Source: Bifidobacterium tissieri
Lineage (GTDB): Bacteria; Actinomycetota; Actinomycetes; Actinomycetales; Bifidobacteriaceae
NCBI RefSeq assembly: GCF_002259645.1
Contig: NZ_MWWV01000014.1
Span: 1-51,921, forward strand
Direction of reading: 5' to 3'
Length of the DNA: 51,921 nt
The notes below the pieces were generated by a model. It was given only the letters and a program-made list of their open reading frames with translations, did not search any database and was not told the DNA's origin. Of the stretch, positions 1 to 51,921 are shown piece by piece (positions within the stretch are counted from its first letter, which is position 1; each line of letters starts with the position of its first letter). Both the position numbers and the translations under genes were made by a program.

Positions 1-647
1 CAAAGTATATTCAGACGACCACAATATGCGATCACTTCTGACCAATTATCTAAGTGAAACTTTTTCTTTATATTCCTCCTATGCGAAAAAATTGTATCCT
101 CGCTGATATTCAAGTGTTCTGCAATTTCCTTTGTAGAGGATTTGGCTTTGTATAGTTTCAATATCTCTAACTCTCTGGCAGAAAGTCCTGAAAGAACATC
201 AGCCATATTCGAATGCTCCAAGGCGACATATTCCTTTACTGCATAAAAGTCAGAACTCTCCGGATACTTATCTCCAGCGGCTAGGCGCAACAGCAGTGGT
301 TCAAGGTTCGACGACAACTCTCTTTTATCAACCAGAGCCTGAGCGCCGGCCTGGCGCAAAGCCTCTGCATAGACGGCTGAGTCATATGAAGTCATACCCG
401 CAATCGCAGTTAAGTTCCCGGACTGTCGAATGCTGAAAGCCACCTGCACACCACTGATTCCATTAAGGGCCATATCGATCAGCATGACGTCCGTTACGGG
501 CAAAACAGAACACCGGGCTATTGCCTTGGCGGGATTATCGGTATACCAGATATCCAGATTCTCTCCCGTTTTTCGTTGATAATTCAACAACATTGCGCGA
601 ATGCCGTTAATGGCGAAAATGTCGTTGTCTAATATCCCAATACGCAT
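1..647 (-). CDS. LuxR/NarL-type response regulator (3' end off window)
   Basis: Two-component response regulator that should bind DNA after phosphorylation by a sensor kinase; no kinase is in the window. I translated this minus-strand gene directly because it runs off the left edge. The 215 visible residues begin MRIGILDND with an acidic pocket at Asp7 and Asp9, a likely phospho-acceptor Asp58 in LIDMALNG and the conserved Lys108 in LVDKRE. A C-terminal LuxR helix-turn-helix follows at about residues 155-212, with LSARELEIL and STKEIAEHLNISEDTIFSHR. Only a few C-terminal residues can be missing, since family members are usually 200-220 aa. The ATG is the first start of the open frame. The family is clear; the regulon is unknown. 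It is AT-richer than the core genes to its right. Confidence 0.85.
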   Translation of the reverse strand, partial: MRIGILDNDIFAINGIRAMLLNYQRKTGENLDIWYTDNPAKAIARCSVLPVTDVMLIDMALNGISGVQVAFSIRQSGNLTAIAGMTSYDSAVYAEALRQAGAQALVDKRELSSNLEPLLLRLAAGDKYPESSDFYAVKEYVALEHSNMADVLSGLSARELEILKLYKAKSSTKEIAEHLNISEDTIFSHRRNIKKKFHLDNWSEVIAYCGRLNIL

Positions 648-876
648 TTACCCTCGCTTGTTAGTTCTCACAACAATCACTCAGGATTCCTGAGAGCAAT
701 ACCACTGGAGCCATTCTGGACATTGCGGTTGATTGCGAATAGTAGCGGAGATAACGGAAGTTTCATCCGCACAATCACTCACAGTATATACTGGTGAAAA
801 ATTGCATATTAATACAGCAACAATTGATACTACTATTCTCATAGTGCTGTCGAGATACTCCACATACACAAATGGC

Positions 877-909
877 TGTCGCGCAGATATCGAATACATC
901 TGCGCGACA
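877..909 (-). terminator. Hairpin after the small membrane protein gene
   Basis: A perfect 12-bp stem (877-888 with 898-909, arm TGTCGCGCAGAT) and a 9-nt loop lie 15 bp past the stop of the minus-strand gene at 924. No clear T run follows, so terminator function is inferred from position. The rest of 648-923 holds nothing I can support. Confidence 0.5.
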
Positions 910-923
910 ACCATCAATAATGA

Positions 924-1298
924 TTAGCTCTTACTGATTTTCCTAAAATAAACCAATTGAGCAATTGCAAGAACAGTCAGTAGAACTTGTCCGATACTGC
1001 GAATTACAAATTCGACAGTTCCCGAAATCGGTAGATCCACGATACGTGAGGCAACGCACGCCCAACCGATCACCGCAAGAATATCGCCGAATATACGCAG
1101 CACCTGGTTCTGATACAGATCATTGTGAAGAATGATGAAGAACACGGCTCCGAATACGCAGAGCCCAATCTGCACTGCGATTCCGATGGCACTTCCCTGA
1201 ATGGCATCCGGGAGGGATCCCACGAATGACACCACCGCCAGCAGCACCATCACGCCAATGATCATCACCGGCAATCGCCGGTCCTGCTTGCCACCCAT
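924..1298 (-). CDS. Small four-helix integral membrane protein, unknown function
   Basis: A 124-residue hydrophobic protein with four likely transmembrane segments: about residues 10-28 (VMIIGVMVLLAVVSFVG), 35-57 (IGIAVQIGLCVFGAVFFII), 68-90 (RIFGDILAVIGWACVASRIV) and 97-118 (VEFVIRSIGQVLLTVLAIA). No catalytic motif is visible and I do not recognise the family. I chose the ATG at 1296-1298 (MGGKQDRR) because AAGGAAG lies about 12 bases upstream. A GTG five codons earlier would sit directly against that ribosome site. The response regulator is downstream on the same strand, but a hairpin between them suggests separate transcripts. A run of eight G's (plus strand) lies about 60 bp upstream of the start. 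Confidence 0.55.
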   Translation of the reverse strand: MGGKQDRRLPVMIIGVMVLLAVVSFVGSLPDAIQGSAIGIAVQIGLCVFGAVFFIILHNDLYQNQVLRIFGDILAVIGWACVASRIVDLPISGTVEFVIRSIGQVLLTVLAIAQLVYFRKISKS

Positions 1299-1358
1299 AA
1301 CGACCACCTTCACTTCCTTGTTGGGTCGGGTTTCTTTTCAAGCGTATCGCGTATCGGT

Positions 1359-1366
1359 GGGGGGGG
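1359..1366. repeat. G8 homopolymer tract upstream of membrane protein gene
   Basis: Eight consecutive G's on the plus strand, 61 bp upstream of the start of the 924-1298 gene. The minus-strand frame leading into that gene is closed by a stop between tract and start, so the tract is noncoding. Such runs slip easily during replication and could alter promoter spacing. A 9-bp inverted repeat with a 3-nt loop (1375-1395, arm GTTTGCAGG) lies beside it. Confidence 0.6.
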
Positions 1367-1545
1367 TCCAGCTGGTTTGCAGGAAACCTGCAAACGCGAC
1401 ACGCCGAACTACGAACTACGGTCCGGTATGTCGGGCGTAGGAGATTATCTGTCCGTCCGGCTGACATGACGAGCAGCGTGCACGATATGCACTGTACCGG
1501 CACGCCAACCGTGGATTTACCCGTGCCTGATATTGAAGCTGCATC

Positions 1546-1795
1546 ACCCGCTGCGGGTCCGATCATAATCACAAACCGACCCGCAGCCAATGTGTCCCCT
1601 CACTACGGGTTTGGCACAACATCGCATAACACCCGCAGCAAACGCCCCCCCCTGCGGGTCTGATCATGATTGCGAACCGACCCGCAGCCAACGCAACACC
1701 TCACTGCGGGTCCGACACTTGGCTTTAACCAACCCGCAGCAGGCACCCCTCCTCACTGCGGGTTCCGAACGAACGGAACACACAACCGCAGCCAA
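1546..1795. repeat. Hairpin repeat array A (ACCCGCAG...CTGCGGGT)
   Basis: Five units begin at 1579, 1631, 1680, 1732 and 1784 (spacing 49-52 bp). Each starts with ACCCGCAG. Units 2-4 carry the complementary arm CTGCGGGT at 1652-1659, 1704-1711 and 1756-1763, and unit 1 carries CTACGGGT at 1613-1620. The last unit has degenerated, and a compact ACCCGCTGCGGGT precedes the array at 1546. Each unit can form a hairpin of about 30 nt. A C8 run (1645-1652) lies in the loop of the second unit. No credible protein is encoded. Confidence 0.75.
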
Positions 1796-1869
1796 CACCC
1801 CGCCATTATCGGAACCGGCACGCGTACGAACCAAACGCCTACATCACACAGACATCATGAAAGCCGCCG

Positions 1870-2213
1870 AATGCCTATCCGGGTCATGCATTCGTCGAAT
1901 AGAGCATTCAAGAACCGTTCCATGCCTATACAACGCAGTGTGCGTCAAATGAGCACCGCAAGAACTGTCCGATGCTTATTTGGCGTACGCATAAGCCAAA
2001 CAAGCATCCCAGGAATCGTCCGGTTCCCATTCGACACATGCGTACGTCAAAGGAACACCCAGGAAAGCGCCCGGTGCTTGTCTGGCACACGCATATGCCA
2101 GACAAGCACCTAGAGAACTGCTCGGTGCTCATCCGACGCACGCACACGTCAGATAAACACCTAGAAAGCTGGATCGATGCTTATCCGACACGCACATGCG
2201 TCTCATAGGCATC
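1870..2213. repeat. Hairpin repeat array B, seven ~51-bp units
   Basis: Seven units begin at 1870, 1921, 1971, 2022, 2073, 2124 and 2176, a period of 50-52 bp. Each is a hairpin of about 38 bp plus a spacer of about 13 bp (like CAGGAAAGCGCCC). The unit at 2073 is perfect: 15-bp arms 2073-2087 and 2096-2110 with an 8-nt loop. The unit at 1971 has 14-bp arms with one mismatch. Arms differ between units but largely stay complementary within a unit. Many plus-strand C-A mismatches would be G-U pairs in a minus-strand RNA. The remainder of the gap up to trxB (2214-2464) shows no recognisable element. Confidence 0.75.
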
Positions 2214-2464
2214 CGAGCCACGCGCATTGCCGCTCACCCTGCCAACGAATCGCAGCATACGGCGACACCTCCAACCCAGCGCCATCGGTGACGGCACCAA
2301 TCTGGCGACGCCACCTAATGACAGCACCTATCAGCAGCACCAACCTAACGACGACACCAACCCACCCCTCCTCAGCAACCACAATCGCCGACCACAATCG
2401 AAGGCTCCCCGATTCCGCTAACGGTGATACGTGGAATCGATACGAGCACGGTAGGGTGGAAGGC

Positions 2465-3415
2465 ATGAGTGACATTCGTGACGCAATCATTATCGGCTCT
2501 GGCCCTGCAGGGTACACGGCCGCCATCTATCTCGCTCGCGCCGGCTACCAGCCGCTGGTGATCGCCGGCGTGCTGACCCCCGGCGGACAGCTCGTCAACA
2601 CCACCGAGGTGGAGAACTTCCCCGGCTTCCCCGAAGGTGTGCTCGGCCCGGATCTTATGGACCGCATGCGCGAACAGGCGGAGAAGTTCGGCACCATGAT
2701 CGAATACGACGACGTGACGTCGGTGGACTTCTCCGACACGACGCCCGGTGCCATCAAGACCCTGCACACCGACGGCGGCAATGAATATCAGACCCGTACA
2801 GTGATCGTCGCCACCGGATCGGAGCCGCGCAAGCTCGGCGTCCCCGGCGAGAAGGAGTTCTCCGGTCGCGGCGTCTCGTACTGCGCCACATGCGACGGAT
2901 TCTTCTTCCGCGACAAGCCGATCGTGGTGGTCGGCGGCGGCGATTCGGCCATGGAGGAGGCGGATTTCCTGTCCCGTTTCGGTTCGTCGGTCACGATCGT
3001 GCATCGTCGTGATGAATTCCGTGCGTCGCGCATCATGATCGAGCGCGTGCAGCAGAATTCGAAGATCGAGTTGGCGATGAATTCCGTGGTCGACGAGATC
3101 CATGGTGATGACGCGAACGGTGCGACCGAGGTCGTGCTGCGTGACGTGGTGTCTGGCGAAAAGCGCACGATTCCAGCGAACGGCGTGTTCGTGGCGATCG
3201 GTCATACGCCGCAGACCGCGTTCCTGAACGGCGCGCTCGACCTGGCGGCGGACGGCACGGTGATCGTCGACGGCGGTTCCACGCGCACGTCGGTGCCCGG
3301 CGTGTTCGCGGCCGGAGACAACGCGGATTCCGTGTATCGTCAGGCGATTTCCGCGGCCGGCATGGGCTGCCGTGCGGCACTGGACGCGCAGGCGTATCTG
3401 GTGGAGGCCGAGTAG
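2465..3415 (+). CDS. trxB: Thioredoxin reductase
   Basis: FAD-dependent cytosolic enzyme that passes electrons from NADPH to thioredoxin. The 316-residue length is normal. Visible parts are the N-terminal FAD-binding GSGPAG (residues 11-16), the redox disulfide CATC (Cys140, Cys143) in SYCATCDGFFF, the NADPH-binding GGGDSA (157-162) and the C-terminal FAD motif FAAGD. I chose the ATG at 2465 (MSDIRDAII), where family homology begins and GGTGGAAGG lies just upstream; the open frame extends further left only through the repeat region. It stands alone: in several bifidobacteria trxB neighbours an ahpC peroxidase gene, but none is visible here. Identification is secure. Confidence 0.95.
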   Translation: MSDIRDAIIIGSGPAGYTAAIYLARAGYQPLVIAGVLTPGGQLVNTTEVENFPGFPEGVLGPDLMDRMREQAEKFGTMIEYDDVTSVDFSDTTPGAIKTLHTDGGNEYQTRTVIVATGSEPRKLGVPGEKEFSGRGVSYCATCDGFFFRDKPIVVVGGGDSAMEEADFLSRFGSSVTIVHRRDEFRASRIMIERVQQNSKIELAMNSVVDEIHGDDANGATEVVLRDVVSGEKRTIPANGVFVAIGHTPQTAFLNGALDLAADGTVIVDGGSTRTSVPGVFAAGDNADSVYRQAISAAGMGCRAALDAQAYLVEAE

Positions 3416-3445
3416 TCAGTCGGATACCAGACTCGGTTGCTTGAT

Positions 3446-3485
3446 ACTGACGCTGATTCGTCGTGATGAGACGATCAGCGTCAGT
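3446..3485 (+). terminator. Inverted repeat after trxB
   Basis: Perfect 12-bp arms (3446-3457 ACTGACGCTGAT and 3474-3485) with a 16-nt loop begin 30 bp after the trxB stop. There is no strong T run, so it is either a weak terminator or a transcript-end stabiliser. The rest of 3486-3954 is gene-free apart from a degenerate parS and the ribosome site of the next gene. Confidence 0.5.
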
Positions 3486-3663
3486 TCGCATATGGCAACT
3501 ACGGCGACACTGGTCCGAACGACAGCGTCATACCGAGCGCGGATCATCAGACGATAAGAACAGGAGTGATCCGTGCCATCGCGATCGAACGTCATGAAAC
3601 AGGCGAACGCCGACATACCCACATGAACATCGTCGGTGCAGCATGAAACATACCGACGTCGTT

Positions 3664-3679
3664 TGATTCACATGAAACA
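3664..3679. other. Degenerate parS-like site
   Basis: TGATTCACATGAAACA matches the parS palindrome TGTTTCACGTGAAACA at 14 of 16 positions. Half-site-like CATGAAAC words recur at about 3593 and 3642. Binding by ParB is uncertain. Confidence 0.3.
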
Positions 3680-3954
3680 TTCGCGAATGCGTTGTTTCTC
3701 ATGGCGTATCGGAGCACAACAGCACACCACACACCACCAAGCCACATCAACGCACACACCACAGTCCGCACCACAGCACACAGCACCACGCGTCCCACAA
3801 ATAGGGAAGAAATCCCACATGCACTATCGTGGATACGAGCACCGACTATACGGATCATGTTCGGCAGTCTTCCATCCTATGACCACACATGACCGGCAAT
3901 GCGGCGCGGATCATGATCAACGTGATACACGTGACACAGGAGGGGACCGGACAC

Positions 3955-5061
3955 ATGCTGTCTTTTGAAAACGACTACAGCGAGGGCGCGCATCCGGCGA
4001 TTCTGCAGCGGCTCATCGACACGAATATGGAGCAGATCACCGGCTACGGCATGGATCAGTACTGCGAATCCGCCAAGGAGCGCATCCGCGAGGCGTGCGG
4101 TTGCCCGGATGCGTCGGTCTGGTTCCTTGTGGGCGGCACGCAGACCAACATGACCGTGATCGACACGATCACCCCGCCCTATTCCGGCGTGGTGGCCGCC
4201 GAATCCGGTCATGTGAACGTGCATGAGGCGGGCGCGATCGAAGCCACCGGCCATAAAGTGCTCACGCTCCCCCAGCACAACGGCAAGATCGACGCCGCCG
4301 AACTGCGCAATTTCTGCGCCACGTTCTACGCCGACGACAACTACGAGCACATGGTGTTCCCCGGCAGCGTCTATGTTTCACAGTGCACCGAGTACGGCAC
4401 GCTGTATACCAAGACAGAGCTGGAGGCCATCGCGGACGTATGCCATGAGTACGGCATTCCGCTGTTCGTCGACGGCGCACGACTCGGGTACGCGCTCACC
4501 GCGAACGGCAATGACGTAACGCTTCGGGATCTGGCGCGTATCGCCGACGTGTTCTACATCGGCGGCACCAAGGTGGGTGCGCTGATGGGTGAGGCCGTGG
4601 TGTTCCCGCGCGGCAATGCGCCCGCACACTTCCTGACGCTGGTCAAGCAGCATGGTGCCTTGCTGGCCAAGGGCTGGCTGCTCGGTGTGCAGTTCGATAC
4701 GCTGTTTTCTCCGATCGCTCCGGCGAGCGCCGCATCCGATACCGCCAACAGCAGCGACAACAGCAACAGCAACGCCACCGATCCAGAAAACACGATCCTC
4801 TACACGCACATCGCCCGAAACGCGAACGTGGCCGCCGAGCGGATTCGCGCGGCACTCCGGGAGAAGGGCTACCGGTTCGCGTTCGAGGCACCGACGAATC
4901 AGATCTTCGTCGTTCTGGATCAGCCGACCATCGACCGACTGAGCGAACACGTCCGGCTTGGATTCATGGAAAAGTACGATGACACGCATTCGGTGATGCG
5001 CATCTGCACCAGCTGGGCCACCACCCCCGAACACGTGGATCAGCTGATCGCCCTGTTGTAG
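3955..5061 (+). CDS. L-threonine aldolase-like PLP enzyme
   Basis: Member of the beta-eliminating-lyase/threonine-aldolase fold, expected to split L-threonine into glycine and acetaldehyde in the cytosol. The 368 residues begin MLSFENDYSEGAHP. The PLP lysine is Lys206 in YIGGTKVGAL, the aspartate contacting the PLP ring nitrogen is Asp173 in FVDGARLGYA, and GGTQTN (60-65) is the phosphate-binding turn. The ATG at 3955 follows a strong ribosome site (AGGAGGGG, about 10 bases upstream); earlier in-frame starts lack one. Between about residues 260 and 282 there is an unusual Ser/Asn/Ala-rich insert (ASDTANSSDNSNSNATD) that looks like a surface loop. A strong terminator follows. Substrate specificity within this family cannot be read from sequence. 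Confidence 0.85.
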   Translation: MLSFENDYSEGAHPAILQRLIDTNMEQITGYGMDQYCESAKERIREACGCPDASVWFLVGGTQTNMTVIDTITPPYSGVVAAESGHVNVHEAGAIEATGHKVLTLPQHNGKIDAAELRNFCATFYADDNYEHMVFPGSVYVSQCTEYGTLYTKTELEAIADVCHEYGIPLFVDGARLGYALTANGNDVTLRDLARIADVFYIGGTKVGALMGEAVVFPRGNAPAHFLTLVKQHGALLAKGWLLGVQFDTLFSPIAPASAASDTANSSDNSNSNATDPENTILYTHIARNANVAAERIRAALREKGYRFAFEAPTNQIFVVLDQPTIDRLSEHVRLGFMEKYDDTHSVMRICTSWATTPEHVDQLIALL

Positions 5062-5089
5062 ACAAGATCACCCCATATACACCACCAAC

Positions 5090-5120
5090 AATGGCTCCCT
5101 GTGTGGAACAGGGAGCCATT
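5090..5120. terminator. Convergent terminator between threonine aldolase and parB
   Basis: Perfect 13-bp stem (AATGGCTCCCTGT, 5090-5102, with 5108-5120) and a 5-nt loop, followed by ATGTTT. It lies between convergent genes and could serve both strands. Confidence 0.75.
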
Positions 5121-5121
5121 A

Positions 5122-5137
5122 TGTTTCATGTGAAACG
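5122..5137. other. parS-like site, two mismatches
   Basis: TGTTTCATGTGAAACG differs from exact parS at the centre and the last base. It lies directly after the terminator and close to parB, as secondary parS sites often do. Confidence 0.45.
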
Positions 5138-5185
5138 CTGTGTGAAACAATGAATCAGCGAATCAGCGGAACGGCGAATCAGATT

Positions 5186-5212
5186 CCTGATCAGCCTGAT
5201 CAGCCTGATCAG
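5186..5212. repeat. Triplicated 9-mer CCTGATCAG at parB 3' end
   Basis: Three perfect head-to-tail copies (5186, 5195, 5204). The last includes the parB stop codon. Confidence 0.8.
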
Positions 5213-6654
5213 ACCCAGCCGTCGTTGTTGCCGGTGCCGGCGTTATCGCGACGAGCGATGGACAGCAGCTGCACGATGCGATCGAAATCCTCCTCCGACG
5301 CGAACGTGATCTCGATGCGGCCCTTCTTCTTGGTGCCGCGAATCGCCACCTTGGTGTCGAACTGGTTCTCCAGCGAGTGCACCATGTCGGAATCGGACCA
5401 TACGTTCTTGCGCGGCTTGCGCTTCTTCCGGCCCGGATCCTTGGCGGCCTCGGTCGCCACGATCTCCTCCACGGACCGCACGGACAGCCCTTCGGCGATG
5501 ATGCGATCGGCGAGCGCCTCCATCTGCTCGGCCGTGGGCAGGCTCAGCAGTGCACGCGCATGGCCGGCCGACAGCACACCGGCCGACAGTTTCTTCTGCA
5601 CGGATGCTGGGAGCTGTAGCAGTCGCAGCGTGTTGGCGATCTGCGGACGGGACTTCGACACGGACTTCGACAGCTGCTCCTGGGTGAGACCGAATTCGTC
5701 CAGCATCTGCTGGTATGCGGCGGCCTCCTCCAGCGGGTTGAGCGCCACGCGGTGCAGGTTCTCCAGCAGCGCATCGCGGAGCATGTCGTCGTCGGACGTG
5801 GTCTTGACGATCGCGGGAATCTCAGTGAGTCCGGCGAGCTTGCTGGCGCGCATACGACGTTCGCCCATGATGAGCTCGTAGGCGGCGGGCTTCTTCACGG
5901 TGATGGACTTCGCCGCGCGCCTGCGTACGACGATGGGCTGCAGTACGCCGACCTCCTTGATCGAGCGCGACAGTTCCATCAGTTCGTCCTCGTCGAAGAT
6001 CAGCCGTGGCTGATGTTCGTTGGGCATGATGTCCTTGATCTGCAGCTCGGCGAGGTAGCCGCCTTCCACCGGCTTGATGTCATCGTCGCCGTTGGCGGAT
6101 TCTGCCGGTGCGGATACGGACAGCGTGACCGCGGATGCGGGGACTTCGACGGCGGGCTCGTCGGCCGGCGTTTCCGCAGGCTGGGAGGCAACGGGCGCAG
6201 ACTGTGCGTCAGCGGGCGACGTCGATTCCGTCTGAACCGGTACCGACTGGGTGGCAGACGTAGCCGGCGCGTCACCGAAGAACATGTCGCTGGGGTGATC
6301 GCTGTGGGTCAGCGATCCCACCAGGGACGGCATGCTCGGACGACGATTCTTGCCGGAACGCTTCGTCGAACGTGCGGGTGCGGACGCTTCGTCGGACGAG
6401 GACGAAGACGAGGACGCGGCGGAATTCACCTCAGCACGCTTCCGAGCCGCGGTCGACTTTGCCGACTTCACTGGAACGGCACCGGGCGTAGTCGGTTCGG
6501 ACTGCGCCTTAGCCGGTTCGGCAGCGACCGGAACCGGGGCGGGGTCCACCGGAGCCGGCGCGGGCTTCGGGATTCCCTGCAGTTGGGATTCGTCGGGGAT
6601 GGTCGGGAACAGCGCTCCCAGTCCCTTGCCCAAGCGACGTGAACGCGTTGCCAT
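5209..6654 (-). CDS. parB: Chromosome partitioning protein ParB
   Basis: Centromere-binding CTPase clamp that loads on parS, spreads and works with ParA to segregate origins. In 481 residues the first ~195 are low-complexity (Ala/Pro/Ser/Thr-rich, with a seven-Ser run near 81-87). The core follows: MPNEHQPR (about 210-217), the CTP-binding GERRMRAS (264-271) and ENLHR (298-302), and the parS-reading helix-turn-helix around 323-345 (LTQEQLSKSVSKSRPQIANT). A C-terminal dimerisation segment ends ARRDNAGTGNNDGWV. The extreme N-terminus MATRSRRLGKGLGALFP is the conserved ParA-contact segment. I chose the ATG at 6652-6654, one base after the parA stop, with AAGGA 12 bases upstream; a GTG four codons earlier is the alternative. 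Two-gene operon with parA. Confidence 0.95.
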   Translation of the reverse strand: MATRSRRLGKGLGALFPTIPDESQLQGIPKPAPAPVDPAPVPVAAEPAKAQSEPTTPGAVPVKSAKSTAARKRAEVNSAASSSSSSSDEASAPARSTKRSGKNRRPSMPSLVGSLTHSDHPSDMFFGDAPATSATQSVPVQTESTSPADAQSAPVASQPAETPADEPAVEVPASAVTLSVSAPAESANGDDDIKPVEGGYLAELQIKDIMPNEHQPRLIFDEDELMELSRSIKEVGVLQPIVVRRRAAKSITVKKPAAYELIMGERRMRASKLAGLTEIPAIVKTTSDDDMLRDALLENLHRVALNPLEEAAAYQQMLDEFGLTQEQLSKSVSKSRPQIANTLRLLQLPASVQKKLSAGVLSAGHARALLSLPTAEQMEALADRIIAEGLSVRSVEEIVATEAAKDPGRKKRKPRKNVWSDSDMVHSLENQFDTKVAIRGTKKKGRIEITFASEEDFDRIVQLLSIARRDNAGTGNNDGWV

Positions 6655-6655
6655 A

Positions 6656-7654
6656 TCAGTCACCATTCCTTCGTGCTGCGATAGTCTTCAGAACTCTTTC
6701 GGAACGCTTGGCGATCTCCAGTGCCGCCTCGCGGTACGCCACCGCACCCGCACCGCTCGCGTCGTATGTGATTACCGACTTGCTGAAGCTTGGCGCCTCC
6801 GCGATCTTCACCGCTCGCGGAATCGTGGCGTCAAGCACGATGTCGGGGTAGTGCTCCTTCACTTCATCGTACACATCCTGGCTCAGGATCGTACGGCGGT
6901 CGAACATGGTGATGAGCATGGTGGAGATGATCAGATTCCTGTTGACCGTGCTCTGGACCAGTCCGATGGTCTTGAGCAGCTGGCCCAGACCCTCCAGCGC
7001 GTAGTATTCGGCCTGAATCGGAATCAGCACCTCGTGGGCCGCGCACAGTGCATTCAGCACGAGCAGACCCAGGCTTGGCGCACAGTCGATGAAGACGTAG
7101 TCATAGTGGTCGTCGGTGTTCTTCAGATATTCGACGATGGTGTCGCGCAGCAGGAACGTGCGGTTCTCCAGATTCGCGATCTCCAGCTCGGCACCGGAAA
7201 GATCAATCGTGGACGGCACGATCTCCAGTGTCGGGAAGTCCTCGCACGACAGTTTCACGTCGGCGATGGTCAGACGGCCTTCGAGCACGTCGTACACCGA
7301 CGGGCTACCGGAGGAATGCTCGGCGCCAAATGCGGTGGACGCGTTGCCCTGCGGGTCCATATCGATGACCAGCACACGGGATCCGGTGTCGGCGAGCGCC
7401 GCGGCGAGATTCACCACGGTCGTGGTCTTGCCCACGCCGCCTTTCTGATTGGCGACTGCAATCACGCGGGTTTCGGACGGCTGAGGATAATGCGCTTCGT
7501 TGAGCTGTTGGCGCCTGCGGGCGAGATCCGCCAGCTGGGATCCCATCGAAGAGGAGGATCCGTCGCTGAAGATGCGGTTCAGCACATCGTTCGTTGATTC
7601 GATATGCTGCTCCTGACCATCGGCCTGAGCTGTTTCACGTGAAACATTCGCCAT
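6656..7654 (-). CDS. parA: Chromosome partitioning ATPase ParA
   Basis: Deviant-Walker ATPase that binds the nucleoid and moves ParB-parS complexes. Of 332 residues, the first 60 form a variable, polar N-terminal extension. The ATP-binding KGGVGKTT is at 71-78, DMDPQGN gives the Walker A' region and FIDCAPSLG the Walker B region. The start codons read MANVSRETA, and VSRET is encoded by an exact parS site, a common arrangement in bacteria that carry a parS inside the par operon. parB begins one base after the parA stop. An apparent terminator behind rsmG implies that parAB has its own promoter in the 7655-8173 gap. Confidence 0.95.
   Translation of the reverse strand: MANVSRETAQADGQEQHIESTNDVLNRIFSDGSSSSMGSQLADLARRRQQLNEAHYPQPSETRVIAVANQKGGVGKTTTVVNLAAALADTGSRVLVIDMDPQGNASTAFGAEHSSGSPSVYDVLEGRLTIADVKLSCEDFPTLEIVPSTIDLSGAELEIANLENRTFLLRDTIVEYLKNTDDHYDYVFIDCAPSLGLLVLNALCAAHEVLIPIQAEYYALEGLGQLLKTIGLVQSTVNRNLIISTMLITMFDRRTILSQDVYDEVKEHYPDIVLDATIPRAVKIAEAPSFSKSVITYDASGAGAVAYREAALEIAKRSERVLKTIAARRNGD
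7631..7646. other. Exact parS site at the start of parA
   Basis: TGTTTCACGTGAAACA, the perfect 16-bp ParB-binding palindrome, lies over codons 3-8 of parA. It is close to oriC and likely a principal centromere site. Confidence 0.9.
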
Positions 7655-7759
7655 GGTTTACCTTTCTTGTTTCAAATATCTTCGATTGTATCCGAACCGG
7701 ATTCCCATTGTGGTCATCACACACCGACAACGCAAGTCAAACCAACCGTTGTGGGCGAA

Positions 7760-7939
7760 TGTGGATAGCTGTGGACAGAAATGTGGAAAACCTGCCGAAA
7801 ACGTCGTTTTCGAACCATTCAGCAATCGTTTGCGAAAACCCTCTAACCGTTGTAATTTCAACGATTTGACAGTGACTAAAAAGTTATCCACATTTTTATT
7901 TAAGTTATCCACAACTTGTCCACTGCAGAGTGTGTATAA
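7760..7939. other. DnaA-box cluster between parA and rsmG
   Basis: Two perfect boxes TTATCCACA at 7884-7892 and 7905-7913, one TTATACACA (reverse strand, 7931-7939), one TTTTCCACA (reverse, 7782-7790), and weaker boxes at 7760 and 7770. They sit in the roughly 600-bp gap upstream of parA, 5 kb from the dnaA boxes. They could be a DnaA-titration or regulatory site or an accessory origin element. I see nothing else recognisable in 7655-8173. Confidence 0.75.
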
Positions 7940-8173
7940 CACGCTGTCGATCGGCAACCGGATCCGTGTCCACCTGATGACCAATAACGACGTCGACTGT
8001 CACTGGCATGTTTCCCGTCGACATATGGATTGATTGTACGTGCGCACACGCTGTTTCACGAGTACGCCACCGAGTACGCCCTGCCCATCGACCAGCATCC
8101 CACCGTCTCGATGTCGGCACCGTCAATGCCTAACCAGTGCCATCACAGTCTGACATACAACTGCATAACACAA

Positions 8174-8229
8174 AACCGCGCCCTGATCACCGCTGAATCA
8201 CTTCAATCCGATGATCAGGAGCGCGGTTC
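8174..8229 (-). terminator. Terminator after rsmG
   Basis: Long imperfect inverted repeat: AACCGCGC plus CCTGATCA pairs with TGATCAGG plus A plus GCGCGGTT, with a single-base bulge. On the minus strand it ends GCGCGGTTTTGTG, stem then T run, 28 bp past the rsmG stop. Confidence 0.65.
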
Positions 8230-8256
8230 ACAACGACAACGCCTATCGACTCCGGC

Positions 8257-8937
8257 CTATTTCCTATCCACGAGCACCACGTGCGTGGATTCCAGACCAG
8301 GACCCACCGGAGCATCCACCACACGCGGATCACGGCCCTTGGCACGTAGAATCATCTTCATACCCTTGTCGATCTCATCCTGCGCGGTACGTCCCTTCAG
8401 CGCCACCAGACGGCCACCGGTCCGCAGCAACGGCATGGTGAAACCGGCAAGCTTGCGCATGGGCGCCACCGCACGACAGGTGACCACGTCAAATCCCTCC
8501 CCCGGCTTCTTCGCGTCCTCGGCACGGGCGTGCACAATACGAACGTTCTTCAGATCAAGATCGTGCACGACCTCGCTCAGCCAATCCACACGACGCTCCA
8601 TCGGCTCGATCAGCGACACCGTCACCTTCGGCAGGCACACCGCCACGATGATGCCGGGGAATCCGCCGCCGCTGCCCACGTCGGCGAGCTGACCGGTGGC
8701 GTTCAGACGACCATTGCCGTCCGCATCGTCGGGCACGCCCAGCGCGTCAAGCACAAACGGCACCACGGCCGCAGAGTTGAGAATGTGACGTTCCCAGAGA
8801 ATTTCCACGTCACGGGGGCCGATCAAGCCGCGCGGTTCGCCCTCGCGTTCCAGTTTCCCGTGAAACACTCGGAGCGGAGCCGCGGCGGCACCCAACACCT
8901 CGTCAATGATCGGCGAACCTTCAAGCTGATCCGTCAT
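8257..8937 (-). CDS. rsmG: 16S rRNA m7G527 methyltransferase
   Basis: SAM-dependent enzyme (formerly GidB) that makes 7-methylguanosine at position 527 of 16S rRNA; its loss often gives low-level streptomycin resistance in bacteria. In the 226 residues the N-terminal region carries [10 protein letters not shown], and the SAM-binding loop [12 protein letters not shown] is at about 84-95. [12 protein letters not shown] and VTCRAVAPM follow in the expected order. I chose the ATG at 8935-8937 (MTDQLEGSP), preceded by AAGGATGAAGAG. The open frame reaches 19 codons further upstream without family similarity. It lies in the conserved jag-rsmG-parA order with about 165 bp between it and jag. That gap contains a short direct repeat of TACCGGTACC at about 9061 and 9079. 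Confidence 0.93.
8852..8867. other. parS-like site inside rsmG
   Basis: AGTTTCCCGTGAAACA matches parS at 14 of 16 positions, within rsmG codons. It may be a weak secondary ParB site or chance. Confidence 0.35.
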
Positions 8938-9104
8938 CGTCTCTTCATCCTTTTCGACGGCAATCGGCCGACGCCAGCCCATACCGCATCGCACCTCAAG
9001 GCACGACTCGGCCGGCGTCGTATTCCATCTCGTTCGTCTTGTTTATCTCGTTCGTTGTATTACCGGTACCAACTAAATTACCGGTACCCACTACCGAATT
9101 CCGG

Positions 9105-9659
9105 CTACTCCTCGACCTCGTCCACGCCGTCATCAGCCACATCGGCGTCCGCGTCCGCGGCGTTCTCGCTGGCCTTGCGGTACACCGTCACATAGCGGTG
9201 CGGCTCCTCACCGTGGGAGCGGGACTTCAGACCCTCCTCACGCACAGTGTCGTGGATGATCTTGCGCTCGAACGAGTTCATCGGATCCAGCGACACCGGT
9301 TCGCCGGTCTCACGCACCTCGTCGATCGCGTCCAGCGCCATGTCCTTCAGACGCTGACGCTTACGCTTGAGATAGCCGTCCACATCGATGATCAGATGCG
9401 AGCGCTCGCCGGTCTTCTGCTGTACCGCCAGGCGGGTCAGCTGCTGCAAAGCATCGACCACCTCACCCTTGTTGCCGATCAGGTGCTTGATGTCCGTGTC
9501 ATCATCCGCCACGATCTGCACCACCGGACGGTTGTTCCGCACACCCATCTCGATATCGCCCTCGTAGTCGACGATGTCCAACAGACCCTCAAGGTAATCG
9601 GCGGCGATATCAGCCTCCTCATTGAGCTGATCGATCGTCTTCTCATCCGTCTGAGACAT
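9105..9659 (-). CDS. jag: Jag/KhpB KH-R3H RNA-binding protein
   Basis: Single-strand nucleic-acid-binding protein of the Jag/SpoIIIJ-associated (KhpB) family, linked in other bacteria to cell-wall elongation and small-RNA regulation. The 184 residues contain a KH domain with the GxxG-type loop IGNKGEVVDALQQL (about 61-74) and an R3H domain with RKIIHDTVREEGLKSRSHGE (about 130-151), followed by PHRYVTVYR. The acidic C-terminal tail (ADADADVADDGVDEVEE) is not part of the fold. A consensus ribosome site (AAGGAG, 7 bases upstream) fixes the ATG. The gene follows yidC as usual, but a strong terminator lies between them. Confidence 0.92.
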   Translation of the reverse strand: MSQTDEKTIDQLNEEADIAADYLEGLLDIVDYEGDIEMGVRNNRPVVQIVADDDTDIKHLIGNKGEVVDALQQLTRLAVQQKTGERSHLIIDVDGYLKRKRQRLKDMALDAIDEVRETGEPVSLDPMNSFERKIIHDTVREEGLKSRSHGEEPHRYVTVYRKASENAADADADVADDGVDEVEE

Positions 9660-9778
9660 TGCAACTCCTTAAAAGACACAGTTGAGTGCAAGTCTAATCG
9701 CACTCGCTTCACGACACCATTCCTCACCTTACACGTCAAAAGCTACGTAGTCGGTGAGCGTCGCAACATGATGACAAA

Positions 9779-9812
9779 AACGCGGATCATGCATTCCTAC
9801 ACGATCCGCGTT
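9779..9812 (-). terminator. Rho-independent terminator after yidC
   Basis: Ten-bp perfect stem AACGCGGATC / GATCCGCGTT with a 14-nt loop. On the minus strand it runs into TTTTTG. It should end the rpmH-rnpA-yidD-yidC transcript before jag. Confidence 0.8.
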
Positions 9813-9921
9813 CGTTAACAATCCGTGTCCGAAACGTCAGCCGATGAACGAATCAGCGATCCCGCTACGGACAACCAGGGCCTATCCACCAAGATGCAGG
9901 CCGGGCAGGCTCAGACGCAGA

Positions 9922-10947
9922 CTACTTCTTGCGCTTGTTCTTCTTACGGCTGGGCTGCTGACGCTGGTGGCCCTTCTCGGCGCGTTCGGCCTCGGCGGCC
10001 TTGGCCTTGGCGAGCTCCTCCTCCTCGATCGTCGGCAGGCCCTGACGTTCGCGGCGACGCACCTCGCGGGCGTGCACGCGCTTGGCACGGGTCTCGGCGG
10101 CCGGGGAGCCCGGCGTGGGCATGTGCTCCACCTGAATGATGGTCTGGGCCAGCGTCCACACGTTGTTGGTCAGCCAGTACACGAGCACGGCGAACGGGAA
10201 AGCGATACCGGAGAAGATGTACATGACCGGGAAGATGAATGCCATCGAGCGCTGCATGTTGTACTGCTGGCCGCTCATGGACTCACGCGGCAGGTTGCGG
10301 CGCAGGTTGTAGTACTGCGACAGGAACATGGTGCCGCACATCAGGGCGATGAACACGCCGATCGTGATGCGACCGGAACCGCTGGTCGTGCTGAACATAT
10401 CGGCCAGGCTCACGTTGAACACGTGCGTGGCCTCGATGTCCTTCGCCACGTCCACGGTGAACGCACCGTACGGGTCCTTCACGCCGCGGGCGATGTAGCT
10501 CACGGAGGAGAGCACGTAGAACATGGTCATGAACACCGGGGACTGGATCAGCGCCGGCACGCATGATCCCATCGGGTTGGCGCCGGTGTCCTGATAGAGC
10601 TTCATCGTCTCGCGGTTCATGGCCTCGCGGCTGGCGGGATCGGTCTTGCCCTTGTACTTGTCCTGGATATGCTTCAGCTTGGGCTGCAGGGCCTGCATCT
10701 TGCGCATCGAGTTCATCTGCTTGACGAACAGCGGCAGGATGCACAGACGCACGAACACCACCAGCAGCACGATCGACAGCACCCATGCGATGCCGGGGCC
10801 GTCCTGGAAGCCGATGAACGTCAGCGCCTCATGGAAGATGTTCAGCAGATGCGTCATCAACCATTCGATGGGATACAGGATCTTGTAGAAGAACGCGAAA
10901 AAGCTGGCGTTATCCAGATAGAACACGTTCTGATTCAGCGGTGTCAC
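9922..10947 (-). CDS. yidC: Membrane protein insertase YidC
   Basis: Oxa1/YidC/Alb3 insertase that places proteins into the cytoplasmic membrane, with or without SecYEG. At 341 residues it is the short Gram-positive type without the large periplasmic domain. Hydrophobic segments lie near 14-40, 50-75, 137-152, 198-215 and 240-275. Family motifs include PLFVKQMNSMRKMQALQPKL and GSCVPALIQSPVF. The C-terminus is a long basic/acidic tail ending PSRKKNKRKK, probably ribosome- or RNA-contacting. The start is GTG at 10945-10947 with GAGGAGG a few bases upstream. It overlaps the yidD stop by four bases (GTGA), so the two are translationally coupled. Confidence 0.95.
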   Translation of the reverse strand: MTPLNQNVFYLDNASFFAFFYKILYPIEWLMTHLLNIFHEALTFIGFQDGPGIAWVLSIVLLVVFVRLCILPLFVKQMNSMRKMQALQPKLKHIQDKYKGKTDPASREAMNRETMKLYQDTGANPMGSCVPALIQSPVFMTMFYVLSSVSYIARGVKDPYGAFTVDVAKDIEATHVFNVSLADMFSTTSGSGRITIGVFIALMCGTMFLSQYYNLRRNLPRESMSGQQYNMQRSMAFIFPVMYIFSGIAFPFAVLVYWLTNNVWTLAQTIIQVEHMPTPGSPAAETRAKRVHAREVRRRERQGLPTIEEEELAKAKAAEAERAEKGHQRQQPSRKKNKRKK

Positions 10948-11330
10948 GGGATTGCCTCCTCGGGTTTCGACACGATGGGATCAATGGATCGTTGGGCTTG
11001 TTGATTCGAAGTCGTTGGTGCGGTGTCCGTTTCGTAGCCCAGCGGCGTGAGCCGGGGCTCTTCGTGGGCCTTGGACCATCGGAATCGATAGAAGATCGAG
11101 AAGCGTTGGGGAACGTCGTCGATGCCGCCGCGACTCCACGGCCGGCATCGCATCAGTCGTAGTATGGCCAGCACACTGCCACGGATTGCGCCGAACCGTT
11201 GTATTGCGGTGAGTGCGTAGTGCGAACACGATGGATAGTATTTGCAGCACGGTCCGAACATCGGCGATATTCTTCGCTGATACCAGCGGATCGCCGAGGC
11301 CATGCCCCGCACCACCGGATTCATGATCAT
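10944..11330 (-). CDS. yidD: Membrane protein insertion efficiency factor YidD
   Basis: Small, membrane-associated YidD protein thought to help YidC-mediated insertion. The 128 residues carry the family core [26 protein letters not shown], whose clustered cysteines and YPSCSHYA are diagnostic (about residues 15-40), followed by [17 protein letters not shown]. The C-terminal ~45 residues are a polar extension. The ATG at 11328-11330 overlaps the rnpA stop (ATGA); a second ATG two codons later is also possible. Position between rnpA and yidC and the double overlaps support a coupled operon. Confidence 0.93.
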
Positions 11331-11905
11331 TCCCGTACCGACGAGGATTGCGGGACCGGTTGTTTTCCGTTCTCGCCCGGTTTTCCCGGCGTTTGTCCCT
11401 CGATTTCGTTTGCCGTCGTACTCTGGTTCTCGGCGAGCGCTGGGACACATGAAAGACCAGTCTGTATCACAGACTGCCCCTGCTGCCCATTCCCTACCCG
11501 AGCCGCTCCTCCCTCAAACGGCCGATCGCACTTCTGCGATCGCGAACGAACACGCTCAAACAGTTTGGACGCCTGCTCGTCAAGCGAAGCGAACTCCGCA
11601 TGCGCGGCGCTGGGTTTGGCACGGATTACCACATCGCACTGCTGCGGCAGCAGGTCCTCGTACCGTGCCGCCAGCACGCGCAGGCGACGCTTTACCCGGT
11701 TACGGGTGACCGCCTTGCCCACCGCCTTGGATACGGCAAGCCCCAGCCTGCGCCCCGACAGGGACGGACCGTTATGAGCGTCTTCACTGCTGCCGTCAAC
11801 GTGAGGTGCGCAAACAAGAAAATGGACCACAAGATCCTTACTGGATACTTTGGTCCTTTTCTTCAACACCCCAACGAAGTCGCGGTGGCTTTTCAGCCGT
11901 TCCAC
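11327..11905 (-). CDS. rnpA: Ribonuclease P protein component, with long C-terminal extension
   Basis: Protein subunit of RNase P, which helps the RNA subunit trim tRNA 5' leaders. The canonical start [10 protein letters not shown] uses a GTG at 11903-11905; an upstream TTG in the same frame is less likely. The core holds the basic RNA-binding segment [18 protein letters not shown] (about 65-82) and ends near residue 121. Bacterial RnpA is usually about 110-130 aa. Here 192 residues are predicted, the last ~70 being polar and Gly/Gln/Ser-rich ([29 protein letters not shown]), with no recognised fold. The gene overlaps yidD by four bases, so the extended frame is held in place by that junction. 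Confidence 0.92.
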
Positions 11906-11944
11906 TTGGGTTCCGACGTGCCTTTGCGTCAATCAGTACGCGAA

Positions 11945-12079
11945 TCAGGCGGACAGAACCTTGCGGCCCTTGGCGCGGCGACGGTTGATCAGAGCGCGGC
12001 CGGAACGAGTGCGCATGCGGGCACGGAAGCCGTGCTTCATGTGACGACGACGGTTGTTGGGCTGGAAAGTCCTCTTCAT
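11945..12079 (-). CDS. rpmH: 50S ribosomal protein L34
   Basis: Forty-four residues, the standard bacterial length, starting [18 protein letters not shown] and ending [12 protein letters not shown]; highly basic. The ribosome site GGGAGCATAACT precedes the ATG. It heads the minus-strand block, 39 bp before rnpA, in the order common to most bacteria next to dnaA. Translated directly from the sequence. The 12080-12497 stretch to the first DnaA boxes holds no gene I can support and should contain the rpmH promoter. Confidence 0.97.
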
Positions 12080-12497
12080 AGTTATGCTCCCGGTTTTGGC
12101 CATGCGAAGGCATGGCTATCTCATTGAGTCAATCTTCTCCAAGATACAAGGACCAGTGGTCCGAGTCAAACCGGAAGAAGGGCTAGCGGCAACCGGACTC
12201 GCCGACTTACACGGTATCTTCACATAGCTTCTGAGATGACCACCATATCGGTCCGAATATCGTTGTTCACCATGACGATACGCAACGTTCTCATAGGAAC
12301 AAACCGGACTGCACCGCAAAACGGAAAAACGGCGTAAATCGGTGTGTGGCGGGCGATTCACGACAGCAGCACGACCACACGGATAGTTCAAGGAAGACGA
12401 GGAGGATGGCAATCGGCAAGTGGTCTTCGATTCCGAAGCCGGCAGGCCGAATCCAGTTCCAGCATCCCGCCCACTACGTATTTTTCATGATCTGAAG

Positions 12498-12733
12498 TTA
12501 TGCACATTTATCCACAATTATCCCCACAAGGGGCTGTGGATAACTCAAACCGTCAATAGAAATCGTTGGAATCATGCGGTTTTCATACCCGAAGTTATCC
12601 ACATTTTGGCCTCAAGTTATCCACAGAACCTGTGGATATCCTCGAAGAGCCTATGGATTTCAACACGCAAGCTTGTGGATAACTTCGTCGGAAGGGCGTA
12701 TAAAAGTATATCTGCAGAGATGTGTGTGGATAA
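12498..12733. other. oriC part 1: DnaA boxes upstream of dnaA
   Basis: Perfect boxes (TTATCCACA or its complement) at 12508, 12535, 12595, 12617, 12674 and 12725. Variants are TTATGCACA at 12498, TTATCCCCA at 12518 and ATATCCACA (reverse) at 12631. They fill the region just upstream of dnaA and probably also mediate dnaA autoregulation. TATAAA at 12699-12704 is a possible -10 element for dnaA. Confidence 0.9.
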
Positions 12734-12775
12734 CTATGCGCACACACAACAGACGAAGACCATGAAGGAGGGGCC

Positions 12776-14497
12776 ATGAGCTCGGACACCGCGACGCCGG
12801 CCGAGGATGCGCAACGCATCTGGGCGACTGCCTGCAGCAGCCTGCGTCATGACGATACTCTCACTCCTCGCGACATGAGCTGCGTCGAAGATATCACGCC
12901 CGTCAGCGTCTTCGACTCCATGATCGTGCTCAATGCGTCCAACGAGATCACCCGACTGACCATTGAGAACAAGGAGGCGGTGCTGCGCGCGCTGCAGGCG
13001 GCAAACGGCGGAGAACCGCTGGTCCCGCTGATCAAGATTGTTCCACCGGCATCAGCCTCCAGGGGAGGCAAGTCCTCAGCGAAGCAATATAAGGACAAGA
13101 AGGCCGCCACCACCGATGACGCGCCGACCGCACCGGCGACGCGTGGCAACGTCGGGAGGAACGCGGCCGGTGTGGCCGGATCGGCGGCATCCGCATCGAA
13201 GGCGAACGCGTCGGTAACCGATCGCGATGTGCGCAAGGGACTGCGTGATCTGCCGTCGCCAGATCTTCCGGCATCCGCTCAACCAGCCAAACAGCGTGCA
13301 CAATTCGCTCCGATGCCAGGTTCCGGCAAGTTCGTGCAGGAGAAGCTCGACGATTTCGCCGACGTGCCGACCAGGGATCAGATCGAGCGAACGATTGCAG
13401 TTCCGGGTGTTCCCGCCGGCGGAGCCAAGGTCGCTCGCGATGAGGAGACGCATCTCAACCGCAACGCCACATTCGAAACGTTCGTGCCTGGCGACTCCAA
13501 TCGATTCGCTCGTGCCGTTTCCCTGGCCGTGGCCGAGGCGCCTGGTCTGTCGTTCAACCCGCTGTGTATCTATGGCGGTTCCGGATTGGGCAAGACCCAC
13601 CTGCTCAACGCGATCGGCAACTACGCGCTGAGTGAGAATCCCCGGCTCAAGGTGCGGTACGTCAACTCTGAGGAGTTCACCAACGAGTTCATTGAATCCC
13701 TGCAGGGCGAAGCCCAGACGAATGGTCTGATCGCCGAGTTCAACCGTCGTTACCGCGAGGTGGATGTGCTGCTGATCGACGATATTCAGTTCCTTGGCGG
13801 CAAGGAGGCGACGCTCGAGCAGTTCTTCCACACGTTCAACGCGCTGCACGACGCCAACAAGCAGATCGTGATCGCATCCGATGTGGCGCCGAAGAACCTG
13901 AAGGGGTTCGAGCAGCGTCTGATCTCACGGTTCGATTCCGGCCTGTCGGTGGACGTGAAGCCTCCGGATCGCGAGACCCGTATTGCAATCCTTCGCATGA
14001 AGGCGCAGATCTCCAATCTGGAGATCCCGAACGACGTGCTGGATCTGATCGCGGAACAGGTGACTGACAACATCCGTGAGCTTGAGGGCGCACTGACCCG
14101 AGTCACCGCCATGGCGAGCCTCAATAACCAGCCAATCACCAGGATGCTGGCCGAGCAGACACTGCAGGATTTCTTCACCACCGAGGTGGAGATCAAGCCG
14201 ACCGACATCATCACGCAGGTGGCCCAGTACTTCCAGCTCACCTTCGATGATCTGGTGGGACCGTGGCGTGCCAAGAACGTGGCGCTGGCCCGGCAGATCG
14301 CCATGTACATGACACGTGAGATGACCAGTCTGTCTCTGGTGGACATCGGCGAGATCTTTGGCGGTCGTGATCATTCCACGGTGATGCACGCATGCAAGAA
14401 GATCCAATCTGGCATGGCGCAGAAGCGGGAGGTCTACAACTACGTCAACGAGCTGACCGGACGTATCAAACGGCATAGCAACCCCGGAATGGGATGA
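12776..14497 (+). CDS. dnaA: Chromosomal replication initiator DnaA
   Basis: AAA+ ATPase that binds the TTATCCACA boxes on both sides of this gene and opens the origin. In 573 residues, domain I is about 1-90. Domain II is long and low-complexity (about 91-230, Ala/Ser/Lys-rich), which makes this DnaA longer than the ~450-500 aa typical of many bacteria. Domain III has Walker [10 protein letters not shown] (267-275) and Walker B LLIDDIQF (332-339). Domain IV has the box-reading signature [15 protein letters not shown] near the C-terminus. The ribosome site AAGGAGGGG lies just before the ATG. It is a landmark for the origin and the strand switch of the replication genes. Confidence 0.98.
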
Positions 14498-14540
14498 TTG
14501 CGAAACGTTTGGAACAGCGTGTCTGCGGCAGCCATACGAG

Positions 14541-14882
14541 TTATCCACAGGCCGGGCCGGTTTCGCGGTCCAACACGCCGGTGGATTCCCGTTTTTTCGG
14601 AAAGTTATCCACATAGTTATCCACTTCATCGGCGAAAGTCCGTGGATAACACCCAATTTTCCTGTGGATAACCGGCGAAAAAACCGTTGATAACCAGCCC
14701 CAAAATGTTGAAAAATCAAGGGTTTCCGTGCAACTGTGGATAACCAGGTAAGTTATCCACATGCCATCCAGAAGTTATCCACATTCCAAAGAGCGCGATA
14801 ATGCAAGCACTCGTAAGGGTAGTTCAAGTTATCCACAGTATCCACAGGGCTTATTATTACGATTACTTGTTTATCTTCTTAG
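14541..14882. other. oriC part 2: DnaA boxes and AT-rich unwinding region
   Basis: Between dnaA and dnaN lie perfect boxes at 14541, 14605, 14663 (reverse), 14735 (reverse), 14753, 14775 and 14829. One-mismatch boxes are at 14617, 14641 (reverse) and 14838. Right of the last boxes, 14850-14882 is strongly AT-rich (CTTATTATTACGATTACTTG then TTTATCTTCTTA) and is the best candidate for the duplex-unwinding element. Confidence 0.92.
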
Positions 14883-14998
14883 GATGATCATGATCGTCAT
14901 AAGCAAACCTTGCCTCTGGGGATAATCTCTGACCCACACAGGTAGAATTACGTTCAGCAACATTTATCGTTCACAACACACGAGGGATAAGAATTCTT

Positions 14999-16123
14999 AT
15001 GAAGGCAGAAGTCAACTCCGCATCTCTCGCCGATGCAGTCGCATGGACATCACGAGTGATTCCGGCACGTCCTGCAACGCCCATCCTGTCCGGCGTCAAA
15101 CTGGAAGCCATCGACGGCACACTGCAACTTTCGGCATTTGACTATGAGGTCTCCGCACGTCATCACATTGAAGCTGGCATCGATGAAGCAGGAACAGCAG
15201 TGGTGCTGGGCAAGATGCTTGCGGACATTGCCAAGAGCCTGCCGGCTGAGAAGGCGTATCTCAGCACTGAGGGATCCAAGCTGACCGTAACCTCTGGCAA
15301 GTCGTCGTTCTCACTACAGCTTATGCCGGAGTCCGAGTATCCGGATCTGCCGGTCGTACCGACCACACTGGGCCAGATCGATGCCGATACGTTCGGTCAT
15401 GCGGTCACTCAGGCTTCGGTGGCAGTGGCCCGCGAAGAGAACCGCCCGGTGCTGACCGGTGTGAAGATGCAGTTCAACGGTGACCGCGTGGTGATGACCG
15501 CCACCGATCGTTTCCGCCTTTCCCGCGCCAGCTTCACTTGGACTCCTCAGGATCCCGACCTTGACACGGTGGCTCTGGTCCGCGGTTCGCTGCTACGCGA
15601 TGTAGCTCGATCCCTTGACACCAGCCAGAATGTGGTGCTCGATTTCGACCAGGAGAAGCAGTCGCTGATGGGCTTCGAGAACGCCGGTCGCGTGTCCACC
15701 GCCCAGCTGATCGATGGTGAATTCCCTGCCGTCGACCGTCTGTTCGCCGACGAGTATCCGATTCATGCGGTCCTTAATCGCAATGATCTGATCGATGCGA
15801 TTCGTCGTATGTCCATTGTGACTGAGCGCAATGCCCCGATTCGTATGGTGTTCGCCGGCGACGAGGTGGTGCTGTCCGCAGGTGCCGCCGACGAGTCCCA
15901 GGCGACCGAGTCGCTGGCCGTCGACATGGATGGCGATGAGATCACCGTGGCGTTCAACCCGAGCTATCTGATCGACGGACTGTCCGCGATCTCCGAGCCG
16001 TATGTGCGTATGAAGATGACCACCGCCGTGAAGGCCGTGGAGTTCAACGGACAGCAGGAGGCCGATGGCGACGAATCGCTCGACTACCGTTACCTGCTCG
16101 TGCCGATGCGTTTCACCGACTGA
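14999..16123 (+). CDS. dnaN: DNA polymerase III sliding clamp, beta subunit
   Basis: Ring-shaped processivity clamp that tethers the replicative polymerase to DNA. Its 374 residues fit three repeated clamp domains of about 125 each. Recognisable stretches are MKAEVNSASLADAVAWTSRV at the N-terminus, ARPATPILSGVKLEA (about 23-37), REENRPVLTGVKMQF (about 141-155) and the C-terminal YRYLLVPMRF, part of the partner-binding pocket. GAGGGATAAG precedes the ATG. Gene order dnaA-dnaN-recF is canonical. Confidence 0.97.
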   Translation: MKAEVNSASLADAVAWTSRVIPARPATPILSGVKLEAIDGTLQLSAFDYEVSARHHIEAGIDEAGTAVVLGKMLADIAKSLPAEKAYLSTEGSKLTVTSGKSSFSLQLMPESEYPDLPVVPTTLGQIDADTFGHAVTQASVAVAREENRPVLTGVKMQFNGDRVVMTATDRFRLSRASFTWTPQDPDLDTVALVRGSLLRDVARSLDTSQNVVLDFDQEKQSLMGFENAGRVSTAQLIDGEFPAVDRLFADEYPIHAVLNRNDLIDAIRRMSIVTERNAPIRMVFAGDEVVLSAGAADESQATESLAVDMDGDEITVAFNPSYLIDGLSAISEPYVRMKMTTAVKAVEFNGQQEADGDESLDYRYLLVPMRFTD

Positions 16124-16218
16124 TCGTCATCGACCCGCCGGGTGTGATTGAGTGTGACATGTAACATTCGATCACACCCGATCAAACCAACCAAATATGC
16201 AAAAAGGTAACATTTCCC

Positions 16219-17484
16219 ATGTTCGTTTCTCGTTTGGTGTTGGATGACTACCGTTCCTGGCATCAGCTCATGCTCGACTTCGCGCCCGGGCTGAACGTGC
16301 TGTTCGGTGCCAATGGCCTGGGCAAGACGAACATCGTGGAGGCTATCGAGGTTCTGTCCACCGGAGGCAGTCACCGAGCTTCGAGCTCGATACCTCTGGT
16401 CAAGGCCGGTGAGAAGACCGCCGTGATCCGTGCGAACGTGGACGATGACGGGACGATCACCACGTACGAGGTGTCGATTCCGGCCCGCGGCGCAAACCGT
16501 GCGCGGATCAACTCCGGCAAATCGCTGTACATGCGCGACGTGGTGGGCAAGGTTCCGTCGGTCACCTTCTCACCCGAGGATCAGCGCCTGATCTCCGCGG
16601 ATCCCGCCACGCGGCGTGCCTTCCTCAATCAGGCGGCCAGCCAGCTGCGCTTCGACTACTACGAGACGCTGCAACGGTTCAATCAGACCGCCAAACAGCG
16701 GTCCACCCTATTGCGTCAGCTCAGTCAGCAGCAGATGGCGGGGCGGCCCGTGGATGCGGCGTTGAGCGGGCTGGAGATCTGGACTGGACAGTTCATCGAA
16801 TCGGGCATGGCACTCACCCGACTGCGTCGGCAGGTGGTGGAGCGGCTGAGCGAGCCGTTCTCGCGTATCTATCGGCAACTGGCAGGCGACCGCAATCAGG
16901 TACGCATGATCTATGCGCCCTCGTTCGAGGAGGTGCTCAGCGTGCCGCAGGCACTGATGCAGGAAACGTCGTCGCCGGAGTCGGAGGCAGCCGCAACTCC
17001 TGATCTTGACATGCAGGTGCACGCAGCGATCAGCCGGCACTTCCAGCGCATCTACCCCGGCGAAGTGGCACAGGGACGGAATCTGATCGGACCGCATCGT
17101 GACGATCTGATCGTGGAACTCAACGGTATGCCGGCACGCGAATATGCGTCAAACGGCGAAATGTGGACGCTCGCCCTCGCTCTGCGCATGGCCGTATTCG
17201 AAACGCTGTCCGCCGAACGAGGGACGACGCCCATCCTGATTCTTGACGATGTATTCGCGCAGCTCGACGAATCCCGACGTCGTCAGATCGTTGATTTTGC
17301 TGGGAAGCAGAGTCAGGTGCTCATTACCATGGCCGCGCGTGGCGATCTGCCGGAGGGCTTGGAAAACGGGGACGCCGGACCGGTCGCCATGATCGACGTG
17401 GGCGAGGTGGTCGACCGTATGGAGGCCTTGTTCGCCGTGCCTGATGTCAGCCAGTTCATGACGGACAAGGACGATGAGCAGTGA
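16219..17484 (+). CDS. recF: DNA replication and repair protein RecF
   Basis: SMC-like ATPase that helps load RecA at single-strand gaps. The 421 residues show Walker A GANGLGKTNI (30-39), the ABC signature region SNGEMWTLALALRMA and Walker B PILILDDVFAQLDESRR. AAAGGTAAC lies upstream of the ATG. Its stop overlaps the start of the DUF721 gene by a few bases, suggesting coupling. A diverged second copy of its last ~35 codons lies 1.8 kb downstream (19195 onward), on the far side of the toxin-antitoxin genes. Confidence 0.96.
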   Translation: MFVSRLVLDDYRSWHQLMLDFAPGLNVLFGANGLGKTNIVEAIEVLSTGGSHRASSSIPLVKAGEKTAVIRANVDDDGTITTYEVSIPARGANRARINSGKSLYMRDVVGKVPSVTFSPEDQRLISADPATRRAFLNQAASQLRFDYYETLQRFNQTAKQRSTLLRQLSQQQMAGRPVDAALSGLEIWTGQFIESGMALTRLRRQVVERLSEPFSRIYRQLAGDRNQVRMIYAPSFEEVLSVPQALMQETSSPESEAAATPDLDMQVHAAISRHFQRIYPGEVAQGRNLIGPHRDDLIVELNGMPAREYASNGEMWTLALALRMAVFETLSAERGTTPILILDDVFAQLDESRRRQIVDFAGKQSQVLITMAARGDLPEGLENGDAGPVAMIDVGEVVDRMEALFAVPDVSQFMTDKDDEQ

Positions 17485-17996
17485 GTGTGGCGAGCACCGC
17501 GCCAATCGCGGAGATCCTCAAACTCGATCCGCGGCGTCTGGAATCCGAGATCTTTGAACGCTATACGCAGCGTGCCGCGGGCATTGCCAAGCGCAAGGAA
17601 CGCGCCTACGAAGCGTGGATGAATTTCGGTAAGCCCGGCCGCGACCCGAACACACTTGGATCGGTGCTGGCCGGCATTGCCGTGCGTGACCATTGGCGTC
17701 CGCATCTCATGATCGCGCAGCTCGGCCGGCACTGGGACCAGGTGGTGGGTGCCGGCATCGCACGGCATACGAGCGTCGCCTCGTACGAACGTGGCGTGCT
17801 CACCATTCGTGCGGAGTCCCCGGTATGGGCCACGCAGCTCACGTACATGATTCCGCAGCTTAAGGAGAAGATCGCGTCGCGGTTGGAGGGTATGCCGATC
17901 GACCGTATCGTCGTCACCGGCCCCCGTGCCGACACCGTTCGTCATGGCTCCAACGACCGTCTCACCGGTCAATGGCGTCCCCGCGGGCGATCCTGA
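17481..17996 (+). CDS. DUF721/DciA-family protein
   Basis: DUF721 family; members called DciA help load the replicative helicase DnaB in bacteria lacking DnaC. The 171 residues include the conserved WDQVVGAGIARHTSV (about 90-104) and the KH-like stretch RGVLTIRAESPVWATQL with MIPQLKEKIASRL. A C-terminal tail ends WRPRGRS. The start is GTG at 17481, overlapping the recF stop; a second GTG two codons on is equally possible. In most actinobacteria gyrB follows directly, whereas here about 5 kb of foreign-looking sequence intervenes. Its last 43 or so codons are duplicated in the scrambled copy at about 19400-19532. Confidence 0.88.
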   Translation: MSVASTAPIAEILKLDPRRLESEIFERYTQRAAGIAKRKERAYEAWMNFGKPGRDPNTLGSVLAGIAVRDHWRPHLMIAQLGRHWDQVVGAGIARHTSVASYERGVLTIRAESPVWATQLTYMIPQLKEKIASRLEGMPIDRIVVTGPRADTVRHGSNDRLTGQWRPRGRS

Positions 17997-18053
17997 TAGG
18001 GGTAATGGTTCGAGAGCGCTCCCCGTCCCACCGACGTTGCCGGTGCAGTCGAC

Positions 18054-18614
18054 TTATCGAATCACCTGCTCCATACCGTCGGCGAACCCATTGAGACGCA
18101 GCCTGCGTAGATGTTCCAGTTCCTCACTCATAGTCCGCGGCGGATTGTCTTTGCTGGCAACGACAGCATGCATCGCGTTCATGATGCTCTCCTGGTCACG
18201 TTCCAGCATCGCGCTTAGGAACTCATCGGGATGAACGGCCTTCACCGCGTATCGTGCAAGGTCTGCGTCCGGGAAGTCCTTGAGATTATAGGTGACAATG
18301 TAATCGGCGTCGGCCACCAGAGCGGCGGCGAGCACATGCCGGTCATCCGGATCCGGCAGTTCAATTGCTGATTCAAGGCGGCTCCAGCCATAGACGCAAT
18401 GGGTGGGATTCATTGGCGTAATGAACGACAGCAGACGATCCACCTGTTCCGGCGTGCGTCCGCGGCGTTCGATCAGCGCACGGCGTGCCTCCTCCAGTAT
18501 GCGCTCGGACCATACGGCATCGATTACCTGCCGCTCATCCAGCGTGAGCATGATGTCCAGCAGCCAGACCGCCGGGAAGATGTTGGCATCAAGCAATACG
18601 ACGAGTTTCGTCAC
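18054..18614 (-). CDS. PIN-domain toxin (VapC-like)
   Basis: Probable ribonuclease toxin of a type II toxin-antitoxin pair. In the 186 residues the PIN acidic residues are visible: Asp9 in VVLLDANIF, Glu41/Glu42 in RILEEARRAL, Asp90/Asp91 in LPDPDDRHVLAAAL and Asp104 in ADADYIVTYNLKDF. A helical C-terminal region follows (SEELEHLRRLRLNG). The start is GTG at 18612-18614 with GGAGATC upstream. It is 18 bp behind the antitoxin gene on the same strand and converges with DUF721. The two stops are 57 bp apart, so the module was dropped right behind the replication operon. RNA target unknown. Confidence 0.85.
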   Translation of the reverse strand: MTKLVVLLDANIFPAVWLLDIMLTLDERQVIDAVWSERILEEARRALIERRGRTPEQVDRLLSFITPMNPTHCVYGWSRLESAIELPDPDDRHVLAAALVADADYIVTYNLKDFPDADLARYAVKAVHPDEFLSAMLERDQESIMNAMHAVVASKDNPPRTMSEELEHLRRLRLNGFADGMEQVIR

Positions 18615-18632
18615 GATACGATCTCCGATGCG

Positions 18633-19046
18633 TCAGTCGAAATTGGCAACGTAGGCCGCATCATCTTCGTCATACAGACCCATCTCCATAGCCGCGCGGC
18701 GCATCGATGACAAGGACTGCTCCATACGCTCGCGCTCACGCCGCTGATAGTCCATCACGTCGGTCACATCCACCATGCGACGACCGGTGGCACCGTTGCG
18801 GGTGAACGGGAGTCGGCCGGAATCGAGGATGCGTGCCACTGTACGGGCCGAGCAATTCAGCAGTTTCGCAGCCTCGCCAGTCGTGATCATACGACGCTGA
18901 CCCATGACGCCAAGAGCAGCGTTCAGCGCGGCCTCGTATGCTTCGGCGTTCAACTCCACAACGTCACCATCGGCGTTGACAAGAGCTCTGTCTCCACGCG
19001 GAATCGTCGTTCCCTTAGACTGGGGCATCTCAAGTACGGCAGTCAT
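18633..19046 (-). CDS. Excisionase-type HTH antitoxin
   Basis: Likely antitoxin and autorepressor for the PIN toxin behind it. The 137 residues have a helix-turn-helix of the MerR/excisionase type at about 53-80 (MITTGEAAKLLNCSARTVAR, then ILDSGRLPF), followed by a wing RRMVDVTDVMDY. The C-terminal ~40 residues are charged and helical (RRERERMEQSLSSMRRAAM), a plausible toxin-neutralising segment. AAGGAGAAACC precedes the ATG. A good promoter lies 23-51 bp upstream. The toxin starts 18 bp after its stop, as expected for a co-transcribed pair with the antitoxin first. Confidence 0.82.
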   Translation of the reverse strand: MTAVLEMPQSKGTTIPRGDRALVNADGDVVELNAEAYEAALNAALGVMGQRRMITTGEAAKLLNCSARTVARILDSGRLPFTRNGATGRRMVDVTDVMDYQRRERERMEQSLSSMRRAAMEMGLYDEDDAAYVANFD

Positions 19047-19068
19047 GGTTTCTCCTTACGTTGACACT

Positions 19069-19097
19069 ATCCTATCAATTCCTGACAAAACTGACAA
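19069..19097 (-). promoter_or_regulatory. Promoter of the toxin-antitoxin operon
   Basis: On the minus strand, TTGTCA (19092-19097) and TAGGAT (19069-19074) are separated by exactly 17 bp. The word TGTCAG occurs twice, 3 bp apart, within and next to the -35 element, and a TTGACAC-like word lies just downstream, so an overlapping operator is plausible. Confidence 0.65.
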
Positions 19098-19194
19098 TAG
19101 TTCGTAATGGTCGTAAGAGTTGACCAACAGACTCATCCAGGTGGTCAGGTTTGCGATGTCGGTTACGGGAAGTGTGTGATGGCGCTGGAGTTGG

Positions 19195-19532
19195 CTATGA
19201 CCGACGTGGGCGAGGCGGCCGACCGTATGGAGGCCATGTTCGCCATGCCTGATGTCAGCCAGTTCATGACGGACAAGGACGCTGGAAGCTCTTCCGGGTG
19301 CCGTGCCGATCACGGAAGTTTTCAAGGCTATACGCGGTGTGCCGCAGGCATTGCCGTGCGTGACCATTGTCGTCCACATCTCATGATTCCGCAGCTCAGG
19401 GAGAAGATCGCGTCACGGTTGGAGGGCATGCCGATCGACCGTATTGTCGTTACCGGCCCCCGTGCCGACACCGTTCGTCATGGCTCCAACGACCGTCTCA
19501 CCGGCCAATGGCGTCCCCGCGGTCGATCCTGA
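19195..19532 (+). pseudogene. Scrambled second copy of the recF-DUF721 junction
   Basis: The sequence reads first as the recF tail (DVGEAADRMEAMFAMPDVSQ, against DVGEVVDRMEALFAVPDVSQ in recF) through FMTDKD. It then jumps by internal deletions to pieces of DUF721: a short RCAAGIA, then AVRDHCRPHLMI. The last part reads PQLREKIASRLEGMPIDRIV onward to the C-terminal WRPRGRS and stop. The order is kept but most of DUF721 is gone. The frame is open from an ATG at 19107 and fuses both tails, so expression is not excluded. I read it as a remnant left by a duplication or recombination that brought in the toxin-antitoxin genes. Confidence 0.85.
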
Positions 19533-19650
19533 AGAATGTGTTGACATTGCATCGAAGACAAGTCGAATCCGGAGCTCAAATTCTTTCACCTGATTTAGAT
19601 AGAGGTAGAATACTAGTGTCTCCGGTCGGATGCATTATATGGAGAAGAAT

Positions 19651-21096
19651 ATGGTCGCAAACTACTGTGCGAGAAAGTGCAAATCATATATTGCCATTCT
19701 TCTCAGCATTCTCGTATTCTTCTCCCCATCCTCCCTGGCATTTGCGGAAACGTCCAGCAAATCACCCATCCCCGCGAATGCTCAGGTATTGGAAAATCCG
19801 AATTGCATTATTTCTTATCCGGACCAATTGGAATTATCTCCAGATGAGAAAACCATCTACGTGTTCACCGGTATTGGCGGGGCAGGCGATACCATATGCG
19901 TTATTGACACGCAGGCCATGCAGATCCGAGGTATTGTAACCCTCCCCGGCCCTAATGCAGGAGATTATTGGAGTCATCCTGTCTTTTCCCCTGACGGGAC
20001 AACCCTATATAGCCTCTATAAGGCCGATGATCGGAATGAGGCCATAGCGGCAATCGACACGACAACGCTCGCCATTTCTCGCACATATCCGCTATCTGGG
20101 GGTGGGCACTTTAAACTTTCACAAGACGGCAAAACTCTAGTCGTGCTCGAGGGGTGGCCGGAGGACTTCACTATTCCAGAGCTACGTACTATAACAACAG
20201 ACGATGGCACAAGTACGCAACCCATACTCTTGCGAGGCCACAACCCGGTCATACAATCCCTCTCGCCCAGCGGAAGGAATTTATATATTCAAGAAGTCGA
20301 CAAACAGGGCACTGCATGGTTGAAATCCATAGATACCTCCACCGGAGCATTCAATGACGTTGCTGAATTACATGATCGAAGCTATTTTATTTCCGCTGAA
20401 ACCTCCGATCATAGCACCCTCTTTGTTCCAGAAAAAGATAATATTGTTGCAATACATACCGACAGCAAAAAAGTGACTCCGCTGATACAGGAACAACATT
20501 CCGTAACGCATCTGTCGGCTTCGAAAGACGGCAATCACCTCCTCATCAATGAATCGATTCGTGACGGTAGTGGAAACGTCATCAAGTCAAATACAAGAAT
20601 CATCAATACCGTCACTGCAGCAACATTAGCCAATACAGATGAGTACCTAACTGCGTTAAGCAAGAAAGGAGATTTTGCATATGGGGTTTCCCTACCGGAT
20701 GATGAGCAAGCTTACACAATAAAAACCATGATTTTATCCACGAATTCACAACCGACAGTACAGTCGGTGACTGTTCCTCATCATCCTCAATATCCACAGC
20801 AATATCAATTAGGATCATATGAGATTTCCTCTGACGGAAAAACTATTTATCAGGTATTCGTCAGCGATCATGCAGTAACCCATGCCGGTTATGCAGATGC
20901 GAATGAGCCAGGATATCTGATGGCCGTTCGCATGCCGGCGTCGGCAACGACACCGCCTGAAGTTGTCGTTGCCGACCATTCCGAAGATCGACGAGCGGCC
21001 GTCTTTGCCATTGTGACGACTATCGCGATCGTCATCTTCGGCTGTGCGAGCATAACTGTGTACCGTCATTTACGTAGAACCAATATCAGACGGTAA
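19651..21096 (+). CDS. Exported, membrane-anchored beta-propeller-like protein 1
   Basis: A predicted surface protein of 481 residues; function unknown. An N-terminal signal peptide (basic ARKCKS, then YIAILLSILVFFSPSSLAFA) is probably cleaved after AFA near residue 32. The body has YncE/WD40-like propeller blades, recognisable by repeated SPDGTTLYSLY, SQDGKTLVVLE, SPSGRNLYIQE and SSDGKTIYQVF motifs. The C-terminus has a single membrane helix (FAIVTTIAIVIFGCASITVY) and a basic tail HLRRTNIRR, so the propeller faces outward. I chose the ATG at 19651 (GGAGAAG just upstream); an ATG seven codons earlier lacks a ribosome site. It is visibly AT-richer than its neighbours, pointing to acquisition. 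Its neighbour at 21218 is a paralogue. Confidence 0.8.
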   Translation: MVANYCARKCKSYIAILLSILVFFSPSSLAFAETSSKSPIPANAQVLENPNCIISYPDQLELSPDEKTIYVFTGIGGAGDTICVIDTQAMQIRGIVTLPGPNAGDYWSHPVFSPDGTTLYSLYKADDRNEAIAAIDTTTLAISRTYPLSGGGHFKLSQDGKTLVVLEGWPEDFTIPELRTITTDDGTSTQPILLRGHNPVIQSLSPSGRNLYIQEVDKQGTAWLKSIDTSTGAFNDVAELHDRSYFISAETSDHSTLFVPEKDNIVAIHTDSKKVTPLIQEQHSVTHLSASKDGNHLLINESIRDGSGNVIKSNTRIINTVTAATLANTDEYLTALSKKGDFAYGVSLPDDEQAYTIKTMILSTNSQPTVQSVTVPHHPQYPQQYQLGSYEISSDGKTIYQVFVSDHAVTHAGYADANEPGYLMAVRMPASATTPPEVVVADHSEDRRAAVFAIVTTIAIVIFGCASITVYRHLRRTNIRR

Positions 21097-21139
21097 TGCT
21101 TATGTACATCTTTTTTATATTACGAAATGCTTCTGATGT

Positions 21140-21185
21140 GGGGGGGGTATTGTAGTAACTATCGACGTTGATAGTATTCGATAGT
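21140..21185 (+). promoter_or_regulatory. G8 tract, possible promoter and 8-bp inverted repeat before propeller 2
   Basis: Eight G's (21140-21147) lie two bases before a possible -35 TTGTAG (21150-21155), with a possible -10 TAGTAT (21172-21177) 16 bp on. An inverted repeat ACTATCGA / TCGATAGT (21158-21165 and 21178-21185) covers the spacer and -10. Length changes in the G run could affect this promoter, but the promoter call itself is weak. Confidence 0.4.
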
Positions 21186-21217
21186 GATGGCATGCCGGTT
21201 CACGAAAGGTGGACGCG

Positions 21218-22701
21218 ATGATCAATGATAAACGCGGGATTCGCATCCTTATATATGTGATGATGATGCTTATGGCAGTCATCCTCGGCATCGCGCCCGC
21301 CCTTCCGGTAAACGCTTCGACCCCCCCCAGACTCAAGTCGCAACTCAGAAAACGCTATCCATTCATGATCCATCCTGCCTGAGCTCGGATTCCATCAATC
21401 TCACGCTCAGCCCAGATGGAAAAACCGCATATGTGTTCACGCGAGGAAGTACCATTTGCGCGATTAATACCGAGGACATGTCCATTCGTCATATTATTCA
21501 CACACCTGCAGATAATAATTCCTATATACGCATTCAGCCGCCCGTTTTCACCTCGGACGGGAACACCATGTTCACTTTATGCTCGGATGATGCAGCGCTC
21601 CGTATTGTCGCGATCGACACCAGAACATTTGAAGTGCAAGATCTGTCCTCCGTTTTGGGAAGCGGCACGGGGATGTTCGACCTGTCTTCGGATGGCTCAC
21701 GGCTGTTTACTATCGGTACGGACGGTGCAGGTCAATGGCAAATGCAGGAATATGACATAGCGAAGAGAACCGTCATTGCCAAACATCGTCTTGAATATCC
21801 TCACAGCATAGGGGGCGTGAAAGGATACGCAGTATCCCCTGATTCCAGTCACTACTTTGCCTCATTGGATACTGATCCCGGAGAGATCAACCAGGGCAAA
21901 CTGATATCGATAAACACTGCAGATGGCTCAATTAGCGATCTGTCATTTGACGTAGCCTCATCAAGACCTGAGATTACAAAGGATCGGAAAACAATATATG
22001 TGTTGTCCAGAGATAAAAAATCCATCATTGCGGTCAATGCGATAGAGAACAGGGCATCTCAGATTTATACAGCACCAAATGGTGAAAAAATCGATGGACT
22101 GGAACTATCCGGTCAGGATAATGCATTGATGTTCACCGAGAACAACAGCATCTCTCGAGTGCTCGACACCAAAACCGACGATGCGACCTACTCTACACGT
22201 TATCAGCATGGAGATTTCATATCTCCCGATGGAGCCACGATCTATGTCACCGACACCTTCTTGGACCAGAAGACACATGCAGTAAAACTACTTGTTCAAT
22301 CGGTCAGTATCGATGCAACAGCAGACCAGCAGAAATCATCATCCGTCGAAGTTTTCAGTTTTCCCGCTGACAACTCACCGCAGAAAGAATTCCAAGCGAT
22401 GTTTTCTTCAAATGGAAGTCTCTATCTGCTGTTCACCGGAGCCGGAGGCGATGGCACTCAACTCAATGACTATACCGATCCGATGAAAGCTGGAATCCTG
22501 TTGAAGGTGCATTCGAGCACGTTTTTGGAATCGGCGAAGAGTCCCCGGATTTCAGCGTCTCCGCAGTCGGAGAACGGTTCAGTGAGGACACAAGGCAGAG
22601 CTGCTGCTGTAGCTGTTGCCGTCGGCTGCTGTGTTGCCATCATTGGTTGTATCTGCATTGCTGCAGAACGCTATGTGCGAAAGTCGAAGTCGGTGAGATA
22701 G
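21218..22701 (+). pseudogene. Beta-propeller-like protein 2, frame broken at a C8 tract (possible phase-variable gene)
   Basis: Paralogue of the preceding gene. The ATG at 21218 (AAAGGTGG upstream) opens a signal peptide (basic MINDKRGIR, hydrophobic MMMLMAVILGIAPALPV, NAS). The frame then enters eight C's at 21321-21328 and stops at 21380-21382. The rest is intact in the +1 frame: SSDSINLTLSPDGKTAYVFT directly after the tract matches YPDQLELSPDEKTIYVFT of protein 1. The propeller continues to a C-terminal membrane helix (AVAVAVGCCVAIIGCICIA) and basic RYVRKSKSVR, ending at 22701. Nine C's would give one 494-residue protein, close to the 481 of its sibling. The downstream frame has no good start of its own. 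The coding part lacks other damage, so this is more likely switched off by slippage (or a sequencing error) than decayed. Confidence 0.75.
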
Positions 22702-22986
22702 GCGTCTGCCCTTCGAAGTCGAAGATGCGATGTGACTGCGCTTAACCGGGCGGCGAGTTCCCCCGTGAGTCCGGATGCTGAGGTGGGAAGTGAAGAGTGG
22801 GCGGATATTGGGGTATATACGGGCGAGGGTCCGGAGATGGTAGTACCCTAATCTCAGTATGTAAAACGCGCGTATGGCCCCATATTTCGAGATTTTGGGC
22901 ATGGTGCCCTTAGGGGAAGCCTCAAAACCTGTGGAAAACGTGAGAATGGGCCCTTGTGCGTCAGGGCTAGTTGGAAAGGACAGTTG
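22702..22986 (+). promoter_or_regulatory. gyrB leader region
   Basis: The 285 bp between propeller 2 and gyrB hold no gene. The last part has GGAAAGGA (22973-22980), which selects the GTG at 22987 as gyrB start over in-frame TTGs at 22954 and 22984. A TGTGGAAAA word at about 22930 resembles a relaxed DnaA box. No convincing promoter was found by eye. Confidence 0.5.
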
Positions 22987-25131
22987 GTGGCAGACCAGAC
23001 CCAGGATTCGCCCGAAGAAACCAACGACGGCGTCCAGTCGGACGCTGCGCAGAACATTGACAATCCCGCCGGCGACGCTGCGGACGAGATCAGCGAAGCC
23101 GACATCAAGAACGGACAGCTCGACGATTCGCTTGCACCCCAGCACTACGACGCCAGCGACCTCAAGGTGCTCGAAGGCCTTGAAGCAGTACGCATCCGTC
23201 CCGGTATGTACATCGGCTCCACCGGACCGCGAGGACTGCATCATCTTGTGTACGAGATCGTCGACAACTCAGTCGACGAGGCGCTCGCCGGCTACGCCAC
23301 GCATATCGAAGTGAGCATCCTGCCGGACAACGGCATCCGCGTGGTTGACAACGGCCGAGGCATCCCGGTCGACATCGTTCCCGGCGAAGGCATCTCCGGC
23401 GTCGAAACGGTGATGACCAAGCTGCACGCCGGCGGCAAGTTCGGCGGCGGCGGATACGCGGTCTCCGGCGGTCTGCACGGCGTGGGCATCTCCGTCGTCA
23501 ACGCACTGTCCACCCGCGTGGACGTGGAAGTGCGCCGACAGGGCTTCCACTGGGCTCAGACGTACATCGACCAGAAGCCGCAGGGACGACTCAAGCAGGG
23601 CTCTCCCATGGGCCCCGACGAGCACACCGGCACGTCCGTGACGTTCTGGGCGGATCCGGCGATCTTCGAAACGACCGAATACGACTTCGAGACGCTGCGT
23701 TCCCGCTTCCAGCAGATGGCCTTCCTCAACAAGGGTCTGAAGATCTCGCTCACCGATCTGCGCACCGTGGACCAGGCCGGTGACGAAGTGACCGGCGAGG
23801 ACTCCGACACCCCGGCCGAGGAACGTCACCAGAGCGTGACCTACCAGTATGTCAACGGCATCAAGGACTACGTGGAGTACATGGTCAAGTCGAAGAAGGC
23901 CACGCCTGTGGTCGACGACGTGATCGACTTCGCCGCGGAGGACCTGAAGCTCGGCATCTCCGCCGAAATCGCCATGCAGTGGACGAGCGCCTACTCCGAA
24001 TCCGTGCACACCTTCGCGAACACCATCTCCACCACCGAAGGCGGCACCCACGAGGAAGGCTTCCGCGCCGCGCTCACCACGCTGGTGAATCGCTACGCCC
24101 GCGAGAAGAACATCCTCAAGGACAAGGACGAGAACCTGTCCGGCGACGACGTGCGTGAAGGACTGACCGCCGTGGTGTCCGTGAAGCTCACCACCCCGCA
24201 GTTCGAAGGCCAGACCAAGACCAAGCTCGGCAACTCCGAGGCCAAGGCGTTCGTGCAGCGTGTGATGACCGACAAGCTCGGCGACTGGTTCGATGCCAAT
24301 CCCGCCGGCGCCAAGATGATCATCCAGAAGGGCATCGAGGCATCCCGCGCCCGCATCGCCGCCAAGAAGGCCCGCGAATCCACGCGACGCAAGTCCATCT
24401 TCGAGACCGCCGGTATGCCGGACAAGCTCAAGGACTGCCAGTCGAACAACCCGGAGGAATGCGAGCTGTTCATCGTCGAGGGTGATTCCGCAGGCGGTTC
24501 CGCCATCCAGGGACGCAACCCGGAGACGCAGGCCATCCTGCCGCTGCGAGGCAAGATCCTCAACACCGAGCGTGCGTCGATCGACCGCATCATGAAGTCC
24601 GACACCATCGAATCGCTGATCACCGCGGTGGGCGGCGGCTACGGCGAGGACTTCGACCTGAGCAAGGTGCGCTATCACAAGGTCATCATCATGGCCGATG
24701 CCGATGTCGACGGCGCGCACATCGCCACGCTGAACCTGACGCTGTTCTTCCGCTACATGCGCCCGATGATCACCGCTGGATACGTGTACGTGGCCATGCC
24801 GCCGCTCTACCGACTCAAGTGGACGCGCGGCGATCACGACTACGTGTACACCGACGCCGAGCGTGACGCCAAGCTCGCCGCAGGCAAGGCCGCGGGACGT
24901 CAGCTGCCCAAGGGCGAAGGCATCCAGCGTTACAAGGGTCTGGGCGAGATGACGTATCAGGAGCTGTGGGAGACGACCATGGACCCCGAGCACCGCATCC
25001 TCAAGCAGATCCACATCGAAGACGCGGCCGCCGCCGACGAGACATTCTCCATGCTCATGGGCGACGACGTGGAACCGCGCCGCCTGTTCATCCAGCGCAA
25101 TGCAAAGGACGTTCGTTTCATCGACGCGTGA
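22987..25131 (+). CDS. gyrB: DNA gyrase subunit B
   Basis: ATPase subunit of gyrase (A2B2), which introduces negative supercoils. The 714 residues begin at GTG with an acidic, variable stretch of about 50. The GHKL ATPase domain then shows [10 protein letters not shown] (71-80) and the ATP-binding VDNSVDEAL (92-100). The Toprim domain has EGDSAGGSA from Glu498, followed by PLRGKILN and the metal site DADVDGAHI. The C-terminus ends RFIDA. Sequence containing the stop codon is repeated twice more in tandem just downstream. It is separated from gyrA by 271 bp, unlike the tight spacing in many actinobacteria. Confidence 0.97.
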
Positions 25132-25203
25132 GCGGAGATGAACAGACAGCGCTGCATCGACGCGTGAGCGGAGATGAATAGACAGCACTGCATCGACGCC
25201 TGA
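25119..25203. repeat. 36-bp tandem repeat overlapping the gyrB stop
   Basis: The unit starting CATCGACGCGTGAGCGGAG occurs at 25119 and 25155, with a partial third copy at 25191; the period is exactly 36 bp. The first copy contains the last four codons and stop of gyrB, so each copy restates the gyrB terminus. The third copy flows into a hairpin ATCGACGCC / GGCGTCGAT (25192-25214). Confidence 0.85.
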
Positions 25204-25226
25204 CGGGCGTCGATAAAGCGAACGTA

Positions 25227-25298
25227 GACGCCGGGAAAAGCTGAATGTCCAGTGGACATTCAGCCCGGCGTCCCTCGCGCTTCCTACGAAGCGCGAGG
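25227..25298. terminator. Two strong hairpins between gyrB and gyrA
   Basis: First hairpin: GACGCCGG (25227-25234) pairs with 25265-25272 and encloses GCTGAATGTCCA (25240-25251) pairing with 25253-25264, with an AAAA bulge. Second: CCTCGCGCTTC (25273-25283) pairs with 25288-25298 with a 4-nt loop. They abut each other. No T run follows, so they may be attenuator, processing or stability elements rather than full terminators. Confidence 0.6.
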
Positions 25299-25402
25299 CA
25301 AGACCAAGCTCCTGAATGACCGTGGGACCCAAGGCGTGAGTACGCCCCCACCCCAGTCACCACATCCCCCATCACAGGGAGCCAATAACAAAGGAACCAT
25401 CA

Positions 25403-28060
25403 TTGGCAGACGAAACCAATAGCAACGGCAACGAGCCTGAGCAGAACGACGAGCGCGCGGAGCACTCGCTCGAACCCACCAGCCCGCAGGCCGGCGAGAA
25501 GCTGGAACTCGACGAAAACCGCATCCAGCACACCGACATCCAGCAGGAGATGCGTCAGTCGTACCTCGACTACGCCATCTCCGTGATCGTGGAACGTGCA
25601 CTGCCGGACGTGCGCGACGGTATGAAGCCCGTGCATCGTCGTATCGTGTACGCGATGTACGACGGCGGCTACCGTCCCGATCGCGGCTACTCCAAGTGCG
25701 CGCGACCCGTCGCCGACGTCATGGGTAACTACCACCCGCACGGCGACGTCGCTATCTACGATTCACTTGTGCGCATGGCACAGCCGTGGTCCATGCGATA
25801 CACGCTCGTCGATGGACAGGGAAACTTCGGTTCGGCCGGTGACGATCCGCCCGCTGCAATGCGTTACACGGAGTGCCGCATGATGCCGCTCGCCATGGAG
25901 ATGGTGCGCGACATCGACAAGGACACCGTGGACTTCGTTCCCAACTACGACGGTCGTACGCAGGAGCCGACCGTGCTGCCCGCACGATTCCCGAACCTGC
26001 TCGCCAACGGATCGTCCGGCATCGCCGTCGGTATGGCCACCAATATCCCGCCGCACAACATGCGCGAACTGGGCGAGGCCGTGCACTGGACGCTCGACCA
26101 TCCCGAAGCCACCCGCGAGGAGCTGCTCAACGCGCTCATCGGCATCATCAAAGGACCGGACTTCCCCACCGGCGCCACGATCCTCGGCCATAAGGGCATC
26201 GAGCAGGCGTACCGCACCGGCCGTGGTCTGATCACCATGCGTGCCGTGGTGAACACCGAGGAGATCAAGGGCCGCATGTGCCTGGTGGTCACCGAGCTGC
26301 CGTATCAGGTGAACCCGGATCGTCTGGCCGCGTCCATCCGCGAAGGTGTGCGCGATGGCAAGATCCAGGGCATCGCCGACATGCGCGACGAGACGTCCGG
26401 CCGTACCGGTCAGCGACTCGTGCTCGTGCTCAAGCGCGACGCCGTGCCGAAGGTCGTGCTCAACAACCTGTACAAGCACTCGCAGCTGCAGCAGACGTTC
26501 GGCGCGAACATGCTCGCGCTGGTCGACGGCGTGCCGCGTACGCTCTCGCTTGACGCGTTCATCCGCCACTGGGTGAGTCACCAGCTCGAAGTGATCGAAC
26601 GCCGTACCCGCTATCTCAAGCGTGAGGCCGAGGAGCGCGATCACATCCTGCAGGGTCTGCTCAAGGCGCTCGACGCGATCGAGGAGGTCATCCGACTCAT
26701 CCGTTCCAGCCAGGGCCGTGAGGATGCCCGTCCGAAGCTGATGGAGTTCCTCGACATCGATCAGGTGCAGGCCGACGCGATCCTGTCCATGCAGCTGATC
26801 CGACTGGCCAACATGGAGGCGCAGAAGATCATCGACGAGCATGAGGAACTCATGCGCAAGATCGCCGATTACAACGACATTCTCGCCAAGCCGGAACGTC
26901 AGCGTCAGATCGTGGGCGACGAGCTCGACGAGATCGTCGACAAGTACGGTGACGAACGTCGTACCAAGATCCTCCCGTTCAGCGGCGAGGTGAACATGGA
27001 GGACCTGATCGCCGAGGAGAACGTGGTCGTCACGGTCACGCACTCCGGCTACATCAAGCGCACCAAGGCCGACGAATACCGCGCCCAGCATCGCGGCGGC
27101 AAGGGCATCAAGGGTGCCAAGCTGCGCGAGAACGACGTGGTGGACCACTTCTTCCTCACCAGCACACACAACTGGCTGCTGTTCTTCACGAACGCCGGCC
27201 GCGTGTACCGCATCAAGGGCTATGAGGTGCCGGAGGGCTCGCGCGACTCCAAGGGATCGCATGTGGCCAACCTGCTGCAGCTCGCACCCGACGAGAAGAT
27301 CCAGCAGGTGCTGTCCATCCCGAACTACGAAGTGGCCGACTACCTGGTGCTCGCCACGCGCAGCGGCAAGGTGAAGAAGACCCGTCTGGCGGACTACGAT
27401 TCGCCGCGTCAGGGCGGTCTGATCGCCATCCGTCTGATGGAAAGCGAGAACGAGGACGGCACGATCGAAACCGACGAACTCGTGGGCGCCAACCTGTGCA
27501 ATGCGACCGACGACATCATCCTCGTCTCCCGCAAGGGCATGAGCCTCAAGTTCAAGGCCGACGACGAGCAGCTGCGACCCATGGGTCGTCAGACCGCCGG
27601 CGTGCAGGGCATGAAGTTCCGTGACGGCGACAGTCTGCTCGCCATGGACGTGGTGTCCGGCGACACCGACAAGGACCTGCTCGTGGTGACCGACGAGGGT
27701 TTCGCCAAGCGCACCGCGATCAGTGAATACCGTCTGCAGGGTCGTAACGGCTTCGGCGTGAAGGCCATGCAGCTGGCCGAGGGCCGCGGTTCGCTCGTGG
27801 GCGCGGTTGTGGTCGCCGAGGACGATCAGATCATGGCCATCATGAAGTCCGGCAAGGTGATCCGTTCCGATGTGGCCGAGGTGAAGCGCACTGGCCGCAA
27901 TACGCAGGGCGTGACCCTCGCCAAGCCCGACAAGGGCGACGAGATCATCTCCATCGCGCGCAACGAGGAGAAGGACGAGGACGAGACGGAGGGCACCGAG
28001 ACTGCGGTGCCGCAGTCTCAGCCCGAGTCTCAGCCTGAGCAGTCTCAGCCCGAGGACTGA
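25403..28060 (+). CDS. gyrA: DNA gyrase subunit A
   Basis: DNA-cleaving subunit of gyrase. The 885 residues begin at TTG 25403 with AAAGGA eight bases upstream. After ~40 variable residues comes the winged-helix core with [20 protein letters not shown] (quinolone-determining region) and the catalytic tyrosine Tyr155 in [10 protein letters not shown]. The C-terminal beta-pinwheel carries a GyrA-box-like HRGGKGIKG, typical of supercoiling gyrases rather than topoisomerase IV. The C-terminal tail is acidic then Gln/Ser/Pro-rich ([14 protein letters not shown]). A terminator hairpin follows within 12 bp. Confidence 0.97.
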
Positions 28061-28071
28061 TCGACGAATTC

Positions 28072-28117
28072 CGTGGGCTTCCTCCGCATGATGGTCATCT
28101 GCAGGAGGAAGCCCACG
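28072..28117 (+). terminator. Terminator after gyrA
   Basis: Perfect 14-bp stem CGTGGGCTTCCTCC (28072-28085) with 28104-28117 and an 18-nt loop, followed by ATTTCGTT. Confidence 0.75.
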
Positions 28118-28280
28118 ATTTCGTTGCGACAACCCTCACCGTGATAAAACCGCAATAAAACATGAGCGTCCCGGATTCCACGTCCCAAAAGGCTGGTAAC
28201 CTCGGGGCAGCAGACAGCATCGATACAGCATCGATCAAGCGTTGTGACGGTGCGATTCCTGAATTGTTGAAGGAGATTCA

Positions 28281-28856
28281 ATGAGCGACGAACAGTCAGT
28301 GCCGCAGGAGAACGCGGCCGAGGCTCAGCCGGTGCAGCCGGGGCATCGTACGTCCCGTTCCGCGGCATCCTCCCCCAAGCCGCTGATCAGCGAGGAGCAG
28401 GCAGCCGAGCATGAGGGCGTCGTCGAACCCGCTCCCGCGGCATTCAAGCCTGCGAGCCGTCCGGCCAAGTCCGAGCGCAAGTCCAGCGTTCCCCGCGCCC
28501 GTCGCATGAAGCTGTCCCTCACCAAGGTCGATCCGTGGTCGGTCACCAAGGTGTCGTTCCTGCTGTCCATTGCCGGCGCCCTGATCCAGGTGATCGCCGT
28601 CGCGCTGATCTGGCTGTTGCTCAACTCCATCGGTCTGTTCGACAACATCACGCAGATCGTTTCCACCACCGGTCTTGACAGCGGTGGTCTCGACATCGCC
28701 AGCTTCTTTGGCATCGGCAAGGTGCTGAGTGCCGTGACGATCTTCTCGATCTTCGAAATCGTATTGGTCACCGTACTCGCCACCATCGGTGCGTTCCTGT
28801 ACAACGTGGTGAGTTCGCTCGTCGGCGGCGTGCATCTCACACTTGGCGACGACTGA
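28281..28856 (+). CDS. DUF3566 membrane protein
   Basis: Actinobacterial DUF3566 protein, commonly the gene after gyrA. The 191 residues have a disordered N-terminal ~75 (Pro/Ala/Ser/Glu-rich) ending in basic RARRMKLSLTKVDPWSVTKV. Two membrane helices follow (about 95-115 VSFLLSIAGALIQVIAVALIWLL in part, and about 150-175 around IFEIVLVTVLATIGAFLYNV). LSLTKVDPWSVTKVSFL is the family-defining junction, placing the N-terminus in the cytoplasm. AAGGAGATTCA precedes the ATG. Function is not established; the position suggests a link to envelope or growth rather than to topology. Confidence 0.85.
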   Translation: MSDEQSVPQENAAEAQPVQPGHRTSRSAASSPKPLISEEQAAEHEGVVEPAPAAFKPASRPAKSERKSSVPRARRMKLSLTKVDPWSVTKVSFLLSIAGALIQVIAVALIWLLLNSIGLFDNITQIVSTTGLDSGGLDIASFFGIGKVLSAVTIFSIFEIVLVTVLATIGAFLYNVVSSLVGGVHLTLGDD

Positions 28857-28890
28857 TCGACGACGGTACGTCACGACTGACGACAACGAC

Positions 28891-28924
28891 AAGAGGGGCT
28901 CTTCCAATAGGAAGAGCCCCTCTT
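28891..28924. terminator. Strong terminator hairpin after DUF3566 gene
   Basis: Perfect 15-bp stem AAGAGGGGCTCTTCC (28891-28905) with 28910-28924, and an AATA loop. It lies between convergent genes and can act in both directions. Confidence 0.8.
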
Positions 28925-28950
28925 CATATCCGTAGATCCATATCATTCGC

Positions 28951-29037
28951 GAGTGGTTCGTGCGCACGTCATTAGTGTGATCACACTAACCACGCACACA
29001 CGAACCACTCACGTTAGTGTGATCACACTAACGTGAG
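28951..29037. promoter_or_regulatory. Two TTAGTGTGATCACACTAA palindromes in a nested inverted repeat
   Basis: Exact 18-bp palindromes lie at 28972-28989 and 29014-29031, centres 42 bp apart (about four helical turns). The second extends to a perfect 30-bp palindrome (29008-29037). A 12-bp inverted repeat GAGTGGTTCGTG (28951-28962 with 28999-29010) flanks the first. They lie between the convergent DUF3566 and opcA genes, where an operator would be unexpected. Same motif at 49488, 51185 and 51261. Confidence 0.7.
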
Positions 29038-29062
29038 AGATCACACGTGATAGATCAGTAGA

Positions 29063-29977
29063 TCAGTAGTGGTCGACCATGCGCCAGCCCTTGGTGATGA
29101 CCTCGGCGTATTCCTCGTCGGGATCAAGTCGACGCAGTTCCTCACTCAGGCATTCGACCATCGAACGACGCGGCAGGGAGATGCGCTGTTCGGCCTGTCC
29201 CGGCTGGCTGATGATCGCCGTGGTCTTCTCGCCGCGCTCAAGGCTGGTGATGCCATCCTCACGATGGAAGTACACACCCATCAGCGTGTCCTCCTCCGTG
29301 CGCTCGATGCGGGTCGGCGCCTGCAGCGCCACGGCCAGCCAGGACGCCAGAAGGTCCACACACAGGCGATTACCGCCGCGGACCACCACGGACTCGACGG
29401 GCAGATACGGCGGCTGATCAAGCATGGAGGCCAGAACGCCGCGCCACACGGTCAGGCTGGTCCACGACATATCGGTATCGCGCGGCGACCAGTTGGCACG
29501 CAGCGCGGTGAACAGCGCCTCCGGATTCGGCGACTCCATCGCGTCGGTGACACGGCTCGTGGCCATGCGGCCGATAGGATCCTCGGCCAGATTCTCCGGT
29601 GCCTTGGACGGCCACCATGCCACGATCGGCGAATCGGGGACCAGCAGCGGAATTACCAGGGTGTCAAGATGACGGGTCAGGCCGTTCGTCGGACGCAGCA
29701 CGATCACCTCGCCGGCGCCGGCGTCGGCACCGAAGCGCACCTGCGCGTCAAGACGGGACTCGGTGATCTCCGGATGCGCGACCAGTGCGATCACGCGGCA
29801 CGGATGCTCACGGCTGGCGGTGTTGGCGGTCTCCACGACCTCTTCCAGATGCTCCTCGTCGGTGGAGATCAGCAGGGTGAGCACACGGCTCTGCGCGGAC
29901 TCGCCGCGTTCCTTGTGCAGCTGATCGATACGACGCGAGATCTCGGCCGTGGTGCTGTTCGGCAGTTCAACGATCAT
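29063..29977 (-). CDS. opcA: Glucose-6-phosphate dehydrogenase assembly protein OpcA
   Basis: Actinobacterial/cyanobacterial OpcA, an allosteric partner of glucose-6-phosphate dehydrogenase. The 304 residues begin MIVELPNSTTAEISRRID and contain SREHPCRVIALV (about 54-65), EVIVLRP, LLVPDSPIVAWWPSKAPENL (about 111-130) and the C-terminal SLPRRSMVECLSEELRRLDP. These are ordered as in the family, and the length is normal. GAGGAGCGAACA precedes the ATG. It lies 58 bp behind zwf on the same strand, so the two form an operon. Confidence 0.93.
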   Translation of the reverse strand: MIVELPNSTTAEISRRIDQLHKERGESAQSRVLTLLISTDEEHLEEVVETANTASREHPCRVIALVAHPEITESRLDAQVRFGADAGAGEVIVLRPTNGLTRHLDTLVIPLLVPDSPIVAWWPSKAPENLAEDPIGRMATSRVTDAMESPNPEALFTALRANWSPRDTDMSWTSLTVWRGVLASMLDQPPYLPVESVVVRGGNRLCVDLLASWLAVALQAPTRIERTEEDTLMGVYFHREDGITSLERGEKTTAIISQPGQAEQRISLPRRSMVECLSEELRRLDPDEEYAEVITKGWRMVDHY

Positions 29978-30035
29978 TGTTCGCTCCTCGTTTCGTTCTC
30001 ATGCGCCTGTTTGGTCGTTTTCGCGGTTCCGCTGA

Positions 30036-31562
30036 TCACGGCAGTCGCCAGGCGCGACCGTCGGCGGCGAGCATCTCGTCGGCCTCCGCGGGGCCCCACG
30101 TGCCGGCGCGGTACTGCTGCGGCTGACCGAGCGTGGCCCAGTACTCTTCGATCGGGTCGAGGATCTGCCAGCTGAGATCCACTTCCTTGGTGGTCGGGAA
30201 CAGCGGCGGATCGCCAAGCAGCACGTCCAGGATCAGACGTTCGTAGGCCTCCGGCGACGACTCGGTGAAGGAGCTGCCGTAGCTGAAGTCCATGTTCACG
30301 TCGCGCACTTCCATGGCGGTGCCCGGCACCTTGGCACCGAAGCGGAGCGTCACGCCCTCGTCGGGCTGCACACGGATCACCACCGCGTTCGAGCCGAGTT
30401 CACGGGTGGCGGTGGTTTCGAACGGCAGGTGCGGCGCGCGTTTGAACATCACGGCGATCTCGGACACGCGCTTGCCCAGACGCTTGCCGGTACGAAGGTA
30501 GAACGGCACGCCGGCCCAACGGCGGGTGTCGACGTCCAGACGAACGGCCGCATACGTTTCGGTGGTGGACTTAGGGTCCACGCCGCGCTCCTCGAGATAG
30601 CCGACGACCTTTTCGGAGCCCTGCCAGCCGCCTGAGTACTGGCCTCGCGCGGTGTGATGGCTCAGGTCCTTCGGCAGGCGCACGGCGGAAAGCACCTTGG
30701 TCTTCTCGGCGGCCAGGTCGGCGGCGGAGAACGAGACCGGCTCCTCCATGGCGGTGAGCGCGAACAGCTGCAGCAGGTGGTTCTGGATCACGTCACGCGC
30801 AATGCCGATGCCGTCGAAGTAGCCGGCACGCGAACCGATGCCGAAGTCCTCGGCCATGGTGATCTGCACGTGGTCGACGTAGTTTGCGTTCCACACCGGC
30901 TCGAACATCATGTTCGCGAAGCGCAGGGCGAGCAGGTTCTGCACGGTCTCCTTGCCGAGATAGTGATCGATGCGGAACACGGAATTCGGATCGAACACTT
31001 CGGACACCACGCGGTCGAGCTCCTGCGCGCTGGCCAGATCATGACCGAACGGCTTCTCGATGACCACGCGACGCCATGCGCCCTCGGGCGACTTGGCCAG
31101 ACCGGATGCGGCGAGCTGGCGGGAGACCACCGGGAACGCGCTCGGTGGCACGGACATGTAGAAGGCGTGATTGCCGCGGGTGCCGCGGTCGCGGTCCAGG
31201 TCGGACACGGTGTTGGACAGGCGGGTGAACGCCTCGGAATCGTCGAACGCGCCGGAGACGAAACGCAGACCGGATGCCAGCTGCGCGAAGGTCGCCTCGT
31301 TGAACGGCGTACGGCAACGGGCGCGTACGCACTCCTCCACATACTTGGCGAAATGCTCGTCGGTCCAGTCACGGCGACCGAAGCCGATCAGTGCGAATCC
31401 TGCGGGCAGCAGACCGCGGTTGGTCAGATCGTAGACCGCGGGCAGCAGTTTCTTCTTGGCGAGATCGCCGGTCACACCGAAGATGACCAACGAGCACGGG
31501 CCTGCGATGCGTGGCAGTCGCAGGTCATGCGGGTTGCGCAATGGGTTGGTGAAGTCTGGCAT
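30036..31562 (-). CDS. zwf: Glucose-6-phosphate 1-dehydrogenase
   Basis: Oxidises glucose 6-phosphate to 6-phosphogluconolactone with NADP+, the entry to the oxidative pentose phosphate route. The 508 residues carry the dinucleotide-binding FGVTGDLAKKKLLP (about 28-41), VIEKPFGHDLASA and the active-site RIDHYLGKETVQNLL. The C-terminal substrate-fold region includes PFYLRTGKRLGKRVSEI. AAGGAGGAGAG directly precedes the ATG at 31562. In bifidobacteria hexose flux runs mainly through the phosphoketolase shunt, so this enzyme probably serves NADPH and pentose supply. opcA follows. Identification secure. Confidence 0.96.
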   Translation of the reverse strand: MPDFTNPLRNPHDLRLPRIAGPCSLVIFGVTGDLAKKKLLPAVYDLTNRGLLPAGFALIGFGRRDWTDEHFAKYVEECVRARCRTPFNEATFAQLASGLRFVSGAFDDSEAFTRLSNTVSDLDRDRGTRGNHAFYMSVPPSAFPVVSRQLAASGLAKSPEGAWRRVVIEKPFGHDLASAQELDRVVSEVFDPNSVFRIDHYLGKETVQNLLALRFANMMFEPVWNANYVDHVQITMAEDFGIGSRAGYFDGIGIARDVIQNHLLQLFALTAMEEPVSFSAADLAAEKTKVLSAVRLPKDLSHHTARGQYSGGWQGSEKVVGYLEERGVDPKSTTETYAAVRLDVDTRRWAGVPFYLRTGKRLGKRVSEIAVMFKRAPHLPFETTATRELGSNAVVIRVQPDEGVTLRFGAKVPGTAMEVRDVNMDFSYGSSFTESSPEAYERLILDVLLGDPPLFPTTKEVDLSWQILDPIEEYWATLGQPQQYRAGTWGPAEADEMLAADGRAWRLP

Positions 31563-32047
31563 GACTCTCCTCCTTGAAAGCGAATGGTCGTGGCATGGAT
31601 GCGCTGACGTGGTTTCCGTTTGTACCAGAATCCACGCCGATCGTGCGGTCCGTTGCCGTTGTTTGGGGCAAGACACGACTATTCGCTGGCCGGTTGGTTC
31701 GATGTTCAGTTGTTTGTACGTGTTTGGTTGTGCTGGCGCACATGCTCATGGAATGCGGGCGGGCGACTCATCGCATGCATAACGGTGGTGCATGGCTATA
31801 CCTGTGCCTTGCAGCATTCCCCCGATGCGCCGATGATTCGGCATCCCTAATTGCATAAAGATACTACGAATCTAAGCCCAAGGTGCTATGAAGTCCATAG
31901 CCGGCACATCCGTATTGCCGTAGGCGTATGGAGTGGGTCGGCTGGATGTCAGAACGGTCATATGGATACTTATCGAACGGTAGATAGTGGCCGATGCAAA
32001 GACGGAAAGGCCGAAAAGGCCACGGGTCGTGCGGTAATCTGGTGCGC
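31563..32047. other. Divergent gap between zwf and tetR 1, no gene seen
   Basis: About 485 bp between two divergent genes; it should hold both promoters. I see no coding region, repeat or operator palindrome in it. Just before the tetR ATG, TAATCT (32036-32041) lies seven bases upstream with no ribosome site, so a leaderless transcript is possible. Confidence 0.4.
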
Positions 32048-32677
32048 ATGGTTGAGGCGAGGAAAAAGAAGATCCGCAAGGCGCCCGAGGAGCGCAAGGC
32101 GGAGATCGAGCAGGCGGCGCTCAAGCTCATCAGCGAACGGGGATATAACGGCATTTCGCTGAAGGACATCGCTGACGAGGTGGGGATCAGCCAGCCGGGG
32201 CTGCTGCATTACATCGGTAACAAGGAGGGGCTGCTGTCCCTGCTGATCACCGACGTGTACGACACGTCTGGCACTCCGGATGAGTTTCTGAAATCCGGTT
32301 TGCCGGGCAGTGACCCCGAAGCTCCGCATTTCCCTGCCTATCTGCGATATCTGGTTCGGCACAACGCGGCGCGACGGACCATGGTGCAGCTGTTCATGGT
32401 GCTGGGGTCTGAGGCGCTCAATGAGCAGCATCTATTGCATGACTACTACATGAACCATGAGGCAGGCGTGTGGAAGACGTATTCCGCGTATCCGTGGAAG
32501 CTCCCTCCGGAGGTGGGAGGATGGGAGAACATGCGGCAGACCGTGCGTATGGTGCTGGAGGCAATGGATGGCGTCCAGTTGCGCTGGTTGCGTGAGCCGC
32601 CGATCGACTATTACGACGAGTGGCTGGCGTTCGAGCGCATACTGTTCCCGTCCCCGGTGTGGGATGCGTATCGGTGA
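32048..32677 (+). CDS. TetR-family regulator 1 of the sugar arm
   Basis: Ligand-responsive repressor. In 209 residues the N-terminal TetR helix-turn-helix spans about 17-64 (KAEIEQAALKLISERGYNG, ISLKDIADEVGISQPGLLHY). The C-terminal ligand domain ends in EAMDGVQLRWLREPPIDYYD and LFPSPVWDAYR. The second TetR protein here (41572-42198) ends almost the same way, so the two are paralogues, probably sensing related sugars or their metabolites. It precedes the MFS-GH42 operon, whose promoter carries a TTATCTA-N8-TAGATAA-type operator. I infer that this protein binds it and the matching sites before the GH5 and second GH3 genes. The ATG at 32048 lacks a ribosome site; a GTG two codons earlier is possible. 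Confidence 0.88.
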   Translation: MVEARKKKIRKAPEERKAEIEQAALKLISERGYNGISLKDIADEVGISQPGLLHYIGNKEGLLSLLITDVYDTSGTPDEFLKSGLPGSDPEAPHFPAYLRYLVRHNAARRTMVQLFMVLGSEALNEQHLLHDYYMNHEAGVWKTYSAYPWKLPPEVGGWENMRQTVRMVLEAMDGVQLRWLREPPIDYYDEWLAFERILFPSPVWDAYR

Positions 32678-32737
32678 TGCGCCGATTGGCGGCGGTTTGA
32701 CGAACGTTTCTTGACGAACGTCTGAAGTGGCGACAGT

Positions 32738-32775
32738 GACGATGGCCCGGATCGTTGATGATCCGGGCCATCGTC
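32738..32775 (+). terminator. Terminator after tetR 1
   Basis: Sixteen-bp perfect stem (32738-32753 with 32760-32775, containing GATGGCCCGGATC) and a 6-nt loop, 60 bp past the stop. Confidence 0.8.
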
Positions 32776-32933
32776 GTATTGTGTGTCATACGATTCCATC
32801 TGGTGAGTTTTTATTGAATATCTAATAGATATTGATATGGCGATGTTGGTTGTTTGAGTGTGGTGATCAAAAACGCTCATAATGCAACGATTTATGTACG
32901 TTTGTACATATTATCTTTAATTTGTTTTCTGAA

Positions 32934-32990
32934 TTGACGAACATTGTCGGCGTGTCGTACTGTATAGTTATCTAACGGATGGTCGATAAC
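32934..32990 (+). promoter_or_regulatory. Promoter and TetR-type operator of the MFS-GH42 operon
   Basis: TTGACG (32934-32939) and TACTGT (32958-32963) are 18 bp apart. Directly downstream is TTATCTA, 8 bp, TCGATAA (32968-32989), bounded by G and C to give GTTATC...GATAAC. The same geometry recurs at 36856 and 45040. The operator covers the expected transcription start, so binding should repress. The surrounding gap 32776-33135 is AT-rich and otherwise empty. Confidence 0.65.
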
Positions 32991-33135
32991 GAATGTTGTG
33001 CATCGACCATCACTTGGGCGAACAGCCGGACGGACGGTGAAGTTCGGAACGAATCGCTCCGCCACATGCGCGTCACCTACGCGCTGAGCATGTCGAAGAA
33101 GACTGAACAAAGGTAGTCAAGGAAGGTTCATGACA

Positions 33136-34464
33136 ATGGCCGCTACTGCAACACTGTCCAAAGAGGAACGGCTCGCCGCGCATAACGCCGCGATCGCCGC
33201 CGCTGGCAAGGATCCCTCGCTCTCCCCCGAAACCGGCAAACCGGTCGCCAAATCCACGCTGTTCCGCTTCGGTGCGGGCTTCCTGATCTTCGGCATCCTG
33301 TGGATGAGCGGTCTCAGCATTGTTTCCGCCGTGCTGCTGCCCGAGCATTACAAGGCCATCGAAGGCGCCAACCCCGAAGCGCTCGTCGGCATCGTCAACT
33401 CGTTCACCGCCGTCGCATCGCTGGTCTCCAACCTGATGTTCGGCAACTTCTCCGATCGCTCCCGTTCCCGCTTCGGCCGCCGCACCCCGTGGATCGTGTT
33501 CGGTGCCCTGCTCGGCGGTGTGACGCTGTTCCTCACCGGCACCACGCATAACGCCGTGCTACTCACCATCTTCTACTGCGCCTGCATGGTTGGCCTCAAC
33601 TGCATGATCGCCCCGCTGGTCGCCATCCTCTCCGATCGCGTGCCCTCCGGCGTACGTGGCACCATGAGCGCGTTCTACGGTGCCGGTGCCACCATCGGCG
33701 CACCCATCGGCACCATGATCGGCGCTCTGTTCATCACCAACCTGATCCCCGGCTTCGCTGTCGCCGGCGTGCTCATGTTCCTCGGCGGCGTGGTCGCTGT
33801 GGTCATCATGCCGCGCGAACAGTCCGCCGACTACCTGCCCAAGGAGGAGGGATCCCTCAAGGACGTGCTCATGAGCTTCCGTCCGCCGAAGTTCTCCACG
33901 GCCCACGACTTCTACAAGGCGTTCGCCGGCCGCTTCTGCATGCTCGTCAGCTACCAGATGATCAGCGTGTACCAGCTGTACATCATCCAGAACTACATCG
34001 GTCAGAGCGTGGAGCAGTCCGCCGTCACCATCTCCGTCGTCTCCTCGATCATCATGGTCGTCTCGCTCGTCGGTTCGTTCATCTCCGGCCCGGTGTCCGA
34101 TCTCATCGGCCGTCGCAAGGTGCCAGTCATCGTCGCGTCCGTGTTGTTCGCCATCGGCATCGCCATGCCGTGGATCTTCCCCTCCTCGATGGGCATGTAC
34201 CTGTTCGCCGGCATCGCGGGCCTCGGTTACGCCGTCTACTCCGCGGTCGACCAGGCGCTGCTCGTCGACGTGCTGCCGAACAAGGAGGAGGCCGGCAAGG
34301 ATCTCGGCATCCTCAATCTGGCCACCACGCTCGGCCAGATGTGCGGACCGATCATCATGAGCGCCATCGTGGTCAACCTCGGCTACACGTTCGCGTTCCC
34401 CGTGTCGATCGCGCTGGCCATCATCGGCTGCTTCTTCATCCAGATCATCAAGGGCGTCAAGTAA
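33136..34464 (+). CDS. MFS sugar:cation symporter (GPH/SLC45-like) 1
   Basis: Inner-membrane transporter of about 442 residues with twelve predicted membrane helices. The cytoplasmic motif FSDRSRSRFGRRTPWI after helix 2 and the matching GPVSDLIGRRKVPV after helix 8 are typical of glycoside/disaccharide symporters. The N-terminal ~45 residues are cytoplasmic. I prefer the ATG at 33136 (nine bases after AAGGAAGG) over the one at 33130, which is only three bases away. GH42 follows after 95 bp, so the imported sugar is probably a beta-galactoside or related beta-linked oligosaccharide split inside the cell. It is homologous to the transporter at 49655-50935. Confidence 0.88.
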   Translation: MAATATLSKEERLAAHNAAIAAAGKDPSLSPETGKPVAKSTLFRFGAGFLIFGILWMSGLSIVSAVLLPEHYKAIEGANPEALVGIVNSFTAVASLVSNLMFGNFSDRSRSRFGRRTPWIVFGALLGGVTLFLTGTTHNAVLLTIFYCACMVGLNCMIAPLVAILSDRVPSGVRGTMSAFYGAGATIGAPIGTMIGALFITNLIPGFAVAGVLMFLGGVVAVVIMPREQSADYLPKEEGSLKDVLMSFRPPKFSTAHDFYKAFAGRFCMLVSYQMISVYQLYIIQNYIGQSVEQSAVTISVVSSIIMVVSLVGSFISGPVSDLIGRRKVPVIVASVLFAIGIAMPWIFPSSMGMYLFAGIAGLGYAVYSAVDQALLVDVLPNKEEAGKDLGILNLATTLGQMCGPIIMSAIVVNLGYTFAFPVSIALAIIGCFFIQIIKGVK

Positions 34465-34559
34465 CACCGACTCCCCTCCGGCGGGACGGGCCATCATGGT
34501 CCGCCCCGCTTCACTGTATCCAGCCAACATTCACAATCCATACTCAAAGGAGAGCCGCC

Positions 34560-36758
34560 ATGAGCACAACAGCAGTCGATCGGATCCTGTTCGGTGCCGC
34601 ATACTACGACGAATACATGCCCGACCTTGAGCAGTCCGACGGACTCGACGCCGATGCCCGTGCCGACCGCGACATGGCCATGATGAAGGCCGCCGGCATC
34701 AATGTGATCCGTATCGCGGAATCCACGTGGAGCACCTGCGAACCGCAGCCCGGCGAATTCGACTTCAGCCACGTGGACCGTGCGCTCGACGCCGCCCACC
34801 GCGCGGGAATCGACGTGATCGTGGGCACACCCACCTACGCTGTACCGGCGTGGCTCGTGCATATGCATCCCGACGTGCTTGCCGTGACCCCCAACGGTCC
34901 AGGCTCATACGGTGCGCGGCAGATCATGGACATCGTCAACCCCGCCTATCGCTTCTACGGCGAACGGGTGATCCGCCGGCTCATCGCGCATGTGGCCGCT
35001 CATCCGGCCGTGATCGGCTATCAGGTGGACAACGAAACCAAGTACTACGACTCCGTCTCGCACGATATGCAGACGCTGTTCATCAAATATCTGCGTAAGA
35101 AGTTCCATGACGATCTCGACGAACTCAACCGTCGGCTCGGTCTGGACTACTGGTCGAACCGCGTGGATTCATGGGAGGACTTCCCCGACGTGACCGGGTC
35201 GATCAACCAGTCGCTGCGCGGTGAATTCGACCGGTTCCGCCGCGATCAGGTGGCGCGGTTCCTCGCGTGGCAGGCGGACATCGTACGCGAATACGCGCGC
35301 GACGACCAGTTCATTACGCAGAACTTCGACTACGAATGGCGTGGTTACTCGTACGGCGTGCAGCCCGCCGTCGATCACTTCAAAGCCGCGCGCGGTGTGG
35401 ACATCACCGGTGTGGACATCTATCACCCCGCCGCGGACGAACTCACCGGCAAGGAGATCGCGTTCGGCGGCGACATGGCTCGCTCCACCAAGGATGGCGC
35501 GAACTATCTCGTGATCGAGACCGAGGCTCAAGGACAGCATGGATGGCTGCCGTTCCCCGGTCAACTGCGTCTGCAGGCGTACTCGCATCTGGCGAGCGGT
35601 GCTGATTCGGTGATGTACTGGCATTGGCATTCCATCCATCATTCGTATGAGACGTATTGGAAGGGGCTGATCTCGCACGATCTGGAACCGAATCCCACGT
35701 ACGAGGAGGCTGGGGTGTTTGGTCGTGAGATCGCCGCGGACGGTGTGGGCGATCGGCTGATCCACCTGAAGAAGCGCAATCGCGTGGCGATCATGGTGTC
35801 GAACGAGTCGCTGTCCGCGCTGGAATGGTTCCGAATCGAGACCGGATTCCCGGACGGTGTGGGCATCAACTACAACGATGTGGTGCGTCGTATCTACGAT
35901 GCGCTGTTCGAGCTCAACGTGGAATGCGATTTCGTGCCGGTTGACGCTGGCGTGGAGCGTCTGGGGCGGTACGCGATGGTGATCGCGCCGGCGTTGTACT
36001 GCGCTCCGCAGGAGACGATCGACGACCTGCGTGCGTACGTGCGCGACGGTGGCCATGCGGTGGCCACCATGCGTTCGTTCGTCACCGACGACGAGGTGAC
36101 CGTGTGGCATGATCGCGCACCTCACGACCTCACCGACGTGTTCGGCATGAGCTACAACCAGTTCACGCGGCCCAAGGGACGAGTGGGTGTGGCGTTCGCG
36201 GATGGCATGCTCGGCGAGGATGTGGCTGCGGGCGGTGCGGCTGTAGGCGATGCGGTGCGTGCCGAGGCGCTGATCGAATTGCTCAAGGTGACGCCCAAAG
36301 CTGGGACCGAGGTGCTCGCGCGATACGATCATTACGCGTGGAAGGACTATGCGGCCGTCACCCGTCACGCGTTCGGCGACCAAGGCGGCTGGGGCGAATG
36401 GATCGGCACCATGCTCGACGCGAGCACCATGCGTGCCGTGCTGCGCGAGGCCGTTGTGGCGTCAGGAATCGCGTCGGATGCCGGCGTCGCCGCGGCGATG
36501 TCGCTCGCCGGAACGGTGACCGTTCGTCGTGGCGAGAACGCGGCCGGCGAATCCGTGACGTATCTGCTCAACTACTCCCCCGAGCCGGTGCGGGTTCCCA
36601 GCCCGGTCGCAGGCACGGTGCTTGTGGGTGGCGGTCGTGTTGCCACGGATGGCAGTGCGGTCGATGATCCCTCCGCCGGACCCGCGGTCGGAACCGCGTT
36701 GCAGGCCGGTGAAGAGATCGTCGTCGGACCGTGGAATCTTGTGGTGATCGCCGGCTGA
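34560..36758 (+). CDS. GH42 beta-galactosidase
   Basis: Intracellular retaining beta-galactosidase (no signal peptide). Of 732 residues, the TIM barrel opens with FGAAYYDEYMPD (about 11-22) and WSTCEPQPGEFDF. The acid/base is Glu159 in GYQVDNET and the nucleophile Glu320 in YLVIETEAQGQHGW. A trimerisation domain and a C-terminal beta domain follow. AAAGGAGAG precedes the ATG at 34560. It is the second gene of the operon with the MFS transporter. Bifidobacterial GH42 enzymes differ in preference (lacto-N-tetraose, beta-1,6- or beta-1,4-galactosides), and the choice cannot be made from sequence alone. GH42 family is secure. Confidence 0.92.
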   Translation: MSTTAVDRILFGAAYYDEYMPDLEQSDGLDADARADRDMAMMKAAGINVIRIAESTWSTCEPQPGEFDFSHVDRALDAAHRAGIDVIVGTPTYAVPAWLVHMHPDVLAVTPNGPGSYGARQIMDIVNPAYRFYGERVIRRLIAHVAAHPAVIGYQVDNETKYYDSVSHDMQTLFIKYLRKKFHDDLDELNRRLGLDYWSNRVDSWEDFPDVTGSINQSLRGEFDRFRRDQVARFLAWQADIVREYARDDQFITQNFDYEWRGYSYGVQPAVDHFKAARGVDITGVDIYHPAADELTGKEIAFGGDMARSTKDGANYLVIETEAQGQHGWLPFPGQLRLQAYSHLASGADSVMYWHWHSIHHSYETYWKGLISHDLEPNPTYEEAGVFGREIAADGVGDRLIHLKKRNRVAIMVSNESLSALEWFRIETGFPDGVGINYNDVVRRIYDALFELNVECDFVPVDAGVERLGRYAMVIAPALYCAPQETIDDLRAYVRDGGHAVATMRSFVTDDEVTVWHDRAPHDLTDVFGMSYNQFTRPKGRVGVAFADGMLGEDVAAGGAAVGDAVRAEALIELLKVTPKAGTEVLARYDHYAWKDYAAVTRHAFGDQGGWGEWIGTMLDASTMRAVLREAVVASGIASDAGVAAAMSLAGTVTVRRGENAAGESVTYLLNYSPEPVRVPSPVAGTVLVGGGRVATDGSAVDDPSAGPAVGTALQAGEEIVVGPWNLVVIAG

Positions 36759-36822
36759 TTGCCGTATGTCGTCGATGTTGTCGACGTGTCGGCAACGATC
36801 CCTCATTTATTAATTTTTTGAT

Positions 36823-36878
36823 TTGACAAATACAAACGAGCGATGCATAATACTGTTATCTAACAACAAGTAGATAAC
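36823..36878 (+). promoter_or_regulatory. Promoter and TetR-type operator of GH5-GH43
   Basis: A textbook TTGACA (36823-36828), 17-bp spacer, CATAAT (36846-36851), followed at once by the perfect palindromic operator TTATCTA, 8 bp, TAGATAA (36856-36877) with flanking G/C. It is the clearest copy of the shared operator. Confidence 0.8.
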
Positions 36879-36984
36879 GTTGATGGCGGCTGAAACGATG
36901 ACATCACCGCGGCCGTCCCCGTCGATGACGACACCCCGCCTACGTAGTCCTGAACCTCGCAAGACTCATACGAATGGAGCAATG

Positions 36985-38208
36985 ATGACCCTGACCACAA
37001 CCGATTCCACGCAATCCCCCGCCTCCGTCCTTCCCTACATCAAGGGCGTCAACCTCGGCAACTGGCTGGTGCTGGAAAAGTGGATGAACCCCGCCCTGTT
37101 CGACGGCACCACAGCCGACGACGAGTACTATCTGCCCACCCAGCTCTCTTCCGACGTATACGAGGCGCGCATCCGCACACATCGATCCGAATACATCACC
37201 GAACGCGATTTCGCCACCATCCGGTCGTGGGGCCTCAACTCCGTGCGCATCCCCGTACCGTACTTCATCTTCGGCGATCGTCCGCCGTTCATCGGCTGCA
37301 TCGACGAACTCGACAAGGCGTTCAACTGGGCCGACAAATACGGACTGACCATCCTCATCGACCTGCACACCGCGCCGATGAGTCAGAACGGATTCGACAA
37401 CGGCGGCATCAGCGGCGTGTGCAAGTGGGCGCAGCTGCCCGACGAAGTGGAATTCGTACTCACCGTGCTCGAACGACTCGCCCAGCGCTACGGTACGCGC
37501 GAATCGTTGATGGGCATCGAGATCATCAACGAGCCGAACACCACCACCTCATGGTCGATGATGGATGTGACCGAACGATATCCCGCCGTGGACGCCGAAC
37601 TGGCCACCGGCACCGGTCCCATCGCTTTCGATTGGCTCAAGGACTTCTACGTGACCGCCTACCATCGTCTGCGCGCCCACCTTCCCGAAGACAAGGCCGT
37701 GGTCTTCCACGACGGATTCGACATCTGGCAGTGGAAGGACTTCATGCGTGACGGCAACGAATTCAAGAACGTGATCCTCGACACCCATCAGTACCTGATG
37801 ACCGCCGAAATGATGGGATGCCCACAAACCGCGGAAGGCTACGACGACTTCGTACGCAACACCTACGCGCCGATGATCGAAGAAATGAGCGCATACTTCC
37901 CCGTGATCGTCGGCGAATGGTGCCTGTTCAATTCGGTCGGCTGCGGCGTGGACACGCACGGCGGACAGTCGGTACTCAACGGCGAGGAAGGCGCGGCCGT
38001 GGAAAGCCTCACCCCGCAGGAGAAGCGCGACCTGTATCAGGGCGTAGCCGCATCCCAACTGGAGGCGTGGAGCAAGGGCTCCGGCTACTACTACTGGAAC
38101 TACAAACTGCTCACCGACACCGTGAACACCCCCGGATGGATCGGCTGGGACGCCTGGGATCTGGGTCGCTGCGTGGCGCAGGACTGGTTCCCCGTCGACC
38201 ATCGCTGA
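36985..38208 (+). CDS. GH5 glycosidase, exo-beta-1,3-glucanase-like
   Basis: Retaining glycosidase of about 407 residues without a signal peptide, so cytoplasmic. It opens with GVNLGNWLVLEKWMNPALF, resembling fungal exo-beta-1,3-glucanases of GH5. The acid/base is Glu183 in EIINEPN and the nucleophile Glu311 in VIVGEW. LDTHQYLMTAEM and a late aromatic KGSGYYYWNYK give the sugar-binding wall. Two adjacent ATGs (36982, 36985) follow GGAG; I chose the second for spacing, though the frame is open for 34 more codons upstream. It is probably active on short beta-glucosides imported by the nearby symporter. GH43 follows after 96 bp in the same direction. Confidence 0.85.
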   Translation: MTLTTTDSTQSPASVLPYIKGVNLGNWLVLEKWMNPALFDGTTADDEYYLPTQLSSDVYEARIRTHRSEYITERDFATIRSWGLNSVRIPVPYFIFGDRPPFIGCIDELDKAFNWADKYGLTILIDLHTAPMSQNGFDNGGISGVCKWAQLPDEVEFVLTVLERLAQRYGTRESLMGIEIINEPNTTTSWSMMDVTERYPAVDAELATGTGPIAFDWLKDFYVTAYHRLRAHLPEDKAVVFHDGFDIWQWKDFMRDGNEFKNVILDTHQYLMTAEMMGCPQTAEGYDDFVRNTYAPMIEEMSAYFPVIVGEWCLFNSVGCGVDTHGGQSVLNGEEGAAVESLTPQEKRDLYQGVAASQLEAWSKGSGYYYWNYKLLTDTVNTPGWIGWDAWDLGRCVAQDWFPVDHR

Positions 38209-38304
38209 ACGTCGCGCCGCACTGTCGAAACTGTCGAACCATCGAACAGACGATCAACCACCGCACTATCGAATATCATCCAATCTAAGGAGCGCTAGGC
38301 AACG

Positions 38305-39951
38305 ATGCTGCACAATCCCATCCTCCCCGGATTCAATCCGGACCCCGCCATCTGCCGCAAGGGCGATGACTACTACATCGCCGTATCCACCTTCGAATGG
38401 ATGCCCGGCATCCCCATCTACCATTCGCGCGACATGAAGCACTGGGAACTGCTCACCCACGTGCTCACCGACGACACCAACCCGAACCTCACCAAACTGC
38501 CCAGCGCCAAGGGCATCTGGGCCCCCTGCCTCACCTACGACGAGCAGGCAGGCCTGTTCACCGTGGTCTACGGCGTGATGAACTCGATGAACGCACGCTA
38601 CTTCGACGTGGAAAACTATCTCATCACCGCGCCCTCGATCGAAGGGCCGTGGAGCGAACCGGTGTACCTTACGTCGTCCGGCTTCGACGCGTCCATCCTG
38701 CACGATGACGACGGACGCAAATACATCGTCTCGCTGGAATGGGAGACCCGCGAGGGCTACGAAAAACCGGGCGTGATCTGCCTGGTCGAATACGATCCCG
38801 AAGCCCAGCATGTGATCGGCTATCCGAAACGTATCTGGCGTGGAGCCACCGACCGTGGATGCATCGAAGCGCCGCATCTGACCAAGCGCAACGGATGGTA
38901 CTACCTCATGTGCGCGGAAGGCGGCACCGGATACAATCACGCGGTGACCATGGGACGCTCCCGCAACGTGTGGGGGCCGTACGAGCCCGATCCCAACGGT
39001 CCGCTCGTCACTTCGCAGCCGGTCGAATCCAACGAACGCGCCGACGACGATCATCTCAAGCCCCGCTATTTCAACCCTGATTCGGTGCTGCAGAAGTCCG
39101 GTCACGGATCCTACGTGGATCTGCCGAACGGCGAAACGTATCTGGTTCACCTGACGAGTCGTCCGTTCGTGCCGGAGCTGCGGTGCACGCTCGGCCGTGA
39201 AACCGCCATCCAGAAGATGACGTGGACCGACGACGGATGGCTGCGCATGGCCGACGGCTCGAATCTGGCCAAACTCGACGTGGAAGAGCCGAATCTGCCC
39301 GACGTGCCGATGCGCGAAACCCCGGCGTTTGATGATTTTGATGATGTGGAACTCGGCAATTGGTACTACGCGCCACGCATCATGCCCGGATCGTTCGCCA
39401 CAGTGGGAGAGCGCCCCGGATGGGTACGGCTGCGCGGTCAGGAGTCGCTCGCCTCGCTCAATCGGGTGAGCCTGCTCGCACGCAAGCTCACCAGCGTGCA
39501 CGCCACCGTCACCACGAAGATGGACTTCGCGCCGGAGGTGTATCAGCATCACGCCGGACTCGTGCTCTACTACGACAACATGAACAACATCTTCCTGAGC
39601 AAGTACTGGTCCGAAACGCTCGGCGGTCCCGCGATCTCCCTGACCCGGCTCGAAAACGGTGAGAAGACCGAAATGGTGGATACCCGAACCGCCGTGGACG
39701 ATCGGCCGCTCTACCTGCGGGTGACTGTGGACGGGCGACGGACGTGGTTCGCGTGGAGTTACGACGGTGACGACTGGCAGCGCATCGGACCGGACTTCGA
39801 CACCACCACGTTCTCCGACGAATACTGCAAGTACGGCGAATTCACGGGAACCATGGTCGGACTCGCCTGCACCGACGCCGCATTGCACGAGCGCACCGCC
39901 GACTTCGATTTCTTCGACTATCAGGCGGACGAAAGCCAGCCCGTGGCGTGA
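38305..39951 (+). CDS. GH43 beta-xylosidase/arabinofuranosidase
   Basis: Inverting glycosidase of 548 residues, cytoplasmic. The five-bladed propeller holds the three acidic residues: Asp13 in FNPDPAI (base), Asp128 in SGFDASIL (pKa modulator) and Glu188 in GCIEAPHL (acid). From about residue 340 a beta-sandwich domain follows (NWYYAPRIMPGSF onward), the two-domain layout of beta-xylosidases of the XynB type (GH43 subfamily 11-like). AAGGAGCG lies upstream of the ATG. Together with GH5 it suggests use of xylan- or mixed-glycan-derived oligosaccharides. Family is secure; xylosidase preference is inferred from the C-terminal domain. Confidence 0.9.
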   Translation: MLHNPILPGFNPDPAICRKGDDYYIAVSTFEWMPGIPIYHSRDMKHWELLTHVLTDDTNPNLTKLPSAKGIWAPCLTYDEQAGLFTVVYGVMNSMNARYFDVENYLITAPSIEGPWSEPVYLTSSGFDASILHDDDGRKYIVSLEWETREGYEKPGVICLVEYDPEAQHVIGYPKRIWRGATDRGCIEAPHLTKRNGWYYLMCAEGGTGYNHAVTMGRSRNVWGPYEPDPNGPLVTSQPVESNERADDDHLKPRYFNPDSVLQKSGHGSYVDLPNGETYLVHLTSRPFVPELRCTLGRETAIQKMTWTDDGWLRMADGSNLAKLDVEEPNLPDVPMRETPAFDDFDDVELGNWYYAPRIMPGSFATVGERPGWVRLRGQESLASLNRVSLLARKLTSVHATVTTKMDFAPEVYQHHAGLVLYYDNMNNIFLSKYWSETLGGPAISLTRLENGEKTEMVDTRTAVDDRPLYLRVTVDGRRTWFAWSYDGDDWQRIGPDFDTTTFSDEYCKYGEFTGTMVGLACTDAALHERTADFDFFDYQADESQPVA

Positions 39952-39963
39952 GCGATAGGTCGA

Positions 39964-40001
39964 CCGCGCACTCAACGTTTGGAAGACCGAAGAGTGCGCG
40001 G
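39964..40001 (+). terminator. Hairpin after GH43
   Basis: Ten-bp perfect stem CCGCGCACTC / GAGTGCGCGG with an 18-nt loop, 12 bp past the stop; no T run. Confidence 0.5.
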
Positions 40002-40148
40002 AACGCCAACACTATCCCGAAATCTCGGAAACGGTATGATGCCAAGGGTATGCGCGAGTAATCGCGCATCGATGGCGACATACTTCGTTGCGCACTCCAC
40101 GAATCGATGTTCCAAGAGAGCGCGATCATACGGGATTCGGAGACGACA

Positions 40149-40871
40149 ATGACCTACATGCAGGCGCTGATCGGGTTCGCTCTGGTGGCGGGATCCATGG
40201 CCTTGGTGCCGGGGCTCGACATGATGATGGTGCTGCACGAAACGATCAACACCACGCGCGCCCGTGGCATCGCCGCGGTGTGGGGCATCTCCTGCGGCGT
40301 GCTGGTATGGGCCGTCGCCGCTGCGGTCGGCCTGGCCGCGCTCATCAACGCGTTCCCCATGGCGTATGACGCGATCCGTGTGCTCGGCGGCCTGTACCTG
40401 TTCTATCTGGCGTTCAGCATGGCCCGGAAGAAGACCGATGACGGCAAGAGCGGCGGCCGGGATCGTGACGGCGGTGTCACTCAGACGGTTGACGGATCGG
40501 CTGGCAATGCCTCCGGCGTCAGCGGAGCGCCGAAGACATTGCGCACCTCGAATTTCCGGGAATGCGCGCAGTCGTTCTGGCGAGGATTCCTCACCGACTT
40601 CTTCAACCCCAAGATCGGTGTGTTCTACATCGCCATCATTCCGCAGTTCCTGGTGCCCGGCGTGGGCAATCTCGAGATGGGCATCTCGCTCGGGATGGTG
40701 CATTTCGTGGAAAGCGTGATCGTGCTCACCACCGTGGCGTATGCGGCATCGTTCTTCGCCAGCCGACTGCGCAATGAGCGTTCACAGCGCATACTCGGAC
40801 TGGTGTCCGGCGCGATCATGGCCGTACTCGGCGGTGTGACGATCGCCGATGTGGTGAAAAGCCGGCTGTAG
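40149..40871 (+). CDS. LysE/RhtB-family amino acid exporter
   Basis: Membrane exporter of 240 residues with about six helices. The family start FALVAGSMALVPGLDMMMVLHE (PGP-like motif) is in helix 1. FRECAQSFWRGFLTDFFNPK and IPQFLVPG mark the second half. The loop between helices 3 and 4 holds a Gly/Asp/Ser-rich insert (about residues 98-130). GGAG lies six bases before the ATG at 40149. It stands between GH43 and convergent cdd; the exported compound is unknown. A GCCGGCT/AGCCGGC inverted repeat (40861-40896) follows the stop and may terminate both. Confidence 0.88.
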   Translation: MTYMQALIGFALVAGSMALVPGLDMMMVLHETINTTRARGIAAVWGISCGVLVWAVAAAVGLAALINAFPMAYDAIRVLGGLYLFYLAFSMARKKTDDGKSGGRDRDGGVTQTVDGSAGNASGVSGAPKTLRTSNFRECAQSFWRGFLTDFFNPKIGVFYIAIIPQFLVPGVGNLEMGISLGMVHFVESVIVLTTVAYAASFFASRLRNERSQRILGLVSGAIMAVLGGVTIADVVKSRL

Positions 40872-40908
40872 GCCCGATCGGTGGCGATCAGCCGGCCTTC
40901 CGGACGAC

Positions 40909-41358
40909 TCACTTGCCGCCGAACGCGCCCTTGAACGGATCGTCGGTGTCGAACACCGGCTTCTCGGTCAGTGGGTACAGCTCATCAAGCGTGTACGTCT
41001 TGTATTCGGTGGGGCTGATGGCCAGAATGATCTGGAAATCGCGCTCGCAGAACTCGCACAGGAACTCGCGGCACATGCCGCACGGCGAACAGAACGCGGT
41101 GATCGGGCCCTTGGCGCTGCCGACGACCACAATGCGCGTGAACTCGTGATGGCCCTCCGACACGGCCTTGGCGCATGCCGTACGTTCCGCGCAGATGGTG
41201 GGCGCGAAGCCCATGTTCTCGATGTTGCAGCCCGTGTACACCGTACCGTCGGCGGCCTCGAGCGCCGCGCCGACCTGGAAGTGCGAGTACGGGGAATACG
41301 ACAGTTCGCGGGCCTCGATGGCCTTGATGATCAGATCCTCGGTGGAAATCGTGCTCAT
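40909..41358 (-). CDS. cdd: Cytidine deaminase
   Basis: Zinc enzyme that converts cytidine and deoxycytidine to uridines for salvage. The 149 residues show the zinc/catalytic motif CAERTA (Cys56, Glu58) and the second zinc pair CSPCGMC (Cys90, Cys93). SYSPYSHFQVGAAL (about 20-33) is the substrate-binding N-terminal motif, and the size matches small homotetrameric CDAs. AAAGGAGCAC precedes the ATG at 41358. It converges with the LysE gene; there is no obvious operon partner. Confidence 0.95.
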   Translation of the reverse strand: MSTISTEDLIIKAIEARELSYSPYSHFQVGAALEAADGTVYTGCNIENMGFAPTICAERTACAKAVSEGHHEFTRIVVVGSAKGPITAFCSPCGMCREFLCEFCERDFQIILAISPTEYKTYTLDELYPLTEKPVFDTDDPFKGAFGGK

Positions 41359-41571
41359 GCTGTGCTCCTTTGCGTTGCCTGATTGCATGCCTCGGTTGTC
41401 ATGTCTCAGTGCGATTGATTCCTCTCCCTGCCCATTGTATGAGTCTGTATGCGGCGACGATTGCCGTGAAACGCTATGCAGGGAGAAAGTGAACGGTCGT
41501 GCAGCGGAGATTGCCGTTCATGATGAACGGACGTTGGACGTCGGGCGGCGGAAATCGCGATATCAGCGATA

Positions 41572-42198
41572 TCAGCGATACCCTTCCCACAGCGGCAGCG
41601 GGAACAGGACGTCTTCGCAACGCGACCACATGGCGGCGAAATCCTGACCGGGGGTGCGCAGCCAGCGCAACTGCACGCCATCCATCATGCTGAACCCGGC
41701 GAGTAGTACATCGGCCGCATCCACGCCATCCGGCACGGCCCAGTCGATCCTCATCGCCTGTTCCACGCCGTTGCGCTCGCGGGCGGCGAAGTAGTCGTGG
41801 GCTGGATGGTTCGGGTCAAGTGCCTCGGCGCTCAGCGTGGAGAACATATGCACCAGCTTCGGGCGCTTGATGTTGATGGCCACGTTCTCGCGGAACATGG
41901 CGGCGATCGACGGCTTTTCGGCGTGCTCGAGCGAGGCGAGCAGTTCGTTGGTCTCCTTGTCGTACATCTCGGTGAGCACGAGTTCGAGCAGGCCTTCCTT
42001 GCTGCCCACATAATGCAGTACGCCAGCCTTGGTGAGTCCGACTTCGGTGGCGATCTTCTGGATGGAGGTGCCGTAGTAGCCGAGTGTGCCGAAGTATTCG
42101 ATGGTGGCGGCGAGGATCTTCTCCCGGCGGTCCGGTTCTCGGTTGGTGGTACGGGTGCGCGTGCTGCCGGTGGTCTCCATCGCGGTCGCTGCAGTCAT
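41572..42198 (-). CDS. TetR-family regulator 2 of the sugar arm
   Basis: Repressor of 208 residues with an N-terminal helix-turn-helix (about 28-72: EKILAATIEYFGTLGYYGTS, IQKIATEVGLTKAGVLHYVG). The ligand domain ends in SMMDGVQLRWLRTPGQ and LFPLPLWEGYR, which parallels regulator 1. I chose the ATG at 42196-42198 (MTAATAMETT), 9-10 bases after AGGAAAGGA; the frame stays open a further 38 codons. It is divergent from the GH3 gene at 42587. A perfect palindrome ACCAACCGGTTGGT before that gene and a degenerate copy near its own promoter make autoregulation plus GH3 control the simplest reading. Confidence 0.88.
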   Translation of the reverse strand: MTAATAMETTGSTRTRTTNREPDRREKILAATIEYFGTLGYYGTSIQKIATEVGLTKAGVLHYVGSKEGLLELVLTEMYDKETNELLASLEHAEKPSIAAMFRENVAINIKRPKLVHMFSTLSAEALDPNHPAHDYFAARERNGVEQAMRIDWAVPDGVDAADVLLAGFSMMDGVQLRWLRTPGQDFAAMWSRCEDVLFPLPLWEGYR

Positions 42199-42333
42199 GG
42201 GTGTGTTGTCCTTTCCTCGGCCGCGTCCCCGTTCCTCTCGATCCTCTCTCATGATCGTTTGGCATTCGTCTGACCGTTGCGGTGTCCTGCCGGGGCCGGC
42301 TCTTTGCGTCACTGCCTATCCATCATAATCCGT

Positions 42334-42347
42334 ACCGTTCGGTTGGT
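42334..42347. promoter_or_regulatory. Degenerate operator near tetR 2 promoter
   Basis: ACCGTTCGGTTGGT matches the 42458 palindrome at 11 of 14 positions, about 136 bp upstream of the tetR 2 start. Confidence 0.4.
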
Positions 42348-42445
42348 AGGCCGGTGGGATGAAATATGCGGATGGTATTCGCGTTGACGTGATCTGCGCA
42401 TCGACGGCTGGCGTGTCAGTTAGCGTGTCGTAACTTATGACGTGA

Positions 42446-42471
42446 TATATTGATTTTACCAACCGGTTGGT
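42446..42471 (+). promoter_or_regulatory. Operator palindrome before GH3 gene 1
   Basis: A perfect 14-bp palindrome ACCAACCGGTTGGT (42458-42471) lies just downstream of TATATT (42446-42451), a likely -10 element. This is the expected place for repression by the divergent TetR protein. The long untranslated leader to 42586 has no other feature I recognise. Confidence 0.6.
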
Positions 42472-42586
42472 TTGCGATTTCGTTGTCGAGATCGGAATCA
42501 ACAGGGTCCACGTTTACGGCAACCGCAACCAAACCCAACGCTGACGGCGGCATTGAGGCCGACGTCGTATCAGGAAACGAGGCACG

Positions 42587-44833
42587 ATGAGCGAAAACAC
42601 CTACCCCAACGTCAACGATCTGACCCTCGAGGAGAAGGCGAGCCTGACTTCGGGCGGCGACGCATGGCATCTGCAGGGTGTGGAGCATAAGGGCATCCCG
42701 GGATACATGATCACCGATGGCCCTCACGGACTGCGCAAGGCCAACGCCGTCAGCACCGGTGAAACTGATCTCAACGATTCTGTGCCCGCCACCTGCTTCC
42801 CGCCGGCGGCTGGTCTGTCGAGTGCATGGAATCCGGATCTGGCGTTCCGGGTGGGCGAGGCCATGGGCGAGGAATGCATTCAGGAGAAGGTGGCCGTCAT
42901 TCTCGGTCCCGGCGTGAACATCAAGCGCAATCCGCTGGGCGGTCGTTGCTTCGAGTACTGGTCCGAGGATCCGTTCCTGGCTGGTCATGAGGCCGCGGGT
43001 CTGGTCAAGGGCGTGCAGTCCAAGGGCGTGGGCACCTCGCTCAAGCACTTCGCCGTGAACAATCAGGAAACCGACCGTTTGCGCGTGGACGCCCGCGTCT
43101 CCCAGCGTGCGCTGCGTGAGATCTACTTCCCGGCTTTCGAGCACATCGTCAAGGACGCCCAGCCGTGGACCATCATGTGCTCCTACAACAAGATCAACGG
43201 CGTGCACTCCTCCCAGAACCGCTGGCTGCTCACCGACGTGCTGCGCGACGAGTGGGGATTCAAGGGCATTGTGATGTCCGACTGGGGTGCCGCGCATGAT
43301 CGTGTGGCCTCCCTGAACGCCGGTCTGAATCTGGAGATGCCGCCGAGCTACACCGACGATCAGATCGTGTACGCCGCACGCGACGGCCGTATCCAGCCCG
43401 AACAGCTCGACCGTATGGCTCAGGGCATGATCGATCTGGTGAACAAGTCCCGTGCCGCCATGAGTATCGACGGCTACCGCTTCGATGTGGATGCCCATGA
43501 TGACGTCGCCCATCAGGCCGCCGTGGAATCCATCGTGCTGCTGAAGAACGATGACGCCGTGCTGCCTGTGGCCGCGGACGCCAAGGTCGCCGTGATCGGT
43601 GAGTTCGCGCGCTCCCTGCGCTATCAGGGCGGCGGCTCCTCGCACATCACGCCCACCAAGATGACCGGCTTCCTTGACACGCTCAAGGATCGCGGCATTG
43701 ACGCGGCCTTCGCACCGGGCTTCACCTTCGCCGACGAGCCGCAGGACCCGGCGCTGACCGCCGAGGCCGTGGATGCCGCCAAGGGCGCCGACGTGGTGCT
43801 GCTGTTCCTCGGTCTGCCCGAGGCCGCCGAATCCGAGGGCTTCGACCGCGAGACGCTCGACATTCCCGCCAAGCAGATCGATCTGCTCAAGGAGGTCGCC
43901 GTCGCCAACGCGAACGTCGTCGTGGTGCTGTCCAACGGTTCCGTCGTCTCCGTGGCACCGTGGCGCGATCATGCCAAGGGCATCCTCGAGACCTGGCTGC
44001 TCGGCCAGTGCGGCGGCCCGGCCATGGCCGATGTGATCTTCGGCGTGCAGAGCCCGTCCGGCAAACTGTCCCAGACCATTCCGATGGACATTCTCGACGA
44101 TCCGTCCATGCTCAACTGGCCGGGTGAGGAAGGCCACGTCGACTATGGTGAAGGCGTGTTCGTCGGCTACCGCTACTACGACACCTATGGCAAGGAAGTG
44201 GCCTACCCGTTCGGCTACGGTCTGAGCTACGCGAGCTTCGAGATCGCCGACGTGACCGTGACCAAGACCGGCGCGAACACCGCGTCCGCCACCGCCACCG
44301 TGACCAACACGTCCGACGTGGACGGTGCCGAAGTCGTGCAGGTGTACGTGGCTCCGGGCAAGGCCGATGTCGCCCGTCCGAAGCACGAGCTCAAGGGCTT
44401 CGTCAAGGTGTTCCTCAAGGCCGGCGAATCGAAGACCGTGACCGTGGATCTCGACGATCGTGCATTCGCCTACTGGTCCGAGAAATTCAACGATTGGCAT
44501 GTGGAGTTCGGCGAGTACACGGTCGAGGTGGGCGTGAGCTCCCGCGACATCGTGGCCACCGGCGTGGTCGACCTCGACGGCGATGGCAAGACGCTGCCGC
44601 TTGACGAGTGGTCCACCTTCGGCGAGTGGAAGACCGATCCGATCGGTGGGCCGATCGTGGCCGAAATGTACGTCAAGGGCGAGTCCGGCGAGCTGCCCGC
44701 GCTGCCGAAGAACGACATGATGGACATGTTCCTCAACTCCATGCCGATCAACAGTCTGACCACGCTGCTCGGTGAGACTGGCAAGGAGTCCACGGCGTTC
44801 CTGCTGGACGAGTACGCCAAGGCGACCGCCTGA
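42587..44833 (+). CDS. GH3 beta-glucosidase 1
   Basis: Retaining beta-glucosidase of 748 residues, no signal peptide. The N-terminal barrel has SGGDAWHLQGVEHKGIPG, the KHFAVNNQET substrate pocket (about 159-168) and the nucleophile Asp232 in VMSDWGAAHD. The alpha/beta sandwich follows (SIVLLKNDDAVLPV, about 310), then the C-terminal fibronectin-III-like domain (AEVVQVYVAPGKA). This order and size fit bacterial BglB-type enzymes acting on gentiobiose, cellobiose or aryl-glucosides. GAGG lies just before the ATG. A T-rich terminator hairpin follows. Control by the adjacent TetR is likely. Confidence 0.93.
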   Translation: MSENTYPNVNDLTLEEKASLTSGGDAWHLQGVEHKGIPGYMITDGPHGLRKANAVSTGETDLNDSVPATCFPPAAGLSSAWNPDLAFRVGEAMGEECIQEKVAVILGPGVNIKRNPLGGRCFEYWSEDPFLAGHEAAGLVKGVQSKGVGTSLKHFAVNNQETDRLRVDARVSQRALREIYFPAFEHIVKDAQPWTIMCSYNKINGVHSSQNRWLLTDVLRDEWGFKGIVMSDWGAAHDRVASLNAGLNLEMPPSYTDDQIVYAARDGRIQPEQLDRMAQGMIDLVNKSRAAMSIDGYRFDVDAHDDVAHQAAVESIVLLKNDDAVLPVAADAKVAVIGEFARSLRYQGGGSSHITPTKMTGFLDTLKDRGIDAAFAPGFTFADEPQDPALTAEAVDAAKGADVVLLFLGLPEAAESEGFDRETLDIPAKQIDLLKEVAVANANVVVVLSNGSVVSVAPWRDHAKGILETWLLGQCGGPAMADVIFGVQSPSGKLSQTIPMDILDDPSMLNWPGEEGHVDYGEGVFVGYRYYDTYGKEVAYPFGYGLSYASFEIADVTVTKTGANTASATATVTNTSDVDGAEVVQVYVAPGKADVARPKHELKGFVKVFLKAGESKTVTVDLDDRAFAYWSEKFNDWHVEFGEYTVEVGVSSRDIVATGVVDLDGDGKTLPLDEWSTFGEWKTDPIGGPIVAEMYVKGESGELPALPKNDMMDMFLNSMPINSLTTLLGETGKESTAFLLDEYAKATA

Positions 44834-44944
44834 TCGGTCGGCGTCTGATTCCTGGCTGATCGTCGGCGTTGAGTCGTTGGCGTCCGAGTACCGACGGTCG
44901 TCAACGTCGACATCTGATTCTTGATTGCTCATCGGTTATGTTCC

Positions 44945-44984
44945 GCGGCGCTTCTTCTTCCCGGAGGAGCGCCGCTTCTTTTTG
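44945..44984 (+). terminator. Terminator after GH3 gene 1
   Basis: GCGGCGCT (44945-44952) pairs with AGCGCCGC (44968-44975), followed by TTCTTTTTGG. Confidence 0.75.
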
Positions 44985-45039
44985 GTTGATTATGGCGTGA
45001 TTATGGTGTGTCATGCGTGGCGCTGATATATACTTTTAC

Positions 45040-45061
45040 TTACCGAATGGTTGTTAGATAA
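45040..45061 (+). promoter_or_regulatory. Shared TetR-type operator before GH3 gene 2
   Basis: TTACCGA, 8 bp, TAGATAA: the left half is a variant of TTATCTA; spacing and right half are identical to those at 32968 and 36856. TATATA (45026-45031) upstream is a possible -10 element. Confidence 0.6.
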
Positions 45062-45136
45062 CTTGAGCAGTGCAGTCGTACACAATACAGTCGATCGTTC
45101 GGAAGATTTTTCACACTTCGACGAGGAAGGACACGC

Positions 45137-47515
45137 ATGACCGCCAACGAAACCACTCACACCGATACGCCGAACATCGTACCGGAAGACACCTCCGCCA
45201 TGCCGTTCCGCGATCCGTCGTTGAGCGTGGACGAACGCATCGCCGACCTGCTGGGCCGCATGACGCTCAGGGAAAAGATCGGCCAGATGATGCAGCTCGA
45301 CGCGCGTGGCGATCTTGACGATGAGATCCTGCGAGTGAACGTCGGCTCGATCCTGCACACCAGCCCTGAGAACCTGTATCGTGCGGCCGATCTCGTCAAG
45401 CAGACGCGACTGCAGATCCCGCTGATCATCGGCGAGGATCTGATTCACGGCTACTCGTTCTATCCCGGAGCCACCATCTTTCCCGAACAGCTCGGCATGG
45501 CCGTCTCGTGGAATCCGGAACTCGTGGAGAAGGCCGCGCGTGTGACCGCGGAGGAAGGTGCGTCTACCGGCGTGCACTGGACCTTCTCACCCGTGCTGTG
45601 CATCGCGCGCGACACCCGCTGGGGGCGTGTGGGCGAGACGTTCGGCGAGGACCCGCATCTGATCGGCGAAATGGCCTCGGCCATGGTCCGCGGCTATCAG
45701 AAGGGTCCGGCCACGTCCGGCAGCCTCGATAAGGACGCCATCCTGGCCACCGCCAAGCACTTCGCCGGCTATTCCGAAACGCAGGGCGGTCGTGACGCAT
45801 CCGAGGCGGATCTTTCGCACCGCAAGCTCGCCTCCTGGTTCCTGCCGCCGTTCGAGCGTGTGGCGAAGGAGGGCTGCGGCACGTTCATGCTCGGCTACGA
45901 GTCGATCGAGGGCACGCCCGTCACGTTCAACAAGTGGCTGCTGTCCGACGTGCTGCGCGGCGAGTGGGGCTACAAGGGCACGCTGATCACCGACTGGGAC
46001 AACGTGGGTCGTTCCGTGTGGGAGCAGAAGGTACAGCCCGACTTCGCGCACGCCTCCGCGGCCGCCGTGAAGGCCGGCAACGATCTGGTCATGACCACGC
46101 CGCAGTTCTACGAGGGGGCCTACGAGGCAATCCAGAACGGCATGCTCACTGAAGCCGAACTCGATTCCGCAGTGGCGCGCATCCTGGCGCTCAAGTTCCG
46201 TCTGGGACTGTTCGAGGACCCGCGTCTGCCGGACGCCGAGCGTATCAAGGCCGTCATCGGTTCGGATGCGCACGGCGAAGCCAATCTGGAACTGGCCCGT
46301 CAGTCGGTGGCGTTGCTGCGCAACGATGGCGCACTGCCGTTCGATGTGACCGCCGACGGAACCGGAAAGACCATCGCGGTGGTCGGCCCGCTCGCCGACG
46401 ACGCGCAGAATCAGCTCGGCGACTGGGCCGGCAGCTCCGGTCAGGTGACCTGGATGCCCGACGGACATCCACGCGAGACCATCACCACCGTCAAGGACGC
46501 CTTCGAATCGCTGGTGCCGGACGACTGGACCGTCACGTATTCGCGTGGCGCGAACGTGGTCGACCTCGTCACCGATCCGGCTGGCGAGCTCTACCCCGAC
46601 GGACAGCCCCGCCCGAAGATCGGCGTTTCCGCGGCCGTCGATCAGCAGCTGCTCGACGAAGCCGTGGCCAGCGCGCGCAAGGCCGATCTGATCGTGGCCG
46701 TGGTCGGCGACGTGGTGCAGCTGATCGGCGAGACATGCTCCACCGCCACGCTTGATCTGCTCGGCGGACAGAATGCGCTGCTCGATGCGCTCGCCGATGT
46801 TTCACGTGAAACAGGTAAGCCGCTGGTCGTGGTGCTCATGAGTTCCAAGCCGCAGATTCTGCCGGCCAGCATCGTGGGTGAAAACGGCGTCTTCGCCAAG
46901 CGAGTGAACGATCCGGAGGCCGGTGCCGGCTCGATCCTGTGGGCACCGAGTCCGGGCATGAAGGGTGGCCAGGCGATCGCCGAGATCATCCTCGGCGTCA
47001 CCGATCCGAGCGGACGACTGCCGATCACATTCCCGCGTCATGCCGGACAGCTGCCCGTGTACTACAACCAGATCCGCGGCCAGCACGGCGATCGCTACGC
47101 CGATCTGACGCAGGACCCGGCCTTCGCGTTCGGCGAAGGTCTGAGCTACACCACGTTCACCTACGGCGACGTCACGATCGAGAACGGTGATACCCCGTTC
47201 GGCTCGGACGATGTGATTCACGCCCATGTCGACGTGACGAATACCGGCGATCGTGCCGGCGTGGAGGTCGTGCAGGCCTACGTGAGTGACGTGGTCACAT
47301 CCGTCAGCTGGACCGATCGTGAGCTCAAGGCGTTCCGCCGCGTGGAGCTCGAGCCGGGCGAAACCAAGACCGTGGAATTCGACATCCCCGTCACCGACTG
47401 CTCGATCGTTGGCTCCGACGCTCGACGCTTCGTCGAACCCGGCGAATTCGAACTGCTGATCGGCCACTCCAGCCGTCGTGACGACCTCAACAGCGCCACC
47501 TTCGAAGTCCGCTGA
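45137..47515 (+). CDS. GH3 beta-glucosidase/beta-glucan exohydrolase 2
   Basis: A 792-residue GH3 enzyme of a different branch from the first. The N-terminal barrel has LGRMTLREKIGQMMQLD (about 39-55), IIGEDLIHGYSF, KHFAGYSETQGGRD and the nucleophile Asp286 in LITDWDN. The sandwich domain (QSVALLRNDGALPF) and a C-terminal fibronectin-III-like domain follow. There is no signal peptide. GAGGAAGGACAC precedes the ATG. It is probably an exo-acting beta-glucosidase or xylosidase of the BglX/exo-glucanase type. Codons for VSRET at residues 555-559 coincide with an exact parS site, an unusual location 33 kb from the nearest oriC DnaA boxes. Confidence 0.92.
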   Translation: MTANETTHTDTPNIVPEDTSAMPFRDPSLSVDERIADLLGRMTLREKIGQMMQLDARGDLDDEILRVNVGSILHTSPENLYRAADLVKQTRLQIPLIIGEDLIHGYSFYPGATIFPEQLGMAVSWNPELVEKAARVTAEEGASTGVHWTFSPVLCIARDTRWGRVGETFGEDPHLIGEMASAMVRGYQKGPATSGSLDKDAILATAKHFAGYSETQGGRDASEADLSHRKLASWFLPPFERVAKEGCGTFMLGYESIEGTPVTFNKWLLSDVLRGEWGYKGTLITDWDNVGRSVWEQKVQPDFAHASAAAVKAGNDLVMTTPQFYEGAYEAIQNGMLTEAELDSAVARILALKFRLGLFEDPRLPDAERIKAVIGSDAHGEANLELARQSVALLRNDGALPFDVTADGTGKTIAVVGPLADDAQNQLGDWAGSSGQVTWMPDGHPRETITTVKDAFESLVPDDWTVTYSRGANVVDLVTDPAGELYPDGQPRPKIGVSAAVDQQLLDEAVASARKADLIVAVVGDVVQLIGETCSTATLDLLGGQNALLDALADVSRETGKPLVVVLMSSKPQILPASIVGENGVFAKRVNDPEAGAGSILWAPSPGMKGGQAIAEIILGVTDPSGRLPITFPRHAGQLPVYYNQIRGQHGDRYADLTQDPAFAFGEGLSYTTFTYGDVTIENGDTPFGSDDVIHAHVDVTNTGDRAGVEVVQAYVSDVVTSVSWTDRELKAFRRVELEPGETKTVEFDIPVTDCSIVGSDARRFVEPGEFELLIGHSSRRDDLNSATFEVR
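46798..46813. other. Exact parS site inside GH3 gene 2
   Basis: TGTTTCACGTGAAACA, a perfect match to the parA-internal parS, read in frame as part of VSRET. Confidence 0.8.
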
Positions 47516-47643
47516 CGCTGGTTGTCGTCGCTGGTCGGCGTTAGCGTCTCGTCATCTGCCAGCATTCGGCGCTTCACGGCGAGATGGCGATGACAGTATC
47601 AATGCGTTCTTGTGCCGTTCCCGAGATCGGTGCAAGAGCGCAT

Positions 47644-47659
47644 TGTTTCACGTGAAACA
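47644..47659. other. Exact parS site in the gap after GH3 gene 2
   Basis: A third perfect TGTTTCACGTGAAACA, 846 bp from the previous one and in noncoding DNA. A half-site TGTTTCACA follows at about 47719. The 47516-47876 gap otherwise holds only the esterase ribosome site. Confidence 0.8.
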
Positions 47660-47876
47660 TAAAACAAGTTCTTTGACAAAATCGTTGTTGATTCGATATC
47701 GACCGAGAATCACAGCCTTGTTTCACATAGTCGTGTCTGGTTGAGTTCGTCTACGATTATCAGGTGTTCCTCTATATGACGTATGACGGCAGCGCTGTCG
47801 TCAGTCGTGCCGCCGTTGATCGCGTCGGCACGGTGATCGTAGATGGTAGATACCGGCCCCACACAAGAAAGGAATC

Positions 47877-49454
47877 ATGACTATGACATCAGCGTCGATG
47901 ATTGCGTCGGCCACTTTGACAGCCACCACCGCGCTCCCCTATCACATGGCGCCCGTGATAGCCACTACGGGCGGCAAGGTGCAGGGCTATTGGCAGACCG
48001 GTTCGTCCGCGGCCTACCTCGGCATTCCATTCGCGGCGGCACCCGTCGGACCCCGACGATTCGCGGCACCGACAGCACCTGAACCGTGGGATGGCGTCCG
48101 CCCGGCCATGGCGTACGGTCCCACTCCGCAGCGACGACCGTTCGGCAGTCCCATCGTCACGATTCCCGAACCATCGATTCCCGGCGAATCCACGCTCAAC
48201 GTCAACGTGTTCACACCCGCGCCGAACGACCGCGACGCCCACCTGCCCGTCTATGTGTGGATCCACGGTGGCGGCTACTTCGCCGGATCCCCCGCATCCC
48301 CGTGGTATAACGGTCGCGCGTTCAACGCCAGCGGTGTGGTGACCGTGACCATCTCGTACCGACTCGGATTCGACGGCTTCGGCTGGATGGACGGGGCGCC
48401 GCTCAACCGTGGTCTACTCGACCAGATCGCCGCACTTGAATGGGTGCAGGACAACATCGTCGCGTTTGGCGGCGACCCCGACCGCGTGACGATCGGCGGT
48501 CAGTCAGCCGGCGGCGGCAGCGTGCTCGCCCTGCTCGCCTCGCCGCGCGCGCATGGACTGTTCCGCGGTGCGATCAGTGAATCCGGTGCGTTCGGCACGC
48601 CCACCGCCGAGCAGGCGGTGGCCGGCGGGCGGGCGCTCGCCGAGCGGATCGGCGTGGAACCTACGCGCGAGGCGTGGCTCACGGTCGGGGCCGAGACGAT
48701 TCTCGACAACGAGCGCGAAGTGAACCACGCCGAAGGTGTTCCCGGGAATGTCGTCGATGCTGATTCACTGATCGACGCCCTGCGCGGCGGATCGATCTGT
48801 GACAACGGCATGATCTTCGTGCCGGTGGCGGACGGCGACGTGCTGCCGGAAACGCAGTGGGATGCATTCCGCCACGGCGCGGGCTCGGACGTGGCGCTGT
48901 TCATGGGATCCAACCGCAACGAATTCTCCTTCCCCATGCCGGGCGGGCCGTCGTTGGATGACGCCTGCGCTTCATTGGCCAAGGACGGGATTTCCGAGGA
49001 GTCGGTCCGACGGTTCACCAATGGCGTGCTGCGCATCGGCGAGGATCGCGTCGCCGGACAGTTCGTCACCGCGTGGACGTTCCGCGTGGGATTGGCGTAT
49101 CTTGCCGCCTTGCGTGCGCGGTCGGGTGCGGGTTCGCGGACGTGGGCATACGACTTCGCGCAGATGTCGTCGGTCTCGAACGTCAGCGCGCATTGCGAGG
49201 AGATTCCGTATGCGTTCAATCTGCTCGATGCGGAGAACGTGACCAACGTACTGGGCGCGGGCGCCTCGCAGTCGCTGGCCGACGCCATGCATGACACCTG
49301 GGTCCGTTTTATCACCGACGGTTCATTGACCTCGCCGAGCGCGGACGATAACGATGCATACGGTGCGTTGCGCTTTCAGGGCGGCGGTGCTTCGTATGAT
49401 GCGGATGCGTACCGCTTTGAACACGAGATGCTGTCCGTCGCGGGCGTGCTGTGA
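47877..49454 (+). CDS. Type-B carboxylesterase
   Basis: Alpha/beta-hydrolase of the carboxylesterase/cholinesterase family, 525 residues, cleaving carboxylic esters. The oxyanion hole is WIHGGGYF (about 124-131) and the nucleophile Ser210 in GGQSAGGGS. The acid is the Glu in FMGSNRNEFSF and the histidine is in SAHCEEIPYAF, so the triad is complete. The first ~25 residues are mildly hydrophobic but lack a clear signal peptide. AAGAAAGGAATC precedes the ATG. Placed in a glycosidase cluster, it may remove acyl groups from plant-derived sugars or glycosides, but that is inference from position. Confidence 0.9.
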   Translation: MTMTSASMIASATLTATTALPYHMAPVIATTGGKVQGYWQTGSSAAYLGIPFAAAPVGPRRFAAPTAPEPWDGVRPAMAYGPTPQRRPFGSPIVTIPEPSIPGESTLNVNVFTPAPNDRDAHLPVYVWIHGGGYFAGSPASPWYNGRAFNASGVVTVTISYRLGFDGFGWMDGAPLNRGLLDQIAALEWVQDNIVAFGGDPDRVTIGGQSAGGGSVLALLASPRAHGLFRGAISESGAFGTPTAEQAVAGGRALAERIGVEPTREAWLTVGAETILDNEREVNHAEGVPGNVVDADSLIDALRGGSICDNGMIFVPVADGDVLPETQWDAFRHGAGSDVALFMGSNRNEFSFPMPGGPSLDDACASLAKDGISEESVRRFTNGVLRIGEDRVAGQFVTAWTFRVGLAYLAALRARSGAGSRTWAYDFAQMSSVSNVSAHCEEIPYAFNLLDAENVTNVLGAGASQSLADAMHDTWVRFITDGSLTSPSADDNDAYGALRFQGGGASYDADAYRFEHEMLSVAGVL

Positions 49455-49486
49455 CCGCTGTGGCCTGTGATCTGTGGCTGCTCTAC

Positions 49487-49506
49487 CTTAGTGTGATCAC
49501 ACTAAG
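49487..49506. promoter_or_regulatory. Palindrome TTAGTGTGATCACACTAA (third copy)
   Basis: Exact 18-bp core at 49488-49505 extended by one base pair each side. It lies 33 bp after the esterase stop and just before a terminator between convergent genes. Confidence 0.65.
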
Positions 49507-49527
49507 TGGTAACTATTGTTGCGTGAA

Positions 49528-49558
49528 AAGGCCCGACCGCTTGTGGCGGTCGGGCCTT
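49528..49558. terminator. Convergent terminator
   Basis: Perfect 13-bp stem AAGGCCCGACCGC / GCGGTCGGGCCTT with a TTGTG loop, between the esterase and the minus-strand transporter. Confidence 0.8.
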
Positions 49559-49654
49559 GGGGAAGGGGGAAACAAGGAAAGTCTGGGGCGGTCGCCGTGC
49601 CGGGCGTTGCGGGACGTGTATCTTGTGGTGCCCGGTTCGGCGACCGCGGGTGGC

Positions 49655-50935
49655 CTACTTGGCCTTCTTGATGAAGAGGATGATCACGGCACCGGCCATG
49701 ACGGCCGCGATGGCGCCCGGGAAGGCGAGGGCGTAGGAGCCGGTGGCGATTACGATGGACGAGGTGGCGATCGGGGCGATCACCTGGCCGATGGTGTTGG
49801 CGAGGTTGAGGATGCCCAGATCCTTGCCGGCGTCGTCCGGATTCGGCAGCACGTCCACGTTCAGCGCCTGATCGACGGCCATGTAGATGCCGTAGCCGAC
49901 GGCCATGATGGCGGCGAAGATCAGCATGCTGGTACGCGTCGGGGCGAGCCACGGCACGACCAGACCGATGGCCATGATCGCGGAGGCGACGAACACGGGC
50001 AGCTTGCGCTTGCCGAGCTTGTCGGAGATCGGGCCGCCGGCTAGGGCGAAGATCAGGGATACGACCATGACGATGGACGCCATGGTGGACACGGTGGCCG
50101 CCGCATCCGTAGTGCTCAGGCCGATGTACTTCTGGCAGACGTAGAGCTGATACCCCATGATCATGTTGTATCCGAAGATCATGAGCAGACGGCCGACGAG
50201 GGCAAGGTAGAAGTCGCGGGCACCTTCGATCGGCGGACGGAACTGCATGACGATCTGCTTGACGCTGAACGATTCGCCTTCCTTGGCGACGGCGGGCTGT
50301 TCCTTCGGCAGAATGATGATGGTGACCACGCCGGTCAGCACCCAGATCGCCACGCCGATGAGGAATCCTGGACGCGGGTTGGTCACGAATGCGGCGCCGA
50401 TGATCGCGCCGAGAGACTGGCCGACGATCTGGCCCACGCCGTAGAAGGCGGAAAGCGTACCGCGGATTTTCTGCGGAATGCGGTCGGAGAGGATGGCGAC
50501 GCACGGGGCGATCATCATGTTCAGGCCGACCTGCAGCACGGACCACCATGTGACGATGCCGGTGAGCGTGACGGCGGTGGACGTCATGTAGTAGGCGATG
50601 CCGGCGATGATGCCGCCGGGGATGATCCACGGGGTGCGCTTGCCGAGTTTGCCGTGGGTGGCGTCGGACAGCGCGCCGAAGACCACGTTGGAGATCAGTG
50701 CGAAGATGATGCCGATGGAGTTCATCGAGGCGAGGATGGCCTCGGGGGTCATGCCGATGTTGAGATCGTTGAAACGGTTCGGCAGCAGCACCGACGAACC
50801 TGCCGAACCGGCCATCATCCACATGATGTTGAAGATGATGAAGCCCGCGGCGAAGCGGATCATCTGGGATTTCGGCATCGGTTTGCCGGTGTCGGGCGCG
50901 ATGTCGTCGGCGATGGCGACGGTCTTCTCTTCCAT
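49655..50935 (-). CDS. MFS sugar:cation symporter (GPH/SLC45-like) 2
   Basis: A 426-residue, twelve-helix transporter related along its length to the one at 33136: GKPMPKSQMIRFAAGFIIFN parallels GKPVAKSTLFRFGAGFLIFG. Loop motifs are LSDATHGKLGKRTPWI and GPISDKLGKRKLPV, and a late stretch DVLPNPDDAGKDLGILNLAN is nearly identical to its paralogue. The start is supported by AAGGAAGG about nine bases upstream. It probably imports the substrate of the GH3 enzymes or a related glycoside. Upstream lie a good promoter overlapped by inverted repeats and two copies of the TTAGTGTGATCACACTAA palindrome. Confidence 0.88.
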   Translation of the reverse strand: MEEKTVAIADDIAPDTGKPMPKSQMIRFAAGFIIFNIMWMMAGSAGSSVLLPNRFNDLNIGMTPEAILASMNSIGIIFALISNVVFGALSDATHGKLGKRTPWIIPGGIIAGIAYYMTSTAVTLTGIVTWWSVLQVGLNMMIAPCVAILSDRIPQKIRGTLSAFYGVGQIVGQSLGAIIGAAFVTNPRPGFLIGVAIWVLTGVVTIIILPKEQPAVAKEGESFSVKQIVMQFRPPIEGARDFYLALVGRLLMIFGYNMIMGYQLYVCQKYIGLSTTDAAATVSTMASIVMVVSLIFALAGGPISDKLGKRKLPVFVASAIMAIGLVVPWLAPTRTSMLIFAAIMAVGYGIYMAVDQALNVDVLPNPDDAGKDLGILNLANTIGQVIAPIATSSIVIATGSYALAFPGAIAAVMAGAVIILFIKKAK

Positions 50936-51059
50936 GACAACACCTTCCTTGGCGTATATCGGCGTCTGGTACGCCGGTGCGGATATAGAGATGGTTCCCT
51001 ATGGTCTATTGGCTGGTTTATTCCGATATCAACTTCATTGTTCCGGTGGGCATTTGGTG

Positions 51060-51108
51060 GTTATCACCAGATAACTTATAAGTTAGTGTGAAGTAACTTA
51101 GGTGTCAA
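51060..51108 (-). promoter_or_regulatory. Promoter and dense operator block of MFS transporter 2
   Basis: On the minus strand TTGACA (51103-51108) and TAACTT (51080-51085) are 17 bp apart. An inverted repeat AAGTTA, 8 bp, TAACTT (51080-51099) covers the spacer and -10. The palindrome TAACTTATAAGTTA (51072-51085) and GTTATC, 4 bp, GATAAC (51060-51075) follow. GTTATC/GATAAC is the outer half-site of the shared TetR operator, but with different spacing. Confidence 0.55.
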
Positions 51109-51184
51109 TTTCGTTGAAAAATGAGGCGTGTTGAAAAAATTGTGAGCGTTGACATGACGGCAGACGCCACGCGAACGCAATTCC

Positions 51185-51202
51185 TTAGTGTGATCACACT
51201 AA
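51185..51202. promoter_or_regulatory. Palindrome TTAGTGTGATCACACTAA (fourth copy)
   Basis: Exact match, about 250 bp upstream of the minus-strand transporter start. Confidence 0.65.
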
Positions 51203-51260
51203 CGTGGGTGGGTATGAAAGGAATGGCTTGATTTGGCGGTTTTGGGCTCATGGGCTTTCC

Positions 51261-51278
51261 TTAGTGTGATCACACTAG
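51261..51278. promoter_or_regulatory. Palindrome TTAGTGTGATCACACTAG (fifth copy, one change)
   Basis: Matches at 17 of 18 positions; its centre is 76 bp from the fourth copy. It lies just before the transposase gene. Confidence 0.6.
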
Positions 51279-51344
51279 CGGAATGGTGGTTGAGGGTAAC
51301 GAGGTGGTGACGTTTTCTTGGACTGTGATCCGGGAGGAGTCATC

Positions 51345-51921
51345 ATGGCGAGGTATACGAGGGAGCAGCGTCGGCGTGCGGTGGAGTTGTATGTGAGGTA
51401 TGAGTGCTGCGCGGCGGACGCGATCCGGGAGTTGGGGTATCCCAGTCGTGAGGCGTTGCGTATGTGGCATCGGGACTGGCTCGAGGAACAGAGGACGGGA
51501 ATACCCTCGACGCGTGGCGAGCGGTATTCGCGCTACACGTTGGAGCAGAGGCGGGCCGCGGTGGACCATTACCTGACGCACGGGCGGCGAGCGAGCCGTA
51601 CGATCCGCCAAATGGGGTATCCGAGCAAGACGCTGCTGGCCTCGGGGATTGACGAGCTCGCGCCCGGCGAACGCCGGCTTCGCCACGGGCCCATACCTGA
51701 GGAGCTCAAGCGCGAGGCCGTGCTCAAGGTCGCGTCCGGTGGAGCGAGCTCGCGTGAGGCGGCGGAGGGATTGGGAGTGGATTCGTCGGTAGTGAGAAAC
51801 TGGAAGCGGCGATTGCTCGACAAGACGAAAGGGGCCGCGGTGGCGAAGGACGAACCGGAACGCAAGGATACCGCACCGCAGGCTGATGCGGATGCGCTGC
51901 GCGGCGAGATCGCCTCGCTGA
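51345..51921 (+). mobile_element. IS3-family-type transposase OrfA (3' end off window)
   Basis: The first 192 codons of a transposase with repeated helix-turn-helix modules. MARYTREQRRRAVELYVRY (1-19) with DAIRELGYPSREALRMWHRD is module 1, YTLEQRRAAVDHYLTHGRRA with IRQMGYPSK is module 2, and LKREAVLKVASGGASSREAA with SSVVRNWKRRLL is module 3. Such multi-HTH OrfA proteins bind the ends of IS3/IS150-like elements; the DDE catalytic OrfB should follow beyond the window. GGGAGGAGTCATC precedes the ATG. The left element end probably lies between 51279 and 51344 (a TGAGGGTAACGAGG stretch at about 51292), but the right end needed to prove the inverted repeat is not visible. Confidence 0.8.

Follow-up and report, generated by a model that had tools for sequence, protein, structure and literature searches.

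The window analysed here is a stretch of 51,921 nucleotides from Bifidobacterium tissieri (NZ_MWWV01000014.1), contig C6 of a 2.87 Mb genome in 38 contigs. Between dciA, a DUF721 gene, and gyrB it carries an insert (17997..22783) that is absent from seven genus-mates: B. callimiconis 2028B (G001), B. catulorum (G002), Galliscardovia ingluviei (G003), B. pluvialisilvae (G004), B. primatium (G005), B. simiarum (G007) and B. vansinderenii Tam10B (G008). The comparison covered these seven of the eight genus-mates and left out G006. Two propeller genes sit in this lineage-specific insert. One of them is intact (19630..21096, + strand) and encodes 488 residues, or 481 if read from the ATG at 19651, which is the length the sequence-only reading had given; by its open reading frame and by comparison it is a paralogue of the other, 29% identical. 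The other is divided between two reading frames and is the subject of this work. It had been described as standing among core replication genes. The place is right, but the gene got there by insertion and does not belong to a conserved association, and that both propellers lie inside a lineage-specific insert was absent from the earlier account.

The composition of the insert sets it apart from its surroundings. GC content in its propeller part is 0.42-0.52, against about 0.6 in the flanking core genes. By codon position it is 0.49, 0.45 and 0.50 in the body of the divided gene and 0.52, 0.44 and 0.46 in the intact neighbour, compared with 0.63, 0.41 and 0.85 in gyrB. The insert also encodes a PIN_3-domain protein that looks like a toxin-antitoxin partner (18054..18614, - strand; PF13470, E 4.6e-12) and, adjoining it, an HTH_17 protein (18633..19046, - strand; PF12728, E 9.8e-10), followed by a degenerate partial copy of the end of recF and dciA (19194..19532, + strand; 95% over 151 nt and 92% over 91 nt). 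Across 17997-19532 the PIN_3/HTH_17 pair stands between dciA and the degenerate recF-end/dciA copy, as if these had been duplicated on insertion.

The upstream frame of the divided gene runs on the + strand from an ATG at 21218 to a stop at 21380-21382, 54 codons that start MINDKRGIRILIYVMMMLMAVILGIAPALPVNAS, and AGGTGG lies 5 nt before the ATG as a good ribosome site. The feature (21218..21382) was recognized from the frames, by eye and by hydropathy (3.0 across 14 residues) as a signal peptide with a basic n-region, a hydrophobic core and a cleavage-like site, VNA|S, at about 21320. Directly 3' of that site stands a run of eight C's (21321-21328, + strand). The body frame is open from 21232 to 22698 with zero stops. 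Its 449 codons (21325..22701, + strand; homology certain from about 21361) encode a beta-propeller ending in a hydrophobic helix and a basic tail, and no internal stop interrupts them, so the sequence-only reading was right that signal peptide and body are in different frames and that the body has no further stop. Its arithmetic for fusing the two with a ninth C holds as well, since 21218-22701 is 1484 nt, or 2 modulo 3. The gene is otherwise intact on both sides of the C8, as in a simple-sequence contingency locus. We rejected a separate translation start for the body: its earliest start codon is a GTG at 21433, and the Shine-Dalgarno match there is weak and too far spaced to be a well placed ribosome site.

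The exact position of the frame change was approached through homologues. In the body frame, the alignment to an intact 477-residue protein of genome G155 starts at 21325, within the C run. The best body-frame alignments of other homologues start at 21295 (G173c), 21328, 21343, 21352, 21355, 21358, 21361 (three of them) and 21376, and those of two weak homologues start later still; these starts are loose, as the G173c alignment shows by beginning 5' of the tract. Taken with the end of the signal peptide, they nevertheless oblige the shift to lie between about 21321 and 21361, and the C8 is the run present in that interval, as the claimed junction requires. By eye, 13 homologues have a hydrophobic segment at the N terminus followed by a linker of variable length. 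This likeness is a judgement of the eye; blastp matches of the signal-peptide piece were not significant, and an alignment of that short piece to the full homologues was discarded because the piece was misplaced.

We assign the two proteins to the beta-propellers on their sequence repeats. Pfam and NCBIfam repeat models match both of them weakly, below the cut-offs in every case except PD40 on the intact neighbour, and the domain search found no pilin domain in either. The family profile A2, however, matches PDB propellers with a best E of 6.2e-18, among them YncE, lactonase-like and other structures (3vgz, 4qrj, 5c2v_B), so the family resembles these in its propeller repeats. It differs from them in adding the C-terminal hydrophobic helix with its basic tail and in having two Cys that are invariant in all 11 aligned members, one invariant Cys lying at the propeller start. 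A single-sequence AlphaFold model of the propeller had a mean pLDDT of 38.2, too poor for use. Of 189 genomes from the bacterial family, the profile finds members of the propeller family in 12 at E 1e-6, a patchy distribution. Searches with the propeller matched only the window's own two genes in the genus, and close relatives of the body were found in none of the genome contigs, viral contigs or phage records searched. The sequence-only reading had proposed comparing tract length among homologues, and a C/G run of at least 7 is absent from every homologue examined, which counts against a switch. There are frameshifted homologues with no long tract. One is a propeller of G105, broken near a G5, and the other is in G171, where two matches fall in separate frames at a locus devoid of C/G runs of at least 6. 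The G105 locus (L100:5300-6930, - strand) is a tandem pair in which the first copy is intact and the second is split in mid-body, an arrangement that parallels the pair in the window.

C/G runs of at least 8 are unusually common in this genome. In the window 27 runs are 5 long and four are 8 long, while lengths of 6 and 7 do not occur. Genome-wide there are 175 tracts of at least 6, 23 of at least 7, 16 of at least 8, 8 of at least 9, 5 of at least 10 and 2 of at least 11, and the 15 matches to C9 are consistent with these counts. The count drops by 87% from 6 to 7 but by just 30% from 7 to 8. By geometric extrapolation about 3 tracts of at least 8 are expected and 16 are found (P about 1e-7); for a length of exactly 8 the expectation is about 1.2 and the count 8 (P about 3e-5). 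Both values assume that run length declines geometrically. A dinucleotide shuffle of the window gives no significant excess: 4 hits are found where 1.42 are expected, and at least 4 turn up in 9 of 100 shuffles; that model disregards the avoidance of long runs by genes. The homopolymer in this reading frame is therefore longer than chance when judged against the genome's own run lengths, though not by a plain shuffle.

Four of the 16 genomic tracts of at least 8 fall in the window, and two of these flank the start of the divided propeller gene. Besides the C8 there is a G8 (21140-21147, + strand), passed over by the sequence-only reading, which lies 70 nt before the ATG at 21218 and has TATTGT directly after it, making it a candidate promoter-spacer tract. 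A scan for consensus promoters found zero sites around it. The two tracts are 173 nt apart; 16 tracts thrown at random would give any such close pair with P 0.017, a value to be read knowing that tracts cluster elsewhere in this genome too. At five of the 16 (L050:2068, L053:5357, L054:5072, L056:7236 and 21140 in the window) TA(G/T) directly follows the G run, as if the run stood at the end of a promoter -10 box. The window's other two 8-runs (1359 and 1645) are in no evident gene. They are a G8 and a C8, 286 bp apart from start to start, among repeated CCCGCAG/CTGCGGG hairpin-like motifs at 1340-1800, and the C8 at 1645 stands between two such arms.

Some other long tracts of the genome lie near genes for exported proteins. 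There is a G11 upstream of a 964-residue exported CAP-domain protein. The other G11 precedes the frame of an exported protein of at least 1780 residues; a search with its first 780 gave weak, below-cutoff matches to two pilin models. A G8 precedes a frame of at least 1644 residues that has an N-terminal hydrophobic segment. Among the remaining tracts, the neighbours include a VWA-domain protein and transposon-HTH genes; tracts are also found within or ahead of a glycosyltransferase gene, inside a phage tail region and immediately 5' of a family-less protein of 341 residues, and elsewhere nothing obvious is nearby. In a looser scan of the genome for split genes, the propeller tract alone links a strongly hydrophobic N terminus to a long body in another frame. 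Most of the further shifted-frame cases from that scan, in this genome and in G001 (for example L049, L051, L056, L057, L163, L172 and L174), we took to be chance or antisense frames. At L057:4706-6002 (G000 contig 35) a G9 lies towards the end of a frame that precedes a phage tape-measure-like gene, where either a frameshift site or a switch is possible.

Runs of at least 9 are present in all nine genomes of the genus, counting the window's own. Genome G006 is peculiar, with 131 forward and 110 reverse matches to C9, far above the other eight, and at least one run of 21, perhaps through an assembly fault. Our survey of relatives was made on G001 to G005, with G006, G007 and G008 outside it. 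It listed 67 distinct tracts of at least 9 and examined 65, two in B. catulorum lying less than 300 bases from a contig start and being left out. Four of the 65 split coding-like pieces by a filter of codon periodicity and hydrophobicity, which passes over genes whose codon composition is flat, as that of the window's propeller is. In B. callimiconis a G10 splits hsdM, a type I methyltransferase gene (L167:1569-3288; the N6_Mtase profile matches to 101 and then from 108), which we consider a candidate phase-variable restriction-modification system in Bifidobacterium. In B. catulorum a G10 parts the signal peptide and body of an SBP_bac_1 sugar-binding lipoprotein, three residues behind a lipobox-like Cys (L247:1218-2518, - strand), and a C11 splits a secreted GH127 enzyme (L250:2561-6356; profile to 137, then from 148). 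The fourth is a split gene of B. primatium whose pieces have no Pfam match. A further tract, at L165 in B. callimiconis, is in frame inside an exported protein. One tract common to the window's genome and B. callimiconis is 10 long in one and 9 in the other, and another is 10 in both; the sequence beside both aligns poorly.

We believe the best explanation of this locus, held at about even chances from its sequence, is a slow phase-variable contingency locus caught OFF. Most likely it would be a kind of contingency locus already known in Bifidobacterium, acting on a new target. The propeller would be exported and anchored in the membrane, with the C8 in the linker that immediately follows its signal peptide, and replication slippage would alter the length of the tract. 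That length would decide whether ribosomes from the ATG at 21218 enter the propeller frame or halt at 21380-21382. The genome as sequenced would be the OFF state, making a short signal-peptide fragment and no exported propeller, and the upstream G8 may supply a second, transcriptional setting. This explanation is supported because the frame changes at the tract, C/G runs are in excess, relatives have genes split at tracts and slippage of this kind has been published, and also because there is a good start upstream and no plausible one for the body. The closeness of the G8 and C8, the two G11 tracts ahead of exported proteins and the tract that differs by one between this genome and B. callimiconis lean the same way. 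The sequence-only reading, which had proposed such a switch, gains from the same tract excess, frame-change site and split genes and from the experiments of PMC9187656, but the length variation that defines a switch is at this C8 presumed. We infer that tract length shifts among cells of the population, that the propeller is exported when the gene is ON, and that this is relevant to contact with host or phage. It counts against a switch that a C8 is short and would switch slowly, because even the G10 of B. breve is about 93.4% uniform (PMC9187656). The insert missing from seven genus-mates, the plain shuffle of the window, the tract-free frameshifts in the family and the two window 8-runs that are in no evident gene weigh on the same side.

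The main rival, and a serious one, is a young pseudogene, now fixed: a second copy of the propeller, once acquired, would have gone out of frame at a homopolymer prone to mutation, with no switch back. We regard this as possible rather than probable. The low-GC insert missing from seven genus-mates, the patchiness of the family and the two members frameshifted where there is no long C/G tract are all as it would have them, and the body has flat codon-position GC like its intact neighbour and unlike gyrB. The sequence-only reading had taken the intact body as evidence against a pseudogene. The body is indeed undamaged, but the argument is weak because the insert is absent from seven genus-mates and the gene may be too young to decay, so that an undamaged body may merely show youth. 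What a pseudogene explains less readily is that the sole lesion falls on one of the genome's 16 long C/G runs and in the linker of the signal peptide, while the start site survives and another long run stands upstream.

Some fused protein could come from unchanged DNA by programmed ribosomal frameshifting, or by slippage of transcription, at the C run. A C run permits its Pro codons to re-pair after the ribosome slips, and this sequence offers such codons, but the RNA of 21315-21415 has no unusual degree of structure (z -0.66; of 200 shuffles, 44 fold equally well or better), and the tract is missing from the homologues examined, where a programmed frameshift would call for a slippery site to be kept. 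We think this very improbable. An ordinary intact gene misread in sequencing or assembly is unlikely, if less so. Short-read sequencing, if that is what was used for the window's genome, normally reads 8-base runs well, and a long tract would remain in the signal-peptide linker regardless. On the other side, homopolymers are the usual site of such errors, and PMC9187656 warns that annotated G-tract lengths may differ from those of the population. A wrong assembled tract length could likewise mimic an OFF state in the relatives.

A wider idea is offered tentatively, and we doubt it more than we believe it: this Bifidobacterium lineage may use C/G tracts as a general switchboard beyond pili. Tracts in signal-peptide linkers would toggle exported proteins (the propeller and the B. 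catulorum lipoprotein), others a restriction-modification methyltransferase and a secreted glycosidase, and the propeller would have a double lock in its G8 and coding C8. If this is true, slippage switching in beneficial gut bacteria is not confined to pili: it also acts on other exported proteins, on a nutrient-binding lipoprotein and a glycosidase, and on a DNA methyltransferase. A single commensal culture would then be a mixture of surface types, and apparent pseudogenes of Bifidobacterium at C/G runs would need checking as OFF states before being dismissed.

Slippage at such tracts is established in this genus for pili. Penno et al. 2022 (PMC9187656) present experiments on B. breve UCC2003 in which two pilus operons switch with the length of a G tract, and they find that the length varies within one culture. 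Their paper gives tract lengths of 8 to 13 for pilus genes of five species and mentions more intragenic and promoter-spacer tracts with no detail. Three B. bifidum strains in its table have tracts of 9, 8 and 10, and the table is silent on whether these are a single locus; PMC10757668 adds a fourth strain with tracts of 11 and 13. In the excerpts of PMC10757668 and PMC12104195 G-tract switching is applied to pilus genes only, and in that of PMC6109161 the subject is prophage inversion systems. Our searches of an open-licence library brought up no paper that describes a Bifidobacterium propeller switched by a tract. Further afield, Campylobacter jejuni NCTC11168 has 29 poly-G/poly-C loci with runs of at least 7 (PMC4965091). 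Those are alike in having C/G runs of at least 7 inside reading frames that switch expression, but the bacterium is unrelated, and tract-length variation was assayed there whereas the window's locus is known from one sequence.

The closest comparison is the B. breve pilus switch, and the differences are clear. Our gene lacks the marks of a sortase-pilus switch: its C terminus is the hydrophobic helix and basic tail, and its neighbours are dciA, the PIN/HTH pair and gyrB. The target is a membrane-anchored beta-propeller and not a pilin, with no sortase or LPXTG. The run is a C8 on the coding strand where that of B. breve is a G10 or G11, and length variation is established there while ours is a candidate from one genome sequence. 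The likenesses to the system of PMC9187656 are in the design. Both belong to the same bacterial family, both have a Sec signal and a body in two frames, and in both a homopolymer near the 5' end parts the frames while translation starts upstream only.
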